64,000 nt of DNA from Desulfatibacillum sp. (lineage in GTDB: Bacteria; Desulfobacterota; Desulfobacteria; Desulfobacterales; SpSt-501), in contig DYEU01000018.1 in NCBI GenBank assembly GCA_020725555.1, forward strand, positions 1-64,000, in the 5' to 3' direction. A program made the translations under genes and the position numbers. Positions 1-64,000 of this stretch are shown in pieces. Positions within the stretch are counted from its first letter, which is position 1. Each line of letters opens with the position of its first letter. Below the pieces are notes generated by a model. That model was not told the DNA's origin. It saw only the letters and a program-made list of their open reading frames with translations, and ran no database searches.

Positions 1-1255
1 CCAGCGAACTCGACGTCTCCTCAATCGAGGCCGCCTGCTCGCTCGAGCCCTCCGCCAACGACTGCGACGCCCCAGACACCTGCCCCGCCGCCGAGGCCAC
101 CTCCTCCGCACCCTCCGACAACCCCACAATCACCCGCCGCAACGCCCCCGTGATCGAACGGGTGAGCCACACCCCCAGGACGACGGCCAGCCCCAGGCCG
201 GCCAGGCCGGCCGCCACGGCGGCGCGCCGCAGCCGGTTGGCCAACGCCTCGGCCTGGGCCCCGGCGGCCGCGGCGTTTTCGCGGATGTGCTTGAGCAGTG
301 GGTCGAGCGCGGCGTTGGCGGCACGGCGCGTTTCGGTCACCGGGCCGAGGAGCCTCTGCCGGAGAACACCGTAGAGCCCTTCCGCCTTGAGCCGCACCTG
401 GTCGATCGCCTCGTTCATCTGCAGCATGGCGAGCGTCGGCCCGCGGTCGACCCCGCGCACGAGGCGGTCGACCTTTTTCCCGGCCTCGGGATCCCCGGCG
501 TCGAACTGCCGCAGGCCCTCGCGGTATTTCACCCCCGCCTCGGCGTGCTGGGCGAGGGTGCGGCGTACGGGGTCGGGGTCCAGGCCGAGATCGGCCATGA
601 GCGCCGCGGCCTCCTCGAGGGTCCGCCGCACGGCCTGCTCCTCCTGCTCGAAGAGGGTCAGCCGGCGCCGGAACTGCTCGGGGTCGTTTCCGGAAATGAG
701 GATGTTCTTCCACTCCTGGACCTGGGTCTTGAAGGAGACGGCGGCGAGGAGTGCGGCCTCCTTGAGGGCCCCCAACGCCTCGAGGTAGGGGGTCCTCCGG
801 CTGCGGTCGCTCTTTTCGTAGGCCTCGACTTGCTCCTCGATCCGCTGCGCGGCCTCGAGGGCTTCTCCGACCTCGCCGTCCCAGGCACGCCAGGCGGCAA
901 GGTACGCCTGCCAGAGCTCTTCCTCATCGGCCGTGCGGCGAAGCCCCTGGTAGGCGGAGATTGCCTCCTTCATCTGCGCCCGGGAGCGGTCCAGGTTGTC
1001 GACCTGCCGCCGTCGAAGTTCCGGGGGCAGTCCGGCGATGGCGAGCGTGCGCAGTGCCGCCTGGGCGAACTCGGCCTGCTCCTTGACGAGAAAGAGGTTC
1101 TCCAGGGCGGGCAGGCGCTGAAACGAGAGCTCCTCCACGGTGAGGTCGTTTCGCCAAGCGCCGTAGTAGGTGAATGCGCCGAGGGCGATGGGGATCAAGG
1201 CCGCGAGGGCGAAGCCCAGGCGGAGCCGCGAGCCGATCGAAAACGATGCCGCCAT
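1..1255 (-). CDS. Methyl-accepting chemotaxis protein, N-terminal part (runs off window start)
   Basis: Membrane chemoreceptor that senses a periplasmic or membrane signal and controls the CheA kinase. The visible 418 codons show a first membrane helix at about residues 10-30, a long helical sensor region to about residue 320 that resembles a double four-helix (HBM-like) module, and a second membrane helix. HAMP follows, then the start of the signalling helix with the typical SEQAASIEET stretch at the window edge. The conserved hairpin tip and any methylation sites lie outside the window. The ATG at 1255 is preceded by GGAGG at good spacing. The ligand cannot be told from sequence. It lies downstream of rubrerythrin on the same strand, separated by a strong hairpin, so is probably a separate transcript. 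Confidence 0.9.
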   Translation of the reverse strand, partial: MAASFSIGSRLRLGFALAALIPIALGAFTYYGAWRNDLTVEELSFQRLPALENLFLVKEQAEFAQAALRTLAIAGLPPELRRRQVDNLDRSRAQMKEAISAYQGLRRTADEEELWQAYLAAWRAWDGEVGEALEAAQRIEEQVEAYEKSDRSRRTPYLEALGALKEAALLAAVSFKTQVQEWKNILISGNDPEQFRRRLTLFEQEEQAVRRTLEEAAALMADLGLDPDPVRRTLAQHAEAGVKYREGLRQFDAGDPEAGKKVDRLVRGVDRGPTLAMLQMNEAIDQVRLKAEGLYGVLRQRLLGPVTETRRAANAALDPLLKHIRENAAAAGAQAEALANRLRRAAVAAGLAGLGLAVVLGVWLTRSITGALRRVIVGLSEGAEEVASAAGQVSGASQSLAEGSSEQAASIEETSSSL

Positions 1256-1370
1256 GATGCACGATCCTCCGAATCAGGGGGTTCGGCACCCGGTATCGGC
1301 CGCGGCGGGGGCGGACTTGAGGCGGTTCGGGGAAGGGGGCGCGGGGCCGGGGCGGGGGGATGGGGGCTCC

Positions 1371-1397
1371 CGGCCCGCCGCGCTTCGCGGCGGGCCG
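1371..1397 (-). terminator. Perfect 12-bp inverted repeat after rubrerythrin
   Basis: CGGCCCGCCGCG, loop CTT, then the exact complement, 15 bases beyond the rubrerythrin stop codon. It is very GC-rich and has no T-run on either side, so it is either a factor-assisted terminator or an RNA 3'-end stabiliser separating rubrerythrin from the chemoreceptor. Confidence 0.5.
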
Positions 1398-1411
1398 GCG
1401 GGCGGGGAGCT

Positions 1412-1909
1412 TCAACTCACCCGGAAGAAGGCCTTCTTCTTCGCCTTGCAGACCGGGCACTCCTCGGGGGCGTCCTTTTCGCAGGTGTAGCCGCACACCG
1501 AGCAGACCCAGTAATCGAACTCCTCCTGGGGTTTTCCGAGGCTCTCGATCGCCTTCTGGTAGAGCGCGGCGTGCACCTTTTCCACCTCGTTCGCGTAGGT
1601 GAAGGTGCGCACGGCGGCCTCGTTGCCCTCGGCCTTGGCCTCCTCGATCATGGGCGGGTACATCGATTGGAACTCGTAGGTCTCCCCGCCCAGCGCCTCC
1701 TTGAGGTTCTCGAGCGTGCTGCGCACCCCCTTGAGCGTGCGCAGGTGGGTGTGGGCGTGCACGGTCTCGGCCTCGGCCGCGGCCCGGAAAAGCCTGGCGA
1801 CCTGGGGATAGCCCTCGGTCTGGGCCTTCTGGGCGAAGGCGAGGTACTTGCGGTTGGCCTGGGACTCACCGGCGAAGGCGTCTTTCAGGTTCTTTTCGGT
1901 CTTGCTCAT
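1412..1909 (-). CDS. rbr: Rubrerythrin
   Basis: Cytoplasmic non-haem iron peroxidase that reduces hydrogen peroxide with electrons from rubredoxin. It belongs to the oxygen-defence set of anaerobes. The 165-residue protein has the ferritin-like four-helix domain (about 1-125) carrying the diiron ligands in the repeated E-x2-H pattern (EAETVH near residue 45, NEVEKVHA near 107). A C-terminal rubredoxin domain has CSVCGY and CPVCK knuckles for one FeS4 site. Length is slightly shorter than the classical 190-residue form, as in many deltaproteobacterial versions. GGAGG lies just before the ATG at 1909. A hairpin with a short T-rich tail sits 40 bases upstream of the start (separate entry). Confidence 0.95.
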   Translation of the reverse strand: MSKTEKNLKDAFAGESQANRKYLAFAQKAQTEGYPQVARLFRAAAEAETVHAHTHLRTLKGVRSTLENLKEALGGETYEFQSMYPPMIEEAKAEGNEAAVRTFTYANEVEKVHAALYQKAIESLGKPQEEFDYWVCSVCGYTCEKDAPEECPVCKAKKKAFFRVS

Positions 1910-2253
1910 CGTTTTCCTCCTTTGGGTGGGTACGGGAACCGGGAAAAGAACACCGCCCCACGGCGGTGTCCGGGGGTGAGAGTCAAGAACCGTGCCAGGG
2001 CCGGCGACCGGCCCGCAGATCGCATTTTTTCAATGAACCTCGGCCGTTTGCCGTCTTCCCTGGCCGGCGCGGCACGGCGGCCGCGGCGTCCCGGCGAGAC
2101 AGCGGCGCCCGCCCTCCCCCCGCCTGCGGCCGGCGCCGCAGGGCCTCGTAGCGCTTGGCGCACGGCCGGCCGGCCGGGTCGTCCCCTCGTTTTTCGGGAC
2201 GAAACCGTCTCGCGGTACGCGTGCCGGCCGGCGCTCGCAAGCGGGCGTGCGGC
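1910..2253. other. 344-bp intergenic region between ppdK and rbr
   Basis: No gene is convincing here. Open frames of 60-110 codons exist but have no ribosome-binding site, family motif or codon logic. It holds the rubrerythrin ribosome-binding site and a terminator-like hairpin at 1950-1969. Near the ppdK end there is a weak inverted repeat (TCGTCCC with GGGACGA, minus strand). Confidence 0.5.
1943..1969 (-). terminator. Intrinsic-terminator-like hairpin just upstream of rubrerythrin
   Basis: On the minus strand ACACCGCC, loop GTGG, GGCGGTGT is a perfect 8-bp stem followed by TCTTTTC. It is the best rho-independent terminator shape near rubrerythrin, yet it stands 300 bases after ppdK and only 40 bases before the rbr ATG. 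It either ends ppdK read-through or, if the rbr promoter is upstream of it, acts as a leader attenuator. Confidence 0.5.
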
Positions 2254-4989
<2,736 letters not shown>

Positions 4990-5048
4990 GGCACGATCCT
5001 GTCCTGCCGACTCGAAGCCACCCGACGGCATAAGTCAACAAGTCTTCA

Positions 5049-5077
5049 TTTTTACCCCGGCGGAGGGGCCGCGTCAA
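5049..5077 (-). promoter_or_regulatory. Predicted sigma-70 promoter of ppdK
   Basis: TTGACG (5072-5077 on the complement), 17-bp spacer, TAAAAA (5049-5054). Transcription would start near 5042, giving a leader of about 50 bases to the ATG at 4989. Confidence 0.5.
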
Positions 5078-5116
5078 ACCCCGGGGCCCGCGGCGGGTTC
5101 CCGTCGCCCGCGGCTT

Positions 5117-5145
5117 TTGAAATCGGCCGCCGGCCGTGGTACAAG
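5117..5145 (+). promoter_or_regulatory. Predicted sigma-70 promoter for the 5193 gene
   Basis: TTGAAA (5117-5122), 17-bp spacer, TACAAG (5140-5145), about 40 bases before the start codon at 5193. It is arranged back to back with the ppdK promoter. Confidence 0.5.
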
Positions 5146-5192
5146 GGCCCCTTGCCGCGGCAAGCCCGCGAACAACCCGCCCGGAGGGCATC

Positions 5193-5465
5193 ATGAGCGC
5201 CAACGACACCTGGGAAAAGGCCCTGGCCTGCAGCACGGCCTGCACGCGCTGCGGCCGGGATTTCGGCCCGAAAGAGGAACGGATCCTCTCGGTCTTCGAC
5301 GACGGCGTGATCTGCACCGCCTGCAAGCGGCAGGAAGAACAACGGCCCGATCACGCCGAGGCCTCGCGGCAGATGGTCGCCCGCTGCATCGGCGAGACCG
5401 GCCGTCCCTGGGGCGACCCGGCCGGGTTCTGCTTCCATCACTTCGTCCCCTTCCGCTGCCGCTGA
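5193..5465 (+). CDS. Small Cys-rich protein of unknown function
   Basis: A 90-residue soluble protein not assigned to a family. It contains cysteines in two knuckle-like pairs, CTRCG near residue 17 and CTACK near residue 43, which could bind one zinc ion. A C-terminal stretch ends in FCFHHFVPFRCR, with further Cys and His. The ATG is supported by CCGGAGGG seven bases upstream and by a promoter match. It lies 87 bases before the thiolase gene on the same strand and may share its transcript, but nothing in the sequence ties the functions together. A zinc-ribbon adaptor role is a guess. Confidence 0.75.
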   Translation: MSANDTWEKALACSTACTRCGRDFGPKEERILSVFDDGVICTACKRQEEQRPDHAEASRQMVARCIGETGRPWGDPAGFCFHHFVPFRCR

Positions 5466-5551
5466 CCCGCGGCGCCGGGGGAATTCGGCAGGCGCTTTCC
5501 CTTAAGACGGGGAAAGAACACTCTTCCATCTCCACCGGAAAGGAGTCGCTC

Positions 5552-6802
5552 ATGAAGGACGTCGTCATCGCCGCCGCATGCCGCACCGCCATCGGAGCCT
5601 TCGGGGGAAGCCTGCGCGACCTCCACGTGACCCGGATCGCCGCCGTCGCCATGAAAGGCGCCGTCGAACGCGCGGGAATCGATCCCGCCCTGATCGACGA
5701 CGTCCGATTCGGCTGCTGCCTCGAGCCCGTCGACAGCATGAACATGACCCGCATCGGCGCCCTGCTCGCCGGGATCCCCGAGACGGTGACCGCGGCCACG
5801 ATCAACCGCGTCTGCATCTCGGGCATGGAGGCCGTGGTCTCGGGCATGGCCATGATCCAGGCGGGCATGGCCGAGATCGTGCTCGCCGGGGGGGCCGAGC
5901 ACATGTCCGGGGCGCCCTACTCGGTGTTCGGCGCCCGCTGGGGCTGCCGGCTCCAGGACCACGTCTTCGTGGACAACATCACCCGCGGCCTGCACTGCGG
6001 CTCGCACCTCATCCCCCACCCCGAAACCGGGCCGGTCGACGCCTCGCAGCCGCCGCTCAGCCTCTACAAGGGAAAGCCCTACATCATGGGGCTGACCGCC
6101 GAGTTCGTCGCCCAGCACTACGGCATCAGCCGCGAGGCCATGGACGAGATCGCGCTGCGGAGCCACAACAACGTCGAGCGCGCGACCCGCGAAGGCGATT
6201 TCCGCGAGGAAATCGTCCCCGTCGTGATTCCCCAGCGCAAGGGGGAGCCGGTCGTCTTCGAGCGCGACGAGCATTTCCGGCCGGGGATCACCTTGGATCA
6301 GCTGCGCCGCCTGCCGCCGGCCTTCGTCCCCGAGATCGGCAAGGTGACCGCGGGCAACTCAAGCGGCATCAACGACGGGGCGGCGGCGCTCGTGATCCTG
6401 TCGGCCGAAAAGGCCCAAGAGCTCGGCACCCGGCCGCTCGCCCGCATCCGGGCGGTCGGCCGCGGCGCCTGCCACCCCTCGGTGATGGGCCTGTCGCCCG
6501 TCCCGGCGGTGCGCAACCTGCTCTCCCGCAGCGGGCTTGCGCTCTCCGACTTCGAGCTGATCGAGGTGAACGAGGCCTTCGCCGCCCAGTACCTGGCGGT
6601 CGAGCGGGAACTGGGCCTCAACCGCGAGATCACCAACGTGAACGGCTCGGGCATCGGCCTCGGCCACCCCGTGGGCGCAACCGGCGCGCGCATCCTGGTC
6701 ACGCTGATCCACGCCATGAAACAGCGCGGCAAGACGCTGGGGCTCGCGACCCTCTGCGGCGGGGGCGGCGTGTCCATGGCCTGCGCCGTGGAGATGCTCT
6801 GA
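5552..6802 (+). CDS. Thiolase family protein (acetyl-CoA acetyltransferase)
   Basis: Condenses or cleaves acyl-CoA thioesters in the cytoplasm (acetoacetyl-CoA formation or beta-oxidation). The 416-residue protein shows the thiolase fold with the nucleophilic cysteine at residue 88 (NRVCISGM), GHPVGATG with the base His at about 372, and the second active cysteine near 402 (LCGGGG). A NEAFAAQ motif is also present. AAAGGAG precedes the ATG. It is longer than biosynthetic thiolases (about 390) because of an insertion around residues 150-180, rich in Cys, His and Pro. Substrate chain length cannot be read from sequence. An acyl-CoA dehydrogenase is encoded 40 kb away in this window. Confidence 0.93.
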   Translation: MKDVVIAAACRTAIGAFGGSLRDLHVTRIAAVAMKGAVERAGIDPALIDDVRFGCCLEPVDSMNMTRIGALLAGIPETVTAATINRVCISGMEAVVSGMAMIQAGMAEIVLAGGAEHMSGAPYSVFGARWGCRLQDHVFVDNITRGLHCGSHLIPHPETGPVDASQPPLSLYKGKPYIMGLTAEFVAQHYGISREAMDEIALRSHNNVERATREGDFREEIVPVVIPQRKGEPVVFERDEHFRPGITLDQLRRLPPAFVPEIGKVTAGNSSGINDGAAALVILSAEKAQELGTRPLARIRAVGRGACHPSVMGLSPVPAVRNLLSRSGLALSDFELIEVNEAFAAQYLAVERELGLNREITNVNGSGIGLGHPVGATGARILVTLIHAMKQRGKTLGLATLCGGGGVSMACAVEML

Positions 6803-6890
6803 GCGGTGGAGGCGGCCGCCGCCCTGGAAAGGCTCGGGGCCGGGGGGAGTCTTGAGCGGCGGGCCTTGGCGGCGGCCGGAAAACGAGCGG

Positions 6891-6920
6891 TTGACAAACG
6901 GCGCGCGCCGGGTGTAGGGG
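6891..6920 (+). promoter_or_regulatory. Possible mgtA promoter
   Basis: A perfect TTGACA (-35) at 6891-6896. The -10 is poor: TAGGGG at 6915-6920 with an 18-bp spacer, so the promoter would need an activator. Transcription would start near 6927 and give a leader of about 200 bases. Confidence 0.35.
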
Positions 6921-6964
6921 AGGCCCGGCTTTCGTTTGCCGCAAGTGAACCGACCCCGTCCCTC

Positions 6965-6989
6965 GAACGAGACCGATGAACGAGACCGA
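6965..6989 (+). repeat. Perfect 12-bp tandem repeat at the leader ORF start
   Basis: GAACGAGACCGA occurs twice (6965-6976 and 6978-6989), separated by one base, so with a 13-base period. The leader ORF start codon lies at the junction (6976-6978). Confidence 0.7.
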
Positions 6990-7077
6990 CGCCAGCCATT
7001 CAGGCCCCAACGGACGTGAGCGGGGGAACCTTCCGCCCCCCGGCGCGACCGCCCGCCGCCTCCCCTCTGCGGGATAG
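6976..7077 (+). CDS. Candidate mgtA leader peptide (33 residues, Pro-rich)
   Basis: Open frame of 33 codons starting ATG and ending TAG. Residues 19-23 read Leu-Pro-Pro-Pro-Gly, a class of sequence known to stall ribosomes and to need elongation factor P; further prolines are at residues 11 and 30. The codons for the PPP run sit inside a small hairpin (GGGGGAA with TTCCgCCCCC, about 7022-7040). The stop codon lies seven bases before the left arm of the hairpin that masks the mgtA ribosome-binding site. There is no strong Shine-Dalgarno sequence, only GAACGAGACCG. In Salmonella, mgtA is known to be controlled by translation of a proline-rich leader, mgtL; the resemblance here is in logic, not sequence. 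A 33-codon frame can occur by chance in this GC-rich DNA. Confidence 0.45.
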   Translation: MNETDASHSGPNGRERGNLPPPGATARRLPSAG

Positions 7078-7083
7078 ACGCAC

Positions 7084-7128
7084 GGTTCGCCTCCGGTCCC
7101 CCGCCGCGGCCCGCACCGGAGGTGAACC
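7084..7128 (+). promoter_or_regulatory. Hairpin sequestering the mgtA ribosome-binding site
   Basis: Left arm GGTTCGCCTCCGG (7084-7096), 19-base loop, right arm CCGGAGGTGAACC (7116-7128). The 13-bp stem is complete apart from one G-U pair, and its right arm contains the whole Shine-Dalgarno sequence and ends at the base before the ATG. Folded, it should block mgtA translation. A competing 6-bp pairing is possible between TGCGGG (7068-7073, end of the leader ORF) and CCCGCA (7110-7115, in the loop). Confidence 0.7.
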
Positions 7129-9798
7129 ATGAGCGTCTCCCCGGCCGATCTGCGAAAGCCCGCCGCCGGGACATCCCCGTCGCCCCGAGGCAGCCGCCTC
7201 GTCCCGGAGGACAACGAACGCCGCCTGAAGGAACTCTGCGCACTCGCCGTTCCCGAGGCGCTCGGCCGTCTCGGAAGCGGCGAAAACGGGCTCTCCTCCG
7301 CCGAGGTCGAACGCCGCCTCGACGAATTCGGGCCCAACGAGCTCGCGCGCGAGGAGGAGCGGGGCGTCGTGGCCGATCTGCTCCATCGGCTGAGAAACCC
7401 CCTCAACATCCAGCTCCTGGTCATCGCCGCCGTCTCGGGGGCGATCGGCGAACTCAAATCCCTGGTCATCGTCGGGGCCATGGTCCTGCTGAGCGTGGGG
7501 CTTTCCTTCGTCCTCGACCGCCGCTCCGGCCGCGCCGTGGACGCCCTCGGCAAACGCGTGGAGTCCCGCAGCCTGGTCCTGCGGGACGGGTCCGCCACCG
7601 AGGTGGAGATCTCCCAGATCGCCCCCGGGGACGTCGTCCTGCTGCAGGCGGGCGCGGTGATCCCGGCCGATCTGCGCCTGATCGCCGCCAAGGATTTTTT
7701 CGTCAGCGAGTCCGCCCTGACGGGGGAGTCCATGGCCGTCGAAAAAACGGCGTCCGAATCCGGGACGGCCGGGGCGGCCTCCCTCCTCGAGCTCCCCAAC
7801 GCCTGTTTTTTCGGCACCTACGTGACCAGCGGCACGGCGCGCGGCCTCGTGGTGAACACCGGGACGCGGACCGTGTTCGGGTCGATCTCGAAACAGCTCG
7901 CCGGGCGGCGGGAGGAAACGAGCTTCGACCGCGGGGTCCGCTCTTTCACCTGGCTCATGATCCGCTTCATGACGGTCATGGTGGCGACCGTGTTCCTGAT
8001 CGTCGGGTTGACCAAGGGCGATTGGATCGAGGCCTTGCTTTTCGGGCTCTCGATCGCCGTCGGGCTGACCCCCGAGATGCTGCCCATGATCGTGACCGTG
8101 AACCTCGCCAAGGGGGCGCTCACGATGGCCGGCCGCAAGGTCATCGTCAAGCGGCTCCCCTCCATCCAGAACTTCGGCGCCATGGACGTCCTGTGCACCG
8201 ACAAGACCGGCACCCTGACCCAGGACCGGGTCGCCCTCAAGCGCCACGTGGACATCACCGGCGCCGACAGCGAGGACGTCCTCGCCTACGCCTACCTGAA
8301 CGCCTATTACCAGACCGGCCTGCGCAGCCTGATCGACCGCGCCGTCCTGGAGCACACCGACCTCGACGTCGAGGCGAACTGCCGGCGGGTCGACGAGCTG
8401 CCCTTCGATTTCCAGCGCCGACGGATGTCGGTCGTGGTCGATTACGAGGGCGCCCACGTGCTGATCTGCAAGGGGGCGGTCGAGGAGATCTACCAGTGCT
8501 GCGGCAGCTACCAGATCGGCGAGGACGTCTTCCCCCTCATCCCCCTGATCCGCAACGACCTCTTCGAGGAAGTCGGCCGCCTGAACGAAGAGGGCTTCCG
8601 CGTCCTGGGGGTCGCCTATCGCGAGTTCCCGCGCTCGAAAACCCAGTTTACCGTCGCCGACGAACGCGATCTCATCCTGCTCGGGTACATCGCCTTTCTG
8701 GACCCGCCGAAGCTCTCGGCCATCGAGGCGATCGAGGCCGCGGCCAAGCTCGGGGTCCAGGTCAAGATTCTCACCGGGGACAACGCCCTCGTGACCCGCA
8801 AGGTCTGCCGGGACGTCGGCCTTCCCGTGCGGCGTCTCCTCGGCGGGGCCGAGCTCGCGGCGCTGCCGCAGGAGGAACGGAACCGGCTGATCGAGGAAGG
8901 CAACGTCTTCGTCAAGCTCAGCCCGGGGCAGAAAGAGGAGATCGTCCGCAGCCTGCGTTCCCGGGGCCACGTCGTCGGCTTCCTGGGCGACGGCATCAAC
9001 GACGCCCCGGCGATGCGGGCCGCCGACGTCGCCATCTCCGTCGATTCGGCTGTCGATGTCGCCAAGGAGTCGGCGGACATCGTGCTCCTCGAGAAAAGCC
9101 TGGGGGTGCTCGAGGAGGGCATCCGCGAGGGGCGCCGCGTCTTCGCCAACATCGTGAAATACATCCGCATGGGGGCGAGCTCGAACTTCGGCAACATGTT
9201 CAGCGTCCTGGGCGCCTCTTACCTGTTCCCCTTCCTGCCGATGAAGCCGGTGCAGATCCTGACGAACAACCTGCTCTACGACGTTTCGCAGACCGGCATC
9301 CCCGCCGACCGCGTGGACGAGGACCAGGTCGAGAAACCGCTCTCCTGGAACATCGACAACATCCGCCGCTTCATGATCTTCATCGGGCCGGTGAGCTCGC
9401 TCTTCGACTACGCGACCTTCGCCCTGATGTGGTTCGTCTTCCGCTGCAGCCGGGCCGCCGACCCCGCCCTCGGCGCCTTCGAACGCGAGGCGCTGATCAG
9501 CCTCTTTCAGACGGGGTGGTTCGTCGAGTCGCTGCTCACCCAAACCCTGATCGTCCACATCATCCGCACCCGCCGCGTGCCGTTTTTCGGCAGCCGGGCC
9601 TCGGCCCCGCTTCTGCTGACGACCCTCGCCGTCATGGCCGTCGGCGCCTGGCTGCCGTACTCGCCGCTTGCGGAGGCCTTCGGCATGGTGCCGCTCCCCC
9701 TCGCCTACTGGGCCTGGATCGCGGGGTTTCTCATCGCCTACGCAGCCCTCACGCACCGGGTGAAGGTCTGGTTTTTCAACCGCTACGGAGGGAATTGA
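7129..9798 (+). CDS. mgtA: Magnesium-translocating P-type ATPase
   Basis: Inner-membrane P3B ATPase that imports Mg2+ using ATP. The 889-residue protein has an N-terminal cation-ATPase domain, membrane helices, the actuator motif LTGES (about residue 200), the phosphorylation motif DKTGTLT (about 360), a nucleotide domain and the hinge GDGINDAP (about 620). It ends in a long C-terminal membrane block. The stretch NLLYDVSQTGIPAD after the P-domain is characteristic of MgtA/MgtB rather than calcium pumps. Length matches the family (about 900). The ATG directly follows CCGGAGGTGAACC, which is held in a hairpin. The 3' end is two bases from the EIIA-like gene, so the two are translationally linked. 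Control is likely at translation of the leader. Confidence 0.96.
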   Translation: MSVSPADLRKPAAGTSPSPRGSRLVPEDNERRLKELCALAVPEALGRLGSGENGLSSAEVERRLDEFGPNELAREEERGVVADLLHRLRNPLNIQLLVIAAVSGAIGELKSLVIVGAMVLLSVGLSFVLDRRSGRAVDALGKRVESRSLVLRDGSATEVEISQIAPGDVVLLQAGAVIPADLRLIAAKDFFVSESALTGESMAVEKTASESGTAGAASLLELPNACFFGTYVTSGTARGLVVNTGTRTVFGSISKQLAGRREETSFDRGVRSFTWLMIRFMTVMVATVFLIVGLTKGDWIEALLFGLSIAVGLTPEMLPMIVTVNLAKGALTMAGRKVIVKRLPSIQNFGAMDVLCTDKTGTLTQDRVALKRHVDITGADSEDVLAYAYLNAYYQTGLRSLIDRAVLEHTDLDVEANCRRVDELPFDFQRRRMSVVVDYEGAHVLICKGAVEEIYQCCGSYQIGEDVFPLIPLIRNDLFEEVGRLNEEGFRVLGVAYREFPRSKTQFTVADERDLILLGYIAFLDPPKLSAIEAIEAAAKLGVQVKILTGDNALVTRKVCRDVGLPVRRLLGGAELAALPQEERNRLIEEGNVFVKLSPGQKEEIVRSLRSRGHVVGFLGDGINDAPAMRAADVAISVDSAVDVAKESADIVLLEKSLGVLEEGIREGRRVFANIVKYIRMGASSNFGNMFSVLGASYLFPFLPMKPVQILTNNLLYDVSQTGIPADRVDEDQVEKPLSWNIDNIRRFMIFIGPVSSLFDYATFALMWFVFRCSRAADPALGAFEREALISLFQTGWFVESLLTQTLIVHIIRTRRVPFFGSRASAPLLLTTLAVMAVGAWLPYSPLAEAFGMVPLPLAYWAWIAGFLIAYAALTHRVKVWFFNRYGGN

Positions 9799-9800
9799 CC

Positions 9801-10604
9801 ATGGACAGCCTGCTGGATGCGCTGCAGGAGGGCCGGCTGATCGAACTGCCGGAAAACACCAAGGAGGACGCCCTGCGCTTCCTCGCCCACATTCTCGAGG
9901 CCATCCCGTCGCTGCCCGCGGGCCTCGACGTCGTGGGCGCGGTGATGGAGCGGGAGCGCTCCGCCGAGACGGCCCTCGGCGGCGGCTGGGCCTGCCCCCA
10001 CGCCCGCGTGCCCTTCGAGGAAGACCTGATCTGTGTCGTCGGCTGGAGCCCCCCGGGAATCGACTACGGCGCACCCGACGGAAAACCGGTGCACATCCTG
10101 ACCATGTACCTCGTGCCGCAGAACCAGAGAAACCACTTCCTGCGCGAGGTCTCGCTGCTGGCCAAGGCGCTGCGGCTCTACCCGGGTCTCGACCGGCTGG
10201 CGGCGGCGCGCGAGCTGAACGAGGTGCGCGACCACCTCCTCGAGCTGATCGTCACGGCGCGCGAGAAGGTCGGCCCCGAGAGCCGCGCGCGCATGATCCA
10301 GCTCCAGGCGCGGGTCGGCGGGGCGCTCGAGCCGCTCGAGGACCTCTCGCGGCTGAAGATCGAGCCGGTCACGGTGATCGCGGGCCCCGGCATGAAGCCC
10401 GTCGTGCTCACCCAGAACGCCGAGCTGGCGAGCGCCCTGGAAGCGGCCGGCGGGTGGGTGGAGAAGATCGAATCCGACGGGGTCGTCCAGAACGGGGGCT
10501 GGCGGCTGCTCCGGCGCGGCACGACCGTCTACGCGAACGAACGCACGGTCTACGACTGCCTGGCGATCGCCTCGGCGGGGAAAAAGGCGAACTCCGCCCG
10601 CTGA
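9801..10604 (+). CDS. PTS EIIA (type 2/PtsN-like) domain protein linked to mgtA
   Basis: A 267-residue cytoplasmic protein. Residues 1-150 match the fructose/nitrogen-type EIIA fold, with the phosphorylatable histidine at residue 67 in the motif WACPHARVP. The last 90 residues form a separate domain I cannot name. There is no PTS permease next to it, so a regulatory rather than sugar-transport role is likely. PtsN-type EIIA proteins are known to bind and regulate K+ transporters and kinases. Its start codon is two bases after the mgtA stop, which strongly suggests it acts on the magnesium pump or reports its state; that is inference. It could instead be a generic stress-linked EIIA-like protein. 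Confidence 0.85.
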   Translation: MDSLLDALQEGRLIELPENTKEDALRFLAHILEAIPSLPAGLDVVGAVMERERSAETALGGGWACPHARVPFEEDLICVVGWSPPGIDYGAPDGKPVHILTMYLVPQNQRNHFLREVSLLAKALRLYPGLDRLAAARELNEVRDHLLELIVTAREKVGPESRARMIQLQARVGGALEPLEDLSRLKIEPVTVIAGPGMKPVVLTQNAELASALEAAGGWVEKIESDGVVQNGGWRLLRRGTTVYANERTVYDCLAIASAGKKANSAR

Positions 10605-10633
10605 GCGGCGGCGCATCCGGGGGACGCCGCAGG

Positions 10634-11032
10634 CTAGGAGGGTTCCGGCCCGGCCTCCTCCCCGGCGCCGCCTTTCCCCTGGGCGCCGCCCCGGCGGCGG
10701 GGCGTCCCCTGCAGGAGGACGGTTTCGCGAGCGGTCGCCGGGCGGCGGCCGGTTTCCTTCTGGCTGAGGCAGCGCACGGGACAGGCCTCCACGCAGACCC
10801 CGCAATAGATGCAGGCGAAGGGATCCCACCGCCAGACCCCGGCCGCGGGGTCGACCTCGAGGCAGCGCGACGGGCAGCGCCGCACACAAAGCCCGCAAAA
10901 GGTGCAGCGGCCGATCTCGTTTTCGAGCTCCCCGCGGGTCCGTGGGAAAGGCTCCCGCACCGTGTGCGGGTAGCGGCGCGTCGCCGGGCCGCGGAAGAGA
11001 TTTCTCAGCAGGACGGCTGTGAGCTCGAACAT
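10634..11032 (-). CDS. echF: Ech-type hydrogenase ferredoxin subunit EchF
   Basis: Electron-transfer subunit of the membrane-bound hydrogenase, homologous to complex I NuoI. It passes electrons between ferredoxin and the [NiFe] subunits. The 132-residue protein has two 4Fe-4S motifs, CTFCGLCVRRCP (about residues 43-54) and CIYCGVCVEACP (about 74-85). The last 40 residues are a Gly/Arg-rich tail not usual in the family, probably disordered. GGAGGAGG lies before the ATG. It is the last gene of the operon and follows echE by 26 bases. Confidence 0.9.
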   Translation of the reverse strand: MFELTAVLLRNLFRGPATRRYPHTVREPFPRTRGELENEIGRCTFCGLCVRRCPSRCLEVDPAAGVWRWDPFACIYCGVCVEACPVRCLSQKETGRRPATARETVLLQGTPRRRGGAQGKGGAGEEAGPEPS

Positions 11033-11058
11033 GGGGGCGCGCGCCTCCTCCAGTCCCG

Positions 11059-12141
11059 TCAGCGCTCGGTGCAGCTGATGCACGGGTCGATCGAAAGGGT
11101 CACGACCGGCACATCGGACAGGCTCACCCCGGGGAGCATCGCCAGCAGCGCCGGCAGGTTGGCGAAGGTGGGGGTGCGGATGCGCACGCGGTCGAGGCGC
11201 TTTTCGCCGCTGCCCTTCAGGTAGTAGAGAAGCTCCCCCCGCGGCTGCTCGACGCGCACGACGATCTCCCCGCGCGGCGCCGGCGGCTCCCTCAGCTTCA
11301 GGCGTACCTCGCCTGCGGGCAGGATGCGGATCGCCCGCCGGACGAGATCGAGGCTCGCCAGGGTCTCGCGGAAGCGCACCCGAAGCCGCGCGTGGCTGTC
11401 GCCGTCGGTTTCCACCACGGGCTCGAAGTAGAGCCGGCCGTAGGCCGCGTAGTTCGTCTGCCGCATGTCCTCGGCGATCCCGCTCGCGCGCGCCGTGGGC
11501 CCGACGGCGCCGAGCTCCCAGGCCTGGTCGCGGGAGAGCACCCCCTTGCCGACCGTGCGCCGGCGGACGGTGGGGTCGTCGAGGACGGCGGGTTCCAGCC
11601 GGCGGAGCTCCTCCTCGATGCGGTCGATCTCCGCGGCGACCCAGGCGAGCTGGGCGGCGTCGGGGTCCCGGCGCACGCCCCCGATCACGTTCACCGAGAC
11701 GATGACGCGGTTGCCGGTCGTCGCCTCGCCGAGGTCGAGAATCCGCTCGCGGATGCGCCAGAACTGCATGAAGAGGCTCTCGAAGCCCAGGCAGTCGGCG
11801 AAGAGCCCCAGCCACAGGAGATGGCTCTGCACCCGGTGCAGCTCGGACCAGAGAACCCGCAGGACCTGCGCGCGGGGGGGGGCCTCGATGCCCAGCAGCG
11901 CCTCCACCCCCATGCAAAAGCAGTGGGCGTGGATCATGGAGCAGATCCCGCAGACGCGCTCGACCACCTGGATCATCTGGGGGACGTCGCGGGCCTCGAC
12001 GAGCCGCTCGAGGCCGCGGTGCACGAAGCCGAGCGCGGGCAGGGCCTCGACCACGCGCTCCTCGCGGATCGTGAGCTGGAGGTGGATCGGCTCGGGCAGC
12101 ACGGGGTGCTGGGGCCCGAAGGGGATCACCGTGTGGCGCAT
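11059..12141 (-). CDS. echE: Group 4 [NiFe] hydrogenase large subunit EchE
   Basis: Catalytic subunit that binds the NiFe(CN)2CO centre and makes or consumes hydrogen. Both nickel-binding motifs are intact: RVCGICSMIH with Cys64 and Cys67, and the C-terminal DPCISC with Cys354 and Cys357. It is therefore a true hydrogenase and not a complex I NuoD. The 360-residue protein ends exactly at SCTER, the point where maturation proteases cut other large subunits, so it needs no C-terminal processing. The start overlaps the end of echD by 16 bases. It works with EchC (the proximal cluster) and the membrane subunits EchA and EchB to couple ferredoxin oxidation to ion pumping. The hyp maturation genes are not in this window. 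Confidence 0.95.
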   Translation of the reverse strand: MRHTVIPFGPQHPVLPEPIHLQLTIREERVVEALPALGFVHRGLERLVEARDVPQMIQVVERVCGICSMIHAHCFCMGVEALLGIEAPPRAQVLRVLWSELHRVQSHLLWLGLFADCLGFESLFMQFWRIRERILDLGEATTGNRVIVSVNVIGGVRRDPDAAQLAWVAAEIDRIEEELRRLEPAVLDDPTVRRRTVGKGVLSRDQAWELGAVGPTARASGIAEDMRQTNYAAYGRLYFEPVVETDGDSHARLRVRFRETLASLDLVRRAIRILPAGEVRLKLREPPAPRGEIVVRVEQPRGELLYYLKGSGEKRLDRVRIRTPTFANLPALLAMLPGVSLSDVPVVTLSIDPCISCTER

Positions 12142-12548
12142 CCCTCACCTCCCGGCGTTTGGCCCCCCCCCTCGGCCGGGGGCGTCTCCTGCGGCGGCCC
12201 TCCGCAGCGGCAAAAGGGCGCCGCGGGGCTCTCCGGCTCGCGGTAGAGACCGCCGCCGAAGTCAAGGAGCAGACCCGCGAAGCGCACGCCGAAGAGATCC
12301 TGGATCTCGTTTTCCACGAGTGCGGCGGAGAAGAAGACCGGCGAGATGCTCGGCGCGGCCTCCCGCTTCGCCACCGCGACCCGCAGGTGCTGCAAGCGGA
12401 GCTCGCGGTCGAAATGGTAGAGCAGATCGAGCCGCTCGGCGTCGAGCTCGCTGGCGGTCAGGGTGACGAGGCGCCAGCCCTCCGCCTTGAGGCGGGCGAC
12501 CTCCGCGAGCAGCGCCTGCACCGGGACCGTGCGCGTCTCCTCCCGCAT
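12126..12548 (-). CDS. echD: Hydrogenase subunit EchD (NuoC-like, 30-kDa family)
   Basis: Peripheral structural subunit bridging the large subunit to the rest of the complex. The 140-residue protein carries the complex I 30-kDa signature ENEIQDLFGVRF near residues 78-89 in an otherwise short NuoC-like domain. The C-terminal 35 residues are Pro/Gly-rich and appear unstructured, with an isolated CRC. It has no cofactor motif. It lies between echC (3-base gap) and echE (16-base overlap), as in the echABCDEF order of Methanosarcina and Desulfovibrio. Confidence 0.88.
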   Translation of the reverse strand: MREETRTVPVQALLAEVARLKAEGWRLVTLTASELDAERLDLLYHFDRELRLQHLRVAVAKREAAPSISPVFFSAALVENEIQDLFGVRFAGLLLDFGGGLYREPESPAAPFCRCGGPPQETPPAEGGGQTPGGEGCATR

Positions 12549-12551
12549 CCC

Positions 12552-13001
12552 TCACCTCCCCCCCCGGCCGCCTCCGGCGAGTTTCTGCAGGCCGAGGACG
12601 ACGCCGTCGATGATCGCCTCGGGCCGCGGCGGGCAGCCCGGCACGTAGACGTCCACCGGAATCACGCGGTCGATGCCGCCCACGACGTTGTAGGCGTCGC
12701 GGAAGACGCCGCCGGACAACCCGCAGGCGCCGACGGCCACGACGACCTTCGGCGCGGGCATCTGGGCGTAGAGGTTCGCGAGCACCTTGCGGTTGCGCGG
12801 GTTGACGGTGCCGCTGGTCAGCAGGAGGTCGGCGTGGAGCGGGTTGCCCAGGTGGACGATCCCGAAGCGCTCGACGTCGTAGAGCGGGGTGAGGCAGGCC
12901 AGGATCTCGATGTCGCAGCCGTTGCAGCTGCCGCAGTCGAAATGCAGCAGCCACGGCGATTTCGCGCGCATCCGGTCGATGAAGCGCCTGAGGGCCCGCA
13001 T
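12552..13001 (-). CDS. echC: Hydrogenase small subunit EchC (NuoB-like)
   Basis: Carries the single 4Fe-4S cluster next to the NiFe site. The 149-residue protein has the group-4 cysteine pattern CGSCNGCDIE (Cys26 and Cys29), VGACG in the middle and PGCPPRPE near the C-terminus. Length is typical of Ech/Coo-type small subunits, which lack the extra clusters of uptake hydrogenases. It sits nine bases after echB and three bases before echD. Confidence 0.94.
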   Translation of the reverse strand: MRALRRFIDRMRAKSPWLLHFDCGSCNGCDIEILACLTPLYDVERFGIVHLGNPLHADLLLTSGTVNPRNRKVLANLYAQMPAPKVVVAVGACGLSGGVFRDAYNVVGGIDRVIPVDVYVPGCPPRPEAIIDGVVLGLQKLAGGGRGGR

Positions 13002-13010
13002 GCCGCCCCC

Positions 13011-13862
13011 CTATCCCTGCCCGATCCAGACGAGGTTCACGATCGCCAGCCCGAGGCCCAGCCCCCAGGCCGTGCCGAGCATCCAGCGCCAGTTCGAGCG
13101 CGCGGTGGCGTTGTCCACGCCGATGACAAACGCCCAGACCGCGACGGGCAGCAGGAATCGTCCGACCCCCCAGCCGGGCCAGAAGAGCGTGAAGAACCCG
13201 AGCATGAGGGCCACCTCGAAGGCATGGGCGATCTCCGTGAGGGCCAGCAGCGGCCCGGAATAATCGGTCAGCACCCCGCGCACGAGCTCCTGGTGGGCGT
13301 GGTGACAGGCGGAGAGATCGAAGGGCGACTTGCGCATCTTGATCCCCAGAGCGAAGGCGAGCACGAGGAAGAGAAAGGGCATGCGCCAGAGCAGCGGCCG
13401 GGGCCAGGCGAACAGGACCTCGAGCCGGAAACTGCCGGTTTCGAGGTACATCCCGATGAAGACGAGGACCAACAGCGGCTCGTAGGCGAGCATCTGCAGC
13501 AGCTCGCGGTGCGCGCCGATGTGGCTGTAGGGGGAGCCCGAAGCGAGCGCCCCGACCACCAGGAAGACCGCCCCCACGGCCTGGACGAAGAAGACGAGCA
13601 GCAGATCGGATTGCAGGACGAAGAGAAGCCAGGCGAGAGCCGCCGTGAGGAGCGTGGTGCAGGCGCAGAAGGCCTGCCAGGCGTTCACGATCAGCGCTTC
13701 CTTGCCGAGGAGCTTGACCACGTCGTAGACGGGCTGCAGCAGGGGGGGCCCGATGCGCGACTGCAGGCGGGCGGTGAGGATGCGGTCGAGGCCCGCGGCC
13801 AGGAACCCGACCAGCAGCCCCCCGGCCAGGCCGCCGAGCCCGTGGAGCGCGCCGAAACTCAC
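13011..13862 (-). CDS. echB: Hydrogenase membrane subunit EchB (NuoH-like)
   Basis: Integral membrane subunit that couples the hydrogenase module to ion translocation, homologous to complex I NuoH. The 283-residue protein has about eight membrane helices, the RIGPPLLQPVYDVVKLL stretch of the quinone-site loop and a conserved acidic loop (AYEPLLVL). The start is a GTG at 13862, with AGGAGG six bases upstream; no ATG is available. The GTG overlaps the echA stop as GTGA, indicating translational coupling. Confidence 0.92.
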   Translation of the reverse strand: MSFGALHGLGGLAGGLLVGFLAAGLDRILTARLQSRIGPPLLQPVYDVVKLLGKEALIVNAWQAFCACTTLLTAALAWLLFVLQSDLLLVFFVQAVGAVFLVVGALASGSPYSHIGAHRELLQMLAYEPLLVLVFIGMYLETGSFRLEVLFAWPRPLLWRMPFLFLVLAFALGIKMRKSPFDLSACHHAHQELVRGVLTDYSGPLLALTEIAHAFEVALMLGFFTLFWPGWGVGRFLLPVAVWAFVIGVDNATARSNWRWMLGTAWGLGLGLAIVNLVWIGQG

Positions 13863-15784
13863 AATACGCCTCCTAGGATGAGGGTGAGCAGGATCGCCCC
13901 GCCGAGGTTGACCCAGGGGTTGAGGCGGTCCTCGCCGAAGATCCGATCGAGGTAATAGTTGCGCGCCGCGACGCGCACCGCCTGCTGCAACGGCCCGCGG
14001 AACGACGCCCCCTCGCCCGTCTGCAGCCCGCTCAGGTACGGCGGGACCCGGCGCGCCCGGAAGGCGCGGTGCAGGGCGAAGGCGGAGAGGGCCAGCCCGC
14101 AGGCGGCCGCCAGCGAAAGGGGCAGCACGGCGAAGGACCCGGTCGCGCTCTCCAGCCCCCCCGCCACGACCGCGTAGGCCGTGCCGTAGGCGGGGTGCCA
14201 GATGGGCGCCAGCCCCCGCTCCACGATCCACGGGGCGGCGACGCTCAGGGCCGCCCCGCCGAGGCCGAGGGAGCCGAGGGCGAGCCACGTCAACACGGGC
14301 TGGCGCTCGGCGTGAAACCGGCCCCCCAGCGGATCGCTCAGCAGGGTCCCGGCCCAGCGCGCCCAGTAGAGCACCGTGAGCGCGCTGCCCAGGGCGATCA
14401 TCACCACGGCGGGCAGATGCCGCGCCACCGCCTCGATCGCCATCCACTTGCCGAGGAGCACCCCGAAGGGCGGGAAGATCATCATCACCACCCCGGCGAG
14501 GGTGATCAGGGCCGTCAGGGGCATCGCGGTGTAAAGCCCCCGCATGTCCTCGATGTCGCGGCTTTCGATGTGCTGCTCGATCGCCCCCACGCTCAGGAAG
14601 AGCATCGCCTTCAGGACGGCGTGGAAGGCGAGCAGCAGGGTCGCGGCCAGCAGCGCGCTTCCGGTGTTCACCCCGATGCAGGCGAACATGAGCCCCAGGT
14701 TGCTGATCGTCGAGTAGGCGAGCACCTTTTTGCCGTTGCTCTGCCCCACGGCGAGCCCCGCCGCGGCCAGGAAACCGAAGGAGCCCGCGAGCGCGAGCGC
14801 TTGGCCGAGGAAGCTGCCCGGGAAGCCCGGCGCCAGCCGCAACAGGAAGTAGACCCCGATCTTGACCATGGTGCTCGAGTGCAGCAGCGCCGACACCGGC
14901 GTGGGGGCCACCATCGCGCCGAGCAGCCAGCCCTGGAAGGGAAACTGCGCCGACTTGACCAGGCAGGCGATCCCGAGCAGGGCGAGGGCGACGAAGTAGG
15001 TCGCATCCCCCTCGAGCCGGGGCGCGGCGAGCGCCCCGGCGAGGTCGAGGGTTCCCGAGGAACGGAAGGCTTCGATCATGCCCAGGACGAAGGCGACCCC
15101 GCCCAGGCTGTTCATCCAGAGGGCGCGGAGCGCGTTGCGCACGGCGACGTGGGTGCGGTCGTGGCCGATCAGCAGAAACGAGCAGAGGGTCGTGAGCTCG
15201 AAAAAGGCATAGAGGAAGGAGAGGTCGTGGAAGAGGACGAAGCCGTTCATCGCCCCGAGAAAGAGCAGCATCACGCCGAAGAAGCGCGGCTGCCGCGAGG
15301 GCGAAACCCCGTAATGGCGCTCGTGGTTGTCCATGTAGGGGAGCGCCTGAAAGCAGATGAGCGCGCCCACGATCGAGACGACGAGGACCATGAGGCAGGC
15401 GAGGCCGTCGACGACGATGCCGCCGGAGGCGGCCGCGGAGCGGGTGAGAACACCCTTGAATACGACCAGCCCCGCTGCCTGCAGGAGCGTGAGCAGGAGA
15501 ATCCCCGCGTGGCGGTACTTGGCGCCGTAATAGAGAAAGGCGGCGAGGAGCGCGGCGTCGGCCGCCGTCAGGCAGACCCCGAGCGGGGCCCGCAGGCCGG
15601 GGGGGATCTCCAGGCGGAAGGGGGCTTCGCCGAGAAGGGCGAGGGCGGCGGCGATCAGGAGCGCGCCGGTTGCGAGCACGACGGCGCGTCGCCCCGCCGG
15701 CGACCGACCCAGGAAAACGCAGGAGGCGGCCCCCGCAAACGGAGCCAGCATGAGGACGACGGTCCAGAGAACCCGCGGATCCAT
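13859..15784 (-). CDS. echA: Hydrogenase membrane subunit EchA (NuoL/Mrp antiporter-like)
   Basis: Large proton or sodium channel subunit, homologous to NuoL. The 641-residue protein has about 16 membrane helices and the antiporter core motifs: the glutamate in FFELTTL and the lysine and histidines in LLHSSTMVKIGVYFLLR. It has a C-terminal amphipathic extension. Length matches Methanosarcina EchA. A longer reading frame begins at 15862 but includes the predicted promoter; the ATG at 15784 follows GGGAGGGCC and is preferred. It is the first gene of the operon echABCDEF. Confidence 0.93.
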   Translation of the reverse strand: MDPRVLWTVVLMLAPFAGAASCVFLGRSPAGRRAVVLATGALLIAAALALLGEAPFRLEIPPGLRAPLGVCLTAADAALLAAFLYYGAKYRHAGILLLTLLQAAGLVVFKGVLTRSAAASGGIVVDGLACLMVLVVSIVGALICFQALPYMDNHERHYGVSPSRQPRFFGVMLLFLGAMNGFVLFHDLSFLYAFFELTTLCSFLLIGHDRTHVAVRNALRALWMNSLGGVAFVLGMIEAFRSSGTLDLAGALAAPRLEGDATYFVALALLGIACLVKSAQFPFQGWLLGAMVAPTPVSALLHSSTMVKIGVYFLLRLAPGFPGSFLGQALALAGSFGFLAAAGLAVGQSNGKKVLAYSTISNLGLMFACIGVNTGSALLAATLLLAFHAVLKAMLFLSVGAIEQHIESRDIEDMRGLYTAMPLTALITLAGVVMMIFPPFGVLLGKWMAIEAVARHLPAVVMIALGSALTVLYWARWAGTLLSDPLGGRFHAERQPVLTWLALGSLGLGGAALSVAAPWIVERGLAPIWHPAYGTAYAVVAGGLESATGSFAVLPLSLAAACGLALSAFALHRAFRARRVPPYLSGLQTGEGASFRGPLQQAVRVAARNYYLDRIFGEDRLNPWVNLGGAILLTLILGGVL

Positions 15785-15837
15785 GGAGGCCCTCCCGGAC
15801 GGCCGGGGCGGAGCGCGGTGCGTCTGCATGCCAAAGA

Positions 15838-15854
15838 AGCAATCGGCATGCCAA
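15838..15854 (-). promoter_or_regulatory. Sigma-54-type promoter of the ech operon
   Basis: On the minus strand TTGGCATGCCGATTGCT matches the RpoN consensus YTGGCACG-N4-TTGCW, with GG and GC exactly 12 bases apart. The predicted start is near 15827, 43 bases before the echA ATG. A second TTGGCATGC half lies just downstream. Sigma-54 would require an enhancer-binding activator; none is encoded nearby. E. coli formate hydrogenlyase genes are known to be RpoN/FhlA-controlled. Confidence 0.75.
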
Positions 15855-15983
15855 GCACCCATCGCGGATCCCGGAGCGGGCGTCCCGTCGTTGCAGGCGT
15901 TTTCGGCGGCTGGGCGCGGAGAGGGCGCCGGCGCCGCCGGCAGGCTGTCGGATCCCTTTACAGGCTGGAAACGTGGATGACGC

Positions 15984-16559
15984 TCAGCGCGTCGACCATT
16001 CCAAGAGATCGACCGCTTCGCGCTGCCGGGTCGGGCTCAGGGGATAGACCGGCTCGGGCGGCTCCTCGTCGAGCTCCTTCTGCAGGGCCTGGTTGGCCTC
16101 GCGGGCGAGCCCGGCGTGATAGACGGAGAGCTTCATGACCCCCGAGCCCTCGTAGTGCTTGAGCTTCACCCGGGTCTCCCCGCTTTTCCAGGAATAGACC
16201 GTGAGCCCGCCCCGCCCCTCCATGCTGATCTTCGGCAGCCCGAGGGTTTCCTGAAGCCGCCGGCGCACGGCGCCGAAGTCCTCCACCCCCTCGAGCCCGG
16301 CGTAGACGGCGAAGAGGCGATCGTCGAAGAACCCGTAGATCAGCTCGCGCGGCTGGACGCCGAGGACCCGGTAGGCGCCCCGGGGGTGCACGAAATAGGC
16401 GAGGCGCCCCCGGGGGTCGCCCACCGGGAGGAGCTCCCCGAATTCGGCGGCGGGCGTCCCCCAGGGTTTTCCGGCGATCTTCAGCTCCGCCGCCTGGCCG
16501 GCGGCGATGGCGAGGAGGGCGCCCCCGAAGGCGAGGGCGGCCGCAACCCGGAAGCGCAT
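15984..16559 (-). CDS. Exported protein of unknown function
   Basis: A 191-residue protein with an N-terminal signal peptide (MRFRVAAALA, hydrophobic core, AGQAAE cleavage region near residue 23). The mature part is predicted mixed alpha/beta and contains a WGTPAAEFGEL motif seen in small periplasmic proteins of deltaproteobacteria. There are no cysteines or obvious catalytic motif. The C-terminal half is charged and helical. It lies 46 bases after the metallo-hydrolase gene on the same strand and upstream of ech, but the sigma-54 promoter between suggests ech is separate. I cannot assign a function. Confidence 0.8.
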   Translation of the reverse strand: MRFRVAAALAFGGALLAIAAGQAAELKIAGKPWGTPAAEFGELLPVGDPRGRLAYFVHPRGAYRVLGVQPRELIYGFFDDRLFAVYAGLEGVEDFGAVRRRLQETLGLPKISMEGRGGLTVYSWKSGETRVKLKHYEGSGVMKLSVYHAGLAREANQALQKELDEEPPEPVYPLSPTRQREAVDLLEWSTR

Positions 16560-16605
16560 GATCTTCTCCTTTCCGGCCGCGGGGTCCTCCCGCGGCCGCC
16601 GGGCG

Positions 16606-17712
16606 TCACAACCGCAGGGTCTCCCCGTGCTTCCAGTCGAGAAAGCGCTCCGCCAGCCCCGCCCGCGCGGCCTCCTCGGCCACGCGCTGCGGGGGCTGGG
16701 CGACCGGCTCGTCGCCCAGCTGGAAGGTCCCCCAGTGGACGATCGCCAGCCGCCGGGCCCCGAGCTCGCGGAAGGCGCGCACGGTCTCGGCGGGGTCGAT
16801 GTGGCTTTGGGCCATGAACCAGCGCGGTTCGTAGGCCCCGACGTTGAACACGGCGAGGTCGATCGGGAATTCCGCCCCGATCTGCTCGAAGCCGTCGAAG
16901 TAGGCGGTGTCCCCGGAGAGGTACACCGCGGGCCCGGCCGCCGTGCGCACGAGAAAGGAGCCCCACAACCCGCGGTTGGGCCCCTCGAGCGGGTTGCGCA
17001 GGCTCCAGTGGTTGGCGGGGAGAAAGACCACCTCGCGCCGCCCGTCCGTCCAGGAGTCGTACCAGTCGAGGACGACACGGCGGGAAAGCCCCGCCTCGTC
17101 GAGCACGGCGTCGTAGCCGGGCGGGCAGAGGACCGTCGTCTGGGGCGGCAGCCGCCGCAGCGAGGCGAGGTCGAGATGGTCGAAGTGGCCGTGGGAGAGG
17201 AGCACGAGGTCCGGGGGCGGCAATGCGGCCGGGTCGAAGGAAAGCGGCGTGTAATCGCGCAGAAACCAGAACGGCCGCCCGAACACGGGGTCGAGCAGGA
17301 TGCGGCAGCCCTCGTCCTGGAGGATCACGCTCGCGTGCTTGAGGTAGGTGAGGGCGAGCCCCCGCTGCCCGGCGAAGGCCGCGGGGTCGAGCGCGAGCGG
17401 CCGTTCGGCCTGGCGGGCGACCTCCTCGGCGAAAGGGTTGCGGTGAAAGAGCTTCCAGGAGAGCACCTGCCACAGGCGCCCCGAGCGGTCGAACCCCAGG
17501 GGGTTCACGAAGCGGCCGGCCCCGTGGTGCTCCTTGCGCCGCGCGATCTCCCGGAGGCTCCGTCCGCCGAGGGGCCGGTAGGCGAGGCGCTGCCCCCGCC
17601 CGGGGGCCTGCTCCTCGAGGGCCGCCGCGCGGGCGGCGGGGGCGAGAAGCGAGAGGGCGAAGGCCGCCTTCCAGGAAGCGACGAGCGTGTCCAGGAATCG
17701 TCTTCGGGTCAT
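16606..17712 (-). CDS. Exported metallo-beta-lactamase-fold hydrolase (NAPE-PLD/UlaG-like)
   Basis: Likely periplasmic zinc hydrolase. The N-terminus TRRRFLDT followed by a hydrophobic stretch ending AARAAA resembles a twin-arginine signal, which fits a protein folded with metal before export. The catalytic motif is SHGHFDHLD (near residue 175), with later metal ligands in SGDTAYFDG and a final histidine in IVHWGTF. The domain layout resembles N-acyl-phosphatidylethanolamine phospholipase D relatives, so a phospholipid-type substrate is possible but unproven. The ATG at 17712 is used; a TTG two codons earlier is an alternative and neither has a strong ribosome-binding site. Confidence 0.85.
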   Translation of the reverse strand: MTRRRFLDTLVASWKAAFALSLLAPAARAAALEEQAPGRGQRLAYRPLGGRSLREIARRKEHHGAGRFVNPLGFDRSGRLWQVLSWKLFHRNPFAEEVARQAERPLALDPAAFAGQRGLALTYLKHASVILQDEGCRILLDPVFGRPFWFLRDYTPLSFDPAALPPPDLVLLSHGHFDHLDLASLRRLPPQTTVLCPPGYDAVLDEAGLSRRVVLDWYDSWTDGRREVVFLPANHWSLRNPLEGPNRGLWGSFLVRTAAGPAVYLSGDTAYFDGFEQIGAEFPIDLAVFNVGAYEPRWFMAQSHIDPAETVRAFRELGARRLAIVHWGTFQLGDEPVAQPPQRVAEEAARAGLAERFLDWKHGETLRL

Positions 17713-17832
17713 GGGCAATCCGCGGCGGCAGGGGAAGCACCGGTTCCCCCTGTTTCCGTCCAGCGCTTAGGGATAAGCATCGCCGCGGAATCTGCCAACC
17801 GGCTGGCGGGGGGCGGACGAACGAAGCCCGCC

Positions 17833-18615
17833 TCACCACTCGGAGGAAAGCCGGCGGGCGACCCGGCTCCAGTTGGCGGCCAGCTGGCCCACGGCTTCCA
17901 TCCCGATCTCCAGGTGGGTGTCCATGTAGCGGGCGTAGATCTCCTCGGCCAGCCGCTTGTCCTTGATGCCGCGCCGCTGGAGGGGCATGTCGGACACGAG
18001 CATGACGGAGCCGATCGGCACCTCGTAGCGGTAGGCCACGGTGAAGAGGGTCGCCAACTCCATCTCGATCGCGAGGATGCGCCGCCGCCGCAGGTAGTCG
18101 ACGAACTCGGCGTCGAACTCCCAGAGCCGGCGGTCGGTCGTGTAGACGATGCCGCAGTGGGGGGCGAGCCCCTTCTTGCGCACGGCCCCGATGCAGTAGA
18201 GGTTGACCGAGGAGGCGGGGATGGCGGGGAACTCGGGCGGGAGGTAATGGCGGCTGGTGCCCTCGCCCCGGATCGCCGCCGAGGGGACGAGAAAGCGGCC
18301 GGTGTCGAGGGTGTCGTCGATCCCGCCGCACATGCCGAGCATGATCACGGCCTTCAGCCGGTCGAGGTAGGCGAGGCAGTTGATGACGAGCGCCGCCTGC
18401 GGGGAGCCGATCCCGAAGTCGATCATGGTGCAGTTGAGCTCCGGGGCGTTGACGAGCCGGAAGTTGCCCTCCGTGAAGCGGCCGCCCGTCTTTTCCTGGA
18501 AGCGCTGGGCGTAGCGCCGGAAATTCGTGATCAGGATGAACTCGCAGAATTCCTCGAGCGGGCAGTTCGTGTAGCGCTCGAGGGTCTGGCGGATGTATTC
18601 GTGCTCCTTGATCAT
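17833..18615 (-). CDS. AMP nucleosidase-like protein (Amn-like, nucleoside phosphorylase fold)
   Basis: Predicted to split AMP or a related nucleotide into base and ribose phosphate in the cytoplasm. The 260-residue protein has the phosphorylase family core: LGMCGGIDDTLDTG around residues 92-105 and AIEMELATLF, the purine/ribose-binding Glu-Met-Glu motif. There is a late SDMPL. It matches the short Amn-like form rather than the 480-residue E. coli Amn, lacking the N-terminal regulatory domain. The gene is ten bases after its upstream neighbour. Substrate specificity is inferred from family only. Confidence 0.85.
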   Translation of the reverse strand: MIKEHEYIRQTLERYTNCPLEEFCEFILITNFRRYAQRFQEKTGGRFTEGNFRLVNAPELNCTMIDFGIGSPQAALVINCLAYLDRLKAVIMLGMCGGIDDTLDTGRFLVPSAAIRGEGTSRHYLPPEFPAIPASSVNLYCIGAVRKKGLAPHCGIVYTTDRRLWEFDAEFVDYLRRRRILAIEMELATLFTVAYRYEVPIGSVMLVSDMPLQRRGIKDKRLAEEIYARYMDTHLEIGMEAVGQLAANWSRVARRLSSEW

Positions 18616-18625
18616 GGCCTCGGCC

Positions 18626-19522
18626 TCACCTCCCGTATTTCCGCCCCAGCCGCTCGAGCTCGGCGAGGTAGCTTGCGGCGTGGGCGAGGCCGCGGTGGCT
18701 GCGGAGCTCCGCCGCGGTCGCGGCGATCAGGGGGCGGACGTCGATCCCGTGGCGGTTCATCTGCCGGTCGTTGGCGCGGTCGAAGACGAGGATGCAGTAG
18801 TACTGGAGGAGAATCCTCAGGCGCGGCTCGCGGCGCAGAAGGTAGCTGCGCCCGCCGAAGGTCTCCGTCAGGTAGCTGGCGTACTCGTAGAGGACCGCGA
18901 AATCGGGCCGGCCTCGCAACCGGTCCGACCCGTGCACGGCCCAGGCGAAGAACACCTGGAGGGCGGACTCGAGGACGTCGGCCTCGCGGCGCAGGATCTC
19001 CGAGGCGAGCTGGATGCGCTTCTTGCCCAGCACGCGGTAGAGGTAGGCCGTGTTCCGCAGCAGGTCGTAGAGGGAGTCGGTCTCGCGGGTGACCCGGGGA
19101 GGCTGGGCCGCGAGCGCCTCGAGCGCCCGCAGGTACTCGCCGTAGGTGCCTCCCTCGAGGCGGTAGGCCTGCACGTAATCGCGGCCGTCGAGATAGCGGA
19201 AGAAGGCCAGCACGCGCGCCTCGATCTCCTCCTCGCTCAGGCGGCGCCCGGCCGCGGCCGCGGGCCCCTCGCCGAAGACCTCCTCCATCCGCGACGGCGC
19301 GGGCGGCTCCTCGCGCGCCGCCCGCAGCTCCTGCTCGAGCTCCCCCAGGCGCCGCGTGAGGACCTCGGTCTGCTCATGCCACCGCCGGCTCTCCTGCTGC
19401 CGCGCCTCCTGCAGGCGGCGCTCCAGCCAGGGGCCGAGCAGGAGCCACAGAAACACCCCGAGCGCCGCGGCGACCAGCACCGCGAGCAGGGGCACAACCG
19501 AGCGCTCGCGCTTTTCGTTCAT
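18626..19522 (-). CDS. Membrane-anchored coiled-coil protein, unknown function
   Basis: A 298-residue protein with one N-terminal membrane helix (about residues 10-31), then a coiled coil (about 32-75) rich in Gln, Glu and Arg, and a mostly helical soluble domain. It has no catalytic motif. The arrangement suggests an inner-membrane protein with its bulk in the periplasm. GGAGGAGGGCC precedes the ATG, which overlaps the stop of the cation exporter gene by four bases (ATGA), so the two are translationally coupled. A role related to that transporter is possible only by context. Confidence 0.8.
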   Translation of the reverse strand: MNEKRERSVVPLLAVLVAAALGVFLWLLLGPWLERRLQEARQQESRRWHEQTEVLTRRLGELEQELRAAREEPPAPSRMEEVFGEGPAAAAGRRLSEEEIEARVLAFFRYLDGRDYVQAYRLEGGTYGEYLRALEALAAQPPRVTRETDSLYDLLRNTAYLYRVLGKKRIQLASEILRREADVLESALQVFFAWAVHGSDRLRGRPDFAVLYEYASYLTETFGGRSYLLRREPRLRILLQYYCILVFDRANDRQMNRHGIDVRPLIAATAAELRSHRGLAHAASYLAELERLGRKYGR

Positions 19523-20484
19523 GGCCCTCCTCCTTCCGGGCGGCCGCAGGCGGCCGGTGCGACGCCGTCGGGCTGCGCCTCCTCGGGGGGTTCGAGGTGC
19601 ACGGTGACGTCGACCACGTCCTCGATGTCGCGCACCAGGCGGTCCTCCACCTCCTGGGCGATGGCGTGGCCCTCGCGGATCGAGAGGCTCCCCTCCACGA
19701 CGAGGTGCAGGTCGACCTGGAGGGCGGAGCCGATCGAGCGCGTGCGCACCCCGTGGACCTGCAGCACGCCGGGATGGGCGGCGGCGGCGAGGTCGCAGAT
19801 TTTCTTCCGGACCTCGGGCGGCGCACCGGCATCGATCAGCTCCTTCAGCCGCGGCCAGGTGATGCGGAAGGCCGCGTGCAGGATGAAGACCGAGACCACG
19901 ACCGCCCCGAGGTGGTCGAGCAGGGTCCAGGCGGGAAAGAGAATCGCCCCGGTCACGGCGAGCAGCACGGGAATCGAGCTCAGGGCATCGGAGCGGTAGT
20001 GCCAGGCGGCGGCGACCAGGGCCAGGCTGCGGATCCCCCGGCCGATGCCGAGCGTCCAGCGGCAGAGGGCCTCCTTGCCCACGATCGAGGCGAGGGCGGC
20101 GGCGGCCGCGATCCATCCCGGAGGCTCGCCGTGCGGCTCCTGCAGCGTGGCGATGGCCCGCCAGCCGATGCCGACCGCGGCGAGGACGAGCGAAAGGCCG
20201 ATCCCGACGGCGAAGAGGGTTTCGATGCGTCCGTGGCCGTGGGGGTGGCAGTCGTCGGCGGGGCGGCTCCAGAGGCGCGCCCCGGCGTAAACGAGAGCCG
20301 CCGTGAAGACATCGAGCAGGGCCTCGATGCCGTCGGCGACCACGGCCTGGCTCTCCCCGGCGACGCCCGCGCCGAGTTTGAACACGGCGAGGGCCAAATT
20401 GACCGCGATCCCGATGCGGGTTGCGCGGCCGATGGCCCCGCCGGCGGAACGCGGCGCGGGGTTGAGCGGCGGGTTGGCGTTCAT
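19519..20484 (-). CDS. Cation diffusion facilitator family transporter
   Basis: Inner-membrane divalent metal/proton antiporter that exports zinc, iron or manganese. The 321-residue protein has six membrane helices. The metal-site aspartates lie in DGIEALLDVF (helix 2), and HYRSDALSS gives the partner site in helix 5. A HPHGHGRIE loop and a C-terminal cytoplasmic ferredoxin-like domain ending in VTVHLEP are present. The D-x3-D and H-x3-D pattern favours zinc or a broad range. It is the first gene of a minus-strand run with the coiled-coil and Amn-like genes and is divergent from folA. Confidence 0.92.
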   Translation of the reverse strand: MNANPPLNPAPRSAGGAIGRATRIGIAVNLALAVFKLGAGVAGESQAVVADGIEALLDVFTAALVYAGARLWSRPADDCHPHGHGRIETLFAVGIGLSLVLAAVGIGWRAIATLQEPHGEPPGWIAAAAALASIVGKEALCRWTLGIGRGIRSLALVAAAWHYRSDALSSIPVLLAVTGAILFPAWTLLDHLGAVVVSVFILHAAFRITWPRLKELIDAGAPPEVRKKICDLAAAAHPGVLQVHGVRTRSIGSALQVDLHLVVEGSLSIREGHAIAQEVEDRLVRDIEDVVDVTVHLEPPEEAQPDGVAPAACGRPEGGGP

Positions 20485-20646
20485 CGGCGGCCCTCGGCTG
20501 CCGCGACGGGCCTGCGGAAGCGGTGCTTCCGGGGCCGGGCGGCGGCGGGAGAAAACGGCTCTGGCCCCCCGCCGGTCGTCTTGCGCGGCGGGCGGGATCA
20601 TACCCCGCGGTCTCCCGCTCTTCAACGCTTTTCCCGGCGCGCCGCC

Positions 20647-20675
20647 TTGACAGGGCCGGCACAGTGGGTTAGCAC
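20647..20675 (+). promoter_or_regulatory. Predicted sigma-70 promoter of folA
   Basis: Perfect TTGACA (20647-20652), 17-bp spacer, TAGCAC (20670-20675). The ATG is at 20735, giving a leader near 55 bases. Confidence 0.45.
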
Positions 20676-20734
20676 CGGGTCCAATTTGGCCGCGGCGCGG
20701 GGCGCCGCCTTTTCTCCCTTGCCACCGGGGGGCC

Positions 20735-21268
20735 ATGCGGATCGCGCTCATCGCGGCCGTCGCCGAGGGCGGCGTCATCGGGCACCGGGGGACCATCCCC
20801 TGGAAGATCCCTGGGGAACAGGGGCTTTTCCGGCGCCTCACCTACGGCCACACCCTCGTCATGGGCCGGAAGACCCACGAGGACATCGGCCGCCCCCTGC
20901 CCGGACGGGTCAACATCGTGGTCAGCCGCAACCCGGACTACCGGCCCGCCGGCTGCCTGCGCGCGGCGAGCCTGGAGGAGGCGCTCAGCCTCGGGCCGCC
21001 GGGGGAGTCGGAGGTCTTCGTCATCGGCGGGGCAGGGCTCTTCCGCGAGGCGCTGCCGCGCGCCGCGCGGATCTACCTCACGGAGGTGCCGCTCCAGGTG
21101 CCGGGGGACGCCTTCTTTCCCGAGATCCCGGAGGGTTTTGCGCTCACCGAGATCCGCTCCTTCTCCGGCCCCTCTCCGTACACGCTCAAGATCTACGACC
21201 GCATCGGCCCGGCGGGGGCGCATCCGGCAGCCGCAAGCCCCGCCGGCGGAGGAACGAAAGGCGCGTGA
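20735..21268 (+). CDS. folA: Dihydrofolate reductase
   Basis: Reduces dihydrofolate to tetrahydrofolate with NADPH in the cytoplasm. The 177-residue protein shows the family landmarks: the N-terminal strand RIALIAAVAEGGVIG, the Met20-loop region IPWKIPGEQGLFRR, MGRKTHEDIGRPLPGR and VIGGAGLF for NADPH binding. The usual aspartate or glutamate that binds the pteridine is represented by Glu28 in the GEQ segment. The last 20 residues are a Gly/Ala tail beyond the normal end. The stop is followed four bases later by the next gene. Confidence 0.95.
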   Translation: MRIALIAAVAEGGVIGHRGTIPWKIPGEQGLFRRLTYGHTLVMGRKTHEDIGRPLPGRVNIVVSRNPDYRPAGCLRAASLEEALSLGPPGESEVFVIGGAGLFREALPRAARIYLTEVPLQVPGDAFFPEIPEGFALTEIRSFSGPSPYTLKIYDRIGPAGAHPAAASPAGGGTKGA

Positions 21269-21272
21269 GGCG

Positions 21273-21671
21273 ATGATCTACATCGGGAAATTTCTCTACA
21301 CCGTCCGCCAGGAGAAGAAAAAGGAAGCGGATCGCCGCCACGGCGAATTCCAGCTCCTGGTCGAGGCCCCAAGCCGCGAGGCCGCACTCGAGAAATTCGG
21401 CGCCTCCATCCGCGAGGCCCGGGAGCAGACCGATTTCTTCGAGGGCGAATGCCGCGTCTACCTCGTCCACCTGCTCGAGATGCGGGATCTGCCGCGGCAG
21501 CGGGCGCGGATGTTCGACTTTCAGTCGATCGCGGGCGACCCCGCCATGCCTCTCATCCACTGCCATGCCCCGTCGGAGGAAAGCGACGGCTGCCGCATCC
21601 TGGACTGGAACCGCAACCGCCCGGACATCGACGGCCGCACGACCGCGCCGTTTCTGGCCTTCGAGGCCTAG
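21273..21671 (+). CDS. Conserved hypothetical protein downstream of folA
   Basis: A 132-residue soluble protein beginning MIYIGKFLYT. It has an alpha/beta-looking N-terminal half with an amphipathic helix (ADRRHGEFQLLVEA and AALEKFGASI) and a C-terminal half with HCHAPSEESDG. I do not recognise the family. The ATG overlaps no other gene; GTGAGG next to the folA stop serves as ribosome-binding site, so it is co-transcribed with folA. No function is proposed. Confidence 0.8.
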   Translation: MIYIGKFLYTVRQEKKKEADRRHGEFQLLVEAPSREAALEKFGASIREAREQTDFFEGECRVYLVHLLEMRDLPRQRARMFDFQSIAGDPAMPLIHCHAPSEESDGCRILDWNRNRPDIDGRTTAPFLAFEA

Positions 21672-21691
21672 ACGAAAGCGTGTTGCCATTT

Positions 21692-21717
21692 TCTTAACAT
21701 CTTAACGAATTCTTAAC
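21692..21717 (+). repeat. Three TCTTAAC direct repeats in an AT-rich patch
   Basis: TCTTAAC starts at 21692, 21700 and 21711. The second and third copies are 11 bases apart, one helical turn. The spacing of TTAACG-N5-TTAACA resembles PhoP-type boxes of Firmicutes, and the site lies 160-180 bases upstream of the predicted sigma-54 start for the octaheme cytochrome, a usual position for an enhancer site. Confidence 0.55.
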
Positions 21718-21848
21718 AAAAATTGAACGCCCCCAAAGTTGCGGCGCGGCCGCGGCCTTCCCCCCAAGCGGCGCGAAGCGCAGCGAATTCGTCGGGATGT
21801 CGGGAGGATCCGATTCCCACCCGCGGAAAGGCCGTTTGCGTGTGGATT

Positions 21849-21864
21849 CGGCATCGGTTTTGCT
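21849..21864 (+). promoter_or_regulatory. Predicted sigma-54 promoter of the octaheme cytochrome operon
   Basis: CGGCATCGGTTTTGCT matches TGGCAC-N5-TTGCW with only the first base and the last C of the -24 box altered; GG and GC are 12 bases apart. Transcription would start near 21875, leaving an 82-base leader. Confidence 0.55.
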
Positions 21865-21956
21865 TTCGAATCCGCCCGAGGGCCGGCTTCTCCTTTCCTG
21901 CCCGGCGGCCCTCCCCTGACCGGATGCCGACTCGTGGCTCTCGTTGGAGGATAACG

Positions 21957-23609
21957 ATGCCTGTCCCCGCAAGGATGCTCTGGTTGCCGGCGGCCGCCCT
22001 TTTCGGGCTTGCCGGAATCGTCGCCGCTTCCGCCTCCGATCCCGGCCCCGGCGCCGCACCGACGGCCCCCGGCCGCGACATGGCCCAGCAGGCGACGCGC
22101 GGCCCGCAGCGCTGGATCACCTCCGATCACTCCAAGCACGAAATCCTCAAGCAACCGTTCGCCTCGGGCCCCGAGGTGACGCGCGCCTGCCTGAGCTGCC
22201 ACACCGAGGCCGCCTCCCAGATCCACCGCACCATCCACTGGACCTGGGTCGACCCCGCCTCGCCCCCGGAGAAGCCGATGGGCAAGGGCGCCCTCACGGT
22301 GAACAACTACTGCGTGAGCATCCACAGCAACGAGCCGCGCTGCACCTCCTGCCACATCGGCTACGGCTGGAAGGACAAGACCTTCGACTTCAGCGACCCC
22401 GCCAAGGTGGATTGCCTCGTCTGCCACGAGCGCACCGGCACCTACAAGAAATTCCCCGCCGGCGCGGGCAACCCCGCGGCCAAGCCGACCGTCTTCCCGG
22501 GGGACGGGAAGACCTACGAGCCCCCCGACTGGAACCGCGTCGCCCAGAGCGTCGGCCGGCCCACGCGCGACAACTGCGGGGCCTGCCATTTCTACGGCGG
22601 CGGGGGCGACGCGGTGAAGCACGGGGACCTCGACTCCTCGATGCACAAGCCCAACCGCAGCCTCGACGTCCACATGGGGGTCGACGGCAAGAACTTCGAC
22701 TGCACCCGCTGCCACACGACCCGGGCGCACCAGGTGGCCGGCCGCATCTATGCCACCCCGGCCGCCACCGAGCGCACCCCGCTCACGCGCGACGACCTGA
22801 CGCCGCGGATCACCTGCGAATCCTGCCACACCGCCACCCCGCACCGGCCCGGCGTCAAGGCGAACGACCACACCGACAAGGTCGCCTGCCAGAGCTGCCA
22901 CATCCCCGAGTTCGCCCGGGTGCTGCCCACGAAGATGCGCTGGGACTGGTCGACCGCGGGCCGCATGAAGGAGGGCAAGCCCTACAAGGAGAAAGGCCCC
23001 CTCGGGTTTCCGGTCTACGACACGCAGAAGGGGGACTTCATCTGGGAAAAGAACGTCCGGCCGGCCTACTTCTGGTACAACGGGACGATCGACGCCATCT
23101 CGCTCAAGGACCCGATCGACCCCACCCGGCGGGTGGCGATCAACTGGCCGGTCGGAAGCCCCGCGGACGTGAACTCGCGCATCGCCCCCTTCAAGGTGCA
23201 CGAGGGCAAACAGCCCTACGACACGGTCCACAAGACGCTGCTCGTGCCGCACCTTTTCGGCCCCCCCGGCTCGGAGGCCTACTGGCAGAAGTACGACTGG
23301 CGGGCGGCGCTCGAGAGCGGCATGAAGCAGGCGGGGCTCCCGTTCAGCGGGGAGTTCGATTTCGTCGAGACCACCTATGTCTTCCCGACGACGCACATGG
23401 TCGCGCCCAAGGAGCGGTCGGTCGCCTGCAACGAGTGCCACACCCGCGAAAACGGCCGCATGGCGGGCATCGCGGGGGTCTATCTCCCCGGGCGGGACGG
23501 CAACCGCGTGATCGAGGTCCTCGGCTGGGCCACGGTGCTCGGCTCGCTCGCCGGGGTGCTGGTCCACGGCATCGGCCGGGCGGTGAGCCGACGGCGCAAG
23601 GAGGGCTGA
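21957..23609 (+). CDS. Octaheme c-type cytochrome, tetrathionate reductase family
   Basis: Periplasmic multiheme reductase related to Shewanella octaheme tetrathionate reductase, which reduces tetrathionate, nitrite or hydroxylamine. The 550-residue protein has a signal peptide (about 1-27), exactly eight CxxCH haem sites (CLSCH, CTSCH, CLVCH, CGACH, CTRCH, CESCH, CQSCH, CNECH) and a C-terminal membrane anchor at about 520-540. It also has the family-typical NNYC...SNEPRCTSCH block. TTGGAGG supports the ATG. The cytochrome b gene follows after three bases, so electrons are probably drawn from the quinol pool. The natural substrate is not decided by sequence. Confidence 0.93.
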   Translation: MPVPARMLWLPAAALFGLAGIVAASASDPGPGAAPTAPGRDMAQQATRGPQRWITSDHSKHEILKQPFASGPEVTRACLSCHTEAASQIHRTIHWTWVDPASPPEKPMGKGALTVNNYCVSIHSNEPRCTSCHIGYGWKDKTFDFSDPAKVDCLVCHERTGTYKKFPAGAGNPAAKPTVFPGDGKTYEPPDWNRVAQSVGRPTRDNCGACHFYGGGGDAVKHGDLDSSMHKPNRSLDVHMGVDGKNFDCTRCHTTRAHQVAGRIYATPAATERTPLTRDDLTPRITCESCHTATPHRPGVKANDHTDKVACQSCHIPEFARVLPTKMRWDWSTAGRMKEGKPYKEKGPLGFPVYDTQKGDFIWEKNVRPAYFWYNGTIDAISLKDPIDPTRRVAINWPVGSPADVNSRIAPFKVHEGKQPYDTVHKTLLVPHLFGPPGSEAYWQKYDWRAALESGMKQAGLPFSGEFDFVETTYVFPTTHMVAPKERSVACNECHTRENGRMAGIAGVYLPGRDGNRVIEVLGWATVLGSLAGVLVHGIGRAVSRRRKEG

Positions 23610-23612
23610 GCG

Positions 23613-24287
23613 ATGAACGCCGAAACCGCGAACGCCTGTCGCATGGTGAATGTCTACCTCTACACCCGCTACGAGCGCTTCTGGCACTGGCTGCAGAGCG
23701 GTCTGGTCGTTATTCTCCTGGTCACGGGCTTCGAGACCCACGGCCGCCTCGAGCTGCTCGGCTTCAAGCGCGCCTATGAAATCCACAACTATACGGGGCT
23801 CTTTTGGCTGATCGCCTTCGCCTTCTTCGTCTTCTGGGTCTTCACCACGGGCGAATGGCGCCAGTACGTGCCCACCACGCGCAAGCTCGTCGCCGTGGTC
23901 CGCTATTACCTCTTCGGCATCTTCCGCGGCGAGCCGCACCCCGTGCCCAAGCGCAAGGAAGCCAAGCACAACCCCCTGCAGCGCCTGGTCTACCTCGGGC
24001 TCGCGGCCGTTCTGCTGCCGATCCAGATGGCGAGCGGCTTTCTCTACTGGAGCTACAACTCCTGGCCCGCCTGGGGGCTCGGCTGGCTGTCGCTGCCCGT
24101 GGTCGCCGCGGTGCACCTGGCCGGGGCCTTCGCCATTCTCTCCTTCCTCGTCGTGCACCTCTACATGATCACGACCGGCCACAGCCTCACGGCCCACACC
24201 CGGGCGATGATCTGCGGTTGGGAAGAGATCGAGGAGCGCGAAGCCGTCGAGGACTGGGAGGTCAAGACGCGGCGCACGCCGGCCTGA
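23613..24287 (+). CDS. Cytochrome b561-type membrane subunit for the octaheme cytochrome
   Basis: Inner-membrane di-haem cytochrome b of the thiosulfate-reductase/formate-dehydrogenase gamma type. The 224-residue protein has four membrane helices with haem-ligand histidines in RFWHWLQSG (helix 1), YEIHNYTGLFW (helix 2), VVAAVHLAGAF and FLVVHLYMITTGHS (helix 4). A cytoplasmic C-terminal tail follows. It starts three bases after the octaheme gene and is expected to pass electrons from menaquinol to it across the membrane. Confidence 0.93.
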   Translation: MNAETANACRMVNVYLYTRYERFWHWLQSGLVVILLVTGFETHGRLELLGFKRAYEIHNYTGLFWLIAFAFFVFWVFTTGEWRQYVPTTRKLVAVVRYYLFGIFRGEPHPVPKRKEAKHNPLQRLVYLGLAAVLLPIQMASGFLYWSYNSWPAWGLGWLSLPVVAAVHLAGAFAILSFLVVHLYMITTGHSLTAHTRAMICGWEEIEEREAVEDWEVKTRRTPA

Positions 24288-24314
24288 GCCGGTCTTCCCG
24301 TTTTTCGCTCCCCC

Positions 24315-26477
24315 TCACCGCGCCGGCAGGGGGCACTCCCGCCGGAGCCGGGCCACCGCCTCCTGCCGGCCCAAGACCACCAGCCGGTCCTCGGCCGCGA
24401 TCGGCTCCTCCGCGGCCGGGGCGACGATCCGGCGGCCCCCACGCCGGATCCCCACCACCGTCACCGCGTAACGCTGCCGGAAGCCGATCTCGGCGAGGTT
24501 GCGGCCGACCAGGTCGCTGTCGCAGGGGACGGCGATCTCCTCCACCACGAACCGTTCCTCCTCCAAGGCGACGGCCGCCTCCGGCCGGCCGAGCAGCTCC
24601 TCGGCCGCCTTGAGCCCGGCCGGCGGCCCCATGACGACCAGCCGGTCGCCGGGAAAGAGGCGAAACTCCGGGTCCGGGTCGTAGATCACGCGGCCGGCAC
24701 GGCTGACCGCCAGGATCGAGCTGCCCGTCGCGGAGCGCAGCGGCACCTCCCGCACCGGGCGGCCGGCGAAGATCGAGCCCGGCCGCAGGCGGATCTCGCG
24801 GAAGCCGATCGGCCAGTCGATCCCCTCCGGGAAGACCTCCATCGCATGGGTGAGGGCGTCGGCCGCCTGCTCGGCGGCGTCGACGAAGGGCCGGAAGACG
24901 ACGTGCGCCCCCGCCGCCTCGTAGCGCGCCGCCTCCTCGGGGCCGGTCGCCGTGAGGGCGATCTTGCCGCCGAAGCCGCGCCGGGTGAGAACAGAGGCGA
25001 GCGCGAGGTTGAGCTCCCGGTTGCGCACGGTGCTGACGACCCAGCGGGCCTGCCCCAGGGGGAGGCCCTCCAGGAGCTCCGGGTCGCCGAGATCGCCGTA
25101 GAGCACCGCGACCCCCTTTTCCCGCATGGCCGCGATCGCCTGGGGGTCGAAATCCACGACGAGCAGGCGGTTGCCGCGCGCGATCAGGTGCTCGGCCACG
25201 GCGCGCCCGTAGGTCCCGGCCCCGAAGAGGATCACGTCGACGCCGGGCGCCGCCGCCGCGCCGGGCTCCGCCGGGAGCTCGCGGTAGGGGCGTTGCCGCT
25301 CGAACACCCGCAACGGCCCTGAAAGCAGGCGGTAGAGCGCCTCGGAGTAGAGGATCATGTAGGTGGAGGCGAAAATCGTCACCACCCCCACGAGCGTGAT
25401 CAGCCCCATCGTTTCCGGGGACAGGTGCCCGAGCTGCAGCCCCGCCGCGGCGACGATGAGCGAAAACTCGCTGATCTGGGCGACGGTCAGCCCGGCGAGA
25501 AGGCCCGTCCGGCGCCGGTAGCCCATCCAGCCCATGATCGCCAGCACGATCAGGGGGTTCCCCACGAGAACGAAGGCCGAGAAGATCAGGGCCTCCCCGA
25601 TCTGCCGGCCGACCGTGCTCCAGTCCAGCCGGGCCCCGAGGTCGATGAAGAAAAAGAGGAGCAGAAAATCGCGCACCCCCGTCAGGCGCGCGCCGATCGC
25701 GTCCCGGTAGGGCGTGGAGGCGAGGGCCACGCCGGCGAGGAAGGCGCCGACCTCCTTGGCGAAGTGAAGCGCGTCGCTTGCGGCGCCGAGAAAGACCGCC
25801 CAGGCCACGGCGAAGACGCTCAGGAGCTCGGGCGAGGACGAAATCCGCCGCAGAAGCGGCGGCAGAAGCCAGCGCATCGCTACCGCCGTGAAGGCGAGCA
25901 GGCCCGCCCCGGCGGCGAGCACCCGGACGGCCGCCGCCGGGGGCGAAAGGTCGGCGGAGAGGGGGGAGCCGATCATCGTCAGCCCCACGAGGGCGAGGAT
26001 CGCGGCGATGTCCTGCACGATCAGGAACCCCACGGCGATCCGGCCGTGGAGCGCGTCGATCTCCTTCTTGTCGGAGAGGAGCTTGACGATGATGATCGTG
26101 CTCGAGAAGGTGAGGGCGACGGCGACGTAGGCCGCAGGCAGGGGTGCCATGCCGAGGCCGAGGGCGATCGCCCAGCCGATGACCGAGGTGAAGACGATCT
26201 GGCCGAGGCCGGTGGCGAGCGCGACCGGCCCCGTGGTGCGGATGAGGTCGAGGTCGAGCCGGAGCCCGACGATGAAGAGCAGCAGCGCGATGCCGATGTG
26301 GGCGAGCAGCTCGATCTGCGGGTGGCTCGCCACGATCCCGAACCCGGCCGGTCCGGCCGCGATCCCCGCCGCGAGAAACATGATGACGAGCGGCTGGCGC
26401 AGCAGGAGCCCCAGGGCCCCGAACGCGGCGGCCAGGGCGAGGAGCGCGGCGATCTCGGCGTAGGTGCTGGGGAACAT
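24315..26477 (-). CDS. Monovalent cation:proton antiporter with RCK domains (CPA2, KefB-like)
   Basis: Membrane K+ (or Na+)/H+ exchanger with built-in ligand control. The 720-residue protein has 12 to 13 membrane helices in the first 390 residues (motifs FLIVQDIAAILAL and KEVGAFLAGVAL). An RCK-N nucleotide-binding domain with GAGTYGRAVAEHL follows, then two TrkA-C (RCK-C) domains in tandem at the C-terminus. The double TrkA-C differs from E. coli KefB/C, which have none. The RCK site would bind NAD(H) or ATP/ADP. GGGGAGGATC precedes the ATG. It follows feoB by 53 bases in the same direction. Confidence 0.93.
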   Translation of the reverse strand: MFPSTYAEIAALLALAAAFGALGLLLRQPLVIMFLAAGIAAGPAGFGIVASHPQIELLAHIGIALLLFIVGLRLDLDLIRTTGPVALATGLGQIVFTSVIGWAIALGLGMAPLPAAYVAVALTFSSTIIIVKLLSDKKEIDALHGRIAVGFLIVQDIAAILALVGLTMIGSPLSADLSPPAAAVRVLAAGAGLLAFTAVAMRWLLPPLLRRISSSPELLSVFAVAWAVFLGAASDALHFAKEVGAFLAGVALASTPYRDAIGARLTGVRDFLLLFFFIDLGARLDWSTVGRQIGEALIFSAFVLVGNPLIVLAIMGWMGYRRRTGLLAGLTVAQISEFSLIVAAAGLQLGHLSPETMGLITLVGVVTIFASTYMILYSEALYRLLSGPLRVFERQRPYRELPAEPGAAAAPGVDVILFGAGTYGRAVAEHLIARGNRLLVVDFDPQAIAAMREKGVAVLYGDLGDPELLEGLPLGQARWVVSTVRNRELNLALASVLTRRGFGGKIALTATGPEEAARYEAAGAHVVFRPFVDAAEQAADALTHAMEVFPEGIDWPIGFREIRLRPGSIFAGRPVREVPLRSATGSSILAVSRAGRVIYDPDPEFRLFPGDRLVVMGPPAGLKAAEELLGRPEAAVALEEERFVVEEIAVPCDSDLVGRNLAEIGFRQRYAVTVVGIRRGGRRIVAPAAEEPIAAEDRLVVLGRQEAVARLRRECPLPAR

Positions 26478-26530
26478 AGTCGATCCTCCCCGGCCGCCCG
26501 CGGCCCGGACGGTGGGGCCGGCGGCCGGGC

Positions 26531-28648
26531 TCAGGCGTAGCCGAGGGCCCGCCCGCCCTGGTAGACGGCAAACGACACGATCCAGGCGACCGCGGTGTTG
26601 TAAGCGATGCTGAAGAGCATCCAGCGGGTGGAGCCCGTTTCCCGGCGGATCGCGGTCGTGGTGGCGAGGCAGGGGAGATAGAGCAGCACGAAGACCATCA
26701 TCGAGAGGGCCGCAAGGGGCGTCATGCCGGAGGAGGAGAGCGCCCGGCCGAGGGTGTCCCCCCCCTCCCCCTCCTCGCCCACGGCGTGGAGCACCCCGAG
26801 GGTGCTGACGACGATCTCCTTGGCGACGAACCCGGAGAGGAGCGCGACCGCCTCGCGCCACTCGATCCCCAGCGGCGCAAAGACCGGCGCGACGGCCCTG
26901 CCGAGGCGGCCGAGGTAGGACTCCCGGACCTGAAGCGCGCGCGACCCCTCGGTCCCCGGGGCCCCGCTCCAGGCCTCGACCCCGGCGTCCGGAGCCCCCC
27001 CGGGCGCGGTCGCCGGGACCTGCGGAAACGAGGAGAGCGCCCAGACGATCACCGAGCCGAGCAGGATGGTGCCCCCCATCTTGCGCAGGAAAACGCGGCT
27101 GCGGTCCCACATGTGGATGAGCAGGCTCTTCGCCATCGGCATGCGGTAGGGGGGCAGCTCCATGACGAAGGGGGCGTCCCCCCCGGCGAGCAGGGTCGAG
27201 CGCAGCAGGCGGCCGGTCAGGATGGAGAGGAGAATCCCGAGCAGGTAGAGCCCGAAGATCACGCTGCCCGCGCGCTCGCCGAAGAAGGCCCCCGCGAGCA
27301 CGACGTAGACCGGAAGCTTCGCCGAGCAGGACATGAAGGGCGTGATCAGGATGGTGAGGATCCGGTCCCTGGGGCTCTCGAGCGTGCGGGCGGCCATCAC
27401 CGCGGGGACGTTGCACCCGAAGCCCATGAGCATGGGGATGAAGGATTTCCCGTGCAGCCCGATCAGGTGCATGATCCGGTCCATCAGGAAGGCCGTGCGC
27501 GCCATGTAGCCCGTGTCCTCGAAGAGGGCGATGCAGAAGAAGAGAATCAGGATGTTCGGCAGAAACTTGAGGACGCTCCCCACCCCGGCGATGATGCCGT
27601 CGGCGACCAGCCCCCGCAGCGGGCCCTCCGGGAGAACGGCCTGCGCCGCCCGCGCCGCCGCCTCCACCGCGGCCTCGATCCAGCCGACGGGGGCCTCCCC
27701 CAGGGTGAAGGTCAGCTCGAACATGGCCCAGATGAAAAAGAGAAAGATCGGGAACCCGAGGAAGCGGTGCGTGAGGACGAGGTCGATGTTCCGCGAGACG
27801 TCGACGCGGCGGCGGGCGTCGGAGCGCTGCACCTCGCGCACGATGCCGGCGATGAACCCGTAGCGCTCGTCGGTGAGCACGATCTGGGGGTCCTCGTCGT
27901 AGCGCTCGGCAAGATGCCGGCGCAGCGCCGCCGCCGCCTGCAGCACCGCCCGCGCCTCATCGGGCGCGGCGGCGACGAGCCGCTGCTTGACGATCTCGTC
28001 GTCCTCGAGCAACTTGACCGCCGTCCAGCGCGGCAGCCAGGCGAGCCGGTCGCCGAGGCGCGCGGCGAGGAAGCCCGCCAGCCGCCCGATCGCCTCCTCG
28101 AGGTCGCGCGAGTACTTGACGCGGCGGGAGCGGTCCGGCGGGGTTTCGGACTCCGCCAGCCGGATCGCCTCCTCGAGCAGCGCCTCCATGCCCTCCCCGC
28201 GGTTGGCCACGGTGAAGACGACGGGCACGTCCAGGAGCTGGGCGAGCTTGCGGCCGTCGATGATCAGCCCGCGCGCCCGGGCCATGTCCGCCATGTTCAG
28301 GGCGAAGAGGACCTTGCAGTCGAGCTCGCGGATCTGGGTGGCGAGGTAGAGGCTGCGCTCGAGGTTGGTCGCGTCGATCACGGCGATCACGACGTCGGGC
28401 CGCTCGTCGAGCAGGTAGTTGCGGGCGATCACCTCTTCGAGGGAAAAGGGGGTCAGGCTGTAGGTGCCCGGGAGATCGACGACGGTGATCTCGCGGTCGC
28501 CGCGGCGGATGTGGCCCTCCTTCTTCTCCACCGTGACGCCGGGCCAGTTGCCCACCTTCTGGCGCGTGCCGGTGAGGTGGTTGAAGACCGAGGTCTTGCC
28601 CGCGTTCGGGTTGCCGGCAAGCGCGATCGTGAGGCGCCGGGGGGCCAT
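26531..28648 (-). CDS. feoB: Ferrous iron transporter FeoB
   Basis: Inner-membrane Fe2+ importer driven or gated by a GTPase domain. The 705-residue protein has the N-terminal G domain with P-loop GNPNAGKTS (residues 11-19), DLPG and the NMAD base-recognition motif. A helical GDI domain and two gate regions follow. The cysteine-containing gate motifs GFGCNVPAVM and FMSCSAKLPVY are intact. Length is shorter than E. coli FeoB (773). The ATG at 28648 lies eight bases after the feoA stop, so the genes are coupled. Confidence 0.97.
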   Translation of the reverse strand: MAPRRLTIALAGNPNAGKTSVFNHLTGTRQKVGNWPGVTVEKKEGHIRRGDREITVVDLPGTYSLTPFSLEEVIARNYLLDERPDVVIAVIDATNLERSLYLATQIRELDCKVLFALNMADMARARGLIIDGRKLAQLLDVPVVFTVANRGEGMEALLEEAIRLAESETPPDRSRRVKYSRDLEEAIGRLAGFLAARLGDRLAWLPRWTAVKLLEDDEIVKQRLVAAAPDEARAVLQAAAALRRHLAERYDEDPQIVLTDERYGFIAGIVREVQRSDARRRVDVSRNIDLVLTHRFLGFPIFLFFIWAMFELTFTLGEAPVGWIEAAVEAAARAAQAVLPEGPLRGLVADGIIAGVGSVLKFLPNILILFFCIALFEDTGYMARTAFLMDRIMHLIGLHGKSFIPMLMGFGCNVPAVMAARTLESPRDRILTILITPFMSCSAKLPVYVVLAGAFFGERAGSVIFGLYLLGILLSILTGRLLRSTLLAGGDAPFVMELPPYRMPMAKSLLIHMWDRSRVFLRKMGGTILLGSVIVWALSSFPQVPATAPGGAPDAGVEAWSGAPGTEGSRALQVRESYLGRLGRAVAPVFAPLGIEWREAVALLSGFVAKEIVVSTLGVLHAVGEEGEGGDTLGRALSSSGMTPLAALSMMVFVLLYLPCLATTTAIRRETGSTRWMLFSIAYNTAVAWIVSFAVYQGGRALGYA

Positions 28649-28655
28649 GGCGGGG

Positions 28656-28883
28656 TCAGTCGACCTTTTCGACGCGGATGTGCTCGGCCTCCTCCACGCG
28701 CAGGGAGAGGTGGATTCCCCGGGCCACCAGTTCGAGGGGGTCCTTGAGCGGCGCGTACTTTTCCACGCGCACGCGGGTCCCCTTGACCAGGCCCATCTCC
28801 AGGATGCGGCGGCGCAGGCGAAGGTCACCCCCGACGTGCTCGATCGTGGCGCTCTCCCCTTCGCGCAGCTCGCTCAGGCGCAT
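28656..28883 (-). CDS. feoA: Ferrous iron transport protein FeoA
   Basis: Small SH3-like cytoplasmic protein that binds FeoB and supports iron uptake. The 75-residue protein shows the family features: MRLSELREGESATI at the start, RRRILEMGLVKGTRVRV in the middle and VARGIHLSLRVEEAEHI at the end. GGGGAGC lies before the ATG. A perfect GC hairpin and a sigma-70-like promoter stand immediately upstream (separate entries). Confidence 0.95.
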   Translation of the reverse strand: MRLSELREGESATIEHVGGDLRLRRRILEMGLVKGTRVRVEKYAPLKDPLELVARGIHLSLRVEEAEHIRVEKVD

Positions 28884-28897
28884 GGCATCGGCTCCCC

Positions 28898-28917
28898 GGC
28901 GGCGCTCCTGCGCCGCC
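28898..28917 (-). other. Perfect hairpin in the feoA leader
   Basis: On the minus strand GGCGGCGC, loop AGGA, GCGCCGCC: an 8-bp stem directly ahead of the feoA ribosome-binding site. If transcription starts near 28919 it forms the very 5' end of the mRNA, a typical stabilising or translation-tuning element. Confidence 0.5.
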
Positions 28918-28925
28918 GGCGGCGC

Positions 28926-28954
28926 AACGTAAGCCGCAGGGCGGCGAAAGTCAA
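28926..28954 (-). promoter_or_regulatory. Predicted sigma-70 promoter of feoAB
   Basis: TTGACT (28949-28954), 17-bp spacer, TACGTT (28926-28931) on the minus strand. It overlaps the last codon of the anti-sigma gene. No Fur box was recognised. Confidence 0.5.
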
Positions 28955-29238
28955 CCGCGCCGGGGCCGGCTTTTCGGGACCCGCGGGGCGGCGAGCAGCC
29001 GCGCGAGGAGCCCGTCGAGCCGCCGGGCGAAGGGCTCGGGCAGCGGCTGGGGCGCCGCGCGGCGGCAGAGCTCGACGGTGCGCTTGAGGGTTGCGGCACA
29101 GCAGGCGCAGGCCAGGCATGCGGCGAGGTGCTCCTCCACCGCGCGGCGCTCGGAGGCGTCGAGCTCGCCGTCGAGATAGGCGGAAATCCGGCGGGAGAGC
29201 TCGAGGCAGCGCCGGTGGTCATGCTCCCTGCAGGCCAT
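28951..29238 (-). CDS. Zinc-containing anti-sigma factor (ZAS type)
   Basis: A 95-residue soluble protein predicted to bind and restrain the ECF sigma factor encoded just upstream. It has the ZAS metal motif H37-x3-C41-x2-C44, with a further CC pair just after and an upstream His/Cys (HDHRRC) that can complete the zinc site. ZAS proteins often release the sigma factor on thiol oxidation or metal stress. The start overlaps the sigma gene by 20 bases, giving coupled synthesis of the pair. There is no membrane helix, so sensing would be cytoplasmic. Confidence 0.85.
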   Translation of the reverse strand: MACREHDHRRCLELSRRISAYLDGELDASERRAVEEHLAACLACACCAATLKRTVELCRRAAPQPLPEPFARRLDGLLARLLAAPRVPKSRPRRG

Positions 29239-29854
29239 GCTCCAGGACCCCCTTCAATCGTTCGCGCAGGAACAGACGGGCGCGGTGGAGCCGCACCTTG
29301 ACGTTCACCGGGGTGAGCCGCAAGAGCCGCGCGGTCTCCTCGGTGCTGAACCCCTCGATGTCCCGCAGCAGAAGGACGACGCGGTACTTCTCGGGCAGCG
29401 ACCCGATCGCCTCGCGCACCTGGGCGGAGAGCTCCTCGCTCAGCAGCCGCTCAAGCGGAAGCCGCGCCCAGAGCGGAACGGCCCCCGGCCGGGCGGCTTC
29501 GTCGGCCAGCCGCCGGTCGAGGTCCTCGAGCGCGAGCTCTTCCTCGGCCGCAAGCCGCGCGCGGCGGTGTTTCTTGCGGCAGGCGTTGACGGCGATGCGA
29601 AAGAGCCAGTTCTTGAACTTCGACTCGAAGCGGAACTCCGGCAGATGCCGGAAGGCGCTGAGCAGCGTCTCCTGGACGAGGTCCTCGGCGTCGGGCTCGT
29701 TGCGGCACATCCGGCGGCCGAAGGTGTAGAGCCGCGGCGCGTAGCGCTCGACGAGGACGCGGAAGAGCTCGCGCTCCCCGGCGAGAATGCGGCGCACCAG
29801 GGCGTCGTCGTCATCGACGGCCGCGGGCGCGGGGGGGGTGCGCTCGGTCTTCAT
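29219..29854 (-). CDS. ECF (RpoE-type) sigma factor
   Basis: RNA polymerase sigma factor with only regions 2 and 4. Region 2 (about 35-105) contains AEDLVQETLLSAFRHLPEFR and the DNA-melting stretch KNWLFRIAVNACRKKHR. Region 4 (about 145-205) holds SLPEKYRVVLLLRDIEGFSTEETA and a helix-turn-helix. The 211-residue length is normal. The partner anti-sigma overlaps its 3' end. It lies between copper export and iron import genes, which suggests control of metal or thiol stress, but its promoter targets cannot be deduced here. Confidence 0.93.
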   Translation of the reverse strand: MKTERTPPAPAAVDDDDALVRRILAGERELFRVLVERYAPRLYTFGRRMCRNEPDAEDLVQETLLSAFRHLPEFRFESKFKNWLFRIAVNACRKKHRRARLAAEEELALEDLDRRLADEAARPGAVPLWARLPLERLLSEELSAQVREAIGSLPEKYRVVLLLRDIEGFSTEETARLLRLTPVNVKVRLHRARLFLRERLKGVLEHGLQGA

Positions 29855-29885
29855 CGGGCCGTGTCACCTGACAGGCGGAGCGCAG

Positions 29886-29975
29886 TCAGGTCGAGATGCC
29901 GAGCCGCGGGAGCAGCACGGCCTGAAGGAACACCCACACGCCGACGACGGCGAGCAGGATCAGGGCTTCGATCAT
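29886..29975 (-). CDS. 29-residue single-helix membrane peptide downstream of copA
   Basis: Starts MIEALILLAVVGVWVFL and ends LPRLGIST: one hydrophobic helix with a short basic C-terminus, and no Cys or Met that would bind copper. A perfect GGAGG lies five bases before the ATG. It fits neatly between copA (36-base gap) and the ECF sigma gene on the same strand. Such peptides commonly sit beside P-type ATPases or oxidases (KdpF, CcoS-like), so a stabilising partner for the copper pump is plausible. I do not recognise a family. Confidence 0.6.
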   Translation of the reverse strand: MIEALILLAVVGVWVFLQAVLLPRLGIST

Positions 29976-30011
29976 CGGGTCCTCCGTTTCGCGTTGGGGA
30001 TCGGTTGGAAC

Positions 30012-32501
30012 CTAAGGACGCCGGGGTGCCGTGTCGAGGGGCGGTTTCTCGTCCTTCCAGCGGGAGAGCCGCAGGCTGTTGGCGACGACCGAGAGGCTGC
30101 TCAGGGACATGGCGCCCGCGGCGAGAATGGGGTGGAGCTCCCGCAGGAAGACGGGCAGTCCTGCGAAGGGGTGGAGCACCCCGGCCGCGACGGGCACGAG
30201 CAGCACGTTGTAGCCGAAGGCCCAGAGGAGGTTCTGCCGGATCGTGCGCCGGGTGCGCCGGCTCAGGAGGATCGCCCGCGGCACCCCCTGGAGGCTTCCC
30301 CCCGCCAAAATCACGCCCGCGCTTTCGATCGCCACGTCGGTCCCGGTGCCGATCGCAAAGCCCACGTCGGCCCGGGCGAGCGCGGGGGCGTCGTTGATGC
30401 CGTCGCCCACCATGCCGACCCGCCGGCCCTCGGCCTGCAGGCGCTCGAGCACGCGGGCCTTGCCCTCGGGGGGGATTTCGGCGAAGACCCGGGCGATCCC
30501 CACGCGCGCGGCGATCGCGTGCGCCGTGGCCTCCGTGTCCCCGGTCAAGAGCACCGTTTCCATGCCCATCGCCTGCAGCCGGGCGACGGCCGCCGCCGAG
30601 TCCTCTTTCGGCCGGTCCTCGAGCGCGATCAGCCCCGCCAGGCGCCGCCCGCGGGCGACGGCGACCACGGTTTTCCCTTCGGCCTGGAGGCGGGCGAGCG
30701 GCGCCGCGGCCTCCGCGAGATCGACCCCCTCCGCCGCCAGCCAGGCCGGCTTGCCCAGGCGGACGAGCTCGCCTGCGACCCGCGCCTCGGCCCCGCGGCC
30801 GCGCACGGCCCGGAACTCCGCCGGGACGCCGGGATCCGCCCCGCGCTCGCGGGCGGCGGCAAGCAGGGCGCGGCCGATCGGGTGCTCGGAGCCCTTTTCC
30901 ACGGCGGCCGCGAGGCGGAGCAGCTCCTCCTCGGCCGACGGGGCCTCGGGCCCCAGGGGCACGAGATCGGCGACGGCGGGCTTGCCCGTGGTCACGGTGC
31001 CGGTCTTGTCGAGCACGACGGTCGTGAGCGAGCCTGCGGCCTCGAGGCTTTCGCTGCTGCGGAAGAGGATCCCCAGCTCGGCCCCTTTCCCGGTCCCGGC
31101 CATGATGGCGGTCGGGGTCGCGAGCCCCAAGGCGCAGGGGCAGGCGATCACGAGAACGGCGACCATGCGGATCATCGCCGCCACCGGGTCCCCCTCCAGC
31201 GCCCACCACAGGACGAAGGCGACGAGGGCGGCCGCGACGATCGCCGGCACGAAGACCGCGGAAACGCGGTCGACCAGGGCCTGGATGGGCGCCCGGCCCC
31301 CCTGCGCCTCCTGCACGAGGCGGATGATCTGGGCGAGCACGGTCGCCTGGCCGACGGCCGTGGCCTTGAGGGTGATCAACCCCTCGCCGTTCACGCTGCC
31401 GCCGACGACGCGGTCCCCGGGGCCCTTGTCGGCCGGGATCGGCTCGCCGGTCAGCATCGACTCGTCGACCGCGGAGTGGCCCTCGAGGATCACGCCGTCC
31501 ACGGGGATGCGCTCCCCGGGCCGCACGAGCAGCCGGTCGCCCACGCGCACCGCGGCCAGGGGCACGGTCTGCTCCCGCCCCCGCTCGTCGAGCCGCACGG
31601 CCGTGCGCGGCCTCAGGCCGAGGAGCCGGCGGATCGCGCCGCCGGTCCGCCCCTTGGTGCGCGTCTCGAGAAGCTTGCCGAGCTTGATCAGGGTGAGGAT
31701 CACGGCGGAGGTCTCGAAGTAGACGTGACCGCCCAGCCCGGGCAGCAGGACGACCGCGACCGAGTAGGCGTAGGCGGTCGTGGAGCCCAAGGCGACCAAG
31801 ACGTCCATGTTCGCGCTGCGGTTCCTGAGGCTCACCCAGCCGCCGCGGTAGTAGCCGAGGCCGGTGTAGAACTGGACCGGCGTGGCGAGCGCCCAGAACA
31901 GGACGTTCACCCAGGGGGCGTGGCTCCAGGCGCCGGTCCACCCGAAGTCGCGCCCCATGCTGAGCAGAACGAGCGGCAGCGCGCAGGCCGCGCCGACCGC
32001 GAACTGGCGGAGCTGTTCGGCCGTCTCGCGGCGCTGCGCCGCGGCCTCGACGTCCTCGGCCCCCGGCTCCTCCGCGAAGAGCGGCTCCGCCCGGTAGCCC
32101 GCGGCCTCGACCGCCCGAAGCAGCTCGGCGGTCGAGGCGAGCCCGGGCACGTACTCGACGGTCGCCTGCTCGGCGGCGAAGTTGACCGCGGCGCGCACCA
32201 CCCCCGGCACCCGGTGCAGGAGCGCCCGCTCGACGGCGGCCCGGCAGTTGGCGCAGCTCATCCCGGAGATGCGCAGCTCCGCCCGCGCCGTGGGCACGGC
32301 GTACCCGGCCTCGGCCACCTTCCCCACGATCCGCTCGAGGGGGGCGGTCGCGGGATCGTGGCGCAGCACGGCCTGCTCGGAGGCGAAATCGACACGCACC
32401 TCGCGCACTCCCGGCTCGCCGCGCAGGATCCGCTCGAGCGTCGCCGCGCAGTTGGCGCAGCTCATGCCGCGGACGGGGAGTCTGAGTTCCGGTTCGCTCA
32501 C
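30012..32501 (-). CDS. copA: Copper-exporting P1B-type ATPase
   Basis: Inner-membrane Cu+ efflux pump. The 829-residue protein has two N-terminal heavy-metal domains, each with GMSCANC (about residues 12 and 79), then eight membrane helices. The CPC ion site lies in [15 protein letters not shown], the phosphorylation motif is [10 protein letters not shown], and GDGINDAP is the hinge. The start is GTG at 32501, preceded by CGGAGAAACACC, and overlaps the upstream phosphatase stop as GTGA. A copper chaperone gene lies one gene upstream. Confidence 0.97.
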
Positions 32502-33370
32502 GGTGTTTCTCCGCCGCGGCAGCGGCCGTCAAGAACCTCCGGGCGGCCCGCGAGATGCCAGGGGTTGCGCAGGTCTTCCTTGTTGTAGGCGAGCGGGAGG
32601 CCCGTGTCCGCGCGCACGACCCGGCCGCCCGCGGCCTCGACGACCGCCTGCCCCGCGGCCGTGTCCCACTCCATCGTGGGCCCCAGGCGCGGGTAGAGGT
32701 CGGCGCTGCCCTCGGCGACGAGGCAGTACTTGAGCGCGCTGCCGGCCGAAACGAAGACCACCTCGCCTAAGGCGCGGCGCTTCTCGGCGACAAAGGCCTC
32801 GAGCTCGGGGGTGGCATGGGAGCGGCTGCCGACGATGACCAGGGCCGGGCCGCGGTCTCGCGGCAGGGGAAGCTTGCGGCCGTGCCGCTCGAGGATCGGG
32901 CCGAGGCTCCCGGGCTGTGCCAGCCGCGGGGCGAAGCCTGCGGCCGCGTCGAGCCGGAACGCCCCCTGCCCGGGCAGGCCGCCGTAAAGGCGGTCGGGGA
33001 CGGGCACGTAGACGACCCCCAGCCGGGGGCGCCCTTGCTCCACGAGGGCCACGTTGACGGTGAACTCGCCGCGCCGGCCGATGAACTCCTTGGTGCCGTC
33101 GAGCGGGTCGACGATCCACAGCCGCGGCCACCGCCGGCGCTCGGCCCAAGAAATCTCGCGCCCCTCCTCGCTCAGCAGCGGAAGCCCCGTCGGCGCGAGC
33201 GCCTCCTCGAGGATCGCGTGGGCGCGGCGGTCGGCGAGCGTGAGCGGGGAGCGGTCGTCCTTGTAGATGACCTCGGCCCCCGCGGAGGCGTAGACCTCGA
33301 GGGCCGCGGCCCCCGCGGCGAGCGCCGCCCGCACCGCGGTTTCGAGAAGGGCATCCGGGGGCGCGGTCAT
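32498..33370 (-). CDS. cysQ: 3'(2'),5'-bisphosphate nucleotidase / inositol monophosphatase family
   Basis: Metal-dependent phosphatase of the CysQ type, which removes 3'-phosphate from PAP formed in sulfate activation. The 290-residue protein carries the family signature [12 protein letters not shown] (about residue 85), an upstream acidic pair in LLSEEG and the late [15 protein letters not shown] motif. Lithium- and magnesium-binding residues are present. It overlaps copZ (ATGA) and copA (GTGA), so it is embedded in the copper operon. Whether the link is functional or the gene merely hitchhikes is unclear. Confidence 0.9.
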
Positions 33371-33570
33371 GCCGGGGGGTAGCCGATCTCGCGCAGGCGG
33401 GCGCGGATCGCCTCCTCGTCGGCGGGGGGCTCCCACACGACGGTCACGGTCTTGCCGCCGGGGTCGCCCTCCGTGCGGCGCACGCCGGCGAGGGAGGCGA
33501 GCTCGCGCTCGATCGTGCGCACGCAGTGGCCGCAGGAGATCCCTGGGATGGAGAAGGTTGTTCGGTTCAT
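33367..33570 (-). CDS. copZ: Heavy-metal-associated domain protein, copper chaperone
   Basis: Small cytoplasmic metallochaperone that would hand Cu+ to CopA. The 67-residue protein is a single HMA ferredoxin-like fold with the metal motif GISCGHC at residues 10-16. The loop after the motif differs from typical CopZ, having His between the cysteines instead of Ala-Asn, which could shift metal preference. GGAGG lies nine bases before the ATG. The stop overlaps the cysQ-like start. Confidence 0.9.
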   Translation of the reverse strand: MNRTTFSIPGISCGHCVRTIERELASLAGVRRTEGDPGGKTVTVVWEPPADEEAIRARLREIGYPPA

Positions 33571-33605
33571 GGCAGCGATCCTCCGCAGAAGTCGCGGCCG
33601 CCCGC

Positions 33606-34415
33606 TTACGTGCGGCCGCAGAAACGGCGGCTCCAGTCCGCGAATTCGCGCTCGCCGAAGAGGCGGGCGAAGCGCTCCCCGCCCCGGCTGCGGCGCTTGA
33701 AGAACTCGAGGGCCTCTTGGACGATCTCGATCACCCGGTCCTCCTCGAAGATGCCGGGCAGCTCGAAGCCGAGCCGCGGGTGGCGGCCGAGACGGCCGCC
33801 GAGCAGCACGCGGTAGCCGTTCCAGGCCTCGGCGAGCGTTCCGGTCGGGCAGCGGCCGACGCAGAGACCGCAGTTGAGGCAGCATCCGAGATCGATCACC
33901 GGCGGCCGCCCGTCGGCTTCCGCCAGCCGGACGGCGCCTTCGGGGCAGGCGTCGCGGCAGGCGCCGCAGCGCGAGCAGGGCTCGGCGGTGGTCTCGGGGA
34001 CGCGGACGCCGATGATCCCCACGTCGCGGATCTGGGGCTGGGAGCAGGCGTTGGGGCAGTCGGCGACCGCCACCCGGAACTCATGGTGAAACCGGAGACC
34101 GCCCTGGACCTCGCGCCGGAGGAAGTCGTAGAGCTGGGCGGCCTGGAGGACGCGCTCGAGCCGCTCGACCAGCCGGTCGGTCATGAGCGCGCGGTGGGGG
34201 CAGCCGCCGGGCCCGAAGCAGGTTTCGAGCCGCCAGCCCCGGATCTCGGCCTCCTCGCCGGAAAGGAAGCGCGCCTGTGCGGCGCGGACCTCGGCGAGCG
34301 TCACGCGGCGCTTTCCTTCCGCGCGCGCCTCCTCCTCGACGCGGGCGCGGACCCGGCGCCGCACGAAAAAGGGCACCCGCTTGAGCGCCGCTTCCGCCTC
34401 AGCCGTCCATTCCAT
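33606..34415 (-). CDS. Siroheme/4Fe-4S protein of the sulfite reductase family with PCP_red domain
   Basis: Predicted cytoplasmic redox protein related to AsrC and other small sulfite or nitrite reductases. In order: a PCP_red-like helix domain (about 1-55, EWTAEAEAALKRVPFFVRR), a siroheme-[4Fe-4S] half with the canonical ligand pattern Cys66-x5-Cys72 and Cys120-x3-Cys124, and two inserted ferredoxin clusters (CSRCGACRDACP and CLNCGLCVGRCP). At 269 residues it is about half of a classical reductase, so it may need a partner or act as electron carrier. The start overlaps the HEAT-protein gene by 17 bases. The substrate is unknown. Confidence 0.85.
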   Translation of the reverse strand: MEWTAEAEAALKRVPFFVRRRVRARVEEEARAEGKRRVTLAEVRAAQARFLSGEEAEIRGWRLETCFGPGGCPHRALMTDRLVERLERVLQAAQLYDFLRREVQGGLRFHHEFRVAVADCPNACSQPQIRDVGIIGVRVPETTAEPCSRCGACRDACPEGAVRLAEADGRPPVIDLGCCLNCGLCVGRCPTGTLAEAWNGYRVLLGGRLGRHPRLGFELPGIFEEDRVIEIVQEALEFFKRRSRGGERFARLFGEREFADWSRRFCGRT

Positions 34416-35151
34416 GGCCTTCCTCGTCCCGGCCTGCGGCCGGTGCCGCCGGCGCGGGGGCCGAAAGCGCCCCCACGGTCGTCTCGACCAGGCGTTCGCC
34501 GTCGAACCACAAAAGCCGCGCGCGGTCGGCCGCGAGCACCTCCAGACGCGCCCCGTAGCGCCGCGGGTCGATCCGCCGCGCCGCCCGCGCCGCGTGGCCC
34601 CGCAAAAGGGCGTCTTGCACTTCCAGAAAGGGCGCAAGATGCGGCCCCGCCGCGGCGGCGATCGCGGGCTGCGCGGCGGCGAGGCGGTCGAGCGCCCAGA
34701 GAACCCCCGCCTGGAGGCCGGGCGCCTCGAGCAGGCAGGCGGCCGGATCGAGAAAGGAGACGATCAGCCCCCCGTACTCGCGCGCAAGCCGGCCGCTGCG
34801 CGCCGCCGCTTCGCCCATCGCCTCGGGGCACCCCCAGCCGATGCCGCCGGACTCGTCGTTCAACTGCCAGAGGAGCCGGCGCATGAGGACGCGCGCCGAC
34901 TCGGGGTCGTTCGCCGCCAGCTGCGCGGCCACCGCCCCGAGGGCGACGGCCGCCCGCCAGCGCACGAGCGCCGCACGGCTGCAGAACAGGCCGATCAGCG
35001 GGCTCGCCACCCGCCGGGGCGGAAGCGTAAGGATTCGCGCGAGGCCCTCGGCGAAAGGCTCCCCGCCGAGCAGGGCTTCCAGGGAGCTCCTCAGGGCGCG
35101 GCCGGAAAGCCGCGCGGCGGGTCGCGGCGCAGCGGAGGCCACGGCGCTCAC
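34399..35151 (-). CDS. DVU0298-family HEAT-repeat-like protein
   Basis: A 250-residue all-helical soluble protein with about five HEAT-like repeats. The stretch LLWQLNDESGGIGWGCPEAMGE near residues 92-115 is the hallmark of the DVU0298 family found in anaerobic deltaproteobacteria. The biochemical role is unknown; a scaffold for redox partners is plausible. The start is GTG at 35151, overlapping the ferredoxin stop as GTGA, and the 3' end overlaps the siroheme protein gene. This tight trio suggests one complex. Confidence 0.82.
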   Translation of the reverse strand: MSAVASAAPRPAARLSGRALRSSLEALLGGEPFAEGLARILTLPPRRVASPLIGLFCSRAALVRWRAAVALGAVAAQLAANDPESARVLMRRLLWQLNDESGGIGWGCPEAMGEAAARSGRLAREYGGLIVSFLDPAACLLEAPGLQAGVLWALDRLAAAQPAIAAAAGPHLAPFLEVQDALLRGHAARAARRIDPRRYGARLEVLAADRARLLWFDGERLVETTVGALSAPAPAAPAAGRDEEGHGMDG

Positions 35152-35339
35152 TCCTCCTCCCAGCGGATGCAGCGCCCCGGGCAGTTCTTGATCGCCTCCT
35201 CAACCTCCTCCCGCGGGTATTCCGGGAGATCGGCCGCCTCCACGAACCCGGCCTGGTTCAGGCGGAAAACCGCCGGGCAAAGCGCGATGCAGCCCTCGCA
35301 CCGCGTGCACTCGGCGAGATCGACGACCGGGCGTTTCAT
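35148..35339 (-). CDS. 4Fe-4S ferredoxin
   Basis: A 63-residue cytoplasmic electron carrier. One cluster motif CTRCEGCIALCP is near residues 11-22, and the fourth ligand is likely Cys53 in NCPGRCIRW, giving a single [4Fe-4S] or [3Fe-4S] cluster as in Thermotoga/Desulfovibrio-type monocluster ferredoxins. It heads the group ferredoxin, HEAT protein, siroheme protein, and probably donates electrons to the last. The gap to the flavodiiron gene upstream is 28 bases. Confidence 0.9.
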   Translation of the reverse strand: MKRPVVDLAECTRCEGCIALCPAVFRLNQAGFVEAADLPEYPREEVEEAIKNCPGRCIRWEEE

Positions 35340-35367
35340 CGCCCCCCTGCCTCCCGGGGCCCCCGAC

Positions 35368-36570
35368 TCAGGCGGGGACCGCGGTGCTCTCGACCACCGC
35401 GCGGCCGATCGCGCGGCCGAAGGCGCGGCAGGCCTCGAGCGTTTCCCCCTCGGGGACGAAGGGCACGCGCAGCCCCTCCTGGATGCGGGGGATCTTCATG
35501 CGTTCGAGCTCCTCCTCGATCAGCCGCACCGCCTCGCCGCTCCAGCCGTAGGAGCCGAAGGCGGCCCCGATCTTGTTCTGGGGCTTGAGCCCCTTCAGGT
35601 AGCAGAGAAAGTCGGCCACCGTGGGGAAGAGCCCGTTGTTCAGGGTCGGCGAGCCCACGACCACCGCCCGGGCGTCAAAGATCTCGGTGACGATTTCGCT
35701 GCGGTGAAAGGCGCGCAGGTGCATCGGCCGGCAGGAGACCCCTTCGGCCGCGATCCCCTCGTGGATCGCCGCGGCCATCTTCTCCGTGCTGTGCCACATG
35801 GTGTCGTAGACGATGACCGCGCGGCGGCCGGGTTCCTGACGGCACCAGGTGCGGTAGGCCTCGAGGATCCTGCCGGGGTCCTTGCGCCAGAGGACGCCGT
35901 GGTCGGGGCAGATCATGCGGATGTCGAGCCGGAGCGCCTCCACCTGCTGCAGGAGCTTCTCGATCAGCCCCGTGTAGGGCAGCAGGATGTTGGCGAAGTA
36001 TTTCTTGGCGTGCGGCAGGATGCGCTCCCCCGTCTCGTCGTCGAAGGTCTCGGGGCCGGCGTAATGCTGGCCGAAGCCGTCGCTCGAGAAGAGGATGCCG
36101 TCCTCGACGACGTAGGTGAACATGCTGTCCGGCCAGTGGATCATGCGCGTCTCGAGAAAACGCAGCGTCCGCCGCCCGAGGCGCAGTTCCTCCCCCGTGC
36201 CCACGGCCCGGTAGTTCCACTTCCGGGGAAAGTGGCGCGCGAGGTTCTTCGCCCCCATCTTCGAGCAGTAAAGCGGCTTTTCCTCGCCGATGCGGTGCAT
36301 CACCCGCGCGAGGCCCCCGGCGTGGTCGAGCTCGGTGTGGTTGCTGACGACGAGGTCGATCCGGCGCGGGTCGATGACCCGGGCGATGTGGGCGAGCAGC
36401 TCGTCGGCGAACTCCGCCTTCACGGAGTCGATCAGGGCGACCTGTTCGTCGACGATCAGAAACGCGTTGTAGGTCGTCCCGAGGTCGGTCGAGTAGCCGT
36501 GGAAGTCCCGGATGGTCCAGTCGCGAACCCCGACGGAGTAAATGCCGGGCGCGATCTGCAGCGGTTCCAT
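35368..36570 (-). CDS. Flavodiiron protein, rubredoxin:oxygen/NO oxidoreductase
   Basis: Cytoplasmic enzyme that reduces oxygen to water or nitric oxide to N2O, protecting anaerobes. The 400-residue protein has the N-terminal metallo-beta-lactamase-like diiron domain with H78-x-E80-x-D82-H83 in SNHTELDHAG, further ligands in MIHWPDSM, SSDGFG and CPDHGVL, and a C-terminal flavodoxin domain binding FMN (VIVYDTMWHSTEKM; GSPTLNNG). No fused rubredoxin, but rubredoxin genes lie directly upstream. A hairpin between may limit read-through. Confidence 0.95.
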   Translation of the reverse strand: MEPLQIAPGIYSVGVRDWTIRDFHGYSTDLGTTYNAFLIVDEQVALIDSVKAEFADELLAHIARVIDPRRIDLVVSNHTELDHAGGLARVMHRIGEEKPLYCSKMGAKNLARHFPRKWNYRAVGTGEELRLGRRTLRFLETRMIHWPDSMFTYVVEDGILFSSDGFGQHYAGPETFDDETGERILPHAKKYFANILLPYTGLIEKLLQQVEALRLDIRMICPDHGVLWRKDPGRILEAYRTWCRQEPGRRAVIVYDTMWHSTEKMAAAIHEGIAAEGVSCRPMHLRAFHRSEIVTEIFDARAVVVGSPTLNNGLFPTVADFLCYLKGLKPQNKIGAAFGSYGWSGEAVRLIEEELERMKIPRIQEGLRVPFVPEGETLEACRAFGRAIGRAVVESTAVPA

Positions 36571-36654
36571 GGAAGCCCTCCTTTCCGCATTCGGTTCCGT
36601 CCCTCGCGCAACCTAATCACCCCTGCGCGGGAAACAAGCCGCGAAAAGGAAATG

Positions 36655-36684
36655 CCCCCGTCCCCGGGGGCCGTCCCGGGGACG
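36655..36684 (-). terminator. Hairpin between rubredoxin and the flavodiiron gene
   Basis: A perfect 10-bp stem: CGTCCCCGGG (36659-36668), loop of six, CCCGGGGACG (36675-36684). On the minus strand it is followed by GGGGGCATTTCCTTTTC, so a partial terminator or processing site that sets the rubredoxin-to-flavodiiron expression ratio is likely. Confidence 0.45.
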
Positions 36685-36720
36685 CGGGGCATCCCACAGC
36701 GCCCGCGCAAGGGCCGGGCC

Positions 36721-36882
36721 TCAGGCTTCGGGGGCGAAATCCGCCTTCGAGGCCCCGCAGACGGGGCATTCCCAGCTGTCGGGCAGTTTTTCGAAGGGGG
36801 TCCCGGCGGCGATGCCGTTGTCCGGATCGCCCTGGGCGGGGTCGTAGACGTAGCCGCAGACCTGACAGACATAGCGTTTCAT
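36721..36882 (-). CDS. rd: Rubredoxin (type 1)
   Basis: A 53-residue electron carrier with one FeS4 site. It begins [15 protein letters not shown] and ends with [11 protein letters not shown], the standard C-x2-C-G-Y and C-P-x-C-G knuckles with normal spacing and all core aromatics. GAGGAGGAGC lies before the ATG. Likely donor to the flavodiiron protein, rubrerythrin and desulfoferrodoxin encoded in this window. Confidence 0.96.
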
Positions 36883-36919
36883 CGTTTGCTCCTCCTCGAT
36901 CTGAAGTTTCCGATTCGCA

Positions 36920-37141
36920 TCAGGACTCCACGAAGCCCTCTTCGTCCTTGACCGAGCCGGGCCCGGTGAGGGGCCGGAACATGCGCTTTCCGGCCCCGCA
37001 GACGGGGCAGCACCAGGTCTCGGGAAGTTCCTCGAAGCGGGTGCCCTTGGCGACTTTGCCGCGGCGGTCGCCGCGGCTCGGGTCGTAGAGGCAGCCGCAG
37101 TTCACGGTCTGGCACTGGTAGATCTCATGCGGTTCCGACAT
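36920..37141 (-). CDS. Atypical rubredoxin with C-x4-C first knuckle
   Basis: A 73-residue rubredoxin-fold protein. The first knuckle is Cys10-x4-Cys15 ([11 protein letters not shown]) instead of C-x2-C; the second, CCPVCG, is normal. Desulfovibrio desulfuricans Rd-2 is known to have the same unusual C-x4-C spacing. A C-terminal tail of 16 residues extends beyond the domain. GGGAGG precedes the ATG at 37141. The gene is 37 bases upstream of the normal rubredoxin, so the two are probably co-expressed. Confidence 0.88.
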
Positions 37142-37161
37142 GGGGCACCTCCCGGCGATCG

Positions 37162-38130
37162 TCACCCCCCGGCCTCGCGGCCGAGGAAATCCTCCACGCG
37201 CGGCCCCAGGGCGTCGCGCAGCCGGCCCGGCGGTTCCGCCTCCAAAGCGGGAACCTCCCAGGACTCGTGCTGCGCCCCCTCGAGACGTGCGGCCGCGGCC
37301 GCGGCGTCGAGGGCCACGACCACGTCGGGCGGGCCCTCGGCGAGGGCCTCTTCCAGGACCCGGGGCCGCTGAAAGCCGATGTCGATCCCCTGCTCGGCCA
37401 TCGCCTCGGCGACCCCCGGCCGCAGGTTCGCCGCCGGCTCCAGACCGGCCGAGTGGACCTCCCAGGCGGCGGCCGCGCGGTGACCGGCCAGGGCCGCGGC
37501 CATGGGGCCGATACCGTCGTCCTGCCGCGCCAAAAAGAGCAGGCGCCGCCTGCGCCGCAAGGGGGCGAGGAGCTCCTCCACCGCGGCCTCCACCTCCCCG
37601 CGCACCGCGGGATGGCGGGCGAGATCGCCCGGCCCCTCGATCCCGCGGTAGAGCAGGCTGCCGGCGAGCGGGGCGTCGATCGCGTCCAGGAAATACCTCG
37701 CCGACAGCAGCAGCCCCTCGAAGAGGTTCTTCCCCCGCGTCGCCCCGACGCTCAGGACGAAGCCCCGGCGGGTCGCCCGGCGCGGGTCGGCGAGCCGCAG
37801 GCGGTACTTGCGCGCCCAGAACACCTGGCAGCGGTCGACGAGCGCCTTGATCTGGGCGGTCATGCCGTAGAAAAACACCGGCGAGGCGAGGACCACGACC
37901 TCCGCCTCGCGGATCAGGCCGTATCCCTCGCGGGCCAGGTCGTCACGGATGGGGCAGGTGCCGCGCTTCTCGCAGACGCCGAGTTCGCGGCAGGGCCGGA
38001 TGTCGGCCTCGGGGACGGAGAGAAGCCGCGTGCGCGCCCCGCGCCGCGCCGCCGCCTCCAAAAAGGCGGCGAGCAGAAAGCGCGTGTTTCCGTTCCGTCG
38101 CGGGCTGCCTTGAAGTCCCAGGACCAGCAT
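37162..38130 (-). CDS. NADPH-dependent FMN reductase-like flavoprotein fused to a degenerate ArsC/LMW-phosphatase domain
   Basis: Residues 1-190 form a flavodoxin-like domain (GSPRRNGNTRFLL phosphate loop, LASPVFFYGM) with three cysteines at 47, 53 and 59 as in iron-sulfur flavoproteins, so FMN plus a possible Fe-S cluster. Residues 196-322 match the arsenate reductase/low-molecular-weight phosphatase fold (WEVHSAGLEPAA, MAEQGIDI). The catalytic C-x5-R loop is replaced by ARQDDGIGP: the nucleophilic cysteine and arginine are both gone. The C-terminal domain should therefore be non-catalytic, perhaps a binding module. It precedes the rubredoxins by 20 bases. Confidence 0.88.
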   Translation of the reverse strand: MLVLGLQGSPRRNGNTRFLLAAFLEAAARRGARTRLLSVPEADIRPCRELGVCEKRGTCPIRDDLAREGYGLIREAEVVVLASPVFFYGMTAQIKALVDRCQVFWARKYRLRLADPRRATRRGFVLSVGATRGKNLFEGLLLSARYFLDAIDAPLAGSLLYRGIEGPGDLARHPAVRGEVEAAVEELLAPLRRRRRLLFLARQDDGIGPMAAALAGHRAAAAWEVHSAGLEPAANLRPGVAEAMAEQGIDIGFQRPRVLEEALAEGPPDVVVALDAAAAAARLEGAQHESWEVPALEAEPPGRLRDALGPRVEDFLGREAGG

Positions 38131-38145
38131 GCAGGGGGATCCGGC

Positions 38146-38505
38146 TCAGGGTTTGCGGTGGCAGGTCGTGCAGGCGGTCGGCCCCGCGGGCTTGCCCTCC
38201 TGCTTCCGCTCCCGGTGACAGCGCGTGCACTGCTCGTTCATGACCTGCCGCCGGACGAGGGTGCCGTTCGCCTTGAGCTCTTCGATCGCCCCGCGCCGCT
38301 GCGGAAAGACCGCGTGGCAAAGGAGGCAGTCGCCGAGCGCCTCCTGGTGCCGCGCGTGCGGGAAGGGAACCGGCCCGCTCGCCCCGCCGGCGAGTTCGAG
38401 GTGCTCCGCCCCGCGCTCGCCGGCGGCGAAGGCGAGCGCGGCAACCCCGGCGAGCAGCGCCGCCGCGAACCCTCGGCTCCCCCGGCCGGCCCCTCCGGTG
38501 GCCAT
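38146..38505 (-). CDS. Triheme c-type cytochrome (c7/c3 family)
   Basis: Exported 119-residue cytochrome with an N-terminal signal sequence (hydrophobic stretch about 12-28, FAAGER) and three CxxCH haem sites (CLLCH, CTRCH, CTTCH). FPHARHQ supplies a distal ligand. Similar small cytochromes carry electrons in the periplasm of Desulfuromonas and Geobacter. It lies 15 bases upstream of the flavoprotein fusion gene, but the two proteins would be on different sides of the membrane. Confidence 0.9.
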   Translation of the reverse strand: MATGGAGRGSRGFAAALLAGVAALAFAAGERGAEHLELAGGASGPVPFPHARHQEALGDCLLCHAVFPQRRGAIEELKANGTLVRRQVMNEQCTRCHRERKQEGKPAGPTACTTCHRKP

Positions 38506-38554
38506 CCCGCGCCCTTCCGCCTTGCCCGCCTGTTCCGCCGACCGAGCGGGAAGG

Positions 38555-38770
38555 TCAGCGCGGGCTGAGGCTTTTTCCCTCGCCGACGAGGGTGCAGGTC
38601 GTGAAATCGATCGCCGCCCCGCAGCTGCCGCAGCGGTGGGGCCGGTCGAACTCGTCGGAGAAGATCTCCTTCTCCGCGCCGCACTTCTGGCACTTGCAGA
38701 CGAACGACTTCAGGGATTTGAAATTGGCATACCCCGGGCAATGCTGCGGAGTGGTCTCCTGTCCCGCCAT
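38555..38770 (-). CDS. Small zinc-ribbon protein
   Basis: A 71-residue soluble protein with CKCQKCG (residues 25-31) and CGSCG (47-51), which together form a four-cysteine zinc- or iron-binding ribbon. A further lone Cys sits near the N-terminus and one near residue 59. It resembles small proteins annotated as zinc-ribbon in Geobacter-like genomes; no function is known to me. AAGGAAGGG stands before the ATG. It is encoded between the flavodoxin and the cytochrome in the oxygen-defence cluster. Confidence 0.8.
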   Translation of the reverse strand: MAGQETTPQHCPGYANFKSLKSFVCKCQKCGAEKEIFSDEFDRPHRCGSCGAAIDFTTCTLVGEGKSLSPR

Positions 38771-38801
38771 GTGTCAGGTCCCTTCCTTTTGCTTTCTGGT
38801 T

Positions 38802-39239
38802 TCAGGATTTCAGCTTGCGGGCCAGCTGGCGGCCGTATTCCTGGGCCATCTGCAGCCCGCCCCCCAGGCGGCTCGACTTCAGGCGGAGGCAGTCGCCGAG
38901 CATGTCCATGCGGAAGATGTTCTTCATGGTCTGGAAAATGCGGTCGTTGGCCTCCCCGCTCCAGCCGAAGGCGCCGAAGGCGCCGGCCGGCCGGCCCTCG
39001 AGGTCCGCCTTCTCGGCGAGGAAGAGAAGCGTCTTCATCGCCGGCAGCATGTCCCCGTGGTAGGTGGCCGAGCCGAAGGCGTAGCCGTCGTAGCCGCGCA
39101 GGTCGGCCTCGGAGCGGAGGGTGCGGGCGTCCGCGACGTGCGCCTCGTGCCCCTCCAGGCGCACCCCCTCGGCGATGAGTTCGGCGATGTCCCGCGTTTC
39201 CCCGGTGCGCGTGGCGTAGACGATCAGCACCCGTCCCAT
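38802..39239 (-). CDS. Flavodoxin
   Basis: A 145-residue FMN electron carrier. It has the phosphate-binding loop YATRTGETRDIA (residues 8-19), the FMN-edge loop GSATYHGD near 57-64 and the FGAFGWSGEAN motif near 90-100. Length and motifs match short-chain flavodoxin domains related to the C-terminal domain of flavodiiron proteins. It could donate electrons to the diiron enzymes when iron is scarce. The gene is preceded by the rubredoxin-like gene with a 52-base gap. Confidence 0.93.
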   Translation of the reverse strand: MGRVLIVYATRTGETRDIAELIAEGVRLEGHEAHVADARTLRSEADLRGYDGYAFGSATYHGDMLPAMKTLLFLAEKADLEGRPAGAFGAFGWSGEANDRIFQTMKNIFRMDMLGDCLRLKSSRLGGGLQMAQEYGRQLARKLKS

Positions 39240-39291
39240 GGGGCCTCCGGCCGGGCCCCGGGGCGAAAGCGCCCGCGGGGCCGGGTGGGGA

Positions 39292-39459
39292 TCACTTGTC
39301 CTTGCGGGCGATGCGGGGGTCGATGCCCTCGGCCGCGCAATCCGGGGTGTAGCAGGTGTTGTCGACGAACTCGCACTTCTCCTTGCAGGACGGGCACTGG
39401 TTCGGGTAGTCGTCCGCCTGGAAGGTGTAGCCGCAGTGGGAGCATTTCCAGCTGGGCAT
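39292..39459 (-). CDS. Rubredoxin-like small Cys-rich protein (55 residues)
   Basis: Begins MPSWKCSHCGYTF and continues with CPSCKEKCEF and a second pair of cysteines (CYTPDC). The first four cysteines form a rubredoxin-type ribbon like the C-terminal domain of rubrerythrin. The extra CEF and CYTPDC pair is unusual and could bind a second metal or form a disulfide. CCGGAGGAGC precedes the ATG. It stands 15 bases after desulfoferrodoxin on the same strand, so it is likely its electron donor. Confidence 0.88.
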   Translation of the reverse strand: MPSWKCSHCGYTFQADDYPNQCPSCKEKCEFVDNTCYTPDCAAEGIDPRIARKDK

Positions 39460-39474
39460 GGGCTCCTCCGGGTT

Positions 39475-39849
39475 TCAGGCTTTCCACAAGCCGTGCAGGT
39501 TGCAGTACTCGCGGGCGCTCACCCGGGCGGCCTGGATGCAGAAGACGGCCTCGGGCGCCTGCCCCGGCTTGAGGTGCTGGCGGTAGACCTTGCCGTCGAC
39601 GACGAGCTCGATCCACTCGATCCAGTGCTTCTCCTCCATCGGGTGGGCGACGCTGCCGACCTTGACTTTGTAGCCGTCGGCGGTCTTCTCGATCACGGGG
39701 ACGTGCTTTTCCTTGGCCGCATCGACCGTGTTTTCCACGAAACGCTTCATCGGCTGGCCGCAGCAGACGAGCTCGCCGCCGCCGCCGTGAACGACCTCGA
39801 CGATGTTGCCGCAGACGTCGCATTTGTAGATCTCAAGCAATTCCGGCAT
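39475..39849 (-). CDS. dfx: Desulfoferrodoxin (2Fe superoxide reductase)
   Basis: Reduces superoxide to peroxide without making oxygen, in the cytoplasm. The 124-residue protein has the N-terminal FeS4 desulforedoxin domain (Cys10, Cys13, Cys29, Cys30) and the catalytic iron site with His50 (EKHVP), His69 and His75 ([12 protein letters not shown]), Cys116 and His119 (EYCNLHG). The lysine of EKHVP, which assists catalysis, is present. AAAGGAG precedes the ATG. It is followed by the rubredoxin-like gene and the flavodoxin gene. Confidence 0.97.
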
Positions 39850-40279
39850 GTGACACTCCTTTCCCTTCGGGGTTGCTTTCCGGGCCCCGCGGGCGCCCGA
39901 GCGGCGGATGGCGCCCACCCCGGTCCGGTCCCGCAAGGCCCGCTCGCTCTCAACGCCCCGCGCCGCAGCGCAAGGCGGGATCTCACCAAGGCACCGCCGC
40001 CCCGCCGGGCGGTGGGGCAACCTCCCCTCCTCCGCAAACAAGAAGCGTGCCGGGAATCGGGGTGATGGCCCGTCCCTGACGATCGCAAGCGGTTTCGACG
40101 GGTTGGAGCTGGCGGCGGCATCCCCCGCGCAGCCCGTGTCTCGGTCGCCGGCCGAGACACCGCCAGCGGCGCGGTGGACCGCCCCGCGACCCATCTCCCC
40201 CGTATCACAGGCCGAAAGCGAATGCAAACGGCTCCCGGGGGAAATCGCGTGACAGGCTTGTCCCGCGGGACGGCGGCCT
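39850..40279. other. 430-bp non-coding gap upstream of desulfoferrodoxin
   Basis: No convincing gene. Contains a perfect 9-bp hairpin, GTGTCTCGG (40136-40144), 7-base loop, CCGAGACAC (40152-40160). On the minus strand there is a weak promoter-like TTGCAT-N17-TACGGG near 40208-40236. It is long for this compact window and lies upstream of the superoxide reductase, so a regulatory leader is possible. I could not match it to a known riboswitch or tRNA. Confidence 0.5.
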
Positions 40280-41020
40280 TCAGGACGCCGCGACGGCTCT
40301 TCGCTCGAGGATCTCGCCGCGCACGCCGATCACCACCTCCTCGGTGGGGATCCGGCTCCCGGAGCGCCGCAGGGCCTCGCGGACGATCTGCGGCAACCCG
40401 GCGCAGCAGGGGACCTCCATCACCACGCAGGTCACGCTGCGGATCCCCGCGTGGCGGAAGATCCGGGTGAACTTCTCGACATAGGCCTCGCGGTCGTCGA
40501 ACTTCGGGCAGCCGATCAGGACCCGCCGGCCGCGCAGGAAGTCGCGGTGCAGCGAGGGGAAGGCGACCGGCACGCAGTCGGCCAGCACCAAAAGATCGGC
40601 CCCCCGCAGATAGGGGGCGTCCGCGGGAACGAGCCGGATCTGGACCGGCCAGTGGCTGAGGGCCGATTCCTCGCCGCCGGCGTCGAAGGCGCGGACGAAG
40701 CGGCGCGAGGGGCAGCCTTCGCCCGCAAGCGGAAAGACGCGGCGCTCCCCCCCCGGGGCGGCCTCGGCCGTCGGCCGCACGGCAAGCCGCTCTTCGACGG
40801 CGTGTTCGTCGAACTCCTCGGCTTCGCGCTCGACCAGGGCGAGCGCCCCCCGGGGGCACTCGCCCAGGCAGGCCCCGAGGCCGTCGCAGTAAATGTCCGC
40901 GACCACGCGGGCCTTGCCGTCCACGATTTCGAGCGCCCCCTCGGCGCACGCCGGGACGCAACCGCCGCAGCCGTCGCAGAGGTCTTCGTCGATCTGGATG
41001 ATCTTGCGGATGACCTTCAT
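40280..41020 (-). CDS. 4Fe-4S ferredoxin-domain protein
   Basis: A 246-residue cytoplasmic iron-sulfur protein. The N-terminal 60 residues form a two-cluster ferredoxin ([14 protein letters not shown] and [14 protein letters not shown]). The remaining 180 residues are a conserved domain with CPSR, an ADCVPV pair, GCPKFDD and [11 protein letters not shown], suggesting more metal ligands. Relatives sit next to CRP/FNR regulators and HD proteins in anaerobes, as here. The function is not known; a redox sensor or electron-transfer adaptor is plausible. It follows the HD-like gene by 11 bases. Confidence 0.85.
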
Positions 41021-41031
41021 GGATCGTCACC

Positions 41032-41700
41032 TCATGGGTGGGGGGGTTCGCTTTCCAGGGCCGCGCCGCGGCCGGCGGCCGTGAGCAGGGCGGCGCCTGC
41101 GGCCGGCGGCCCTCCGTCCCCGCCCGCCTCCCCCCGGCAGGAGAGGCGCCAGGCGTCGTGGAGCACACGCACCTCGGGCGGGTCGCCGGGGGCGGCATCC
41201 CGGAAGCGGGCGACGGCCGCGGCCGCCCGCCCGGCGAGCGCCGGGTCGGCGCCGAGCCCTTCCAGCAGGCGGCGGGCCTCGGCCGCCGGGTCGGGCCCCC
41301 CGATCTCGTGCAGCAGGGCGGCCGAGAGCACGACGGCCAGGTCGGCCCGCTCATCGCGGCCGAGGCGCTCGGCCAGACGCGCCACCCGCGCGGCGCGGCC
41401 GATGCGGCCGAAGTCCCTCCCGTAGCGCCGCTTCACGGCGGCGGCGACCCGTTCCTTGAAGAGCTCGCGGCGACGCTCGGCGAGCCCCTCCGGCAGGGTG
41501 CCCAGGCACTGGGCGGCGTGGGGGCACCAGGCGGCGCAGCCGAAGTCCAGCCGCGGGTTGACGAAGCGAAGGCCGCAGCCGACGCAGGTGCGCGCCGCGT
41601 CGTCCTGGAAGAACTCCACCGGCCGGCCGCAGCGCGGGCAGGCGACCTCGAAGATGGACCCCGGCTTCCAGTACTGCATGTCCTGTCCCGGGCAACGCAT
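41032..41700 (-). CDS. Zinc-ribbon plus HD-domain-like protein
   Basis: A 222-residue soluble protein. The N-terminal 60 residues hold a zinc ribbon (Cys21, Cys24, Cys39, Cys42) and a further CAAWCPHAAQC cluster. The rest is helical and resembles HD phosphohydrolases, but the key His-Asp pair reads His131-Glu132 (ALLHEIGG), so metal binding and catalysis may be altered. It heads the minus-strand unit with the ferredoxin-domain gene and is divergent from the CRP/FNR-type regulator, with an FNR-type palindrome between. Function unknown. Confidence 0.8.
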   Translation of the reverse strand: MRCPGQDMQYWKPGSIFEVACPRCGRPVEFFQDDAARTCVGCGLRFVNPRLDFGCAAWCPHAAQCLGTLPEGLAERRRELFKERVAAAVKRRYGRDFGRIGRAARVARLAERLGRDERADLAVVLSAALLHEIGGPDPAAEARRLLEGLGADPALAGRAAAAVARFRDAAPGDPPEVRVLHDAWRLSCRGEAGGDGGPPAAGAALLTAAGRGAALESEPPHP

Positions 41701-41737
41701 GGCGGGCCTCCTGGGGGAAGCGTTCGGTTCGGCCGGG

Positions 41738-41743
41738 ATCCTA
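41738..41743 (-). promoter_or_regulatory. -10 box of the redox operon, FNR-box-activated promoter
   Basis: TAGGAT on the minus strand. The start would be near 41731, placing the centre of the TTGA-N6-TCAA palindrome at about -42, the class II activator position. There is no good -35 box, as expected for an activated promoter. Confidence 0.5.
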
Positions 41744-41766
41744 ACGCCGGCCGGGCGGAAACGTCC

Positions 41767-41780
41767 TTGACCTAAATCAA
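41767..41780. promoter_or_regulatory. FNR/HcpR-type operator palindrome TTGA-N6-TCAA
   Basis: TTGACCTAAATCAA is a perfect inverted TTGA/TCAA half-site pair in the divergent region between the CRP/FNR-type gene and the HD/ferredoxin genes. Confidence 0.75.
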
Positions 41781-41795
41781 GCGCTGGGGTTTAAC
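41767..41795 (+). promoter_or_regulatory. Predicted promoter of the CRP/FNR-type regulator
   Basis: TTGACC (41767-41772), 17-bp spacer, TTTAAC (41790-41795). The -35 box lies inside the palindrome, so bound regulator should repress its own gene. Confidence 0.5.
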
Positions 41796-41832
41796 GGCGG
41801 CAACACGGTTCGCGCGCGATCGGAGGCCCCCC

Positions 41833-42519
41833 GTGGAACACGCCCTCGCGGCCCTTTCCCGCATCCCGCTCTTCAGCGGCCTGAGCCGGGACCAGCTCCT
41901 CGAGTTTCGGGCGATCTCCCGGGAGAGGAGTTTCGGCCGCGGGGAGTGGGTCTTCAGCGACGGGGACGAGGGGGAGGGCTTCTTCGTGATCCTGAGCGGC
42001 GGGGTCAAGATCTTCAAGCTCTCCCCCTCCGGCAAGGAGCAGATCCTGCATCTCTTCGGGCCGGGGGACTCCTTCGGCGAGGTGGCCGTCTTCGAGGGGG
42101 GCCCGTTTCCGGCGAACGCCCAGGCCCTCCAGGAGACGCGGACCCTCTTCTTTCCCCGCGCGGCCTTCCGCGCCCTCCTGAAGGACCACCCGGAACTCGC
42201 CCTCAAGCTACTCGCCGACCTGTCGCGCAAGCTGCGCGAGTTCACGCGGCAGATCGAGGGCCTCGCCCTCAAGGAGATCCCCTCGCGGCTCGCCGTCTAC
42301 CTCCTCTTCCTCTCCCGCGAACAGGGCGGCGGCCCGGAGGTCGCCCTGTCGATCTCGAAGGGGGAGCTCGCGAACCTCTTGGGGACGATCCCCGAGACGC
42401 TCTCGCGCATCTTCGCCCGGCTCTCCGCCCAGGGGCTGATCCGGGTCGCGGGCCGCCGCATCGCGCTGCTCGACCCCGGCGGGCTCGAGAAGCTCGCCCA
42501 GGCGGGAAAAGCCTCCTAA
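41833..42519 (+). CDS. CRP/FNR-family transcriptional regulator
   Basis: A 228-residue DNA-binding protein with an N-terminal cyclic-nucleotide-type sensor barrel (about 10-125), a dimer helix and a C-terminal winged helix (about 150-215). The recognition helix reads Pro-Glu188-Thr-Leu-Ser191-Arg192; Glu, Ser and Arg at these places are known to read TTGA in FNR, matching the palindrome upstream. It contains no cysteine, so it cannot bind the FNR oxygen-sensing cluster; a haem/NO or metabolite signal (DNR/HcpR-like) is more likely. The start is GTG with CGGAGG seven bases upstream; no closer ATG exists. Confidence 0.92.
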   Translation: MEHALAALSRIPLFSGLSRDQLLEFRAISRERSFGRGEWVFSDGDEGEGFFVILSGGVKIFKLSPSGKEQILHLFGPGDSFGEVAVFEGGPFPANAQALQETRTLFFPRAAFRALLKDHPELALKLLADLSRKLREFTRQIEGLALKEIPSRLAVYLLFLSREQGGGPEVALSISKGELANLLGTIPETLSRIFARLSAQGLIRVAGRRIALLDPGGLEKLAQAGKAS

Positions 42520-42547
42520 AGCCGCCACCCGGCCGCTCGGCCGGCCG

Positions 42548-43453
42548 CTACTCGGCCGCCGGGGAGCCCACGGCCAGCACCGGGCAGGGGGCGCGGCGCA
42601 CGACGCGGTCGGTCGTCGAACCCAACAGCAGCGACTTGACCAACCCGTGGCCGCGGACGCCGAGCACGATCATGTCCATCTCGCGAGCCACGGCGTAGGC
42701 CACGAGCTCCTCGTAGGCCTGCCCCCGCAGCACGGTCGCCCGCGGCGTGCACCAGACGCGGGCCTCCGCCGGGACCAGGGCCTCGAGTCGTTCCTTCACC
42801 GCATCCACCTGGAGAAGGTCCTGCGTTTGCTCGGTCGGCGTGAGAAATTCCGGGTAGACCGGCGGCTCCATGACGTGCAGGATGTGCACCTCGGCCTCGA
42901 ACTCCTGGGCGAGGCTCAGGCCGTAGCGCAGGGCGTTTTCGGCGTCGGCGGAGAAATCGATCCCCACGAGGATCTTCTGGAGGCGGATCCCGCCGCCTTC
43001 GGGGTCGATGAAGCCCTCGGGCGGGCTCTGCACGGCGAGCACCGGGCAGGGGAGCGTGCGGATCAGCCGCTGGGTCACCGAGCCGAGGATCAGCCGCTTC
43101 AGGCCCGAGTGGCCGCGGGTCGAAGCGATCACGAGGTCGAGCTGCTTCTCCTCGACCAAGCGCGCGATCTCCCCCGCCGGGTTGCCGAAGCGGATCACCG
43201 GCTCCCAGGCGACGTTCTCCAACCCCGGCGTCTTTTCCAGCAATTCCCGCGCCTGGCGCCGGATGCGCTCCTGCTGGCCCACGGGGTCGAGCTGGAACTC
43301 GCCGTAGATCGCCACCGCGGAGAGATCGACGACGTGGCAGACGTAGAGCCGGGCGTCGAATTCCCGGGCGATCGCGACCCCGTACGGGATGGTCCGGTTG
43401 GCGTGCTCGGAAAAATCGGTCGCGCACAGGACATGGCGGAAATGCACGCGCAT
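42548..43453 (-). CDS. Universal stress protein with two UspA domains
   Basis: A 301-residue cytoplasmic protein made of two tandem Usp domains (about 3-145 and 150-298). Each ends in the ATP-binding-type motif: ASTRGHSGLKRLILGSV in the first and LGVRGHGLVKSLLLGSTTD in the second, followed by CPVLAV. ATP-binding capability is therefore likely. It is the last of three same-strand genes after archease and rtcB (48-base gap), which ties it loosely to RNA repair or stress. Confidence 0.93.
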   Translation of the reverse strand: MRVHFRHVLCATDFSEHANRTIPYGVAIAREFDARLYVCHVVDLSAVAIYGEFQLDPVGQQERIRRQARELLEKTPGLENVAWEPVIRFGNPAGEIARLVEEKQLDLVIASTRGHSGLKRLILGSVTQRLIRTLPCPVLAVQSPPEGFIDPEGGGIRLQKILVGIDFSADAENALRYGLSLAQEFEAEVHILHVMEPPVYPEFLTPTEQTQDLLQVDAVKERLEALVPAEARVWCTPRATVLRGQAYEELVAYAVAREMDMIVLGVRGHGLVKSLLLGSTTDRVVRRAPCPVLAVGSPAAE

Positions 43454-43501
43454 GGAAGCACCTCCTTCGCCTGCCGCGGGGGGCCGGGGGCGGCCCCCCG
43501 C

Positions 43502-44941
43502 TCAGCCCTTGATCACCGCGAGCGGGACGAGCCGGGCCACGCGCCGCGCGATCCCGGCCCCGTGAACGATGTCGACGACGCGGTCGACGTCCTTGTACGC
43601 CGAGGGGGCCTCTTCCGCAAGCCCGGCGAGGCTCCCGGCGCGGACGCGGATGCCGCCCTCCTCCAGTTCGCGCCGCAACCCGGCCCCCTGCACGGCGCGC
43701 TTGGCCTGATGCCGGCTCAGCCGCCGGCCCGCGCCGTGGCAGCTCGAGCCGAACGTTTGCCGCATGGCCTCCGCGGTGCCGACGAGCACCCAGCTCGAGG
43801 TGCCCATGGAGCCGGGGACGAGGACCGGCTGGCCGACCTCCCGGAAGGCGCGGGGGATCTCCGGGTAGCCGGGGCCGAAGGCCCGGGTCGCGCCCTTGCG
43901 GTGCACGCAGAGGGTGCGCGCGCGCCCCTCGATCTCGTGGCGTTCCATCTTGGCGATGTTGTGGGCGATGTCGTAGAGCGGGAAGAGCTCCCGGGGGAGG
44001 CCCTCCGGGGCGAGGACGCGCTCGAAGCTGCCGCGGATGCGGTGCGCCAGCACCTGCCGGTTGGCGAAGGCGTAGTTCGCCGCCGCCTTCATCGCCGCGA
44101 GGTAGGCCCGGCCCTCGGGGCTCTCGAGCGGGGCGCAGACGAGCTCGCGGTCCGGGAGGCGGTAGCCCCAGTCGCGGGCGGCCTTCTGCAAGCGGTTCAC
44201 GGAGTCGGTGCACACCTGGTGCCCGAGGCCCCGGGAGCCGCAATGGATCTGCACCACGACCTGGTCGGCGAAGAGGCCGAAGCGGCGGGCGACCGCCTCG
44301 TCCTCGATGCGCTCGACGCGGTCGATCTCGATGAAATGGTTGCCCGCCCCGAGGGTGCCCATCTGGTCCCGGCCCCGGGCGCGGGCCCGGTCGCTCACCG
44401 CGCCGGGATCCGCCCCCTCGAGGCAGCCGCCCTCCTCGGTGTGCTCGAGGTCTTCGGCCGTCCCGAACCCGCGCCGGACCGCCCAGCGGGCGCCCTCGAC
44501 CATCGCCCGGTCGAGCTCGGCGGCGGAAAGCCGCACCTCCCCTCCCCGGCCGACCCCGCTCGGGCAAGCGGCGTAGAGGGCCGAGGCCAGGGCGTCGAGG
44601 TGGGGCAGGATCTCGCGCGCCGTCACCCGCCCGGTGAGCAGCCGCACGCCGCAGTTGATGTCGTAGCCCACCCCGCCGGGGGAGACCACGCCCTCGGGCG
44701 GCTCCGTGGCCACCACCCCGCCGATGGGGAAGCCGTAGCCCTGGTGCATGTCGGGCATCGCCAGGACGTGGCCGACGACACCCGGCAGCGTGGCCGTGTT
44801 GATCAGCTGCTCCAGGCTGCGGTCGGCCCGCGCCGCCGCCGCGAGCGCCTCGTCCGCGTAGAACCGCGCGGGAACGCGCATGCCGGGGCGGGCGCCCCGG
44901 GGGATCTCGTAGAGGAAGGGGGCGATCTGCCGGATCTCCAT
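43502..44941 (-). CDS. rtcB: RNA-splicing ligase RtcB
   Basis: GTP- and Mn2+-dependent ligase joining 2',3'-cyclic phosphate or 3'-phosphate RNA ends to 5'-OH ends. The 479-residue protein shows the metal-binding core: Asp94 and Cys97 in [28 protein letters not shown] and the guanylated histidine region [12 protein letters not shown], ending VIKG as expected. Length matches the bacterial/archaeal enzyme. It follows the archease gene by 37 bases, the standard pairing. Confidence 0.97.
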
Positions 44942-44978
44942 GGCGTCGTCTCCTTCTCCGGCCGGCGGGGTGCGGGGC

Positions 44979-45410
44979 TCACACGTCGAAGACGATTCTC
45001 GCCGTGTAGATCCCGCCCTCGCGGCGGATGGCGAGGTCGTGGTAGGTGACGGCCTTGATGAGCTTTTCCATCGCGGCCGCCTTCCGGCCGAAGGCCGTCG
45101 CCGCGAGCGCCGTCGGGGAGAAGCGCTCGAAGCCGAAGCGCTCGAAGCCGAGCGACTCGGTCTCCGCGAGAAAGGCCAGCTCGCTCAGCCAGGAGACGAG
45201 GAGGCCCTCCGCGTCCACGGCCTCGAGCGCGATCCGCCTCGCCTCGGGGGCGGCCCCGGGGTCGGGCCGGAAGCCGAGGATCGCGTTCATGCCGCGGGCG
45301 GCGTTCTCGAAGAGCTCTTGGAGGCTTGCGCCGCGGGCGACGATCGCCCGGTCGGCGGTGTGATCCACCTCCTCGAAGGCCGGCGGCCCCGGCGAGGCAT
45401 CGGGCGGCAT
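44979..45410 (-). CDS. Archease (RtcB activator)
   Basis: Small metal-binding protein that lets RtcB turn over and form its guanylate intermediate. The 143-residue protein begins with the signature [12 protein letters not shown] (acidic metal-site residues), contains [14 protein letters not shown] and VTYHDLAI, and ends in the typical [15 protein letters not shown] precedes the ATG. It is transcribed with rtcB from a promoter match at 45475-45502. Confidence 0.94.
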
Positions 45411-45474
45411 CTCCCCGCGTTCCTCCCCACGGACGCCTTGCGGCGCACGGTGAAAGCCGTGTACGATAAAGCGT

Positions 45475-45502
45475 AGGGTAAGATCGGCGATCGAGGTGTC
45501 AA
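45475..45502 (-). promoter_or_regulatory. Predicted promoter of archease-rtcB
   Basis: Perfect TTGACA (45497-45502), 16-bp spacer, TACCCT (45475-45480) on the minus strand. The RtcR/sigma-54 system that controls rtcBA in E. coli is not seen. Confidence 0.4.
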
Positions 45503-45560
45503 GAAACGCGGTGCCCTCCGGCACCCCCGGCCGGGCCGGGAAGCCGGGAAGGAGGAGGCG

Positions 45561-46592
45561 ATGAAAGCCGTCTACTTCGAGTCCCACGGGGAACGCGACG
45601 TCCTGCGCTTCGGCGAGGTGCCCGATCCGGAGGTCGGGCCGGGCGAGGTGCGGGTGCGCGTCCGCGCCTGCGCCCTCAACTACCTCGACATCTGGGTCCG
45701 CCGCGGCTGGCCGGGGCTCAGGCTGGAGATGCCCCACTGGTGCGGCGCGGACGTCGCCGGCGAGGTCGCCGAGACGGGCCCCGGGGTCCAAGGCTGGCGC
45801 GCGGGCGAGCGCGTGGTGGTCGACCCGGGGATCACCCTCGGCGAGGACGAGTACACCCGCCGCGGCGAGGACTCGGTCAGCCCGGGCTACCGCATCCTGG
45901 GCGAGCACCGCCGCGGGGGGGCGGCCGAATTCGTCGTCGTCCCGGCGGCCAACCTGCACCGGCTGCCCGCGGGGATCGGTTTTCCCGAAGCCGCCGCCCC
46001 GCTGCTCGTCGGGCTCACCGCCTGGCGCATGCTGATCCACCGCGCGGCGCTTAGGCCGGCCGAAACCGTCCTCGTCGTCGGCGCGGGCGGCGGGGTGAAC
46101 AGCATGGCGATCCAGGTCGCGCGCCTCGCCGGGGCGCGCGTGTTCGCCGTCGCCGGCTCCGCCGAAAAGGCGGAAGCCGCCCGCCGGCTCGGGGCCGAGG
46201 AGGCCTTCGACCGCACCCGCGGCGACTGGGTGCGGGAGGTGCTCGCGCGGACGGAGAAGCGCGGCGTGGACGTGGTCGTCGACAACGTCGGCCGCGCCAC
46301 CCTCGCCTCCAGCCTGAAGGCGGTCGCCCGCGGCGGGCGGATCGTGGTGGTCGGCAACACGAGCGGGCCGCTCACGGAGATCGACCTGCGCTTCCTCTTC
46401 GCCAAGCAGATCAGCCTGATCGGCAGCACCATGGGCAGCCACCAGGACTTCCGCGTGGTGACGGGGCTGCTTTGGAGCGGGGCGCTCCGGCCGGTGATCG
46501 ACCGCACCTACCCCCTGGCGGAAGGGATCGAGGCCTACCGCCGCCTGGAAGAGGGCCGGCATTTCGGAAAGATCCTGTTGCTGCCCCCGTGA
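45561..46592 (+). CDS. Zinc-type alcohol dehydrogenase / quinone oxidoreductase family protein (MDR)
   Basis: NAD(P)H-dependent oxidoreductase. The 343-residue protein has the N-terminal GroES-like domain (residues 1-125, with HWCGADVAGEV) and a Rossmann domain with the dinucleotide loop VVGAGGGVNSMA near residue 175. The structural zinc cysteines of classical alcohol dehydrogenases are missing, so it is closer to the quinone oxidoreductase branch. AAGGAGGAGG precedes the ATG. It ends 19 bases from the convergent acyl-CoA dehydrogenase. The substrate is not deducible. Confidence 0.9.
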   Translation: MKAVYFESHGERDVLRFGEVPDPEVGPGEVRVRVRACALNYLDIWVRRGWPGLRLEMPHWCGADVAGEVAETGPGVQGWRAGERVVVDPGITLGEDEYTRRGEDSVSPGYRILGEHRRGGAAEFVVVPAANLHRLPAGIGFPEAAAPLLVGLTAWRMLIHRAALRPAETVLVVGAGGGVNSMAIQVARLAGARVFAVAGSAEKAEAARRLGAEEAFDRTRGDWVREVLARTEKRGVDVVVDNVGRATLASSLKAVARGGRIVVVGNTSGPLTEIDLRFLFAKQISLIGSTMGSHQDFRVVTGLLWSGALRPVIDRTYPLAEGIEAYRRLEEGRHFGKILLLPP

Positions 46593-46611
46593 GCCGCCCC
46601 GGCCCGCCCCC

Positions 46612-47766
46612 TCAGGGCCCCTCGCGACGCTCCAGGGCCTCGCGGAAGATGATCCGCTTCTGGATGTCCTGGGTCCCCTCGCCGAGCGCCGCGGCCCAGG
46701 CGTCCAGGGGAAAGCGGTGGACCGGGTGCTGCGGGAGGACGGAGGCCGCGCCGAAAAGATCGGCCGCCCAGGCCGCGACCCGGCGCGCCGCCTCGACGGC
46801 GAGGTATTTCGCCGTCGCCGCCGCGGCCCGGGGCTCCCCGCCCCGGTCCGTTTCCCAGGCGGCCCGCCACACCATCGTCCGCGCCGCCTCCAGGCGCGCG
46901 TGAAGATCGGCCGCTTCGAAGGCCTTGGCCTGGAAGTCGAGGATCGGCCGGCCGAAGACCCTCCGCCGCCGCCCGTGGCGCAACGCGAGCGCGAAGGCGC
47001 CTTCGGCGGTGCCCACGGCGACGGCCGCGATCGTCACCCGCGAGGCGGTGAAGACGGAGAGCACCTGGCCGAGGCCGCGGCCGCGCTCCCCGAGCCGGTG
47101 GTCGCCCGGAACGGGCACGGCGTCGAACTCGAGCCGGGTGAGGTCCGCCGGCGCCCAGGCGGACTTCGCCAGCGGCCGGCGGCGGACCCCCGGGGCGCTC
47201 AGGTCGACGAGGAACATCGAGCTTCTGCGGTTGCGGGGGGCGTCGGGGTCCGTGACCGCGGTCACGACGGCGAAGTCGGCGAGCGCGCCGTTGGTCACAT
47301 AGGCCTTGGCGCCGCTCACGCGGAAGCCGTCCCCGTCCGGTGACGCCGTGGTGCGGATCGCCGCGGCGTCGCTTCCGGCGTGCGCCTCGGTGTTCGCCAG
47401 GCAGAGGACGATCCGGCCGGCGGCCGCCTCCGGCCCGTAGCGCTCCTGGAGCGCGGGCGAGCCGAAACGCCACAGCCCCATCAACCCGAGCTCCGCGTGG
47501 GCGAGGGCGGCGATCGCCGCCCCCGCCGCCACCCGTGCAAACTCCTCGAAGAGAAGGACCTCGCGCAACGCCGACGTGCGCGAGAGCCTCCCGCCCTCCA
47601 TCGCAAAGCCATAGAGGCCCGCCTCGCCGAGCGCGGTGAAAAAGGGGCGCTCGAGCGCCCCCCGCGCAAGCCAACGGGAGAGCGCCTCGGCGAAGGGCCC
47701 GGCGGTGAGCAAGCCGCGGAGACGGTCGCGCGCGGCGACGCAGGCTTCGGGGAAACGGAAATCCAT
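46612..47766 (-). CDS. Acyl-CoA dehydrogenase
   Basis: FAD enzyme that introduces a trans-2 double bond into an acyl-CoA in the cytoplasm. The 384-residue protein has the three-domain layout with LCLANTEAHAGSDAA (FAD/substrate loop), TNGALADFAVV, and a C-terminal helical domain with DLFGAASVLPQHPVHR and ALGEGTQDIQKRII, the stretch that normally carries FAD contacts. The usual catalytic glutamate of the C-terminal region is plausibly the Glu in GEGTQ. The start at 47766 with AAGGAGGACG is preferred over an earlier frame with a Pro/Arg leader. Chain length is unknown. Confidence 0.92.
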   Translation of the reverse strand: MDFRFPEACVAARDRLRGLLTAGPFAEALSRWLARGALERPFFTALGEAGLYGFAMEGGRLSRTSALREVLLFEEFARVAAGAAIAALAHAELGLMGLWRFGSPALQERYGPEAAAGRIVLCLANTEAHAGSDAAAIRTTASPDGDGFRVSGAKAYVTNGALADFAVVTAVTDPDAPRNRRSSMFLVDLSAPGVRRRPLAKSAWAPADLTRLEFDAVPVPGDHRLGERGRGLGQVLSVFTASRVTIAAVAVGTAEGAFALALRHGRRRRVFGRPILDFQAKAFEAADLHARLEAARTMVWRAAWETDRGGEPRAAAATAKYLAVEAARRVAAWAADLFGAASVLPQHPVHRFPLDAWAAALGEGTQDIQKRIIFREALERREGP

Positions 47767-48077
47767 GCGCTTCGTCCTCCTTCTCGGGCGTGGTGGGGGG
47801 GGCGCGGCGGCGGGCCGGGGGCCGGGGGCCGCCTCCCGGCCGATCCGCGGGCGCGAAACGCCATGGGTAGACGGGGCGTTCTGAAAAAGCAAGAAAAGAT
47901 GAACGCCGTTCCGAAACTGGAGGCGTCTTGAATTCGGCCGCCTCCTTCGCTACAATGGGCCACATCGGCCCGTGCCGCCTGGGGTGAGGCCGGGGGAGAG
48001 ACGACCCCGGTGCCGCCTGCACGGGACGGCGTCCGTCGGCCTGCGGAACGGAAGCGCGAACGGAAGGGGGAGACGCC
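47767..48077. other. 311-bp divergent region between acyl-CoA dehydrogenase and khpA
   Basis: Holds the khpA promoter match (47928-47956) and a GC-rich leader of about 115 bases. No small gene with a ribosome-binding site was recognised. Confidence 0.5.
47928..47956 (+). promoter_or_regulatory. Predicted sigma-70 promoter of khpA
   Basis: TTGAAT (47928-47933), 17-bp spacer, TACAAT (47951-47956); five of six -10 bases match the consensus. It is one of the two best sigma-70 matches in the window. Confidence 0.6.
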
Positions 48078-48308
48078 ATGAAGGAGCTGATCGAATACAT
48101 CGCCAAGGCCCTGGTCGACCACCCGGAACAGGTGAGCGTGAACGTCCTCGAGGGCAGCCAGGCGACGGTCCTCGAGCTGAGCGTCGCCAAAGCCGACCTC
48201 GGCAAGGTCATCGGCAAGCAGGGAAGAACCGCCAAGGCGATCCGCACCATCCTCGGCGCGGCCGCGGCGAAGGAGAAGAAGCGCGCCGTGCTGGAGATCG
48301 TGGAGTGA
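48078..48308 (+). CDS. khpA: KH-domain RNA-binding protein KhpA
   Basis: Small RNA-binding protein, known in other bacteria to form a global RNA-chaperone pair with KhpB. The 76-residue protein is one type II KH domain with the GxxG loop [15 protein letters not shown] near residues 45-60. It is usually found between rpsP and rimM; here it stands alone with its own promoter, which is unusual. AAGGGGGAG precedes the ATG. It is followed by the pdh cluster after about 105 bases that include a separate promoter. Confidence 0.93.
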
Positions 48309-48351
48309 GGGCCTCGCCCCGGCCGCATGGCGTCCGCCCGGGCCGCAAGGC

Positions 48352-48379
48352 TTGACGGGAAGGCAGGCGTCCTCATATT
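48352..48379 (+). promoter_or_regulatory. Predicted sigma-70 promoter of the pdh operon
   Basis: TTGACG (48352-48357), 16-bp spacer, CATATT (48374-48379). The start of E1-alpha lies 36 bases downstream. Confidence 0.45.
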
Positions 48380-48414
48380 GAGCGGTCAAAACGGGAACCG
48401 CCGAAGGAGGGCGC

Positions 48415-49521
48415 ATGCCGCGGACACCGATCGAGATCCCCGAGAGCATCGAGTACCTCTCCGTCCTGGACGAAACCGGCCGCCTCGACCGCGACCTCGA
48501 ACCCCGGCTCGAGGAGGGGCTCCTTCTCCGCCTTCACCGGACGATGCTCCTTGCGCGCCGCTTCGACGAGCGGCTCCTCAGCCTCCAGCGCCAGGGGCGC
48601 ATCGGGACCTTCCCGCCGAGCTCGGGCCAGGAGGCCGCGCACCTCGGGGCGGCGGCGGCGCTTTCGCCCGAGGACTGGATGGTGCCCGCCTTCCGCGAGC
48701 TCGCCGCCGAGATCTGGCGCGGCCGCACCCTCGAAAGCGTGCTCCTCTACAACGCCGGCTTCAACGAGGGGGGGCACATCCCGCCGGAGCGCAACGACCT
48801 GCCGATCGCCATCCCCGTGGGTTCGCAGATCCTGCACGCGGCCGGCATCGCCTGGGCGCTGCGCCACCGCCGCACGGACCGGGTCGCCATGGTCTTCTTC
48901 GGCGACGGGGCGACCTCTCAGGGCGACTTCCACGAGGGGCTCAATTTCGCGGGTGTTTTTTCGCTCCCGGCGATCTTCGTCTGCCAGAACAACCAGTGGG
49001 CGATCTCCGTGCCCCGGGCCCGCCAGACCCGCTCCCGCACCCTCGCCCAGAAGGCCCTGGCCTACGGCATCCACGGCATCCAGGTCGACGGCAACGACCT
49101 GCTCGCCGTCTACGCCGCGGCCGCGGAGGCCGTGGGCCGCGCCCGGGCCGGCGGGGGGCCCACGCTGATCGAGTGCGTGACCTACCGCCTCGCGGTCCAC
49201 ACCACCGCCGACGACCCCCGCCGCTACCGCACCGAGGAGGAGGTCGAGTCCTGGCGGCGGCGGGACCCGCTGCCGCGATTCCAGAAGTACCTGGCGGACA
49301 AGGGACTCCTCTCCGAGGAGGGCGTCCGCGCCGCGGAGGAGGAGGTCGCGCGCGAGATCCAGCAGGCCGTGGAGCGCGCCGAGGAGGCGATAAAGGCCCT
49401 GGGCGACCCGCTCGATCTCTTCGAGCATCTCTGGGCGGAGATGCCGCCTACCCTTCGCGAGCAGCGCGAGGAGCTGATCGCCGCGCTCGCGGCCCGCGGC
49501 GGGGAGGAGACGCATGGCTAA
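48415..49521 (+). CDS. pdhA: Pyruvate dehydrogenase E1 component, alpha subunit
   Basis: Thiamine-pyrophosphate subunit that decarboxylates pyruvate (or a branched 2-oxoacid). The 368-residue protein shows the ThDP motif GDGATSQGDFHEGLNFAG to QNNQWAIS near residues 162-200, and RFDERLLSLQRQGRIGTF at the N-terminal side typical of E1-alpha. The 3' end overlaps the beta gene by eight bases. The four-gene order alpha, beta, E2, E3 makes a full complex. A branched-chain specificity cannot be ruled out. Confidence 0.95.
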   Translation: MPRTPIEIPESIEYLSVLDETGRLDRDLEPRLEEGLLLRLHRTMLLARRFDERLLSLQRQGRIGTFPPSSGQEAAHLGAAAALSPEDWMVPAFRELAAEIWRGRTLESVLLYNAGFNEGGHIPPERNDLPIAIPVGSQILHAAGIAWALRHRRTDRVAMVFFGDGATSQGDFHEGLNFAGVFSLPAIFVCQNNQWAISVPRARQTRSRTLAQKALAYGIHGIQVDGNDLLAVYAAAAEAVGRARAGGGPTLIECVTYRLAVHTTADDPRRYRTEEEVESWRRRDPLPRFQKYLADKGLLSEEGVRAAEEEVAREIQQAVERAEEAIKALGDPLDLFEHLWAEMPPTLREQREELIAALAARGGEETHG

Positions 49522-50497
49522 GCTGAACCTGGTCCAGGCATTGAACCTCGCCTTGCGGCAGGAAATGGAGCGGGACGACCGCGTCATCGTCCTCGGGGAG
49601 GACGTCGGCCGCGACGGCGGGGTCTTTCGCGTGACCGAGGGGTTGATCGAGCGCTTCGGCGAAGAGCGGGTGGTGGACACGCCGCTGGCCGAGTCGGCGA
49701 TCGTCGGCACGGCGATCGGCATGGCCGTGGCCGGGCTGCGGCCGGTCTGCGAGATCCAGTTCGACGGCTTCACCTACTACGGCATGCACCAGATCGAGGC
49801 CCACGCCACCCGGCTGCGGTGGCGCTCCCGGGGGCGCTTCCACGTCCCCCTGGTCGTTCGCGCCCCCTACGGCGGCGGCGTGCGCGCCCTCGAGCACCAC
49901 TCGGAGAGCCGGGAGGCGCTCTGGGCCCATCTCCCCGGCCTGAAGACGGTGATCCCCTCCGGGCCCCGCAACGCGCGGGCGCTCCTCCTGAGCGCGATCC
50001 GTGACCCGGACCCGGTCCTCTTCTTCGAGCCCAAGGCGCTCTACCGCGCCTTCCGCGAGGAGGTCCCCGAGGAGGAGGAGACCCTCCCCCTCGGCCGCTC
50101 CCGGATCGCCCGCGAGGGGGGGGACCTCACCCTCGTCGCCTACGGCGCGATGCTGCGCCCCACGCTCGAGGCTGCCGAGGAACTCAGCCGGCAGCGGGGT
50201 GCCGAGGCCGAGGTGATCGACCTGCTCACGATTTCGCCGCTCGACGACACGCTCCTCGTCGCCTCGGCCCGCAAGACGGGGCGCGTGGCCGTGGTGCACG
50301 AGGCGCCCCGCAGCTTCGGTCCGGGGGCGGAAATCGTGGCCCGCCTCGTGGAGAAGGCCTTCTACCACCTCGAGGCGCCCGTCGCCCGCGTGACGGGCTA
50401 CGACGTGATCATCCCGCTCTTCCGCCGCGAGGCCTACTACCTGCCCGATGTCCCGCGCATCGTGCAGGCGGCGCGCCGGCTGCTCGAGGCGCCTTGA
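49514..50497 (+). CDS. pdhB: Pyruvate dehydrogenase E1 component, beta subunit
   Basis: Partner of E1-alpha completing the thiamine-pyrophosphate active site. The 327-residue protein has the pyrimidine-binding domain with VIVLGEDVGRDGGVFRVT and the catalytic-glutamate region LAESAIVGTAIGMA. GGGVRALEHHSES is the loop with an active-site histidine, and a C-terminal transketolase domain ends in VTGYDVIIP. The start overlaps the alpha gene. Confidence 0.96.
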   Translation: MAKLNLVQALNLALRQEMERDDRVIVLGEDVGRDGGVFRVTEGLIERFGEERVVDTPLAESAIVGTAIGMAVAGLRPVCEIQFDGFTYYGMHQIEAHATRLRWRSRGRFHVPLVVRAPYGGGVRALEHHSESREALWAHLPGLKTVIPSGPRNARALLLSAIRDPDPVLFFEPKALYRAFREEVPEEEETLPLGRSRIAREGGDLTLVAYGAMLRPTLEAAEELSRQRGAEAEVIDLLTISPLDDTLLVASARKTGRVAVVHEAPRSFGPGAEIVARLVEKAFYHLEAPVARVTGYDVIIPLFRREAYYLPDVPRIVQAARRLLEAP

Positions 50498-50525
50498 GAA
50501 CGACAGCGAGGAGGAACCTGCCGCC

Positions 50526-51815
50526 ATGATCCGCGAATTCAAGCTGCCCGACCTGGGCGAGGGCGTCCACGAGGGCGAGATCCTGGCCGTCCGGGTCGCC
50601 GTGGGGCAGGCCGTGCGCGAGGGGGAGATCATCCTCGAGGTCGAAACCGACAAGGCGGCGGTCGAGATCCCCTCGCCGTTCAACGGCACCGTGGCCGAAA
50701 TCCGCGTCCGGCCGGGCCAGACGGTGCGCGTGGGCGAAGTGCTGATCACCTTTGCGACGGAAGAGAAACCGGCGGCGGAACGGGAACCGGCGGCCGCGGC
50801 CGCGGCCGAACCGGGCCTCGCGCCGGCCGCGGCGCCGCCGCCGCAGCCGGCGGGACCTCGCCGCGGCCCCGTTCCGGCCTCGCCGGCGACGCGGCGGCTG
50901 GCGCGCGAGCTCGGGGTCGACCTCGCGCAGGTCCCCGCGAGCGGGCCGGCGGGCCTGGTCACGGCGGAAGACGTGCGGGCCTTTGCGGCCCGGGGCGAAA
51001 GCCCCGAACCTCCCCCGCCCGCGGCACGGCCCGCAGCGGCCGCACCGCCCCCCGCCGCCCCCGAGGAGGACGAGGCGCTGCCCGATTTCTCCCGCTTCGG
51101 GCCCGTCGAACGCGTCCCCTTCCGCTCCCTCCGGCGGGCGACCGCGCGCCGCATGGTTCTCTCCTGGGCGCGCATCCCGCACGTGACGAGCGTCGAGAGG
51201 ATCGACGTGACGCGCCTCGAGGCCTTCCGCCGCCGGCACAAGGCACAGATCGAGGCCCAGGGCGGGCGGCTCACGCTCACCGTGTTCGCGCTGAAGGCGG
51301 CCGCCAGCGTGCTCAAGGCCCACCCCCGGATCAACGCCTCGCTCGACGAGGCGGCCGGCGAGATCGTCCTCAAGAGGCACTACCACCTGGGGGTGGCCGT
51401 CAACACCGCGGAGGGGCTGATCGTCCCCGTGGTGCGCGACGTCGACAACAAGAGCCTCAAGGAGCTGGCCGTCGAGCTCAAGGGGCTCGTCGAGCGGGCC
51501 CACGCCCGCAAGCTCTCCCGCGAGGAGCTGCAGGGGGGGACCTTCACGATCACCAACGCCGGGGCCCTGGGCGGCTGGAGCTTCACGCCGATCATCCAGT
51601 ACCCCCAGGCGGCGATCCTCGGGCTGGGGGAGGCGCGGCTCGAGCCCGTCATCGTCGGCGGCCGGGAGCGGCCGCGGCTCGCCGCCCGTCTCCGGATGCC
51701 CGCCGTCCTGAGCATCGACCACCGGCTGCTCGACGGCGCCGACGCCGTGGGGTTCCTCAAGGCCTTCCGGCAGGTTCTCGAGGACCCCGACGAGCTCTTG
51801 CTCTCGCTCGTGTAG
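50526..51815 (+). CDS. pdhC: Dihydrolipoamide acyltransferase (E2)
   Basis: Core of the 2-oxoacid dehydrogenase complex; transfers the acyl group from lipoate to CoA. The 429-residue protein has one lipoyl domain (1-80) with the lipoylated lysine in VETDKAAVEI (about residue 45). An Ala/Pro-rich linker leads to a subunit-binding domain (about 118-155, SPATRRLARELGVDLAQVPASG), followed by a second linker and the catalytic domain with the C-terminal His-x3-Asp-Gly motif DHRLLDG. The 28-base gap after E1-beta contains GAGGAGG. Confidence 0.96.
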   Translation: MIREFKLPDLGEGVHEGEILAVRVAVGQAVREGEIILEVETDKAAVEIPSPFNGTVAEIRVRPGQTVRVGEVLITFATEEKPAAEREPAAAAAAEPGLAPAAAPPPQPAGPRRGPVPASPATRRLARELGVDLAQVPASGPAGLVTAEDVRAFAARGESPEPPPPAARPAAAAPPPAAPEEDEALPDFSRFGPVERVPFRSLRRATARRMVLSWARIPHVTSVERIDVTRLEAFRRRHKAQIEAQGGRLTLTVFALKAAASVLKAHPRINASLDEAAGEIVLKRHYHLGVAVNTAEGLIVPVVRDVDNKSLKELAVELKGLVERAHARKLSREELQGGTFTITNAGALGGWSFTPIIQYPQAAILGLGEARLEPVIVGGRERPRLAARLRMPAVLSIDHRLLDGADAVGFLKAFRQVLEDPDELLLSLV

Positions 51816-51854
51816 GCGGGCGCGGGGGGATCGACCCCGGGGAGGAGCGCACCC

Positions 51855-53291
51855 ATGGTCATGGGGGAGTTGACCCAGGACACCGAACTGCTGGTGATCG
51901 GCGCGGGCCCGGGGGGCTACGCCGCCGCCTTCCGCGCGGCCGATCTCGGCCTCGAGGTGACCCTCGTGGACACGGCCCCCCGGCCGGGGGGCGTCTGCCT
52001 CTACCGCGGATGCATCCCCTCCAAGACCTTCCTGCATTTCGCCGAGCTCGTCCTCGACGCCGCGGCCGCCTCCTCCCGGGGGGTGACCTTCGGCGCCCCG
52101 CGGATCGACCCCGGCGGGCTGCGGCGCTGGAAAGCCGAGGTCATCGAGAAGATGGCCTCCGGGCTCGCCGCCCTCGCCCGCCGCAGAAACGTGCAGCTCA
52201 TCCGGGGCCGCGCGGAGTTCGAGTCCTCCGAAACCGTGATCCTCCACGAGGCCGAGATCCGGCGCATCCGCTTCCGCCACGCCGTGATCGCCGCCGGCTC
52301 CAAGCCGATCGCGCTGCCGGGGACCGAGTTCCGGCCCGGCGGCCGGATCATGAGCTCAACCGGCGCGCTCGCCCTCGAGGAGATCCCGGAAACGCTGCTC
52401 GTGATCGGCGGCGGCTACGTGGGGCTCGAGCTGGGGATGGTCTACGCGGCCTTCGGAAGCCGGGTGACGCTCGTGGAGCAGGGCGGGCGGATCCTCGGCG
52501 GGGTCGACCGCGATCTCGTCGCCCCCCTGCGCGAGCGCCTGGGGGGGCTCTTCGCCGCAATCCACGAGGAGACCCGGGTGATCGCGCTCCGCGAAGAGGA
52601 AGGCGCCGTGCTCGTGGAGCTCGCGGGAAGGGGCGGGACGGTCTCCGAGCGCTTTTCCCGCGTGCTCGTGGCCGTGGGGCGGCGTCCGGCGACCGACACG
52701 CTCGGGCTCGAGCGGACGCGGGTCGAGCGCGATGCGCGCGGCTTCATCCGGGTCGACGACCGCCTGCGCACCGCCGACCCGCGGATCTCGGCCGTGGGGG
52801 ACGCGGTCGGCGGCCTGATGCTCGCGCACAAGGCGAGCGCCGAGGGCAAAACGGCCGCCGAGGCGATCGCCGGCAAGGCCGCGCGCTTCGACGCCCGCGC
52901 CGTGCCGGCCGTCGTCTACACCGACCCCCAGGTCGCCTGGTGCGGGCTGACCGAGGAGCAGGCGGAGCGCGAGGGCATCCCGGTGCGCGTGACCCGCTTT
53001 CCCTGGAAGTTCTCCGGCCGCGCCGTGACCCTGGGGGCGCCCGAGGGGCTCACCAAGCTGATCGCCGATCCCGGCACCGGGCGCATTCTGGGCATGGGCG
53101 TCTGCGGCCGCCACGCCGAGGGGCTGATCGCCGAGGGGGTGCTCGCCGTCGAGATGGGGGCGCTCGCCGAGGACCTGGCCGCCATCCTGCACCCGCATCC
53201 CACGCTCTCGGAGACCGAGGGCGAGGCGGCGGAGCTCTTCTTCGGCAACGCGATCCACCTCGTCGGCAAGGCGCCCCCCGCCTCCCGCTGA
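51855..53291 (+). CDS. lpdA: Dihydrolipoamide dehydrogenase (E3)
   Basis: FAD flavoprotein that reoxidises dihydrolipoamide with NAD+. The 478-residue protein has the N-terminal FAD motif VIGAGPGGYAAA, the redox disulfide CLYRGCIPSKTF, a second nucleotide motif GGGYVGLELG and the C-terminal His-Glu pair in HPHPTLSE. The disulfide is preceded by Tyr-Arg rather than Asn-Val, a minor variation. GGGGAGGAG precedes the ATG. It closes the pdh operon. Confidence 0.96.
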   Translation: MVMGELTQDTELLVIGAGPGGYAAAFRAADLGLEVTLVDTAPRPGGVCLYRGCIPSKTFLHFAELVLDAAAASSRGVTFGAPRIDPGGLRRWKAEVIEKMASGLAALARRRNVQLIRGRAEFESSETVILHEAEIRRIRFRHAVIAAGSKPIALPGTEFRPGGRIMSSTGALALEEIPETLLVIGGGYVGLELGMVYAAFGSRVTLVEQGGRILGGVDRDLVAPLRERLGGLFAAIHEETRVIALREEEGAVLVELAGRGGTVSERFSRVLVAVGRRPATDTLGLERTRVERDARGFIRVDDRLRTADPRISAVGDAVGGLMLAHKASAEGKTAAEAIAGKAARFDARAVPAVVYTDPQVAWCGLTEEQAEREGIPVRVTRFPWKFSGRAVTLGAPEGLTKLIADPGTGRILGMGVCGRHAEGLIAEGVLAVEMGALAEDLAAILHPHPTLSETEGEAAELFFGNAIHLVGKAPPASR

Positions 53292-53304
53292 GCCGGCGAC
53301 GCCT

Positions 53305-53790
53305 TCAGCGCCGCACGCGCGCGATCCACGCCTCGTTCACCTGCACCGCCGTCACCTCCCCGCGGGCACACTCCTCGCCCGCGGCGAGCAGGCGGATCGC
53401 GATCACCGCCTTGCGGCCCTCGATGGCCTTCACCCGGCCGCGCAGCTCGAGCTCGGCGTCGATCGGCGTGGGCCGCAGGTAGTCGACGTGCAGCGAGGCC
53501 GTGACGTAGCGCACGGCGGGCCCCGTTGCCGGCTCGCGGCCCTCCGCCTTCCACTTCGCCGCCGCGGCCGTGCCCGTGCCGTGGCAGTCGATCAGGGAGG
53601 CGATGAGGCCCCCGTAGACGAAACCCGGCAGCGCGGTGTGGAAGGGCTGCGGCCGGAAGCGGCAGACGCTCTCCTCGCCCTCCCAGAAGCTCCGGATCTT
53701 CAACCCGTGGGGGTTGAGGCGGCCGCAGCCGTAGCAGTGGCTGAACTCCTCGGGGTAGAAATCCTGAAACGCCCGCTTCTCCTCCTTCAC
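53305..53790 (-). CDS. PaaI-family hotdog-fold thioesterase
   Basis: Predicted acyl-CoA thioesterase. The 161-residue protein has a single hotdog domain with GFVYGGLIASLIDCHGTGTAA (central helix with the catalytic acidic residue) and LHVDYLRPTPID. An N-terminal CYGCGRLNPHGL segment is common in this subgroup. The start is GTG at 53790 with an AGGA upstream; no suitable ATG exists. Seven bases separate it from the dodecin stop, so both are likely co-transcribed. Confidence 0.88.
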   Translation of the reverse strand: MKEEKRAFQDFYPEEFSHCYGCGRLNPHGLKIRSFWEGEESVCRFRPQPFHTALPGFVYGGLIASLIDCHGTGTAAAAKWKAEGREPATGPAVRYVTASLHVDYLRPTPIDAELELRGRVKAIEGRKAVIAIRLLAAGEECARGEVTAVQVNEAWIARVRR

Positions 53791-53797
53791 GCGCGGC

Positions 53798-54013
53798 TCA
53801 GTCCTCCTTCTGGTACTTGAACGAGAGATTGACCCGGGCGCGGTAGGCCACCACCTTGCCCTTTTCGATCTTGAGGTCGAGCTTGGTGATCTCGGCGACC
53901 CGCAGGTCGCGGAGCGAGCGCGCGGCGGTTTCGACCGCCTCGCGGGCGGCGTCTTCCCAGGACTTGGTGCTCGTCCCGACGAGTTCGATGATCTTGTAGA
54001 CGCTCTCGGCCAT
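53798..54013 (-). CDS. Dodecin family flavin-binding protein
   Basis: Small 71-residue protein that forms a dodecameric shell storing flavin or flavin-like compounds. It begins with the family motif VYKIIELVGTSTKSWEDAA and continues with KIEKGKVVAYRARVNLSFKY, both typical. The flavin-stacking Trp is at residue 19 (KSWED). A strong GAAAGGAGG precedes the ATG. Adjacent to the thioesterase gene. Confidence 0.95.
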   Translation of the reverse strand: MAESVYKIIELVGTSTKSWEDAAREAVETAARSLRDLRVAEITKLDLKIEKGKVVAYRARVNLSFKYQKED

Positions 54014-54241
54014 GGCATCCTCCTTTCCCGAGGGGCTCGGGGCCTGAGGGGGTGAGGGGCAAACCCCGGAGGCGGAGCTCACGCGTCCGGGGGTGAGGCC
54101 GACCGGGCCGACCGCCTGCGGCCGTGGAGGCCGAGGCGGCCGCCGCCCTGGGCGCGCCGGCGGGGGGGGAGGCGCGCTGCGGCCGGGGCGGTCCTGCGCA
54201 GCCTGTAGCGGAAAGCGCCCCCGCAAGTCAAGCCGCGGGGC

Positions 54242-54832
54242 TCAGGAGAGAAAGTAGGTGTGGGTCGGGCAGAGCAGGTGCGGCCGGGCGGCCGTGGGGC
54301 GATTGGTCGTGCAGCGGCTGCGCTTCATGTTGCGCAGGCGGTGGGAATCGAAGAAATAGATTTCCCGCTCGCTGATGGCATGGGAGACGGTCCAGTGGTC
54401 CCAGTGGCGTCCGCCCACCCCGATCAGGAGCGCCCGCTTCTCGCCGCCGTCGAGAAAGGCCATCGCCTCGGTCCAGAACTCCTCGAGCGAGGTCTCCGGC
54501 CGGTGCTTGAAGGGCATGTTGCGTTCGGGGATGCGGTCGCTGGCGACCTCGCGCAGGATGCTGCCGACCGTGTTCAACGTGATCCCCTCGGTCAGCACCC
54601 GCGCGAGGTCCTCGTTCTCGTCGAGCCAGCCGAGAATTTCGCGGAAGAGCCGCTTGGCCTCCTCCTCGTTGAGATCCGAGACGATGCGCGCCGCGTTGAC
54701 GATGCTGTAGACCGCGCACAGGCCGTCCAAGGACCCCTGGGCATAGGGCTTGAGGGTCTTGCCGTTGAGGTAGAGCATCCCCTTGCGGCGGACGGAAAGG
54801 CCGGAAAGACGCGGTTTGGGGGTTGCGGACAT
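54242..54832 (-). CDS. Papain-like fold protein, possible cysteine peptidase, unknown function
   Basis: A 196-residue cytoplasmic protein with no signal sequence. The arrangement Gln32-x6-Cys39 (YAQGSLDGLCAVYS), followed by His146 in DHWTVSH and Asp162 in YFFDS, matches the Gln/Cys/His/Asp order of papain-fold (C39-like) peptidases. The C-terminal 25 residues hold two more cysteines. I do not recognise a characterised family. CAGGAGG precedes the ATG. It has a strong extended -10 promoter and a leader of about 180 bases, and no operon partner. It could be a housekeeping or stress peptidase, or a transglutaminase-like enzyme. Confidence 0.72.
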   Translation of the reverse strand: MSATPKPRLSGLSVRRKGMLYLNGKTLKPYAQGSLDGLCAVYSIVNAARIVSDLNEEEAKRLFREILGWLDENEDLARVLTEGITLNTVGSILREVASDRIPERNMPFKHRPETSLEEFWTEAMAFLDGGEKRALLIGVGGRHWDHWTVSHAISEREIYFFDSHRLRNMKRSRCTTNRPTAARPHLLCPTHTYFLS

Positions 54833-55020
54833 GAACCACCACCTCCTGGAACGGGGGGCCGGCGCCGCTTGCGCATGCGGACCGACCGAAGCGCAAACGG
54901 GCCCCAAGCGGGCCCGCGGGCGAAACGCGGCAGATTTTGGCCCGCGCGGGGTGACCCCGGGCTCACGCCCCGGCCCCGACGCGGGAGGGCCCCCCTCGCG
55001 GGGATTGACCCGATGGGGTG

Positions 55021-55048
55021 ATTATAGCACCGTCCCGCCGAAAGGCAA
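55021..55048 (-). promoter_or_regulatory. Strong sigma-70 promoter of the papain-like gene
   Basis: TTGCCT (55043-55048), 16-bp spacer, perfect TATAAT (55021-55026) with an extended TG-N ahead (TGCTATAAT). The AT-rich tract directly upstream resembles an UP element. This is the best sigma-70 match in the window. Confidence 0.7.
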
Positions 55049-55092
55049 TAGCATAAAAAAAGATTTAAATCAATTGGTTATTTGTTTTTTTC

Positions 55093-55120
55093 GGATCCGG
55101 CCGCCCCGGCGGCCGGATCC
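55093..55120. repeat. Perfect 13-bp inverted repeat
   Basis: GGATCCGGCCGCC, two bases CC, then its exact complement. The A/T-run lies on its left, which is downstream only for minus-strand transcripts and is then an A-run, so it is not an intrinsic terminator in either direction. Confidence 0.8.
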
Positions 55121-55222
55121 CTCGGGGGTGGGGATTGAGCTTTCGGGGGTTCCCCGCTATGAGATGCCCTTTGCGCGCCGGCAACGGAAGCACCCGGCGT
55201 TTGGCGGCAAGAAAGGAGGCCC

Positions 55223-56260
55223 ATGGATCACCCCCCGCGTCAGGCGGCGGCCGAAGCCGGTTTCGATCTTCAAGGCCCCGCGGCGGCCATCGCCGCCGTG
55301 CAGCGCCCCGACGGCGAAATCCCCTGGGGCCCGGGGCTCAAGACCGACCCCTGGGACCTGGTGGAGGCGGCCATGGGTCTTGCCCTGTCCGGCCGCATCG
55401 AGCCGGCGCGCCGGGCCTACCGCTGGCTGGCGGGGCGCCAGCTCGCCGACGGCAGCTGGTACAGCGCCTACCAGGGGGGAAACCCGCTCGACCGCACGCG
55501 CGAGGCCCATTTCGCCGCCTACCTCGCCGTCGGGGTCTACCAGGATTTTCTGCTGACCGCCGACCGGGGGTTCCTGCAGGAGATGTGGCCCGCCCTGGCC
55601 GCGGGGATCGAATTCGCCCTGCGCCTGCAGGCGCCCACGGGGGAGATCTTCTGGGCGGTCAGCCCCGAGGGGGTCGTCGACCGCATGGCGCTCCTCACGG
55701 CCTCGAGCTCGGTCTGCATGAGCCTGCGCTGCGGCCTCGCCGCGGCCCGGGTTCTCGGCCGGCGCCCCGCCTCCTGGGCCGCCGCGCTGAGGCGGCTGGA
55801 GGAGGCGATCCGCTTCCGCCCCCGCCTGTTCAACGTCGCCAAGGCGCGCTACGCCATGGACTGGTTCTACCCCGTGCTCTCCGGCGTGTGCACGGGGGCC
55901 GAGGCGGAGCGCCGCATCGCCCGGGGCTGGCGCAAGTTCGTGGTGGAGGGGCTGGGGGTGCGCTGCGTCGCCGATCGGCCCTGGGTCACGATCGCCGAAA
56001 CCGCGGAACTGGTGCTCGCGCTTGCCGCCATGGGCCGGTTCGACCGCGCGCGGATCCTGTTCGGGTGGATCGCCGAGCGCCGCTTCGCGGACGGCTCCTA
56101 CTGGGCGGGGTTCACCTTCCCCGACATGACCCTCTGGCCCACGGAGGCCTACTCCTGGACCAATGCCGGCGTCCTGCTCGCCGCCGACGCCCTCTTCGGC
56201 ATCACCCCCGCCGCGCGGCTCTTCAGCCACCGCGCCTGGGCGGAGGAGCGCCCGGGTTGA
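55223..56260 (+). CDS. Prenyltransferase/six-hairpin-type alpha-toroid protein, unknown function
   Basis: A 345-residue soluble protein with a repeated helical-hairpin layout: GEIPWGPGLKTDPWDLVEAAMGL, GSWYSAYQGG and GEIFWAVSP. Such repeats occur in prenyltransferase-like and glycoside-hydrolase-like (alpha/alpha toroid) proteins. There is no QW or DxDD motif, so it is not a typical terpene cyclase. AAAGGAGG supports the ATG at 55223. It overlaps the convergent transporter gene by 38 bases. The role is unknown; acting on cell-surface carbohydrate is a guess. Confidence 0.75.
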   Translation: MDHPPRQAAAEAGFDLQGPAAAIAAVQRPDGEIPWGPGLKTDPWDLVEAAMGLALSGRIEPARRAYRWLAGRQLADGSWYSAYQGGNPLDRTREAHFAAYLAVGVYQDFLLTADRGFLQEMWPALAAGIEFALRLQAPTGEIFWAVSPEGVVDRMALLTASSSVCMSLRCGLAAARVLGRRPASWAAALRRLEEAIRFRPRLFNVAKARYAMDWFYPVLSGVCTGAEAERRIARGWRKFVVEGLGVRCVADRPWVTIAETAELVLALAAMGRFDRARILFGWIAERRFADGSYWAGFTFPDMTLWPTEAYSWTNAGVLLAADALFGITPAARLFSHRAWAEERPG

Positions 56261-57476
56261 TTTCGGGCGCCGCCCCCGGCGCCAGGGGCCGGCCGCCGCC
56301 CCGCCGCGGAAGGAGCCCGAAGAGCGCCCCCCCGGCGAGGGCGATCCCCGCACTGGCGGCGAAGATGCCGAAGGAGCCGATGCGGCCGAAGAGCGCCCCC
56401 TGCAGGAAAAAGCCCGCCATCAGCCCCAGCCCGTAGGTGACGGCGTTGTTGATCGCCTGGGCGAGGTTCTTTTCGCCCGGCGCGGCCAGCCGGTCCACGT
56501 AGAGGATGCTCGCCATGTGAAAGGTCCCGTAGGAAAAGGCGTGGAGCAGCTGAGAGGCGAACACGGCGAGCGGGGCGGGAAAAAGCGCGAGCATCCCCCA
56601 GCGCACGAGGGCCGCGGCGAAGGAGAAGCCCAGCACGGCCTCGAGCGAAAAGCGGCGAAAGAGGGCCGGGGAGGCGGTCATGGCGCAGATCTCGGCCGTC
56701 GAGGCGAGCGCCCAGGCGGCGCCGATCCAGGCGGGGGAATACCCCAGCTCCGCGAGATGGATCGAGAAGAAGCCGTAGTAGGCGCCGTGGCTGGCGAGCA
56801 TGAGAAAGGCGCTCGCGAGAAAAACCGCCGTCTCCCGGCGCCGCAGCATGCGCACGGCGCCCGGGGCCGGTTCGGCCGGCCGGTGCGGCTCCGGGGGCAT
56901 GGCGAAGGCGGCGAGCGCCATGGCGAGCGAGCCGGCGGCGACGGCCCAGACGACGATCCGCTCGGGGAACGCGTCCACGGCCACGCCGAAGAGCAGGACC
57001 ACGGCGATGAAGCTGATCGACCCCCAGCGCCGGACCCTGCCGTAGGCGCTCTTCTCCCTCCCCAGGATCTCCATGCAGGCCGCCTCCAGAAACGAGATGA
57101 TCGGCGCGTAAAACATGGCGTAGAAGACCATGAGCAGGGCCATGGCGGCGAAGCGCTCGGCGACCAGGAACCCCGCCCAGATCCCGGTGCTGGCGACATG
57201 GCAGAGGAGCACGATGGCGCGGCGGCGGCCCGTGCGGTCGGCGAGCGCGCCCCAGGCCATGGGGAAGAGCACCCAAGCGACCGAGCGCAGCGCCGAGAGA
57301 ACGCCGACCTCGAAGCCGGAGAGGCCGAGGTGATAGCAATACAGGTTGAAATAGGGGAGATAGACCCCCATCACCCCGAAATAGAGGAAATACTGGAGAG
57401 CGAGGATCGCCCGCCGGCCGCCCGGGCGTGGAGGGGCGGGCGCCGGAAGCGGCCGTTTACAGGGAAAGGCGGGCAT
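56223..57476 (-). CDS. MFS transporter (MFS_1-like/LacY-NupG type)
   Basis: A 417-residue inner-membrane permease with 12 predicted helices. The helix 2-3 loop GALADRTGRRRAIV is the major-facilitator signature, and the order of loops matches the MFS_1-like group (phenylpropionate/nucleoside/sugar permeases). The substrate is unknown. GGAGATC stands 14 bases before the ATG at 57476. It is divergent from the RlpA gene and its 3' end overlaps the opposite-strand gene. Confidence 0.88.
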   Translation of the reverse strand: MPAFPCKRPLPAPAPPRPGGRRAILALQYFLYFGVMGVYLPYFNLYCYHLGLSGFEVGVLSALRSVAWVLFPMAWGALADRTGRRRAIVLLCHVASTGIWAGFLVAERFAAMALLMVFYAMFYAPIISFLEAACMEILGREKSAYGRVRRWGSISFIAVVLLFGVAVDAFPERIVVWAVAAGSLAMALAAFAMPPEPHRPAEPAPGAVRMLRRRETAVFLASAFLMLASHGAYYGFFSIHLAELGYSPAWIGAAWALASTAEICAMTASPALFRRFSLEAVLGFSFAAALVRWGMLALFPAPLAVFASQLLHAFSYGTFHMASILYVDRLAAPGEKNLAQAINNAVTYGLGLMAGFFLQGALFGRIGSFGIFAASAGIALAGGALFGLLPRRGGGRPLAPGAAPEINPGAPPPRRGG

Positions 57477-57533
57477 GGTATTTTTTACGATCTCCCAGCA
57501 AACCGCGGCAAGCGTTTTTCGCGACGTCAGGAC

Positions 57534-58340
<807 letters not shown>

Positions 58341-58356
58341 GCCGGAGGGGGCCGCG

Positions 58357-58917
58357 ATGCGCCGCGGGGTGGTCTTCCTGGACCGCGACGGGGTGATCAA
58401 CCGGGATCTCCCCGAGGGGGTCACCCGCCTTGAGGACTTCACGTTCCTCCCCGGCAGCCGGGAGGCCCTGCGCCGCCTCGCGGAAGCCGGTTTCGCCTGC
58501 GTCGTCGTGACCAACCAGTCGGCCGTGGGGCGGGGGCGGCTCTCCCCGGAGACGCTCGCGGCGATTCACCGCCGCATGATCGCGGGCATCCGCGAGGCGG
58601 GGGGCTTCCTCCTGGACCTCTTCGTCTGCCCGCACGCACCCGAGGCCGGCTGCGACTGCCGCAAACCCGCAACGGGGATGCTGCGCGAGGCGGCCCGCCG
58701 GCACGGGATCGATCTCTCCGCGGCTGCGCTCGTGGGGGACCAGGCGGCGGACATTCTCTGCGCGCGGCGCGCCGGGCTGGCCCGCGCGCTTCTGGTGCTC
58801 ACCGGCCAGGGGCCGCAGGCGATCCCGGTGCTCGCCGCATCCGGGGTCACACCCGATGCCGTGGTCGCCGATCTCGGGGCGGCGGCCGAGTGGATCCTTG
58901 CGCGCGGGGGGAGGTAG
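58357..58917 (+). CDS. gmhB: D-glycero-beta-D-manno-heptose-1,7-bisphosphate 7-phosphatase
   Basis: HAD-family phosphatase in the synthesis of ADP-heptose for lipopolysaccharide inner core. The 186-residue protein has the nucleophile motif FLDRDGVIN, VVTNQSAVGRG and the zinc-binding loop CPHAPEAGCDCRKP (Cys, His, Cys, Cys). The final LVGDQAADI follows. The zinc loop separates it from other HAD phosphatases and from HisB. It follows rlpA by 16 bases. Its presence supports an outer membrane with heptose-containing LPS. Confidence 0.94.
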   Translation: MRRGVVFLDRDGVINRDLPEGVTRLEDFTFLPGSREALRRLAEAGFACVVVTNQSAVGRGRLSPETLAAIHRRMIAGIREAGGFLLDLFVCPHAPEAGCDCRKPATGMLREAARRHGIDLSAAALVGDQAADILCARRAGLARALLVLTGQGPQAIPVLAASGVTPDAVVADLGAAAEWILARGGR

Positions 58918-58923
58918 CGGGCC

Positions 58924-59352
58924 TCAGGCGTCGGTGTCGGGCGACGGCGGAAGCGGCACCTTGAGGAAGGGGACCCCCTCCTCCCGCAGCACCTGTTCTT
59001 CCTGCCGGGTGCTGACCCCGCGGATGTTCCGCGGCTCGGAAACCCCGTAGTGGATCTTCAGGGCCTCCTTGGCGAAATTGCTGCCCACGTTCTCGAAGTG
59101 GGTTTGGACATAGGCGGCGATGCGGCGCTGCAGGCGGGCGAGCAGGGCGCCGGGATCGGGGCCCTCGGGGCCGTCCTGCGGGCCCTGGGAGGCGCGGATC
59201 GCAAAGCGCGAGGGCCGCCGCTCGATCCCCGTGCTGCCGCACACCGGGCAAGCGATGAGCCCCCGGCGTTGCTGATCGAGAAAGGCCTCGGCGTCCTCGA
59301 ACCACCCCTCGAAGCCGTGCCCCTGGTCGCAGGTGAGGTCGTAGGCGATCAT
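58924..59352 (-). CDS. DUF1178 family protein
   Basis: A 142-residue soluble protein of unknown function. The N-terminus IAYDLTCDQGHGFEGWF and the CPVCGS zinc-ribbon half near residue 35 are family hallmarks. The rest is helical and ends with the acidic NIRGVSTRQEEQVLREEGVPF segment. It is often found near amino-acid or cell-wall genes in proteobacteria but without a known role. It is convergent with gmhB and divergent from the SH3 protein gene. Confidence 0.9.
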   Translation of the reverse strand: MIAYDLTCDQGHGFEGWFEDAEAFLDQQRRGLIACPVCGSTGIERRPSRFAIRASQGPQDGPEGPDPGALLARLQRRIAAYVQTHFENVGSNFAKEALKIHYGVSEPRNIRGVSTRQEEQVLREEGVPFLKVPLPPSPDTDA

Positions 59353-59455
59353 CGCGCGTTGCTTCCCTGACCCTGGATTCCCGCAGGCGGTTGGGCTATG
59401 GAAAGAGTAGCCCATGCGGGCCGTTTTCGTCAAATCCGACCGTGGAGCAAGCGTC

Positions 59456-60100
59456 ATGAGCTCTGGGATCCCCCGCGCTCTCGCGGCCCTCGCCTTGCTC
59501 GCCGCCACGGCCGGCGTCCTGGGCGCCGAGCCGACGGCCTACGTCACCGACACCATCCGCCTCGCGCTGCGTGCGGGGCCGGCGGCGGACCAGAAATCGC
59601 TCGGGGTCGTGGAAAGCGGCCAGGCGGTGGAAATCCTGCGGGCAGGCGAGGAGTGGACGCTCGTCCGCTCCGCGGCGGGTCTCGAGGGCTGGGTGCCCTC
59701 GCGCTACCTCACGGAGCAGCCGCCGCCGAAACTGCTCGCCGCGCGGCTGCAGGAAAAGAACCGCGAGCTGGATGCCCGCGCCGCCGCGCTGGGCGAGGAG
59801 AACGCCCGCTTGCGCGAGGAAAACCGCTCGCTGGCGGAGCAGCTCGCCTCCCTGCGGCAGGAATTCGAGGTGTTCCGGCGCGACGCCTCCGATGTGGAGG
59901 CGTTGCGCGCCCGCCTGGAGAGCGCCCGCGCGGAACTCGCCGCCAAGGAAGAGGCCCTGCGGCGCGGGATCGACCTGCCCGAGCTGTTGCTGCGCCGGGA
60001 GGTTCTCTACGCGTTCCTTGCCGGGGCCGGGGTCCTGCTGGCGGGGGTTGTGCTCGGCTGGTTCATGCGGCGGCGGCGGCGCTGGTCCTCCCTCGCCTAA
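59456..60100 (+). CDS. TIGR04211-type SH3 domain protein, membrane anchored
   Basis: A 214-residue envelope protein: signal peptide (about 1-24), one bacterial SH3 domain (about 28-90, with LALRAGPAADQKSLGVVESG), a long coiled coil (about 95-170) and a C-terminal membrane helix followed by RRRRR. The SH3 domain probably binds peptidoglycan while the tail anchors in the inner membrane. TGGAGC precedes the ATG at 59456; an earlier ATG at 59414 is less likely because it would precede the signal sequence. Function is unknown. Confidence 0.88.
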   Translation: MSSGIPRALAALALLAATAGVLGAEPTAYVTDTIRLALRAGPAADQKSLGVVESGQAVEILRAGEEWTLVRSAAGLEGWVPSRYLTEQPPPKLLAARLQEKNRELDARAAALGEENARLREENRSLAEQLASLRQEFEVFRRDASDVEALRARLESARAELAAKEEALRRGIDLPELLLRREVLYAFLAGAGVLLAGVVLGWFMRRRRRWSSLA

Positions 60101-60120
60101 GCCGCGCGCGGGGATCCTTT

Positions 60121-60178
60121 GCGGGCGGCGCCCGGGATCCCCGGCGCCGTGTCGCGCCGGGAACGGGGTGCCGCCCGC
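60121..60178. terminator. Large imperfect hairpin between convergent genes
   Basis: GCGGGCGGCGCCC (60121-60133) pairs with GGGTGCCGCCCGC (60166-60178), 13 bp with one G-U pair, around a 32-base loop that itself holds GC palindromes. It sits between the SH3 protein and HU genes, so a bidirectional terminator is plausible although no T-run is present. Confidence 0.4.
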
Positions 60179-60203
60179 GAAGCCGCTTCGTCCGGCCTTG
60201 CCC

Positions 60204-60473
60204 TTACTTCACGGCGTCTTTCAGGGCTTTTCCGGCGACGAACTTGGGGGCCTTGGAGGCGCTGATCTTGATCTCGGCGCCGGTCTGAGGGTTGCGGCCT
60301 TTGCGGGCCTTGCGCTTGACCACCTTGAAGGTGCCGAAGCCGACCAGCGTGACCGGCTGGCCCTTCTTGAGGGACTTGGTGATCGACTCGAGGACGCAGT
60401 CGACCGCCGCCTGGGCTTCCTTCTTCGTGCTGACCACCTTGGCGACTTCCTGGATCAATTCCGCTTTGTTCAT
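60204..60473 (-). CDS. HU family DNA-binding protein
   Basis: Histone-like nucleoid protein that bends and compacts DNA. The 89-residue protein starts [12 protein letters not shown], has the core [20 protein letters not shown] with the DNA-intercalating Pro in the arm, and ends in [13 protein letters not shown]. All family positions are intact. AAAGGAGCC precedes the ATG at 60473. It follows the small zinc-ribbon gene on the same strand. Confidence 0.96.
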
Positions 60474-60520
60474 CTGTGGGCTCCTTTCTTCGCGTGGACG
60501 TGGAATGAAACGCCGCGGTC

Positions 60521-60733
60521 TCAGATGCTGTCCCGGCAACTCTGGCAGTACTTGCGGGGAATCCCCCGCCCGATCCAGTGAAAGTTCATGACGTGCTTCT
60601 TGCCGCACTTGGGGCAGAGGCACTCCACCTTGCTTTTGTCGTGGTCCAGCAGGGCCTCGCACTCGTCGGGCGAAATCTCCTTGGCGGGGCGCTTGGCGGC
60701 GCCGGCGGGTTCACGGCGTTTGGCGGACGGCAT
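60521..60733 (-). CDS. Small basic zinc-ribbon protein
   Basis: A 70-residue protein with a basic N-terminus ([16 protein letters not shown]) and the pair [10 protein letters not shown] and YCQSCR, forming a four-cysteine zinc ribbon. The [11 protein letters not shown] segment between the pairs is unusual. It is encoded between dksA and HU and could be nucleic-acid binding by analogy; no function is known to me. AGGAGTG precedes the ATG. Confidence 0.78.
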
Positions 60734-60794
60734 GGGTCAACACTCCTCGTGGCGACTCCGGCTCCCCCGAGGGGGCGGCCGCGTTGCGGGGACT

Positions 60795-61157
60795 TCAGGT
60801 GCCCGTCTGCTTCTCGCGGGCCTCCATCTGGGTCTTGCAGCGGATGCAGTGCCGCGTGACCGGACGGGCCTTGAGCCGTTCGATGGCGATTTCCTCACCG
60901 CAGGACTCGCAGATCCCGTACACCCCCTCCTCGAGGTCCTCGAGCGAGCGGCGGATCTTGTTGATGAGCATGTTCTCCCGGTCCCGGATGCGCAGCGTGA
61001 AATTGCGCTCGGAGTCGAAGACGGCGCGGTCGAGCGGGTCCGGCGGCGGCTCATCCGTCTCACGCAGCCCGAGGCGGGTTCGATCCGCGTGGGTGAGCAG
61101 CTCGTCGAGCCAGCGGGTGAGCAGTTGCTTGAAGTATTGGCGGTCTTTTTCTTTCAT
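60795..61157 (-). CDS. dksA: DksA/TraR family zinc-finger regulator
   Basis: RNA-polymerase secondary-channel protein that modulates rRNA and stress promoters with ppGpp. The 120-residue protein has a helical coiled-coil tip region (DRAVFDSERNFTLRIRDRENMLINKI) and the C-terminal zinc finger with CESCG and CIRCK. The usual tip Asp-x-x-Asp-x-Ala motif is present in altered form (DPLDRA). GGGAAG precedes the ATG. A promoter match lies at 61234-61262. Confidence 0.92.
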   Translation of the reverse strand: MKEKDRQYFKQLLTRWLDELLTHADRTRLGLRETDEPPPDPLDRAVFDSERNFTLRIRDRENMLINKIRRSLEDLEEGVYGICESCGEEIAIERLKARPVTRHCIRCKTQMEAREKQTGT

Positions 61158-61233
61158 CTTCCCGGGGTTCGACGCGGCGCAGCGAGGGCGCCGGGCCTCG
61201 CCCGCCGGGCGGCTCCGGCGACGGCGGGCTCCC

Positions 61234-61262
61234 TTTATTCCCGAAGCCGTTGCTTTTTTCAA
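61234..61262 (-). promoter_or_regulatory. Predicted sigma-70 promoter of dksA
   Basis: TTGAAA (61257-61262), 17-bp spacer, AATAAA (61234-61239) on the minus strand. An A-rich tract lies upstream. Confidence 0.5.
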
Positions 61263-61295
61263 GAGCTTTTTTTGCGTGCGCCTCCCGCGCGGCGA

Positions 61296-61324
61296 TTGAC
61301 ATCCCTCAAGCGCCCGCATAGAGT
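61296..61324 (+). promoter_or_regulatory. Predicted sigma-70 promoter of the PilZ gene
   Basis: Perfect TTGACA (61296-61301), 17-bp spacer, TAGAGT (61319-61324). The ATG at 61351 follows after about 27 bases. Confidence 0.55.
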
Positions 61325-61350
61325 CTGCCTCGGACAGCAAGGAGTGCGTC

Positions 61351-61671
61351 ATGGTCCCCCCGCCCGAAAAACGCCGCGAACGCCGCCGCCCCTGCAATGC
61401 CGAGGTGGAGTGGGCGTTCTTCAACCGCCTCGAGTTCCACCCCGCGCGGTTGCGCAACGTGAGCGCGGGCGGCGGCTACCTCGAGTGCGCGCAGCGCCTC
61501 GCCCAGGGGACGACCCTGCAGATCCGCCTCCGGGAATGCCTCGAGCCCGCGGAGGACAACGGCTGCCTGAGCGTGCGCACCAACGTCCTCTGCGAGGTGA
61601 AGTGGTGCCGGGAGCTCCCCGGCGGCGCCTTCCCCTTCGGGGTCGGCGTGCGCTACCATTTCCCCGTCTAA
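61351..61671 (+). CDS. PilZ domain protein
   Basis: A 106-residue cytoplasmic c-di-GMP receptor candidate. It carries the PilZ signature: arginine-rich RRERRRPCNAEV (R-x3-R type) near residue 9 and NVSAGGGYLE (N-x-S-x-x-G) near residue 36. The second position is Asn instead of Asp, a common tolerated variant. It may control motility or surface attachment; the chemoreceptor at the window start is unrelated in position. Its stop lies 14 bases before the YitT-type gene. Confidence 0.88.
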   Translation: MVPPPEKRRERRRPCNAEVEWAFFNRLEFHPARLRNVSAGGGYLECAQRLAQGTTLQIRLRECLEPAEDNGCLSVRTNVLCEVKWCRELPGGAFPFGVGVRYHFPV

Positions 61672-61685
61672 AGCCCAAGCCGCCC

Positions 61686-62546
61686 ATGAAAGACCGCAAG
61701 AGCTTCCTCCGCCGGTTCGTCGAAAACGGGCTCCTGATCGGATCGGGCGCCGTGCTGTGCGCCTACGCGATCAACGCCATCCTCGTCCCCAGCCGCTTCC
61801 TCGCCGGCGGGGTCGGCGGCCTGAGCCTGTTTCTCCACTACCTCCTGCCCGCCCTGCCGGTCGGCGTCCTCTACTTCCTGCTGAACATCCCCATTTTCGC
61901 TGTGGGCTGGAAGTTCGTCGGCCGGCGCTTCTTCGGCTACAGCCTGCTCGGCATGGGGGTGCTCTCGGCCCTGCTCCTGGTCCCCTTCGCCCCCTGCCCC
62001 CTCCGCGACCCCCTGCTCCAGGCGATTGCCGCGGGCATTCTCTCGGGCGTGGGCAGCGGCCTGATGCTGCGCTCCTTTGGCTCCGGGGGCGGGCTCGACA
62101 TCCTCTCGGTGATTCTCCTCAAGAAGGGATCCGTGCGCATCGGCACCACGGTCATGGGGTTCAACACGGCGCTGCTGCTCGTGGCGCTCTTCCGCTTCCC
62201 CCTGGAGACGGTGATCTACACGCTGATCTACTTCTTCGTCACCGCCCAGCTCATCAACCTCGTGGTGACGGGCCTCAACCAGCGCAAGGCGGTCATGGTC
62301 ATCTCCCCCCGCTGGGAGGAGATCGCCCGCGAGATCATGGAGTCGATGCATCGCGGGGTGACCATCGTGAACGGCGAGGGGGGCTACACCGGCCGGCCGC
62401 TCAAGATCCTCTACTCGGTCGTCACCTTCCAGGAGCTCTCCCGGTTCAAGGAGATGGTGCGCTCCTACGACCCGCAGGCCTTCCTCGTCGTGAGCGAAAC
62501 CCTGGAGGTGATGGGCAAGGGCATCGGCAATCAGCCGCACTGGTAG
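61686..62546 (+). CDS. YitT family membrane protein (DUF2179)
   Basis: A 286-residue inner-membrane protein with five to six helices in the first 190 residues and a C-terminal soluble DUF2179 domain (about 205-280, KAVMVISPRWEEI and QAFLVVSETLEVMG). The helix-loop GLDILSVILLKKGS is typical of the YitT family. The transported substrate is unknown; some members resemble small-solute transporters. It starts 14 bases after the PilZ gene and overlaps the convergent ATP-grasp gene by 16 bases. Confidence 0.9.
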   Translation: MKDRKSFLRRFVENGLLIGSGAVLCAYAINAILVPSRFLAGGVGGLSLFLHYLLPALPVGVLYFLLNIPIFAVGWKFVGRRFFGYSLLGMGVLSALLLVPFAPCPLRDPLLQAIAAGILSGVGSGLMLRSFGSGGGLDILSVILLKKGSVRIGTTVMGFNTALLLVALFRFPLETVIYTLIYFFVTAQLINLVVTGLNQRKAVMVISPRWEEIAREIMESMHRGVTIVNGEGGYTGRPLKILYSVVTFQELSRFKEMVRSYDPQAFLVVSETLEVMGKGIGNQPHW

Positions 62547-63568
62547 GCCCCGGGGTCACGCCCCCGGAGCGCATCGGCGAGAATCCGCTCGACGGCGCGC
62601 GCGAAGGGGATCCCCGAGGCGTCGAGGGCCGCAGCGAAGCCCGCCTCCGGGGCGAGGCAGGGATTGGCGTTGACCTCGAGGATCCAGGGCTCCCCTTCCC
62701 CGTCCACCCGGAAATCCACCCGCGCCCAGCCCCGCAGCCCAAAGCCCCGCCAGCAGGCGCGGGCCAGCTCCTGAAGACGCGCGAGCAAGGGCGCCTCCGC
62801 GGCGGGAAAGGCGAAGCGCCGGGGGGTGTGGCGGTACTCGAAGGATTCCGGAACCCACTTCGCGCGGTAGCCGACCACGGCGGGGGCGCCCGGGGGCAGC
62901 CCCGGAAAGAGGATCTCCGCCGGGGCAAGCACCTGCGGGCCCTCTGCGCCGGCGAGGACCGAAAGGTTGAATTCCCGGCCGGGGATGAAGCGCTCGGCGA
63001 AGCAGGCGCCCCCCAGGAGCGGGGCGCGCCGCGCGAGCTCTTCGCAGGCCTCGCCCGCGCGGCTGCAAAGCGGCAGGCGCCTTTCATCCAACCCGATCGA
63101 GGCATGCTCCCAGAGCGACTTGATGAGCCAGGGGCCTTCGGCCGACGCGGCGGGCGGCGCGGAGGGGGCAAGACGCGGAAGCCCCGCCGGCGCCGGGTCG
63201 ATCCAGGGCGGGGTGGGCAGGCCGAGCAGGACGAGCCGCTCCTTGGCGAGCACCTTGTGGGAACTCGCGCGCACGGCCTCGGCGGGGGCGCCGGTGAAGG
63301 GGACGCCGAGAGCTTCGAGCAACTCCGGGACCCAGTGGATCAGGCATCCCCGGCCGTCCAGACCTTCCACCAGGTTGAAGACCGCATCCGGGGCGAGCTC
63401 CCCTATGCGGCGGCGGAAGCGGGCGAGGTCGAGATCGCAGGCGAGGCGGACCGCCTCGTGGCCGAGCTCCTGCAGGGCCCGCACGACGGCCTCGGCCTGA
63501 TCGAGGACGTCGCGCTCCTCGGGCCCCGCGTTTTCGCGCAGGGCGTTATGGACGACCGCGACCCGCAT
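62531..63568 (-). CDS. D-alanine--D-alanine ligase-like ATP-grasp protein
   Basis: A 345-residue ATP-grasp ligase relative. It has the N-terminal Rossmann-like domain (VAVVHNALRENAG), an ATP-binding middle domain and the metal/ATP site WARVDFRVDGEGEPWILEVNANPCLAP near residues 280-310. Peptidoglycan Ddl enzymes are shorter and differ in the middle region, so the substrate may be another carboxylate/amine pair. A GREFNLSVL strand matches the family. The start at 63568 overlaps the upstream ATP-grasp gene by 23 bases. Confidence 0.87.
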   Translation of the reverse strand: MRVAVVHNALRENAGPEERDVLDQAEAVVRALQELGHEAVRLACDLDLARFRRRIGELAPDAVFNLVEGLDGRGCLIHWVPELLEALGVPFTGAPAEAVRASSHKVLAKERLVLLGLPTPPWIDPAPAGLPRLAPSAPPAASAEGPWLIKSLWEHASIGLDERRLPLCSRAGEACEELARRAPLLGGACFAERFIPGREFNLSVLAGAEGPQVLAPAEILFPGLPPGAPAVVGYRAKWVPESFEYRHTPRRFAFPAAEAPLLARLQELARACWRGFGLRGWARVDFRVDGEGEPWILEVNANPCLAPEAGFAAALDASGIPFARAVERILADALRGRDPGAYQCG

Positions 63569-64000
63569 CGCCGCCGCCGGCCGCGGGCGCACCGGTGCGC
63601 CGCGCGGCCGATTCGAGGATCCAGGCCATCAGCTGCTCGAAGGAGGCCCCCGCGAGGCGGCAGAGAATCGGCAGGTCGGAATGCTCGGGGTGCAGGCCGG
63701 CCAGGGGGTTGACCTCGAGAAAGCAGGGCCGCCCGCGGCGGTCGCAGCGCACGTCGAGGCGGCCGGCGTCGCGGCAGCCGAGGACCCGCCAGGCCGCGAG
63801 GGCGATCGCCTCCACCTCGGCGATCAGGGGATCCTCCGCGGGGGTGAGCCGGCGGTAGCGGACGCGCTCCTCGAAGTGCTCCTTGTTCGCAAAGGAATAG
63901 GCGTTCTCCTCGGCGGAGGCGAGCAGCCGGATCTCGATCGTGGCGATGACGCGCGCCTCGCGGCCGGTGCCGGCGAGGCCCACGGTGAATTCACGCCCCG
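63546..64000 (-). CDS. Second ATP-grasp ligase-like protein, C-terminal part (runs off window end)
   Basis: C-terminal 150 residues of a second D-Ala-D-Ala ligase-like ATP-grasp protein. Visible are GREFTVGLAGTG and the ATP/metal site RLDVRCDRRGRPCFLEVNPLAGLHP, followed by a helix and HSDLPILCRLAG. The frame stays open to the last base of the window. A start codon at 63983 is possible in that frame, but the family homology begins earlier, so the gene continues beyond the window. Its stop overlaps the start of the next ATP-grasp gene. Confidence 0.8.
   Translation of the reverse strand, partial: GREFTVGLAGTGREARVIATIEIRLLASAEENAYSFANKEHFEERVRYRRLTPAEDPLIAEVEAIALAAWRVLGCRDAGRLDVRCDRRGRPCFLEVNPLAGLHPEHSDLPILCRLAGASFEQLMAWILESAARRTGAPAAGGGDAGRGRP

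Follow-up and report, generated by a model that had tools for sequence, protein, structure and literature searches.

A conserved leader peptide and ribosome-binding-site hairpin upstream of mgtE and mgtA, very probably a magnesium-responsive translation switch of Thermodesulfobacteriota

Results

Leader and hairpin upstream of mgtA

The Mg2+ transporter gene mgtA of the window (the whole 64,000-nt stretch of Desulfatibacillum sp. DNA that was analyzed) is preceded by a leader-hairpin pair, very probably a translation switch that responds to magnesium and has not been described before. We estimate at about two in three (0.68) the probability that segment 6976-7131 is a conserved cis-acting mgtE/mgtA leader, in which abortion of translation at acidic codons under low Mg2+ opens the ribosome-binding site (RBS). 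Conservation, transporter linkage, covariation and the lack of a database match make translational control of a Mg2+ transporter by leader and hairpin well supported. The features of the locus are as follows.

6891-6896, + strand: promoter -35-like TTGACA, 85 nt 5′ of the leader ATG
6976-7077, + strand: leader ORF of 33 codons, MNETDASHSGPNGRERGNLPPPGATARRLPSAG, with its own Shine-Dalgarno weak or absent; stop TAG at 7075-7077
6976-7002, + strand: conserved leader N-terminus M-N-E-T-D-A-S-H-S, a putative ribosome-destabilizing acidic motif
7020-7026, + strand: GCGGGGG, a weak anti-sequestor candidate; possible partners are the loop CCCCCGC (7098-7104) or the Pro codons
7033-7044, + strand: PPPG, codons 20-23, aligning with the second motif of the family, [DE][DE]PG
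7078-7131, + strand: whole leader-hairpin element, matched by covariance models R1 (E 1.0e-9) and R2 (E 5.2e-10)
7084-7096, + strand: left arm of the sequestering hairpin, GGTTCGCCTCCGG, with anti-SD CCTCC at 7090-7094
7116-7128, + strand: right arm, CCGGAGGTGAACC, with the mgtA Shine-Dalgarno GGAGG at 7118-7122
7129-9798, + strand: mgtA, P-type Mg2+-transporting ATPase of 889 aa (TIGR01524)

That the mgtA product is a true MgtA follows from its TIGR01524 score of 1058 bits, the cut-off being 611. Direct reading of the letters confirmed the 33-codon frame with LPPPG at residues 19-23 and the hairpin with the mgtA Shine-Dalgarno in its right arm, all coordinates of the original prediction being right to within a base. 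The stem does lie next to the leader stop and its right arm beside the ATG, but the gap to the stop is six bases rather than seven, and the arm abuts the ATG at 7129 instead of ending one base before it. The stem consists of 13 pairs, one of which is G.U. The longest uninterrupted helix at the start codon has 14 pairs, while among 2000 dinucleotide shuffles the maximum was 13 (three of them). No good -10 sequence was seen in the window for the -35-like TTGACA.

Directly 3′ of mgtA, at about 9800-10604 (+), we noticed a gene for a PTS EIIA_2-domain protein (PF00359, PtsN-like). Such a gene apparently follows mgtA also at loci L111 and L112, which suggests a conserved mgtA-EIIA operon. A 1024-aa open frame at 7000-10074 on the - strand, antisense to mgtA and the leader, is most likely an artefact of high GC content.

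The leader family and its linkage to mgtE and mgtA

Among MgtA relatives with 69-73% identity to the window protein, five (L031, L032, L112, L128, and L129) showed an arrangement like that of the window. The leader was absent from L111 (genome G100), which belongs to the same taxonomic order and encodes an MgtA with 71% identity; at this locus a different ORF (MKQREIGLNRLLPQTGTIIQFQILYK...) overlaps the mgtA start. A first covariance model, built from five hairpins, matched further genomes, and at these additional loci the downstream gene encodes MgtE (PF03448, CBS, PF01769), another Mg2+ transporter. A refined model gave more loci, both in the phylum to which the window belongs and in its order. 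Altogether the leader family occurs in about 40 genomes of sulfate-reducer type, mostly of Thermodesulfobacteriota. With the window counted, the gene directly after the leader is mgtE at 24 loci (22 assigned by Pfam PF03448/PF01769 and two by tblastn) and mgtA at 15. As the two transporter families are unrelated and have only Mg2+ in common, this linkage counts for a role of the leader in Mg2+ response. The window belongs to the family by its R2 match, its leader ORF with a D-x-D-G-like start and a stop near the hairpin, and the Mg2+ transporter downstream. The claim that leader ORF and RBS-burying hairpin form a regulatory unit thus holds, since the unit is conserved before Mg2+ transporters.

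Single copies outside the phylum, in a Chlorobium MAG (L033) and a MAG labeled Myxococcales (L032), had weaker model scores. A model search of the Myxococcota class of L032 (193 genomes) gave seven matches with E-values as low as 1.8e-4, and neither a leader ORF nor a Mg2+ transporter accompanied any of them; this value was taken as the false-positive floor, and weaker matches elsewhere were required to have both leader and transporter. Two candidates, L145 (E 0.007) and L167 (E 1.5e-4), were dropped for want of supporting context. L161 has the leader, and no transporter was matched within its stretch. The G695/L147 locus matches the Desulfosoma locus L031 at every base, an identity by which the phylum is assigned to Thermodesulfobacteriota. 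Rfam covariance models, including the M-box, gave no match in the window or in seven further loci, and the leader peptide matched no entry of Pfam or NCBIfam.

Covariation of the hairpin

The stem changes in a compensatory manner. Of 18 pairs, the number altered on both sides was 6 with five sequences, 9 with 16, and 11 with 36; for the two larger sets, where the structure had been fixed beforehand on the first sequences, none of 500 shuffles scored as high. When 20 sequences were aligned without regard to structure, 6 of 12 outer-stem pairs covaried; all but one of these sequences had no part in model building. Cells of the real stem were paired in about 90% of cases vs. about 30-50% for slid controls. 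RNAalifold on alignment A4 recovered only the lower eight outer-stem pairs. In nearly every member the stem abuts the start codon and contains the Shine-Dalgarno. With the RBS lying in the stem across members, inhibition of initiation is predicted, and the anatomy of the unit points to translation initiation as the control point, as originally proposed.

Conservation of the leader peptide

The N-terminus of the leader follows the consensus M-[N/S]-[D/E]-[S/P]-D-G-S-H-S, in shorter form M-[N/S]-D-S-D-G-S-H-S, with Asp5 invariant in a 22-member alignment. Codons 3-6 hold D-x-D-G as the motif of the whole family; at codons 3-5 most members have D-x-D, and the window has E3-T-D5. In codons 3-6 the variability of the third position (0.37-0.50) exceeds that of positions 1-2 (0-0.27), the pattern of a translated peptide under coding constraint. 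The reservation that a 33-codon frame could be due to chance is refuted by this conserved peptide. Together with the covariation of the hairpin, it provides the decisive evidence that the observation in the window is real.

Leaders of the family are 25-62 codons long, and most of them end with a stop 0-7 nt ahead of the element. Many members carry a second motif, [DE][DE]PG (DDPG), and the corresponding column of the window holds PPPG; this placement suggests a possible slow spot there. A -35-like TTGAC[ACT] was found 76-93 nt (mostly 85-93) before the leader start in the window and at L031, L137, L138, L148, L150, L152, L153, L158, L161, and L164, and the transcript therefore very probably includes the leader. 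At L166 we observed a recognizable leader start (ATGAACGACTCACCTGGCAGT) with an early stop at codon 11 and an intact hairpin, possibly a decaying copy.

The genome of the window contains a second leader of like design before mgtE (L169, G000:C29:78927-79235, MNSGDPGSSPSHRSPRDGSPAGPPPTPHRARNAPGSVPPR), and four genus mates have an mgtE leader too (L181, L182, L183, and L185), with the consensus M[NQ]xGDPGSSP[SC]HR. In these genus leaders the peptide is divergent and the hairpin sequence different, and the Shine-Dalgarno is again buried. Among the leaders read, PPP is restricted to the window and two of these five mgtE leaders and is absent outside the genus. The Pro codons, expected to be conserved in related leaders and to act as the sensor, hence do not bear out that role.

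A competing pairing in relatives of the window

As predicted by equilibrium folding, which takes no account of Mg2+ or of co-transcriptional effects, the mean cost of opening the Shine-Dalgarno is 11.5 kcal/mol without leader RNA vs. 7.6 kcal/mol with the leader from codon 10 on. The latter value is lower than the 9.5 kcal/mol of synonymous-codon shuffles (Wilcoxon p=0.002, 32 members; as the sequences are related, p is approximate). The reduction arises because in most relatives the end of the leader resembles the RBS arm and can pair with the left arm in its place, as with TGTGAATCG (L165), GTGAACCC (L160), and GGTGAAC (L112). From codon 10 on, the lowest-energy fold is the open form at L112, L151, L155, L158, L159, L160, L144, and L165, while at L031, L129, L137, L146, L152, and L163 the tail gives no help beyond that of shuffles. 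Plain duplex prediction between the leader tail and the left arm had shown a modest excess; it was superseded by the synonymous-shuffle test. These predictions speak against the proposed polarity, by which a lack of leader translation closes the site: with the tail acting as an anti-sequestor in relatives, aborted leader translation is predicted to open it.

This RBS-freeing pairing, predicted across relatives, was not seen in the window copy, where folding revealed no clear anti-sequestor and the leader tail is shorter. The Shine-Dalgarno of the window stayed closed for every 5′ boundary inside the leader, at an opening cost of 17.5 kcal/mol both with and without the tail. The GCGGGGG duplex (-30.4 kcal/mol) never wins in folds over the sequestering stem (-35.0 kcal/mol). 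TGCGGG (7068-7073) and CCCGCA (7110-7115), put forward as an alternative pairing, are present as sequences, but do not stand as an alternative state: the pairing would cross the stem as a pseudoknot and was not seen in relatives.

Discussion

Proposed mechanism and alternatives

In the mechanism that we favor, hairpin 3:4 would pair the transporter Shine-Dalgarno with the anti-SD arm, while pairing of the leader 3′ end (2) with that arm (3) would free the RBS, a step with statistical support in relatives rather than in the window. By analogy with mgtL and mgtQ, the genes would be ON at low Mg2+. With ample Mg2+, ribosomes would reach the leader stop and melt 2:3, so that the 3:4 hairpin shuts the RBS (OFF). 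At low Mg2+, ribosomes may stall or drop off at the early acidic codons by intrinsic ribosome destabilization; such an early abort would leave region 2 free, 2:3 would form and the transporter would be translated (ON). Although the window copy has kept the N-terminus of the leader and a hairpin at the usual distance from the stop, its switching is less certain because it has no clear anti-sequestor. It may use another pairing, rely on a pause at PPPG, or be partly decayed.

It is unlikely, though it deserves some weight, that the family is functional elsewhere and the window holds a copy that has decayed or become locked. Its leader is shorter than in relatives and has a weak Shine-Dalgarno, the anti-sequestor is missing and the stem is unusually stable; besides, the closely similar L111 locus has no leader and the leader frame of L166 is broken. 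Against this, the copy retains the hairpin, the acidic N-terminus and the family spacing of both promoter -35 and stop, and decay is not expected to leave 13 pairs.

The reading of the original prediction appears improbable. In it, a ribosome that completes the leader would mask the left arm and thereby expose the RBS, which would stay shut if the ribosome stalled at PPP or the leader went untranslated. Judged by toeprint spacing, a ribosome holding the leader stop in its A site would protect the window message to about 7087-7088. It would thus occupy only 4-5 of the 13 pairs, and opening the Shine-Dalgarno would still cost about 9-11 kcal/mol (about 5.5 with the ribosome edge at 7090), because CCTCC at 7090-7094 remains paired. 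The position of a terminating ribosome does seem constrained by the stop lying so near the element in most members, no other opening route is predicted in the window, and PPPG aligns with the second conserved motif. Nevertheless, this reading relies on PPP, which is not conserved, and importer output would drop if leader translation failed at low Mg2+, opposite to mgtL, corL, and mgtQ.

We give little credence to direct sensing of Mg2+ by the RNA, in which the hairpin, its inner stem and the 3′ GAAA side would sense in the manner of a riboswitch, and the leader ORF would be secondary. Both helices covary, and the Thioalkalivibrio mgtE motif, with the Shine-Dalgarno in a stem, has been published as an orphan riboswitch candidate (PMC11109978). 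But the element is only an elongated hairpin without a conserved complex aptamer and without an Rfam match, and a pure aptamer leaves the coding constraint on the leader peptide unexplained. Transcriptional control of the enterobacterial mgtL kind, with leader translation setting Rho access and the RBS hairpin as only a part of the folding, is improbable: gene and leader-peptide type are shared and Rho works in the mgtL and corL systems, but in almost all members the covarying stem occupies the Shine-Dalgarno and adjoins the start codon, and nothing resembling an intrinsic terminator was seen in 6400-7400.

Comparison with known systems

The acidic-codon abort that we prefer has its closest counterpart in Salmonella mgtQ-mgtB, for which the 2:3 vs. 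3:4 design is supported by mutation and acidic codons hinder leader translation, releasing the mgtB RBS (PMC8092293). As in the present family, there is a small uORF with early acidic codons, the transporter RBS lies in 3:4, 2:3 frees it, and control is translational (PMC8092293). In contrast, mgtQ has 8 codons, is intergenic (mgtC-mgtB) and enterobacterial, and serves mgtB; the leaders described here have 25-62 codons, occupy a 5′ leader, encode another peptide in another phylum and serve mgtE and mgtA, with a Mg2+ response proposed by analogy. The difference in length suggests an origin independent of mgtQ.

Under low Mg2+, ribosomes translating mgtL drop off at its acidic EPDP motif (PMC11282234), and in both mgtL and mgtQ early acidic residues destabilize ribosomes and the abort raises transporter expression (PMC11282234, PMC8092293). 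The mgtL-mgtA system of E. coli and Salmonella resembles ours, by description, in having an mgtA leader peptide with early acidic/Pro codons (EPDP) (PMC11282234, PMC11552253), and some leaders of the family begin MDPDG or MDTDP; an inverse relation of leader translation and transporter expression is expected in both. However, mgtL acts by Rho-dependent transcription termination, with no RBS hairpin of the present kind described (PMC11282234, PMC11552253). In corL-corA, uORF translation likewise inversely controls a Mg2+ transporter, but through transcription termination, with few acidic/Pro codons and for the CorA channel (PMC11552253). The Thioalkalivibrio mgtE motif, compared by description, is also a covarying RNA 5′ of mgtE with Shine-Dalgarno and AUG in a stem, but is confined to one gammaproteobacterial genus and regarded as a riboswitch candidate, with no leader peptide mentioned in the accessible part of the report (PMC11109978). 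The M-box (ykoK) riboswitch shares Mg2+ transporter genes as targets and Mg2+ as signal, but is a large aptamer. Leader-peptide control of mgtE was not found in the literature searched; the nearest cases were mgtL, corL, mgtQ, and the Thioalkalivibrio motif.

Evolution and meaning

In the window and at L159, mgtA itself begins at the hairpin. At L031, an 87-codon ORF (L031:2669-2932) runs from the start codon of the hairpin; its N-terminus is MgtE-like (28% over 58 residues, E 9e-4) and may be what is left of a decaying mgtE start, and its stop overlaps the mgtA start (ATGA), suggesting translational coupling. Similar short ORFs lie between hairpin and mgtA at L032, L112, and L128. Because of this MgtE-like ORF (one weak match) and the gene arrangement, the leader seems to have originated with mgtE and to have been captured later by mgtA.

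In enterobacteria, mgtL and mgtQ are known cases in which an acidic leader peptide that destabilizes the ribosome serves to sense Mg2+. We see an even chance that the ribosome serves as Mg2+ sensor of a phylum-wide Thermodesulfobacteriota regulon, in which abort at DSDGSHS would open the RBS of both mgtE and mgtA by an anti-sequestor/sequestor pair that evolved independently of mgtL and mgtQ and would be the first leader-peptide control of mgtE in the literature searched. While the evidence for a regulatory unit is good, Mg2+ sensing is suggested by analogy with the enterobacterial leaders. If true, a wide family in another phylum, serving two transporter families, would make the ribosome as Mg2+ sensor a general strategy. 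The conserved peptide M-[NS]-DSDGSHS offers a handle for dissecting ribosome-based Mg2+ sensing, and the switch may answer how mgtE and mgtA are controlled at loci in which no M-box was found.
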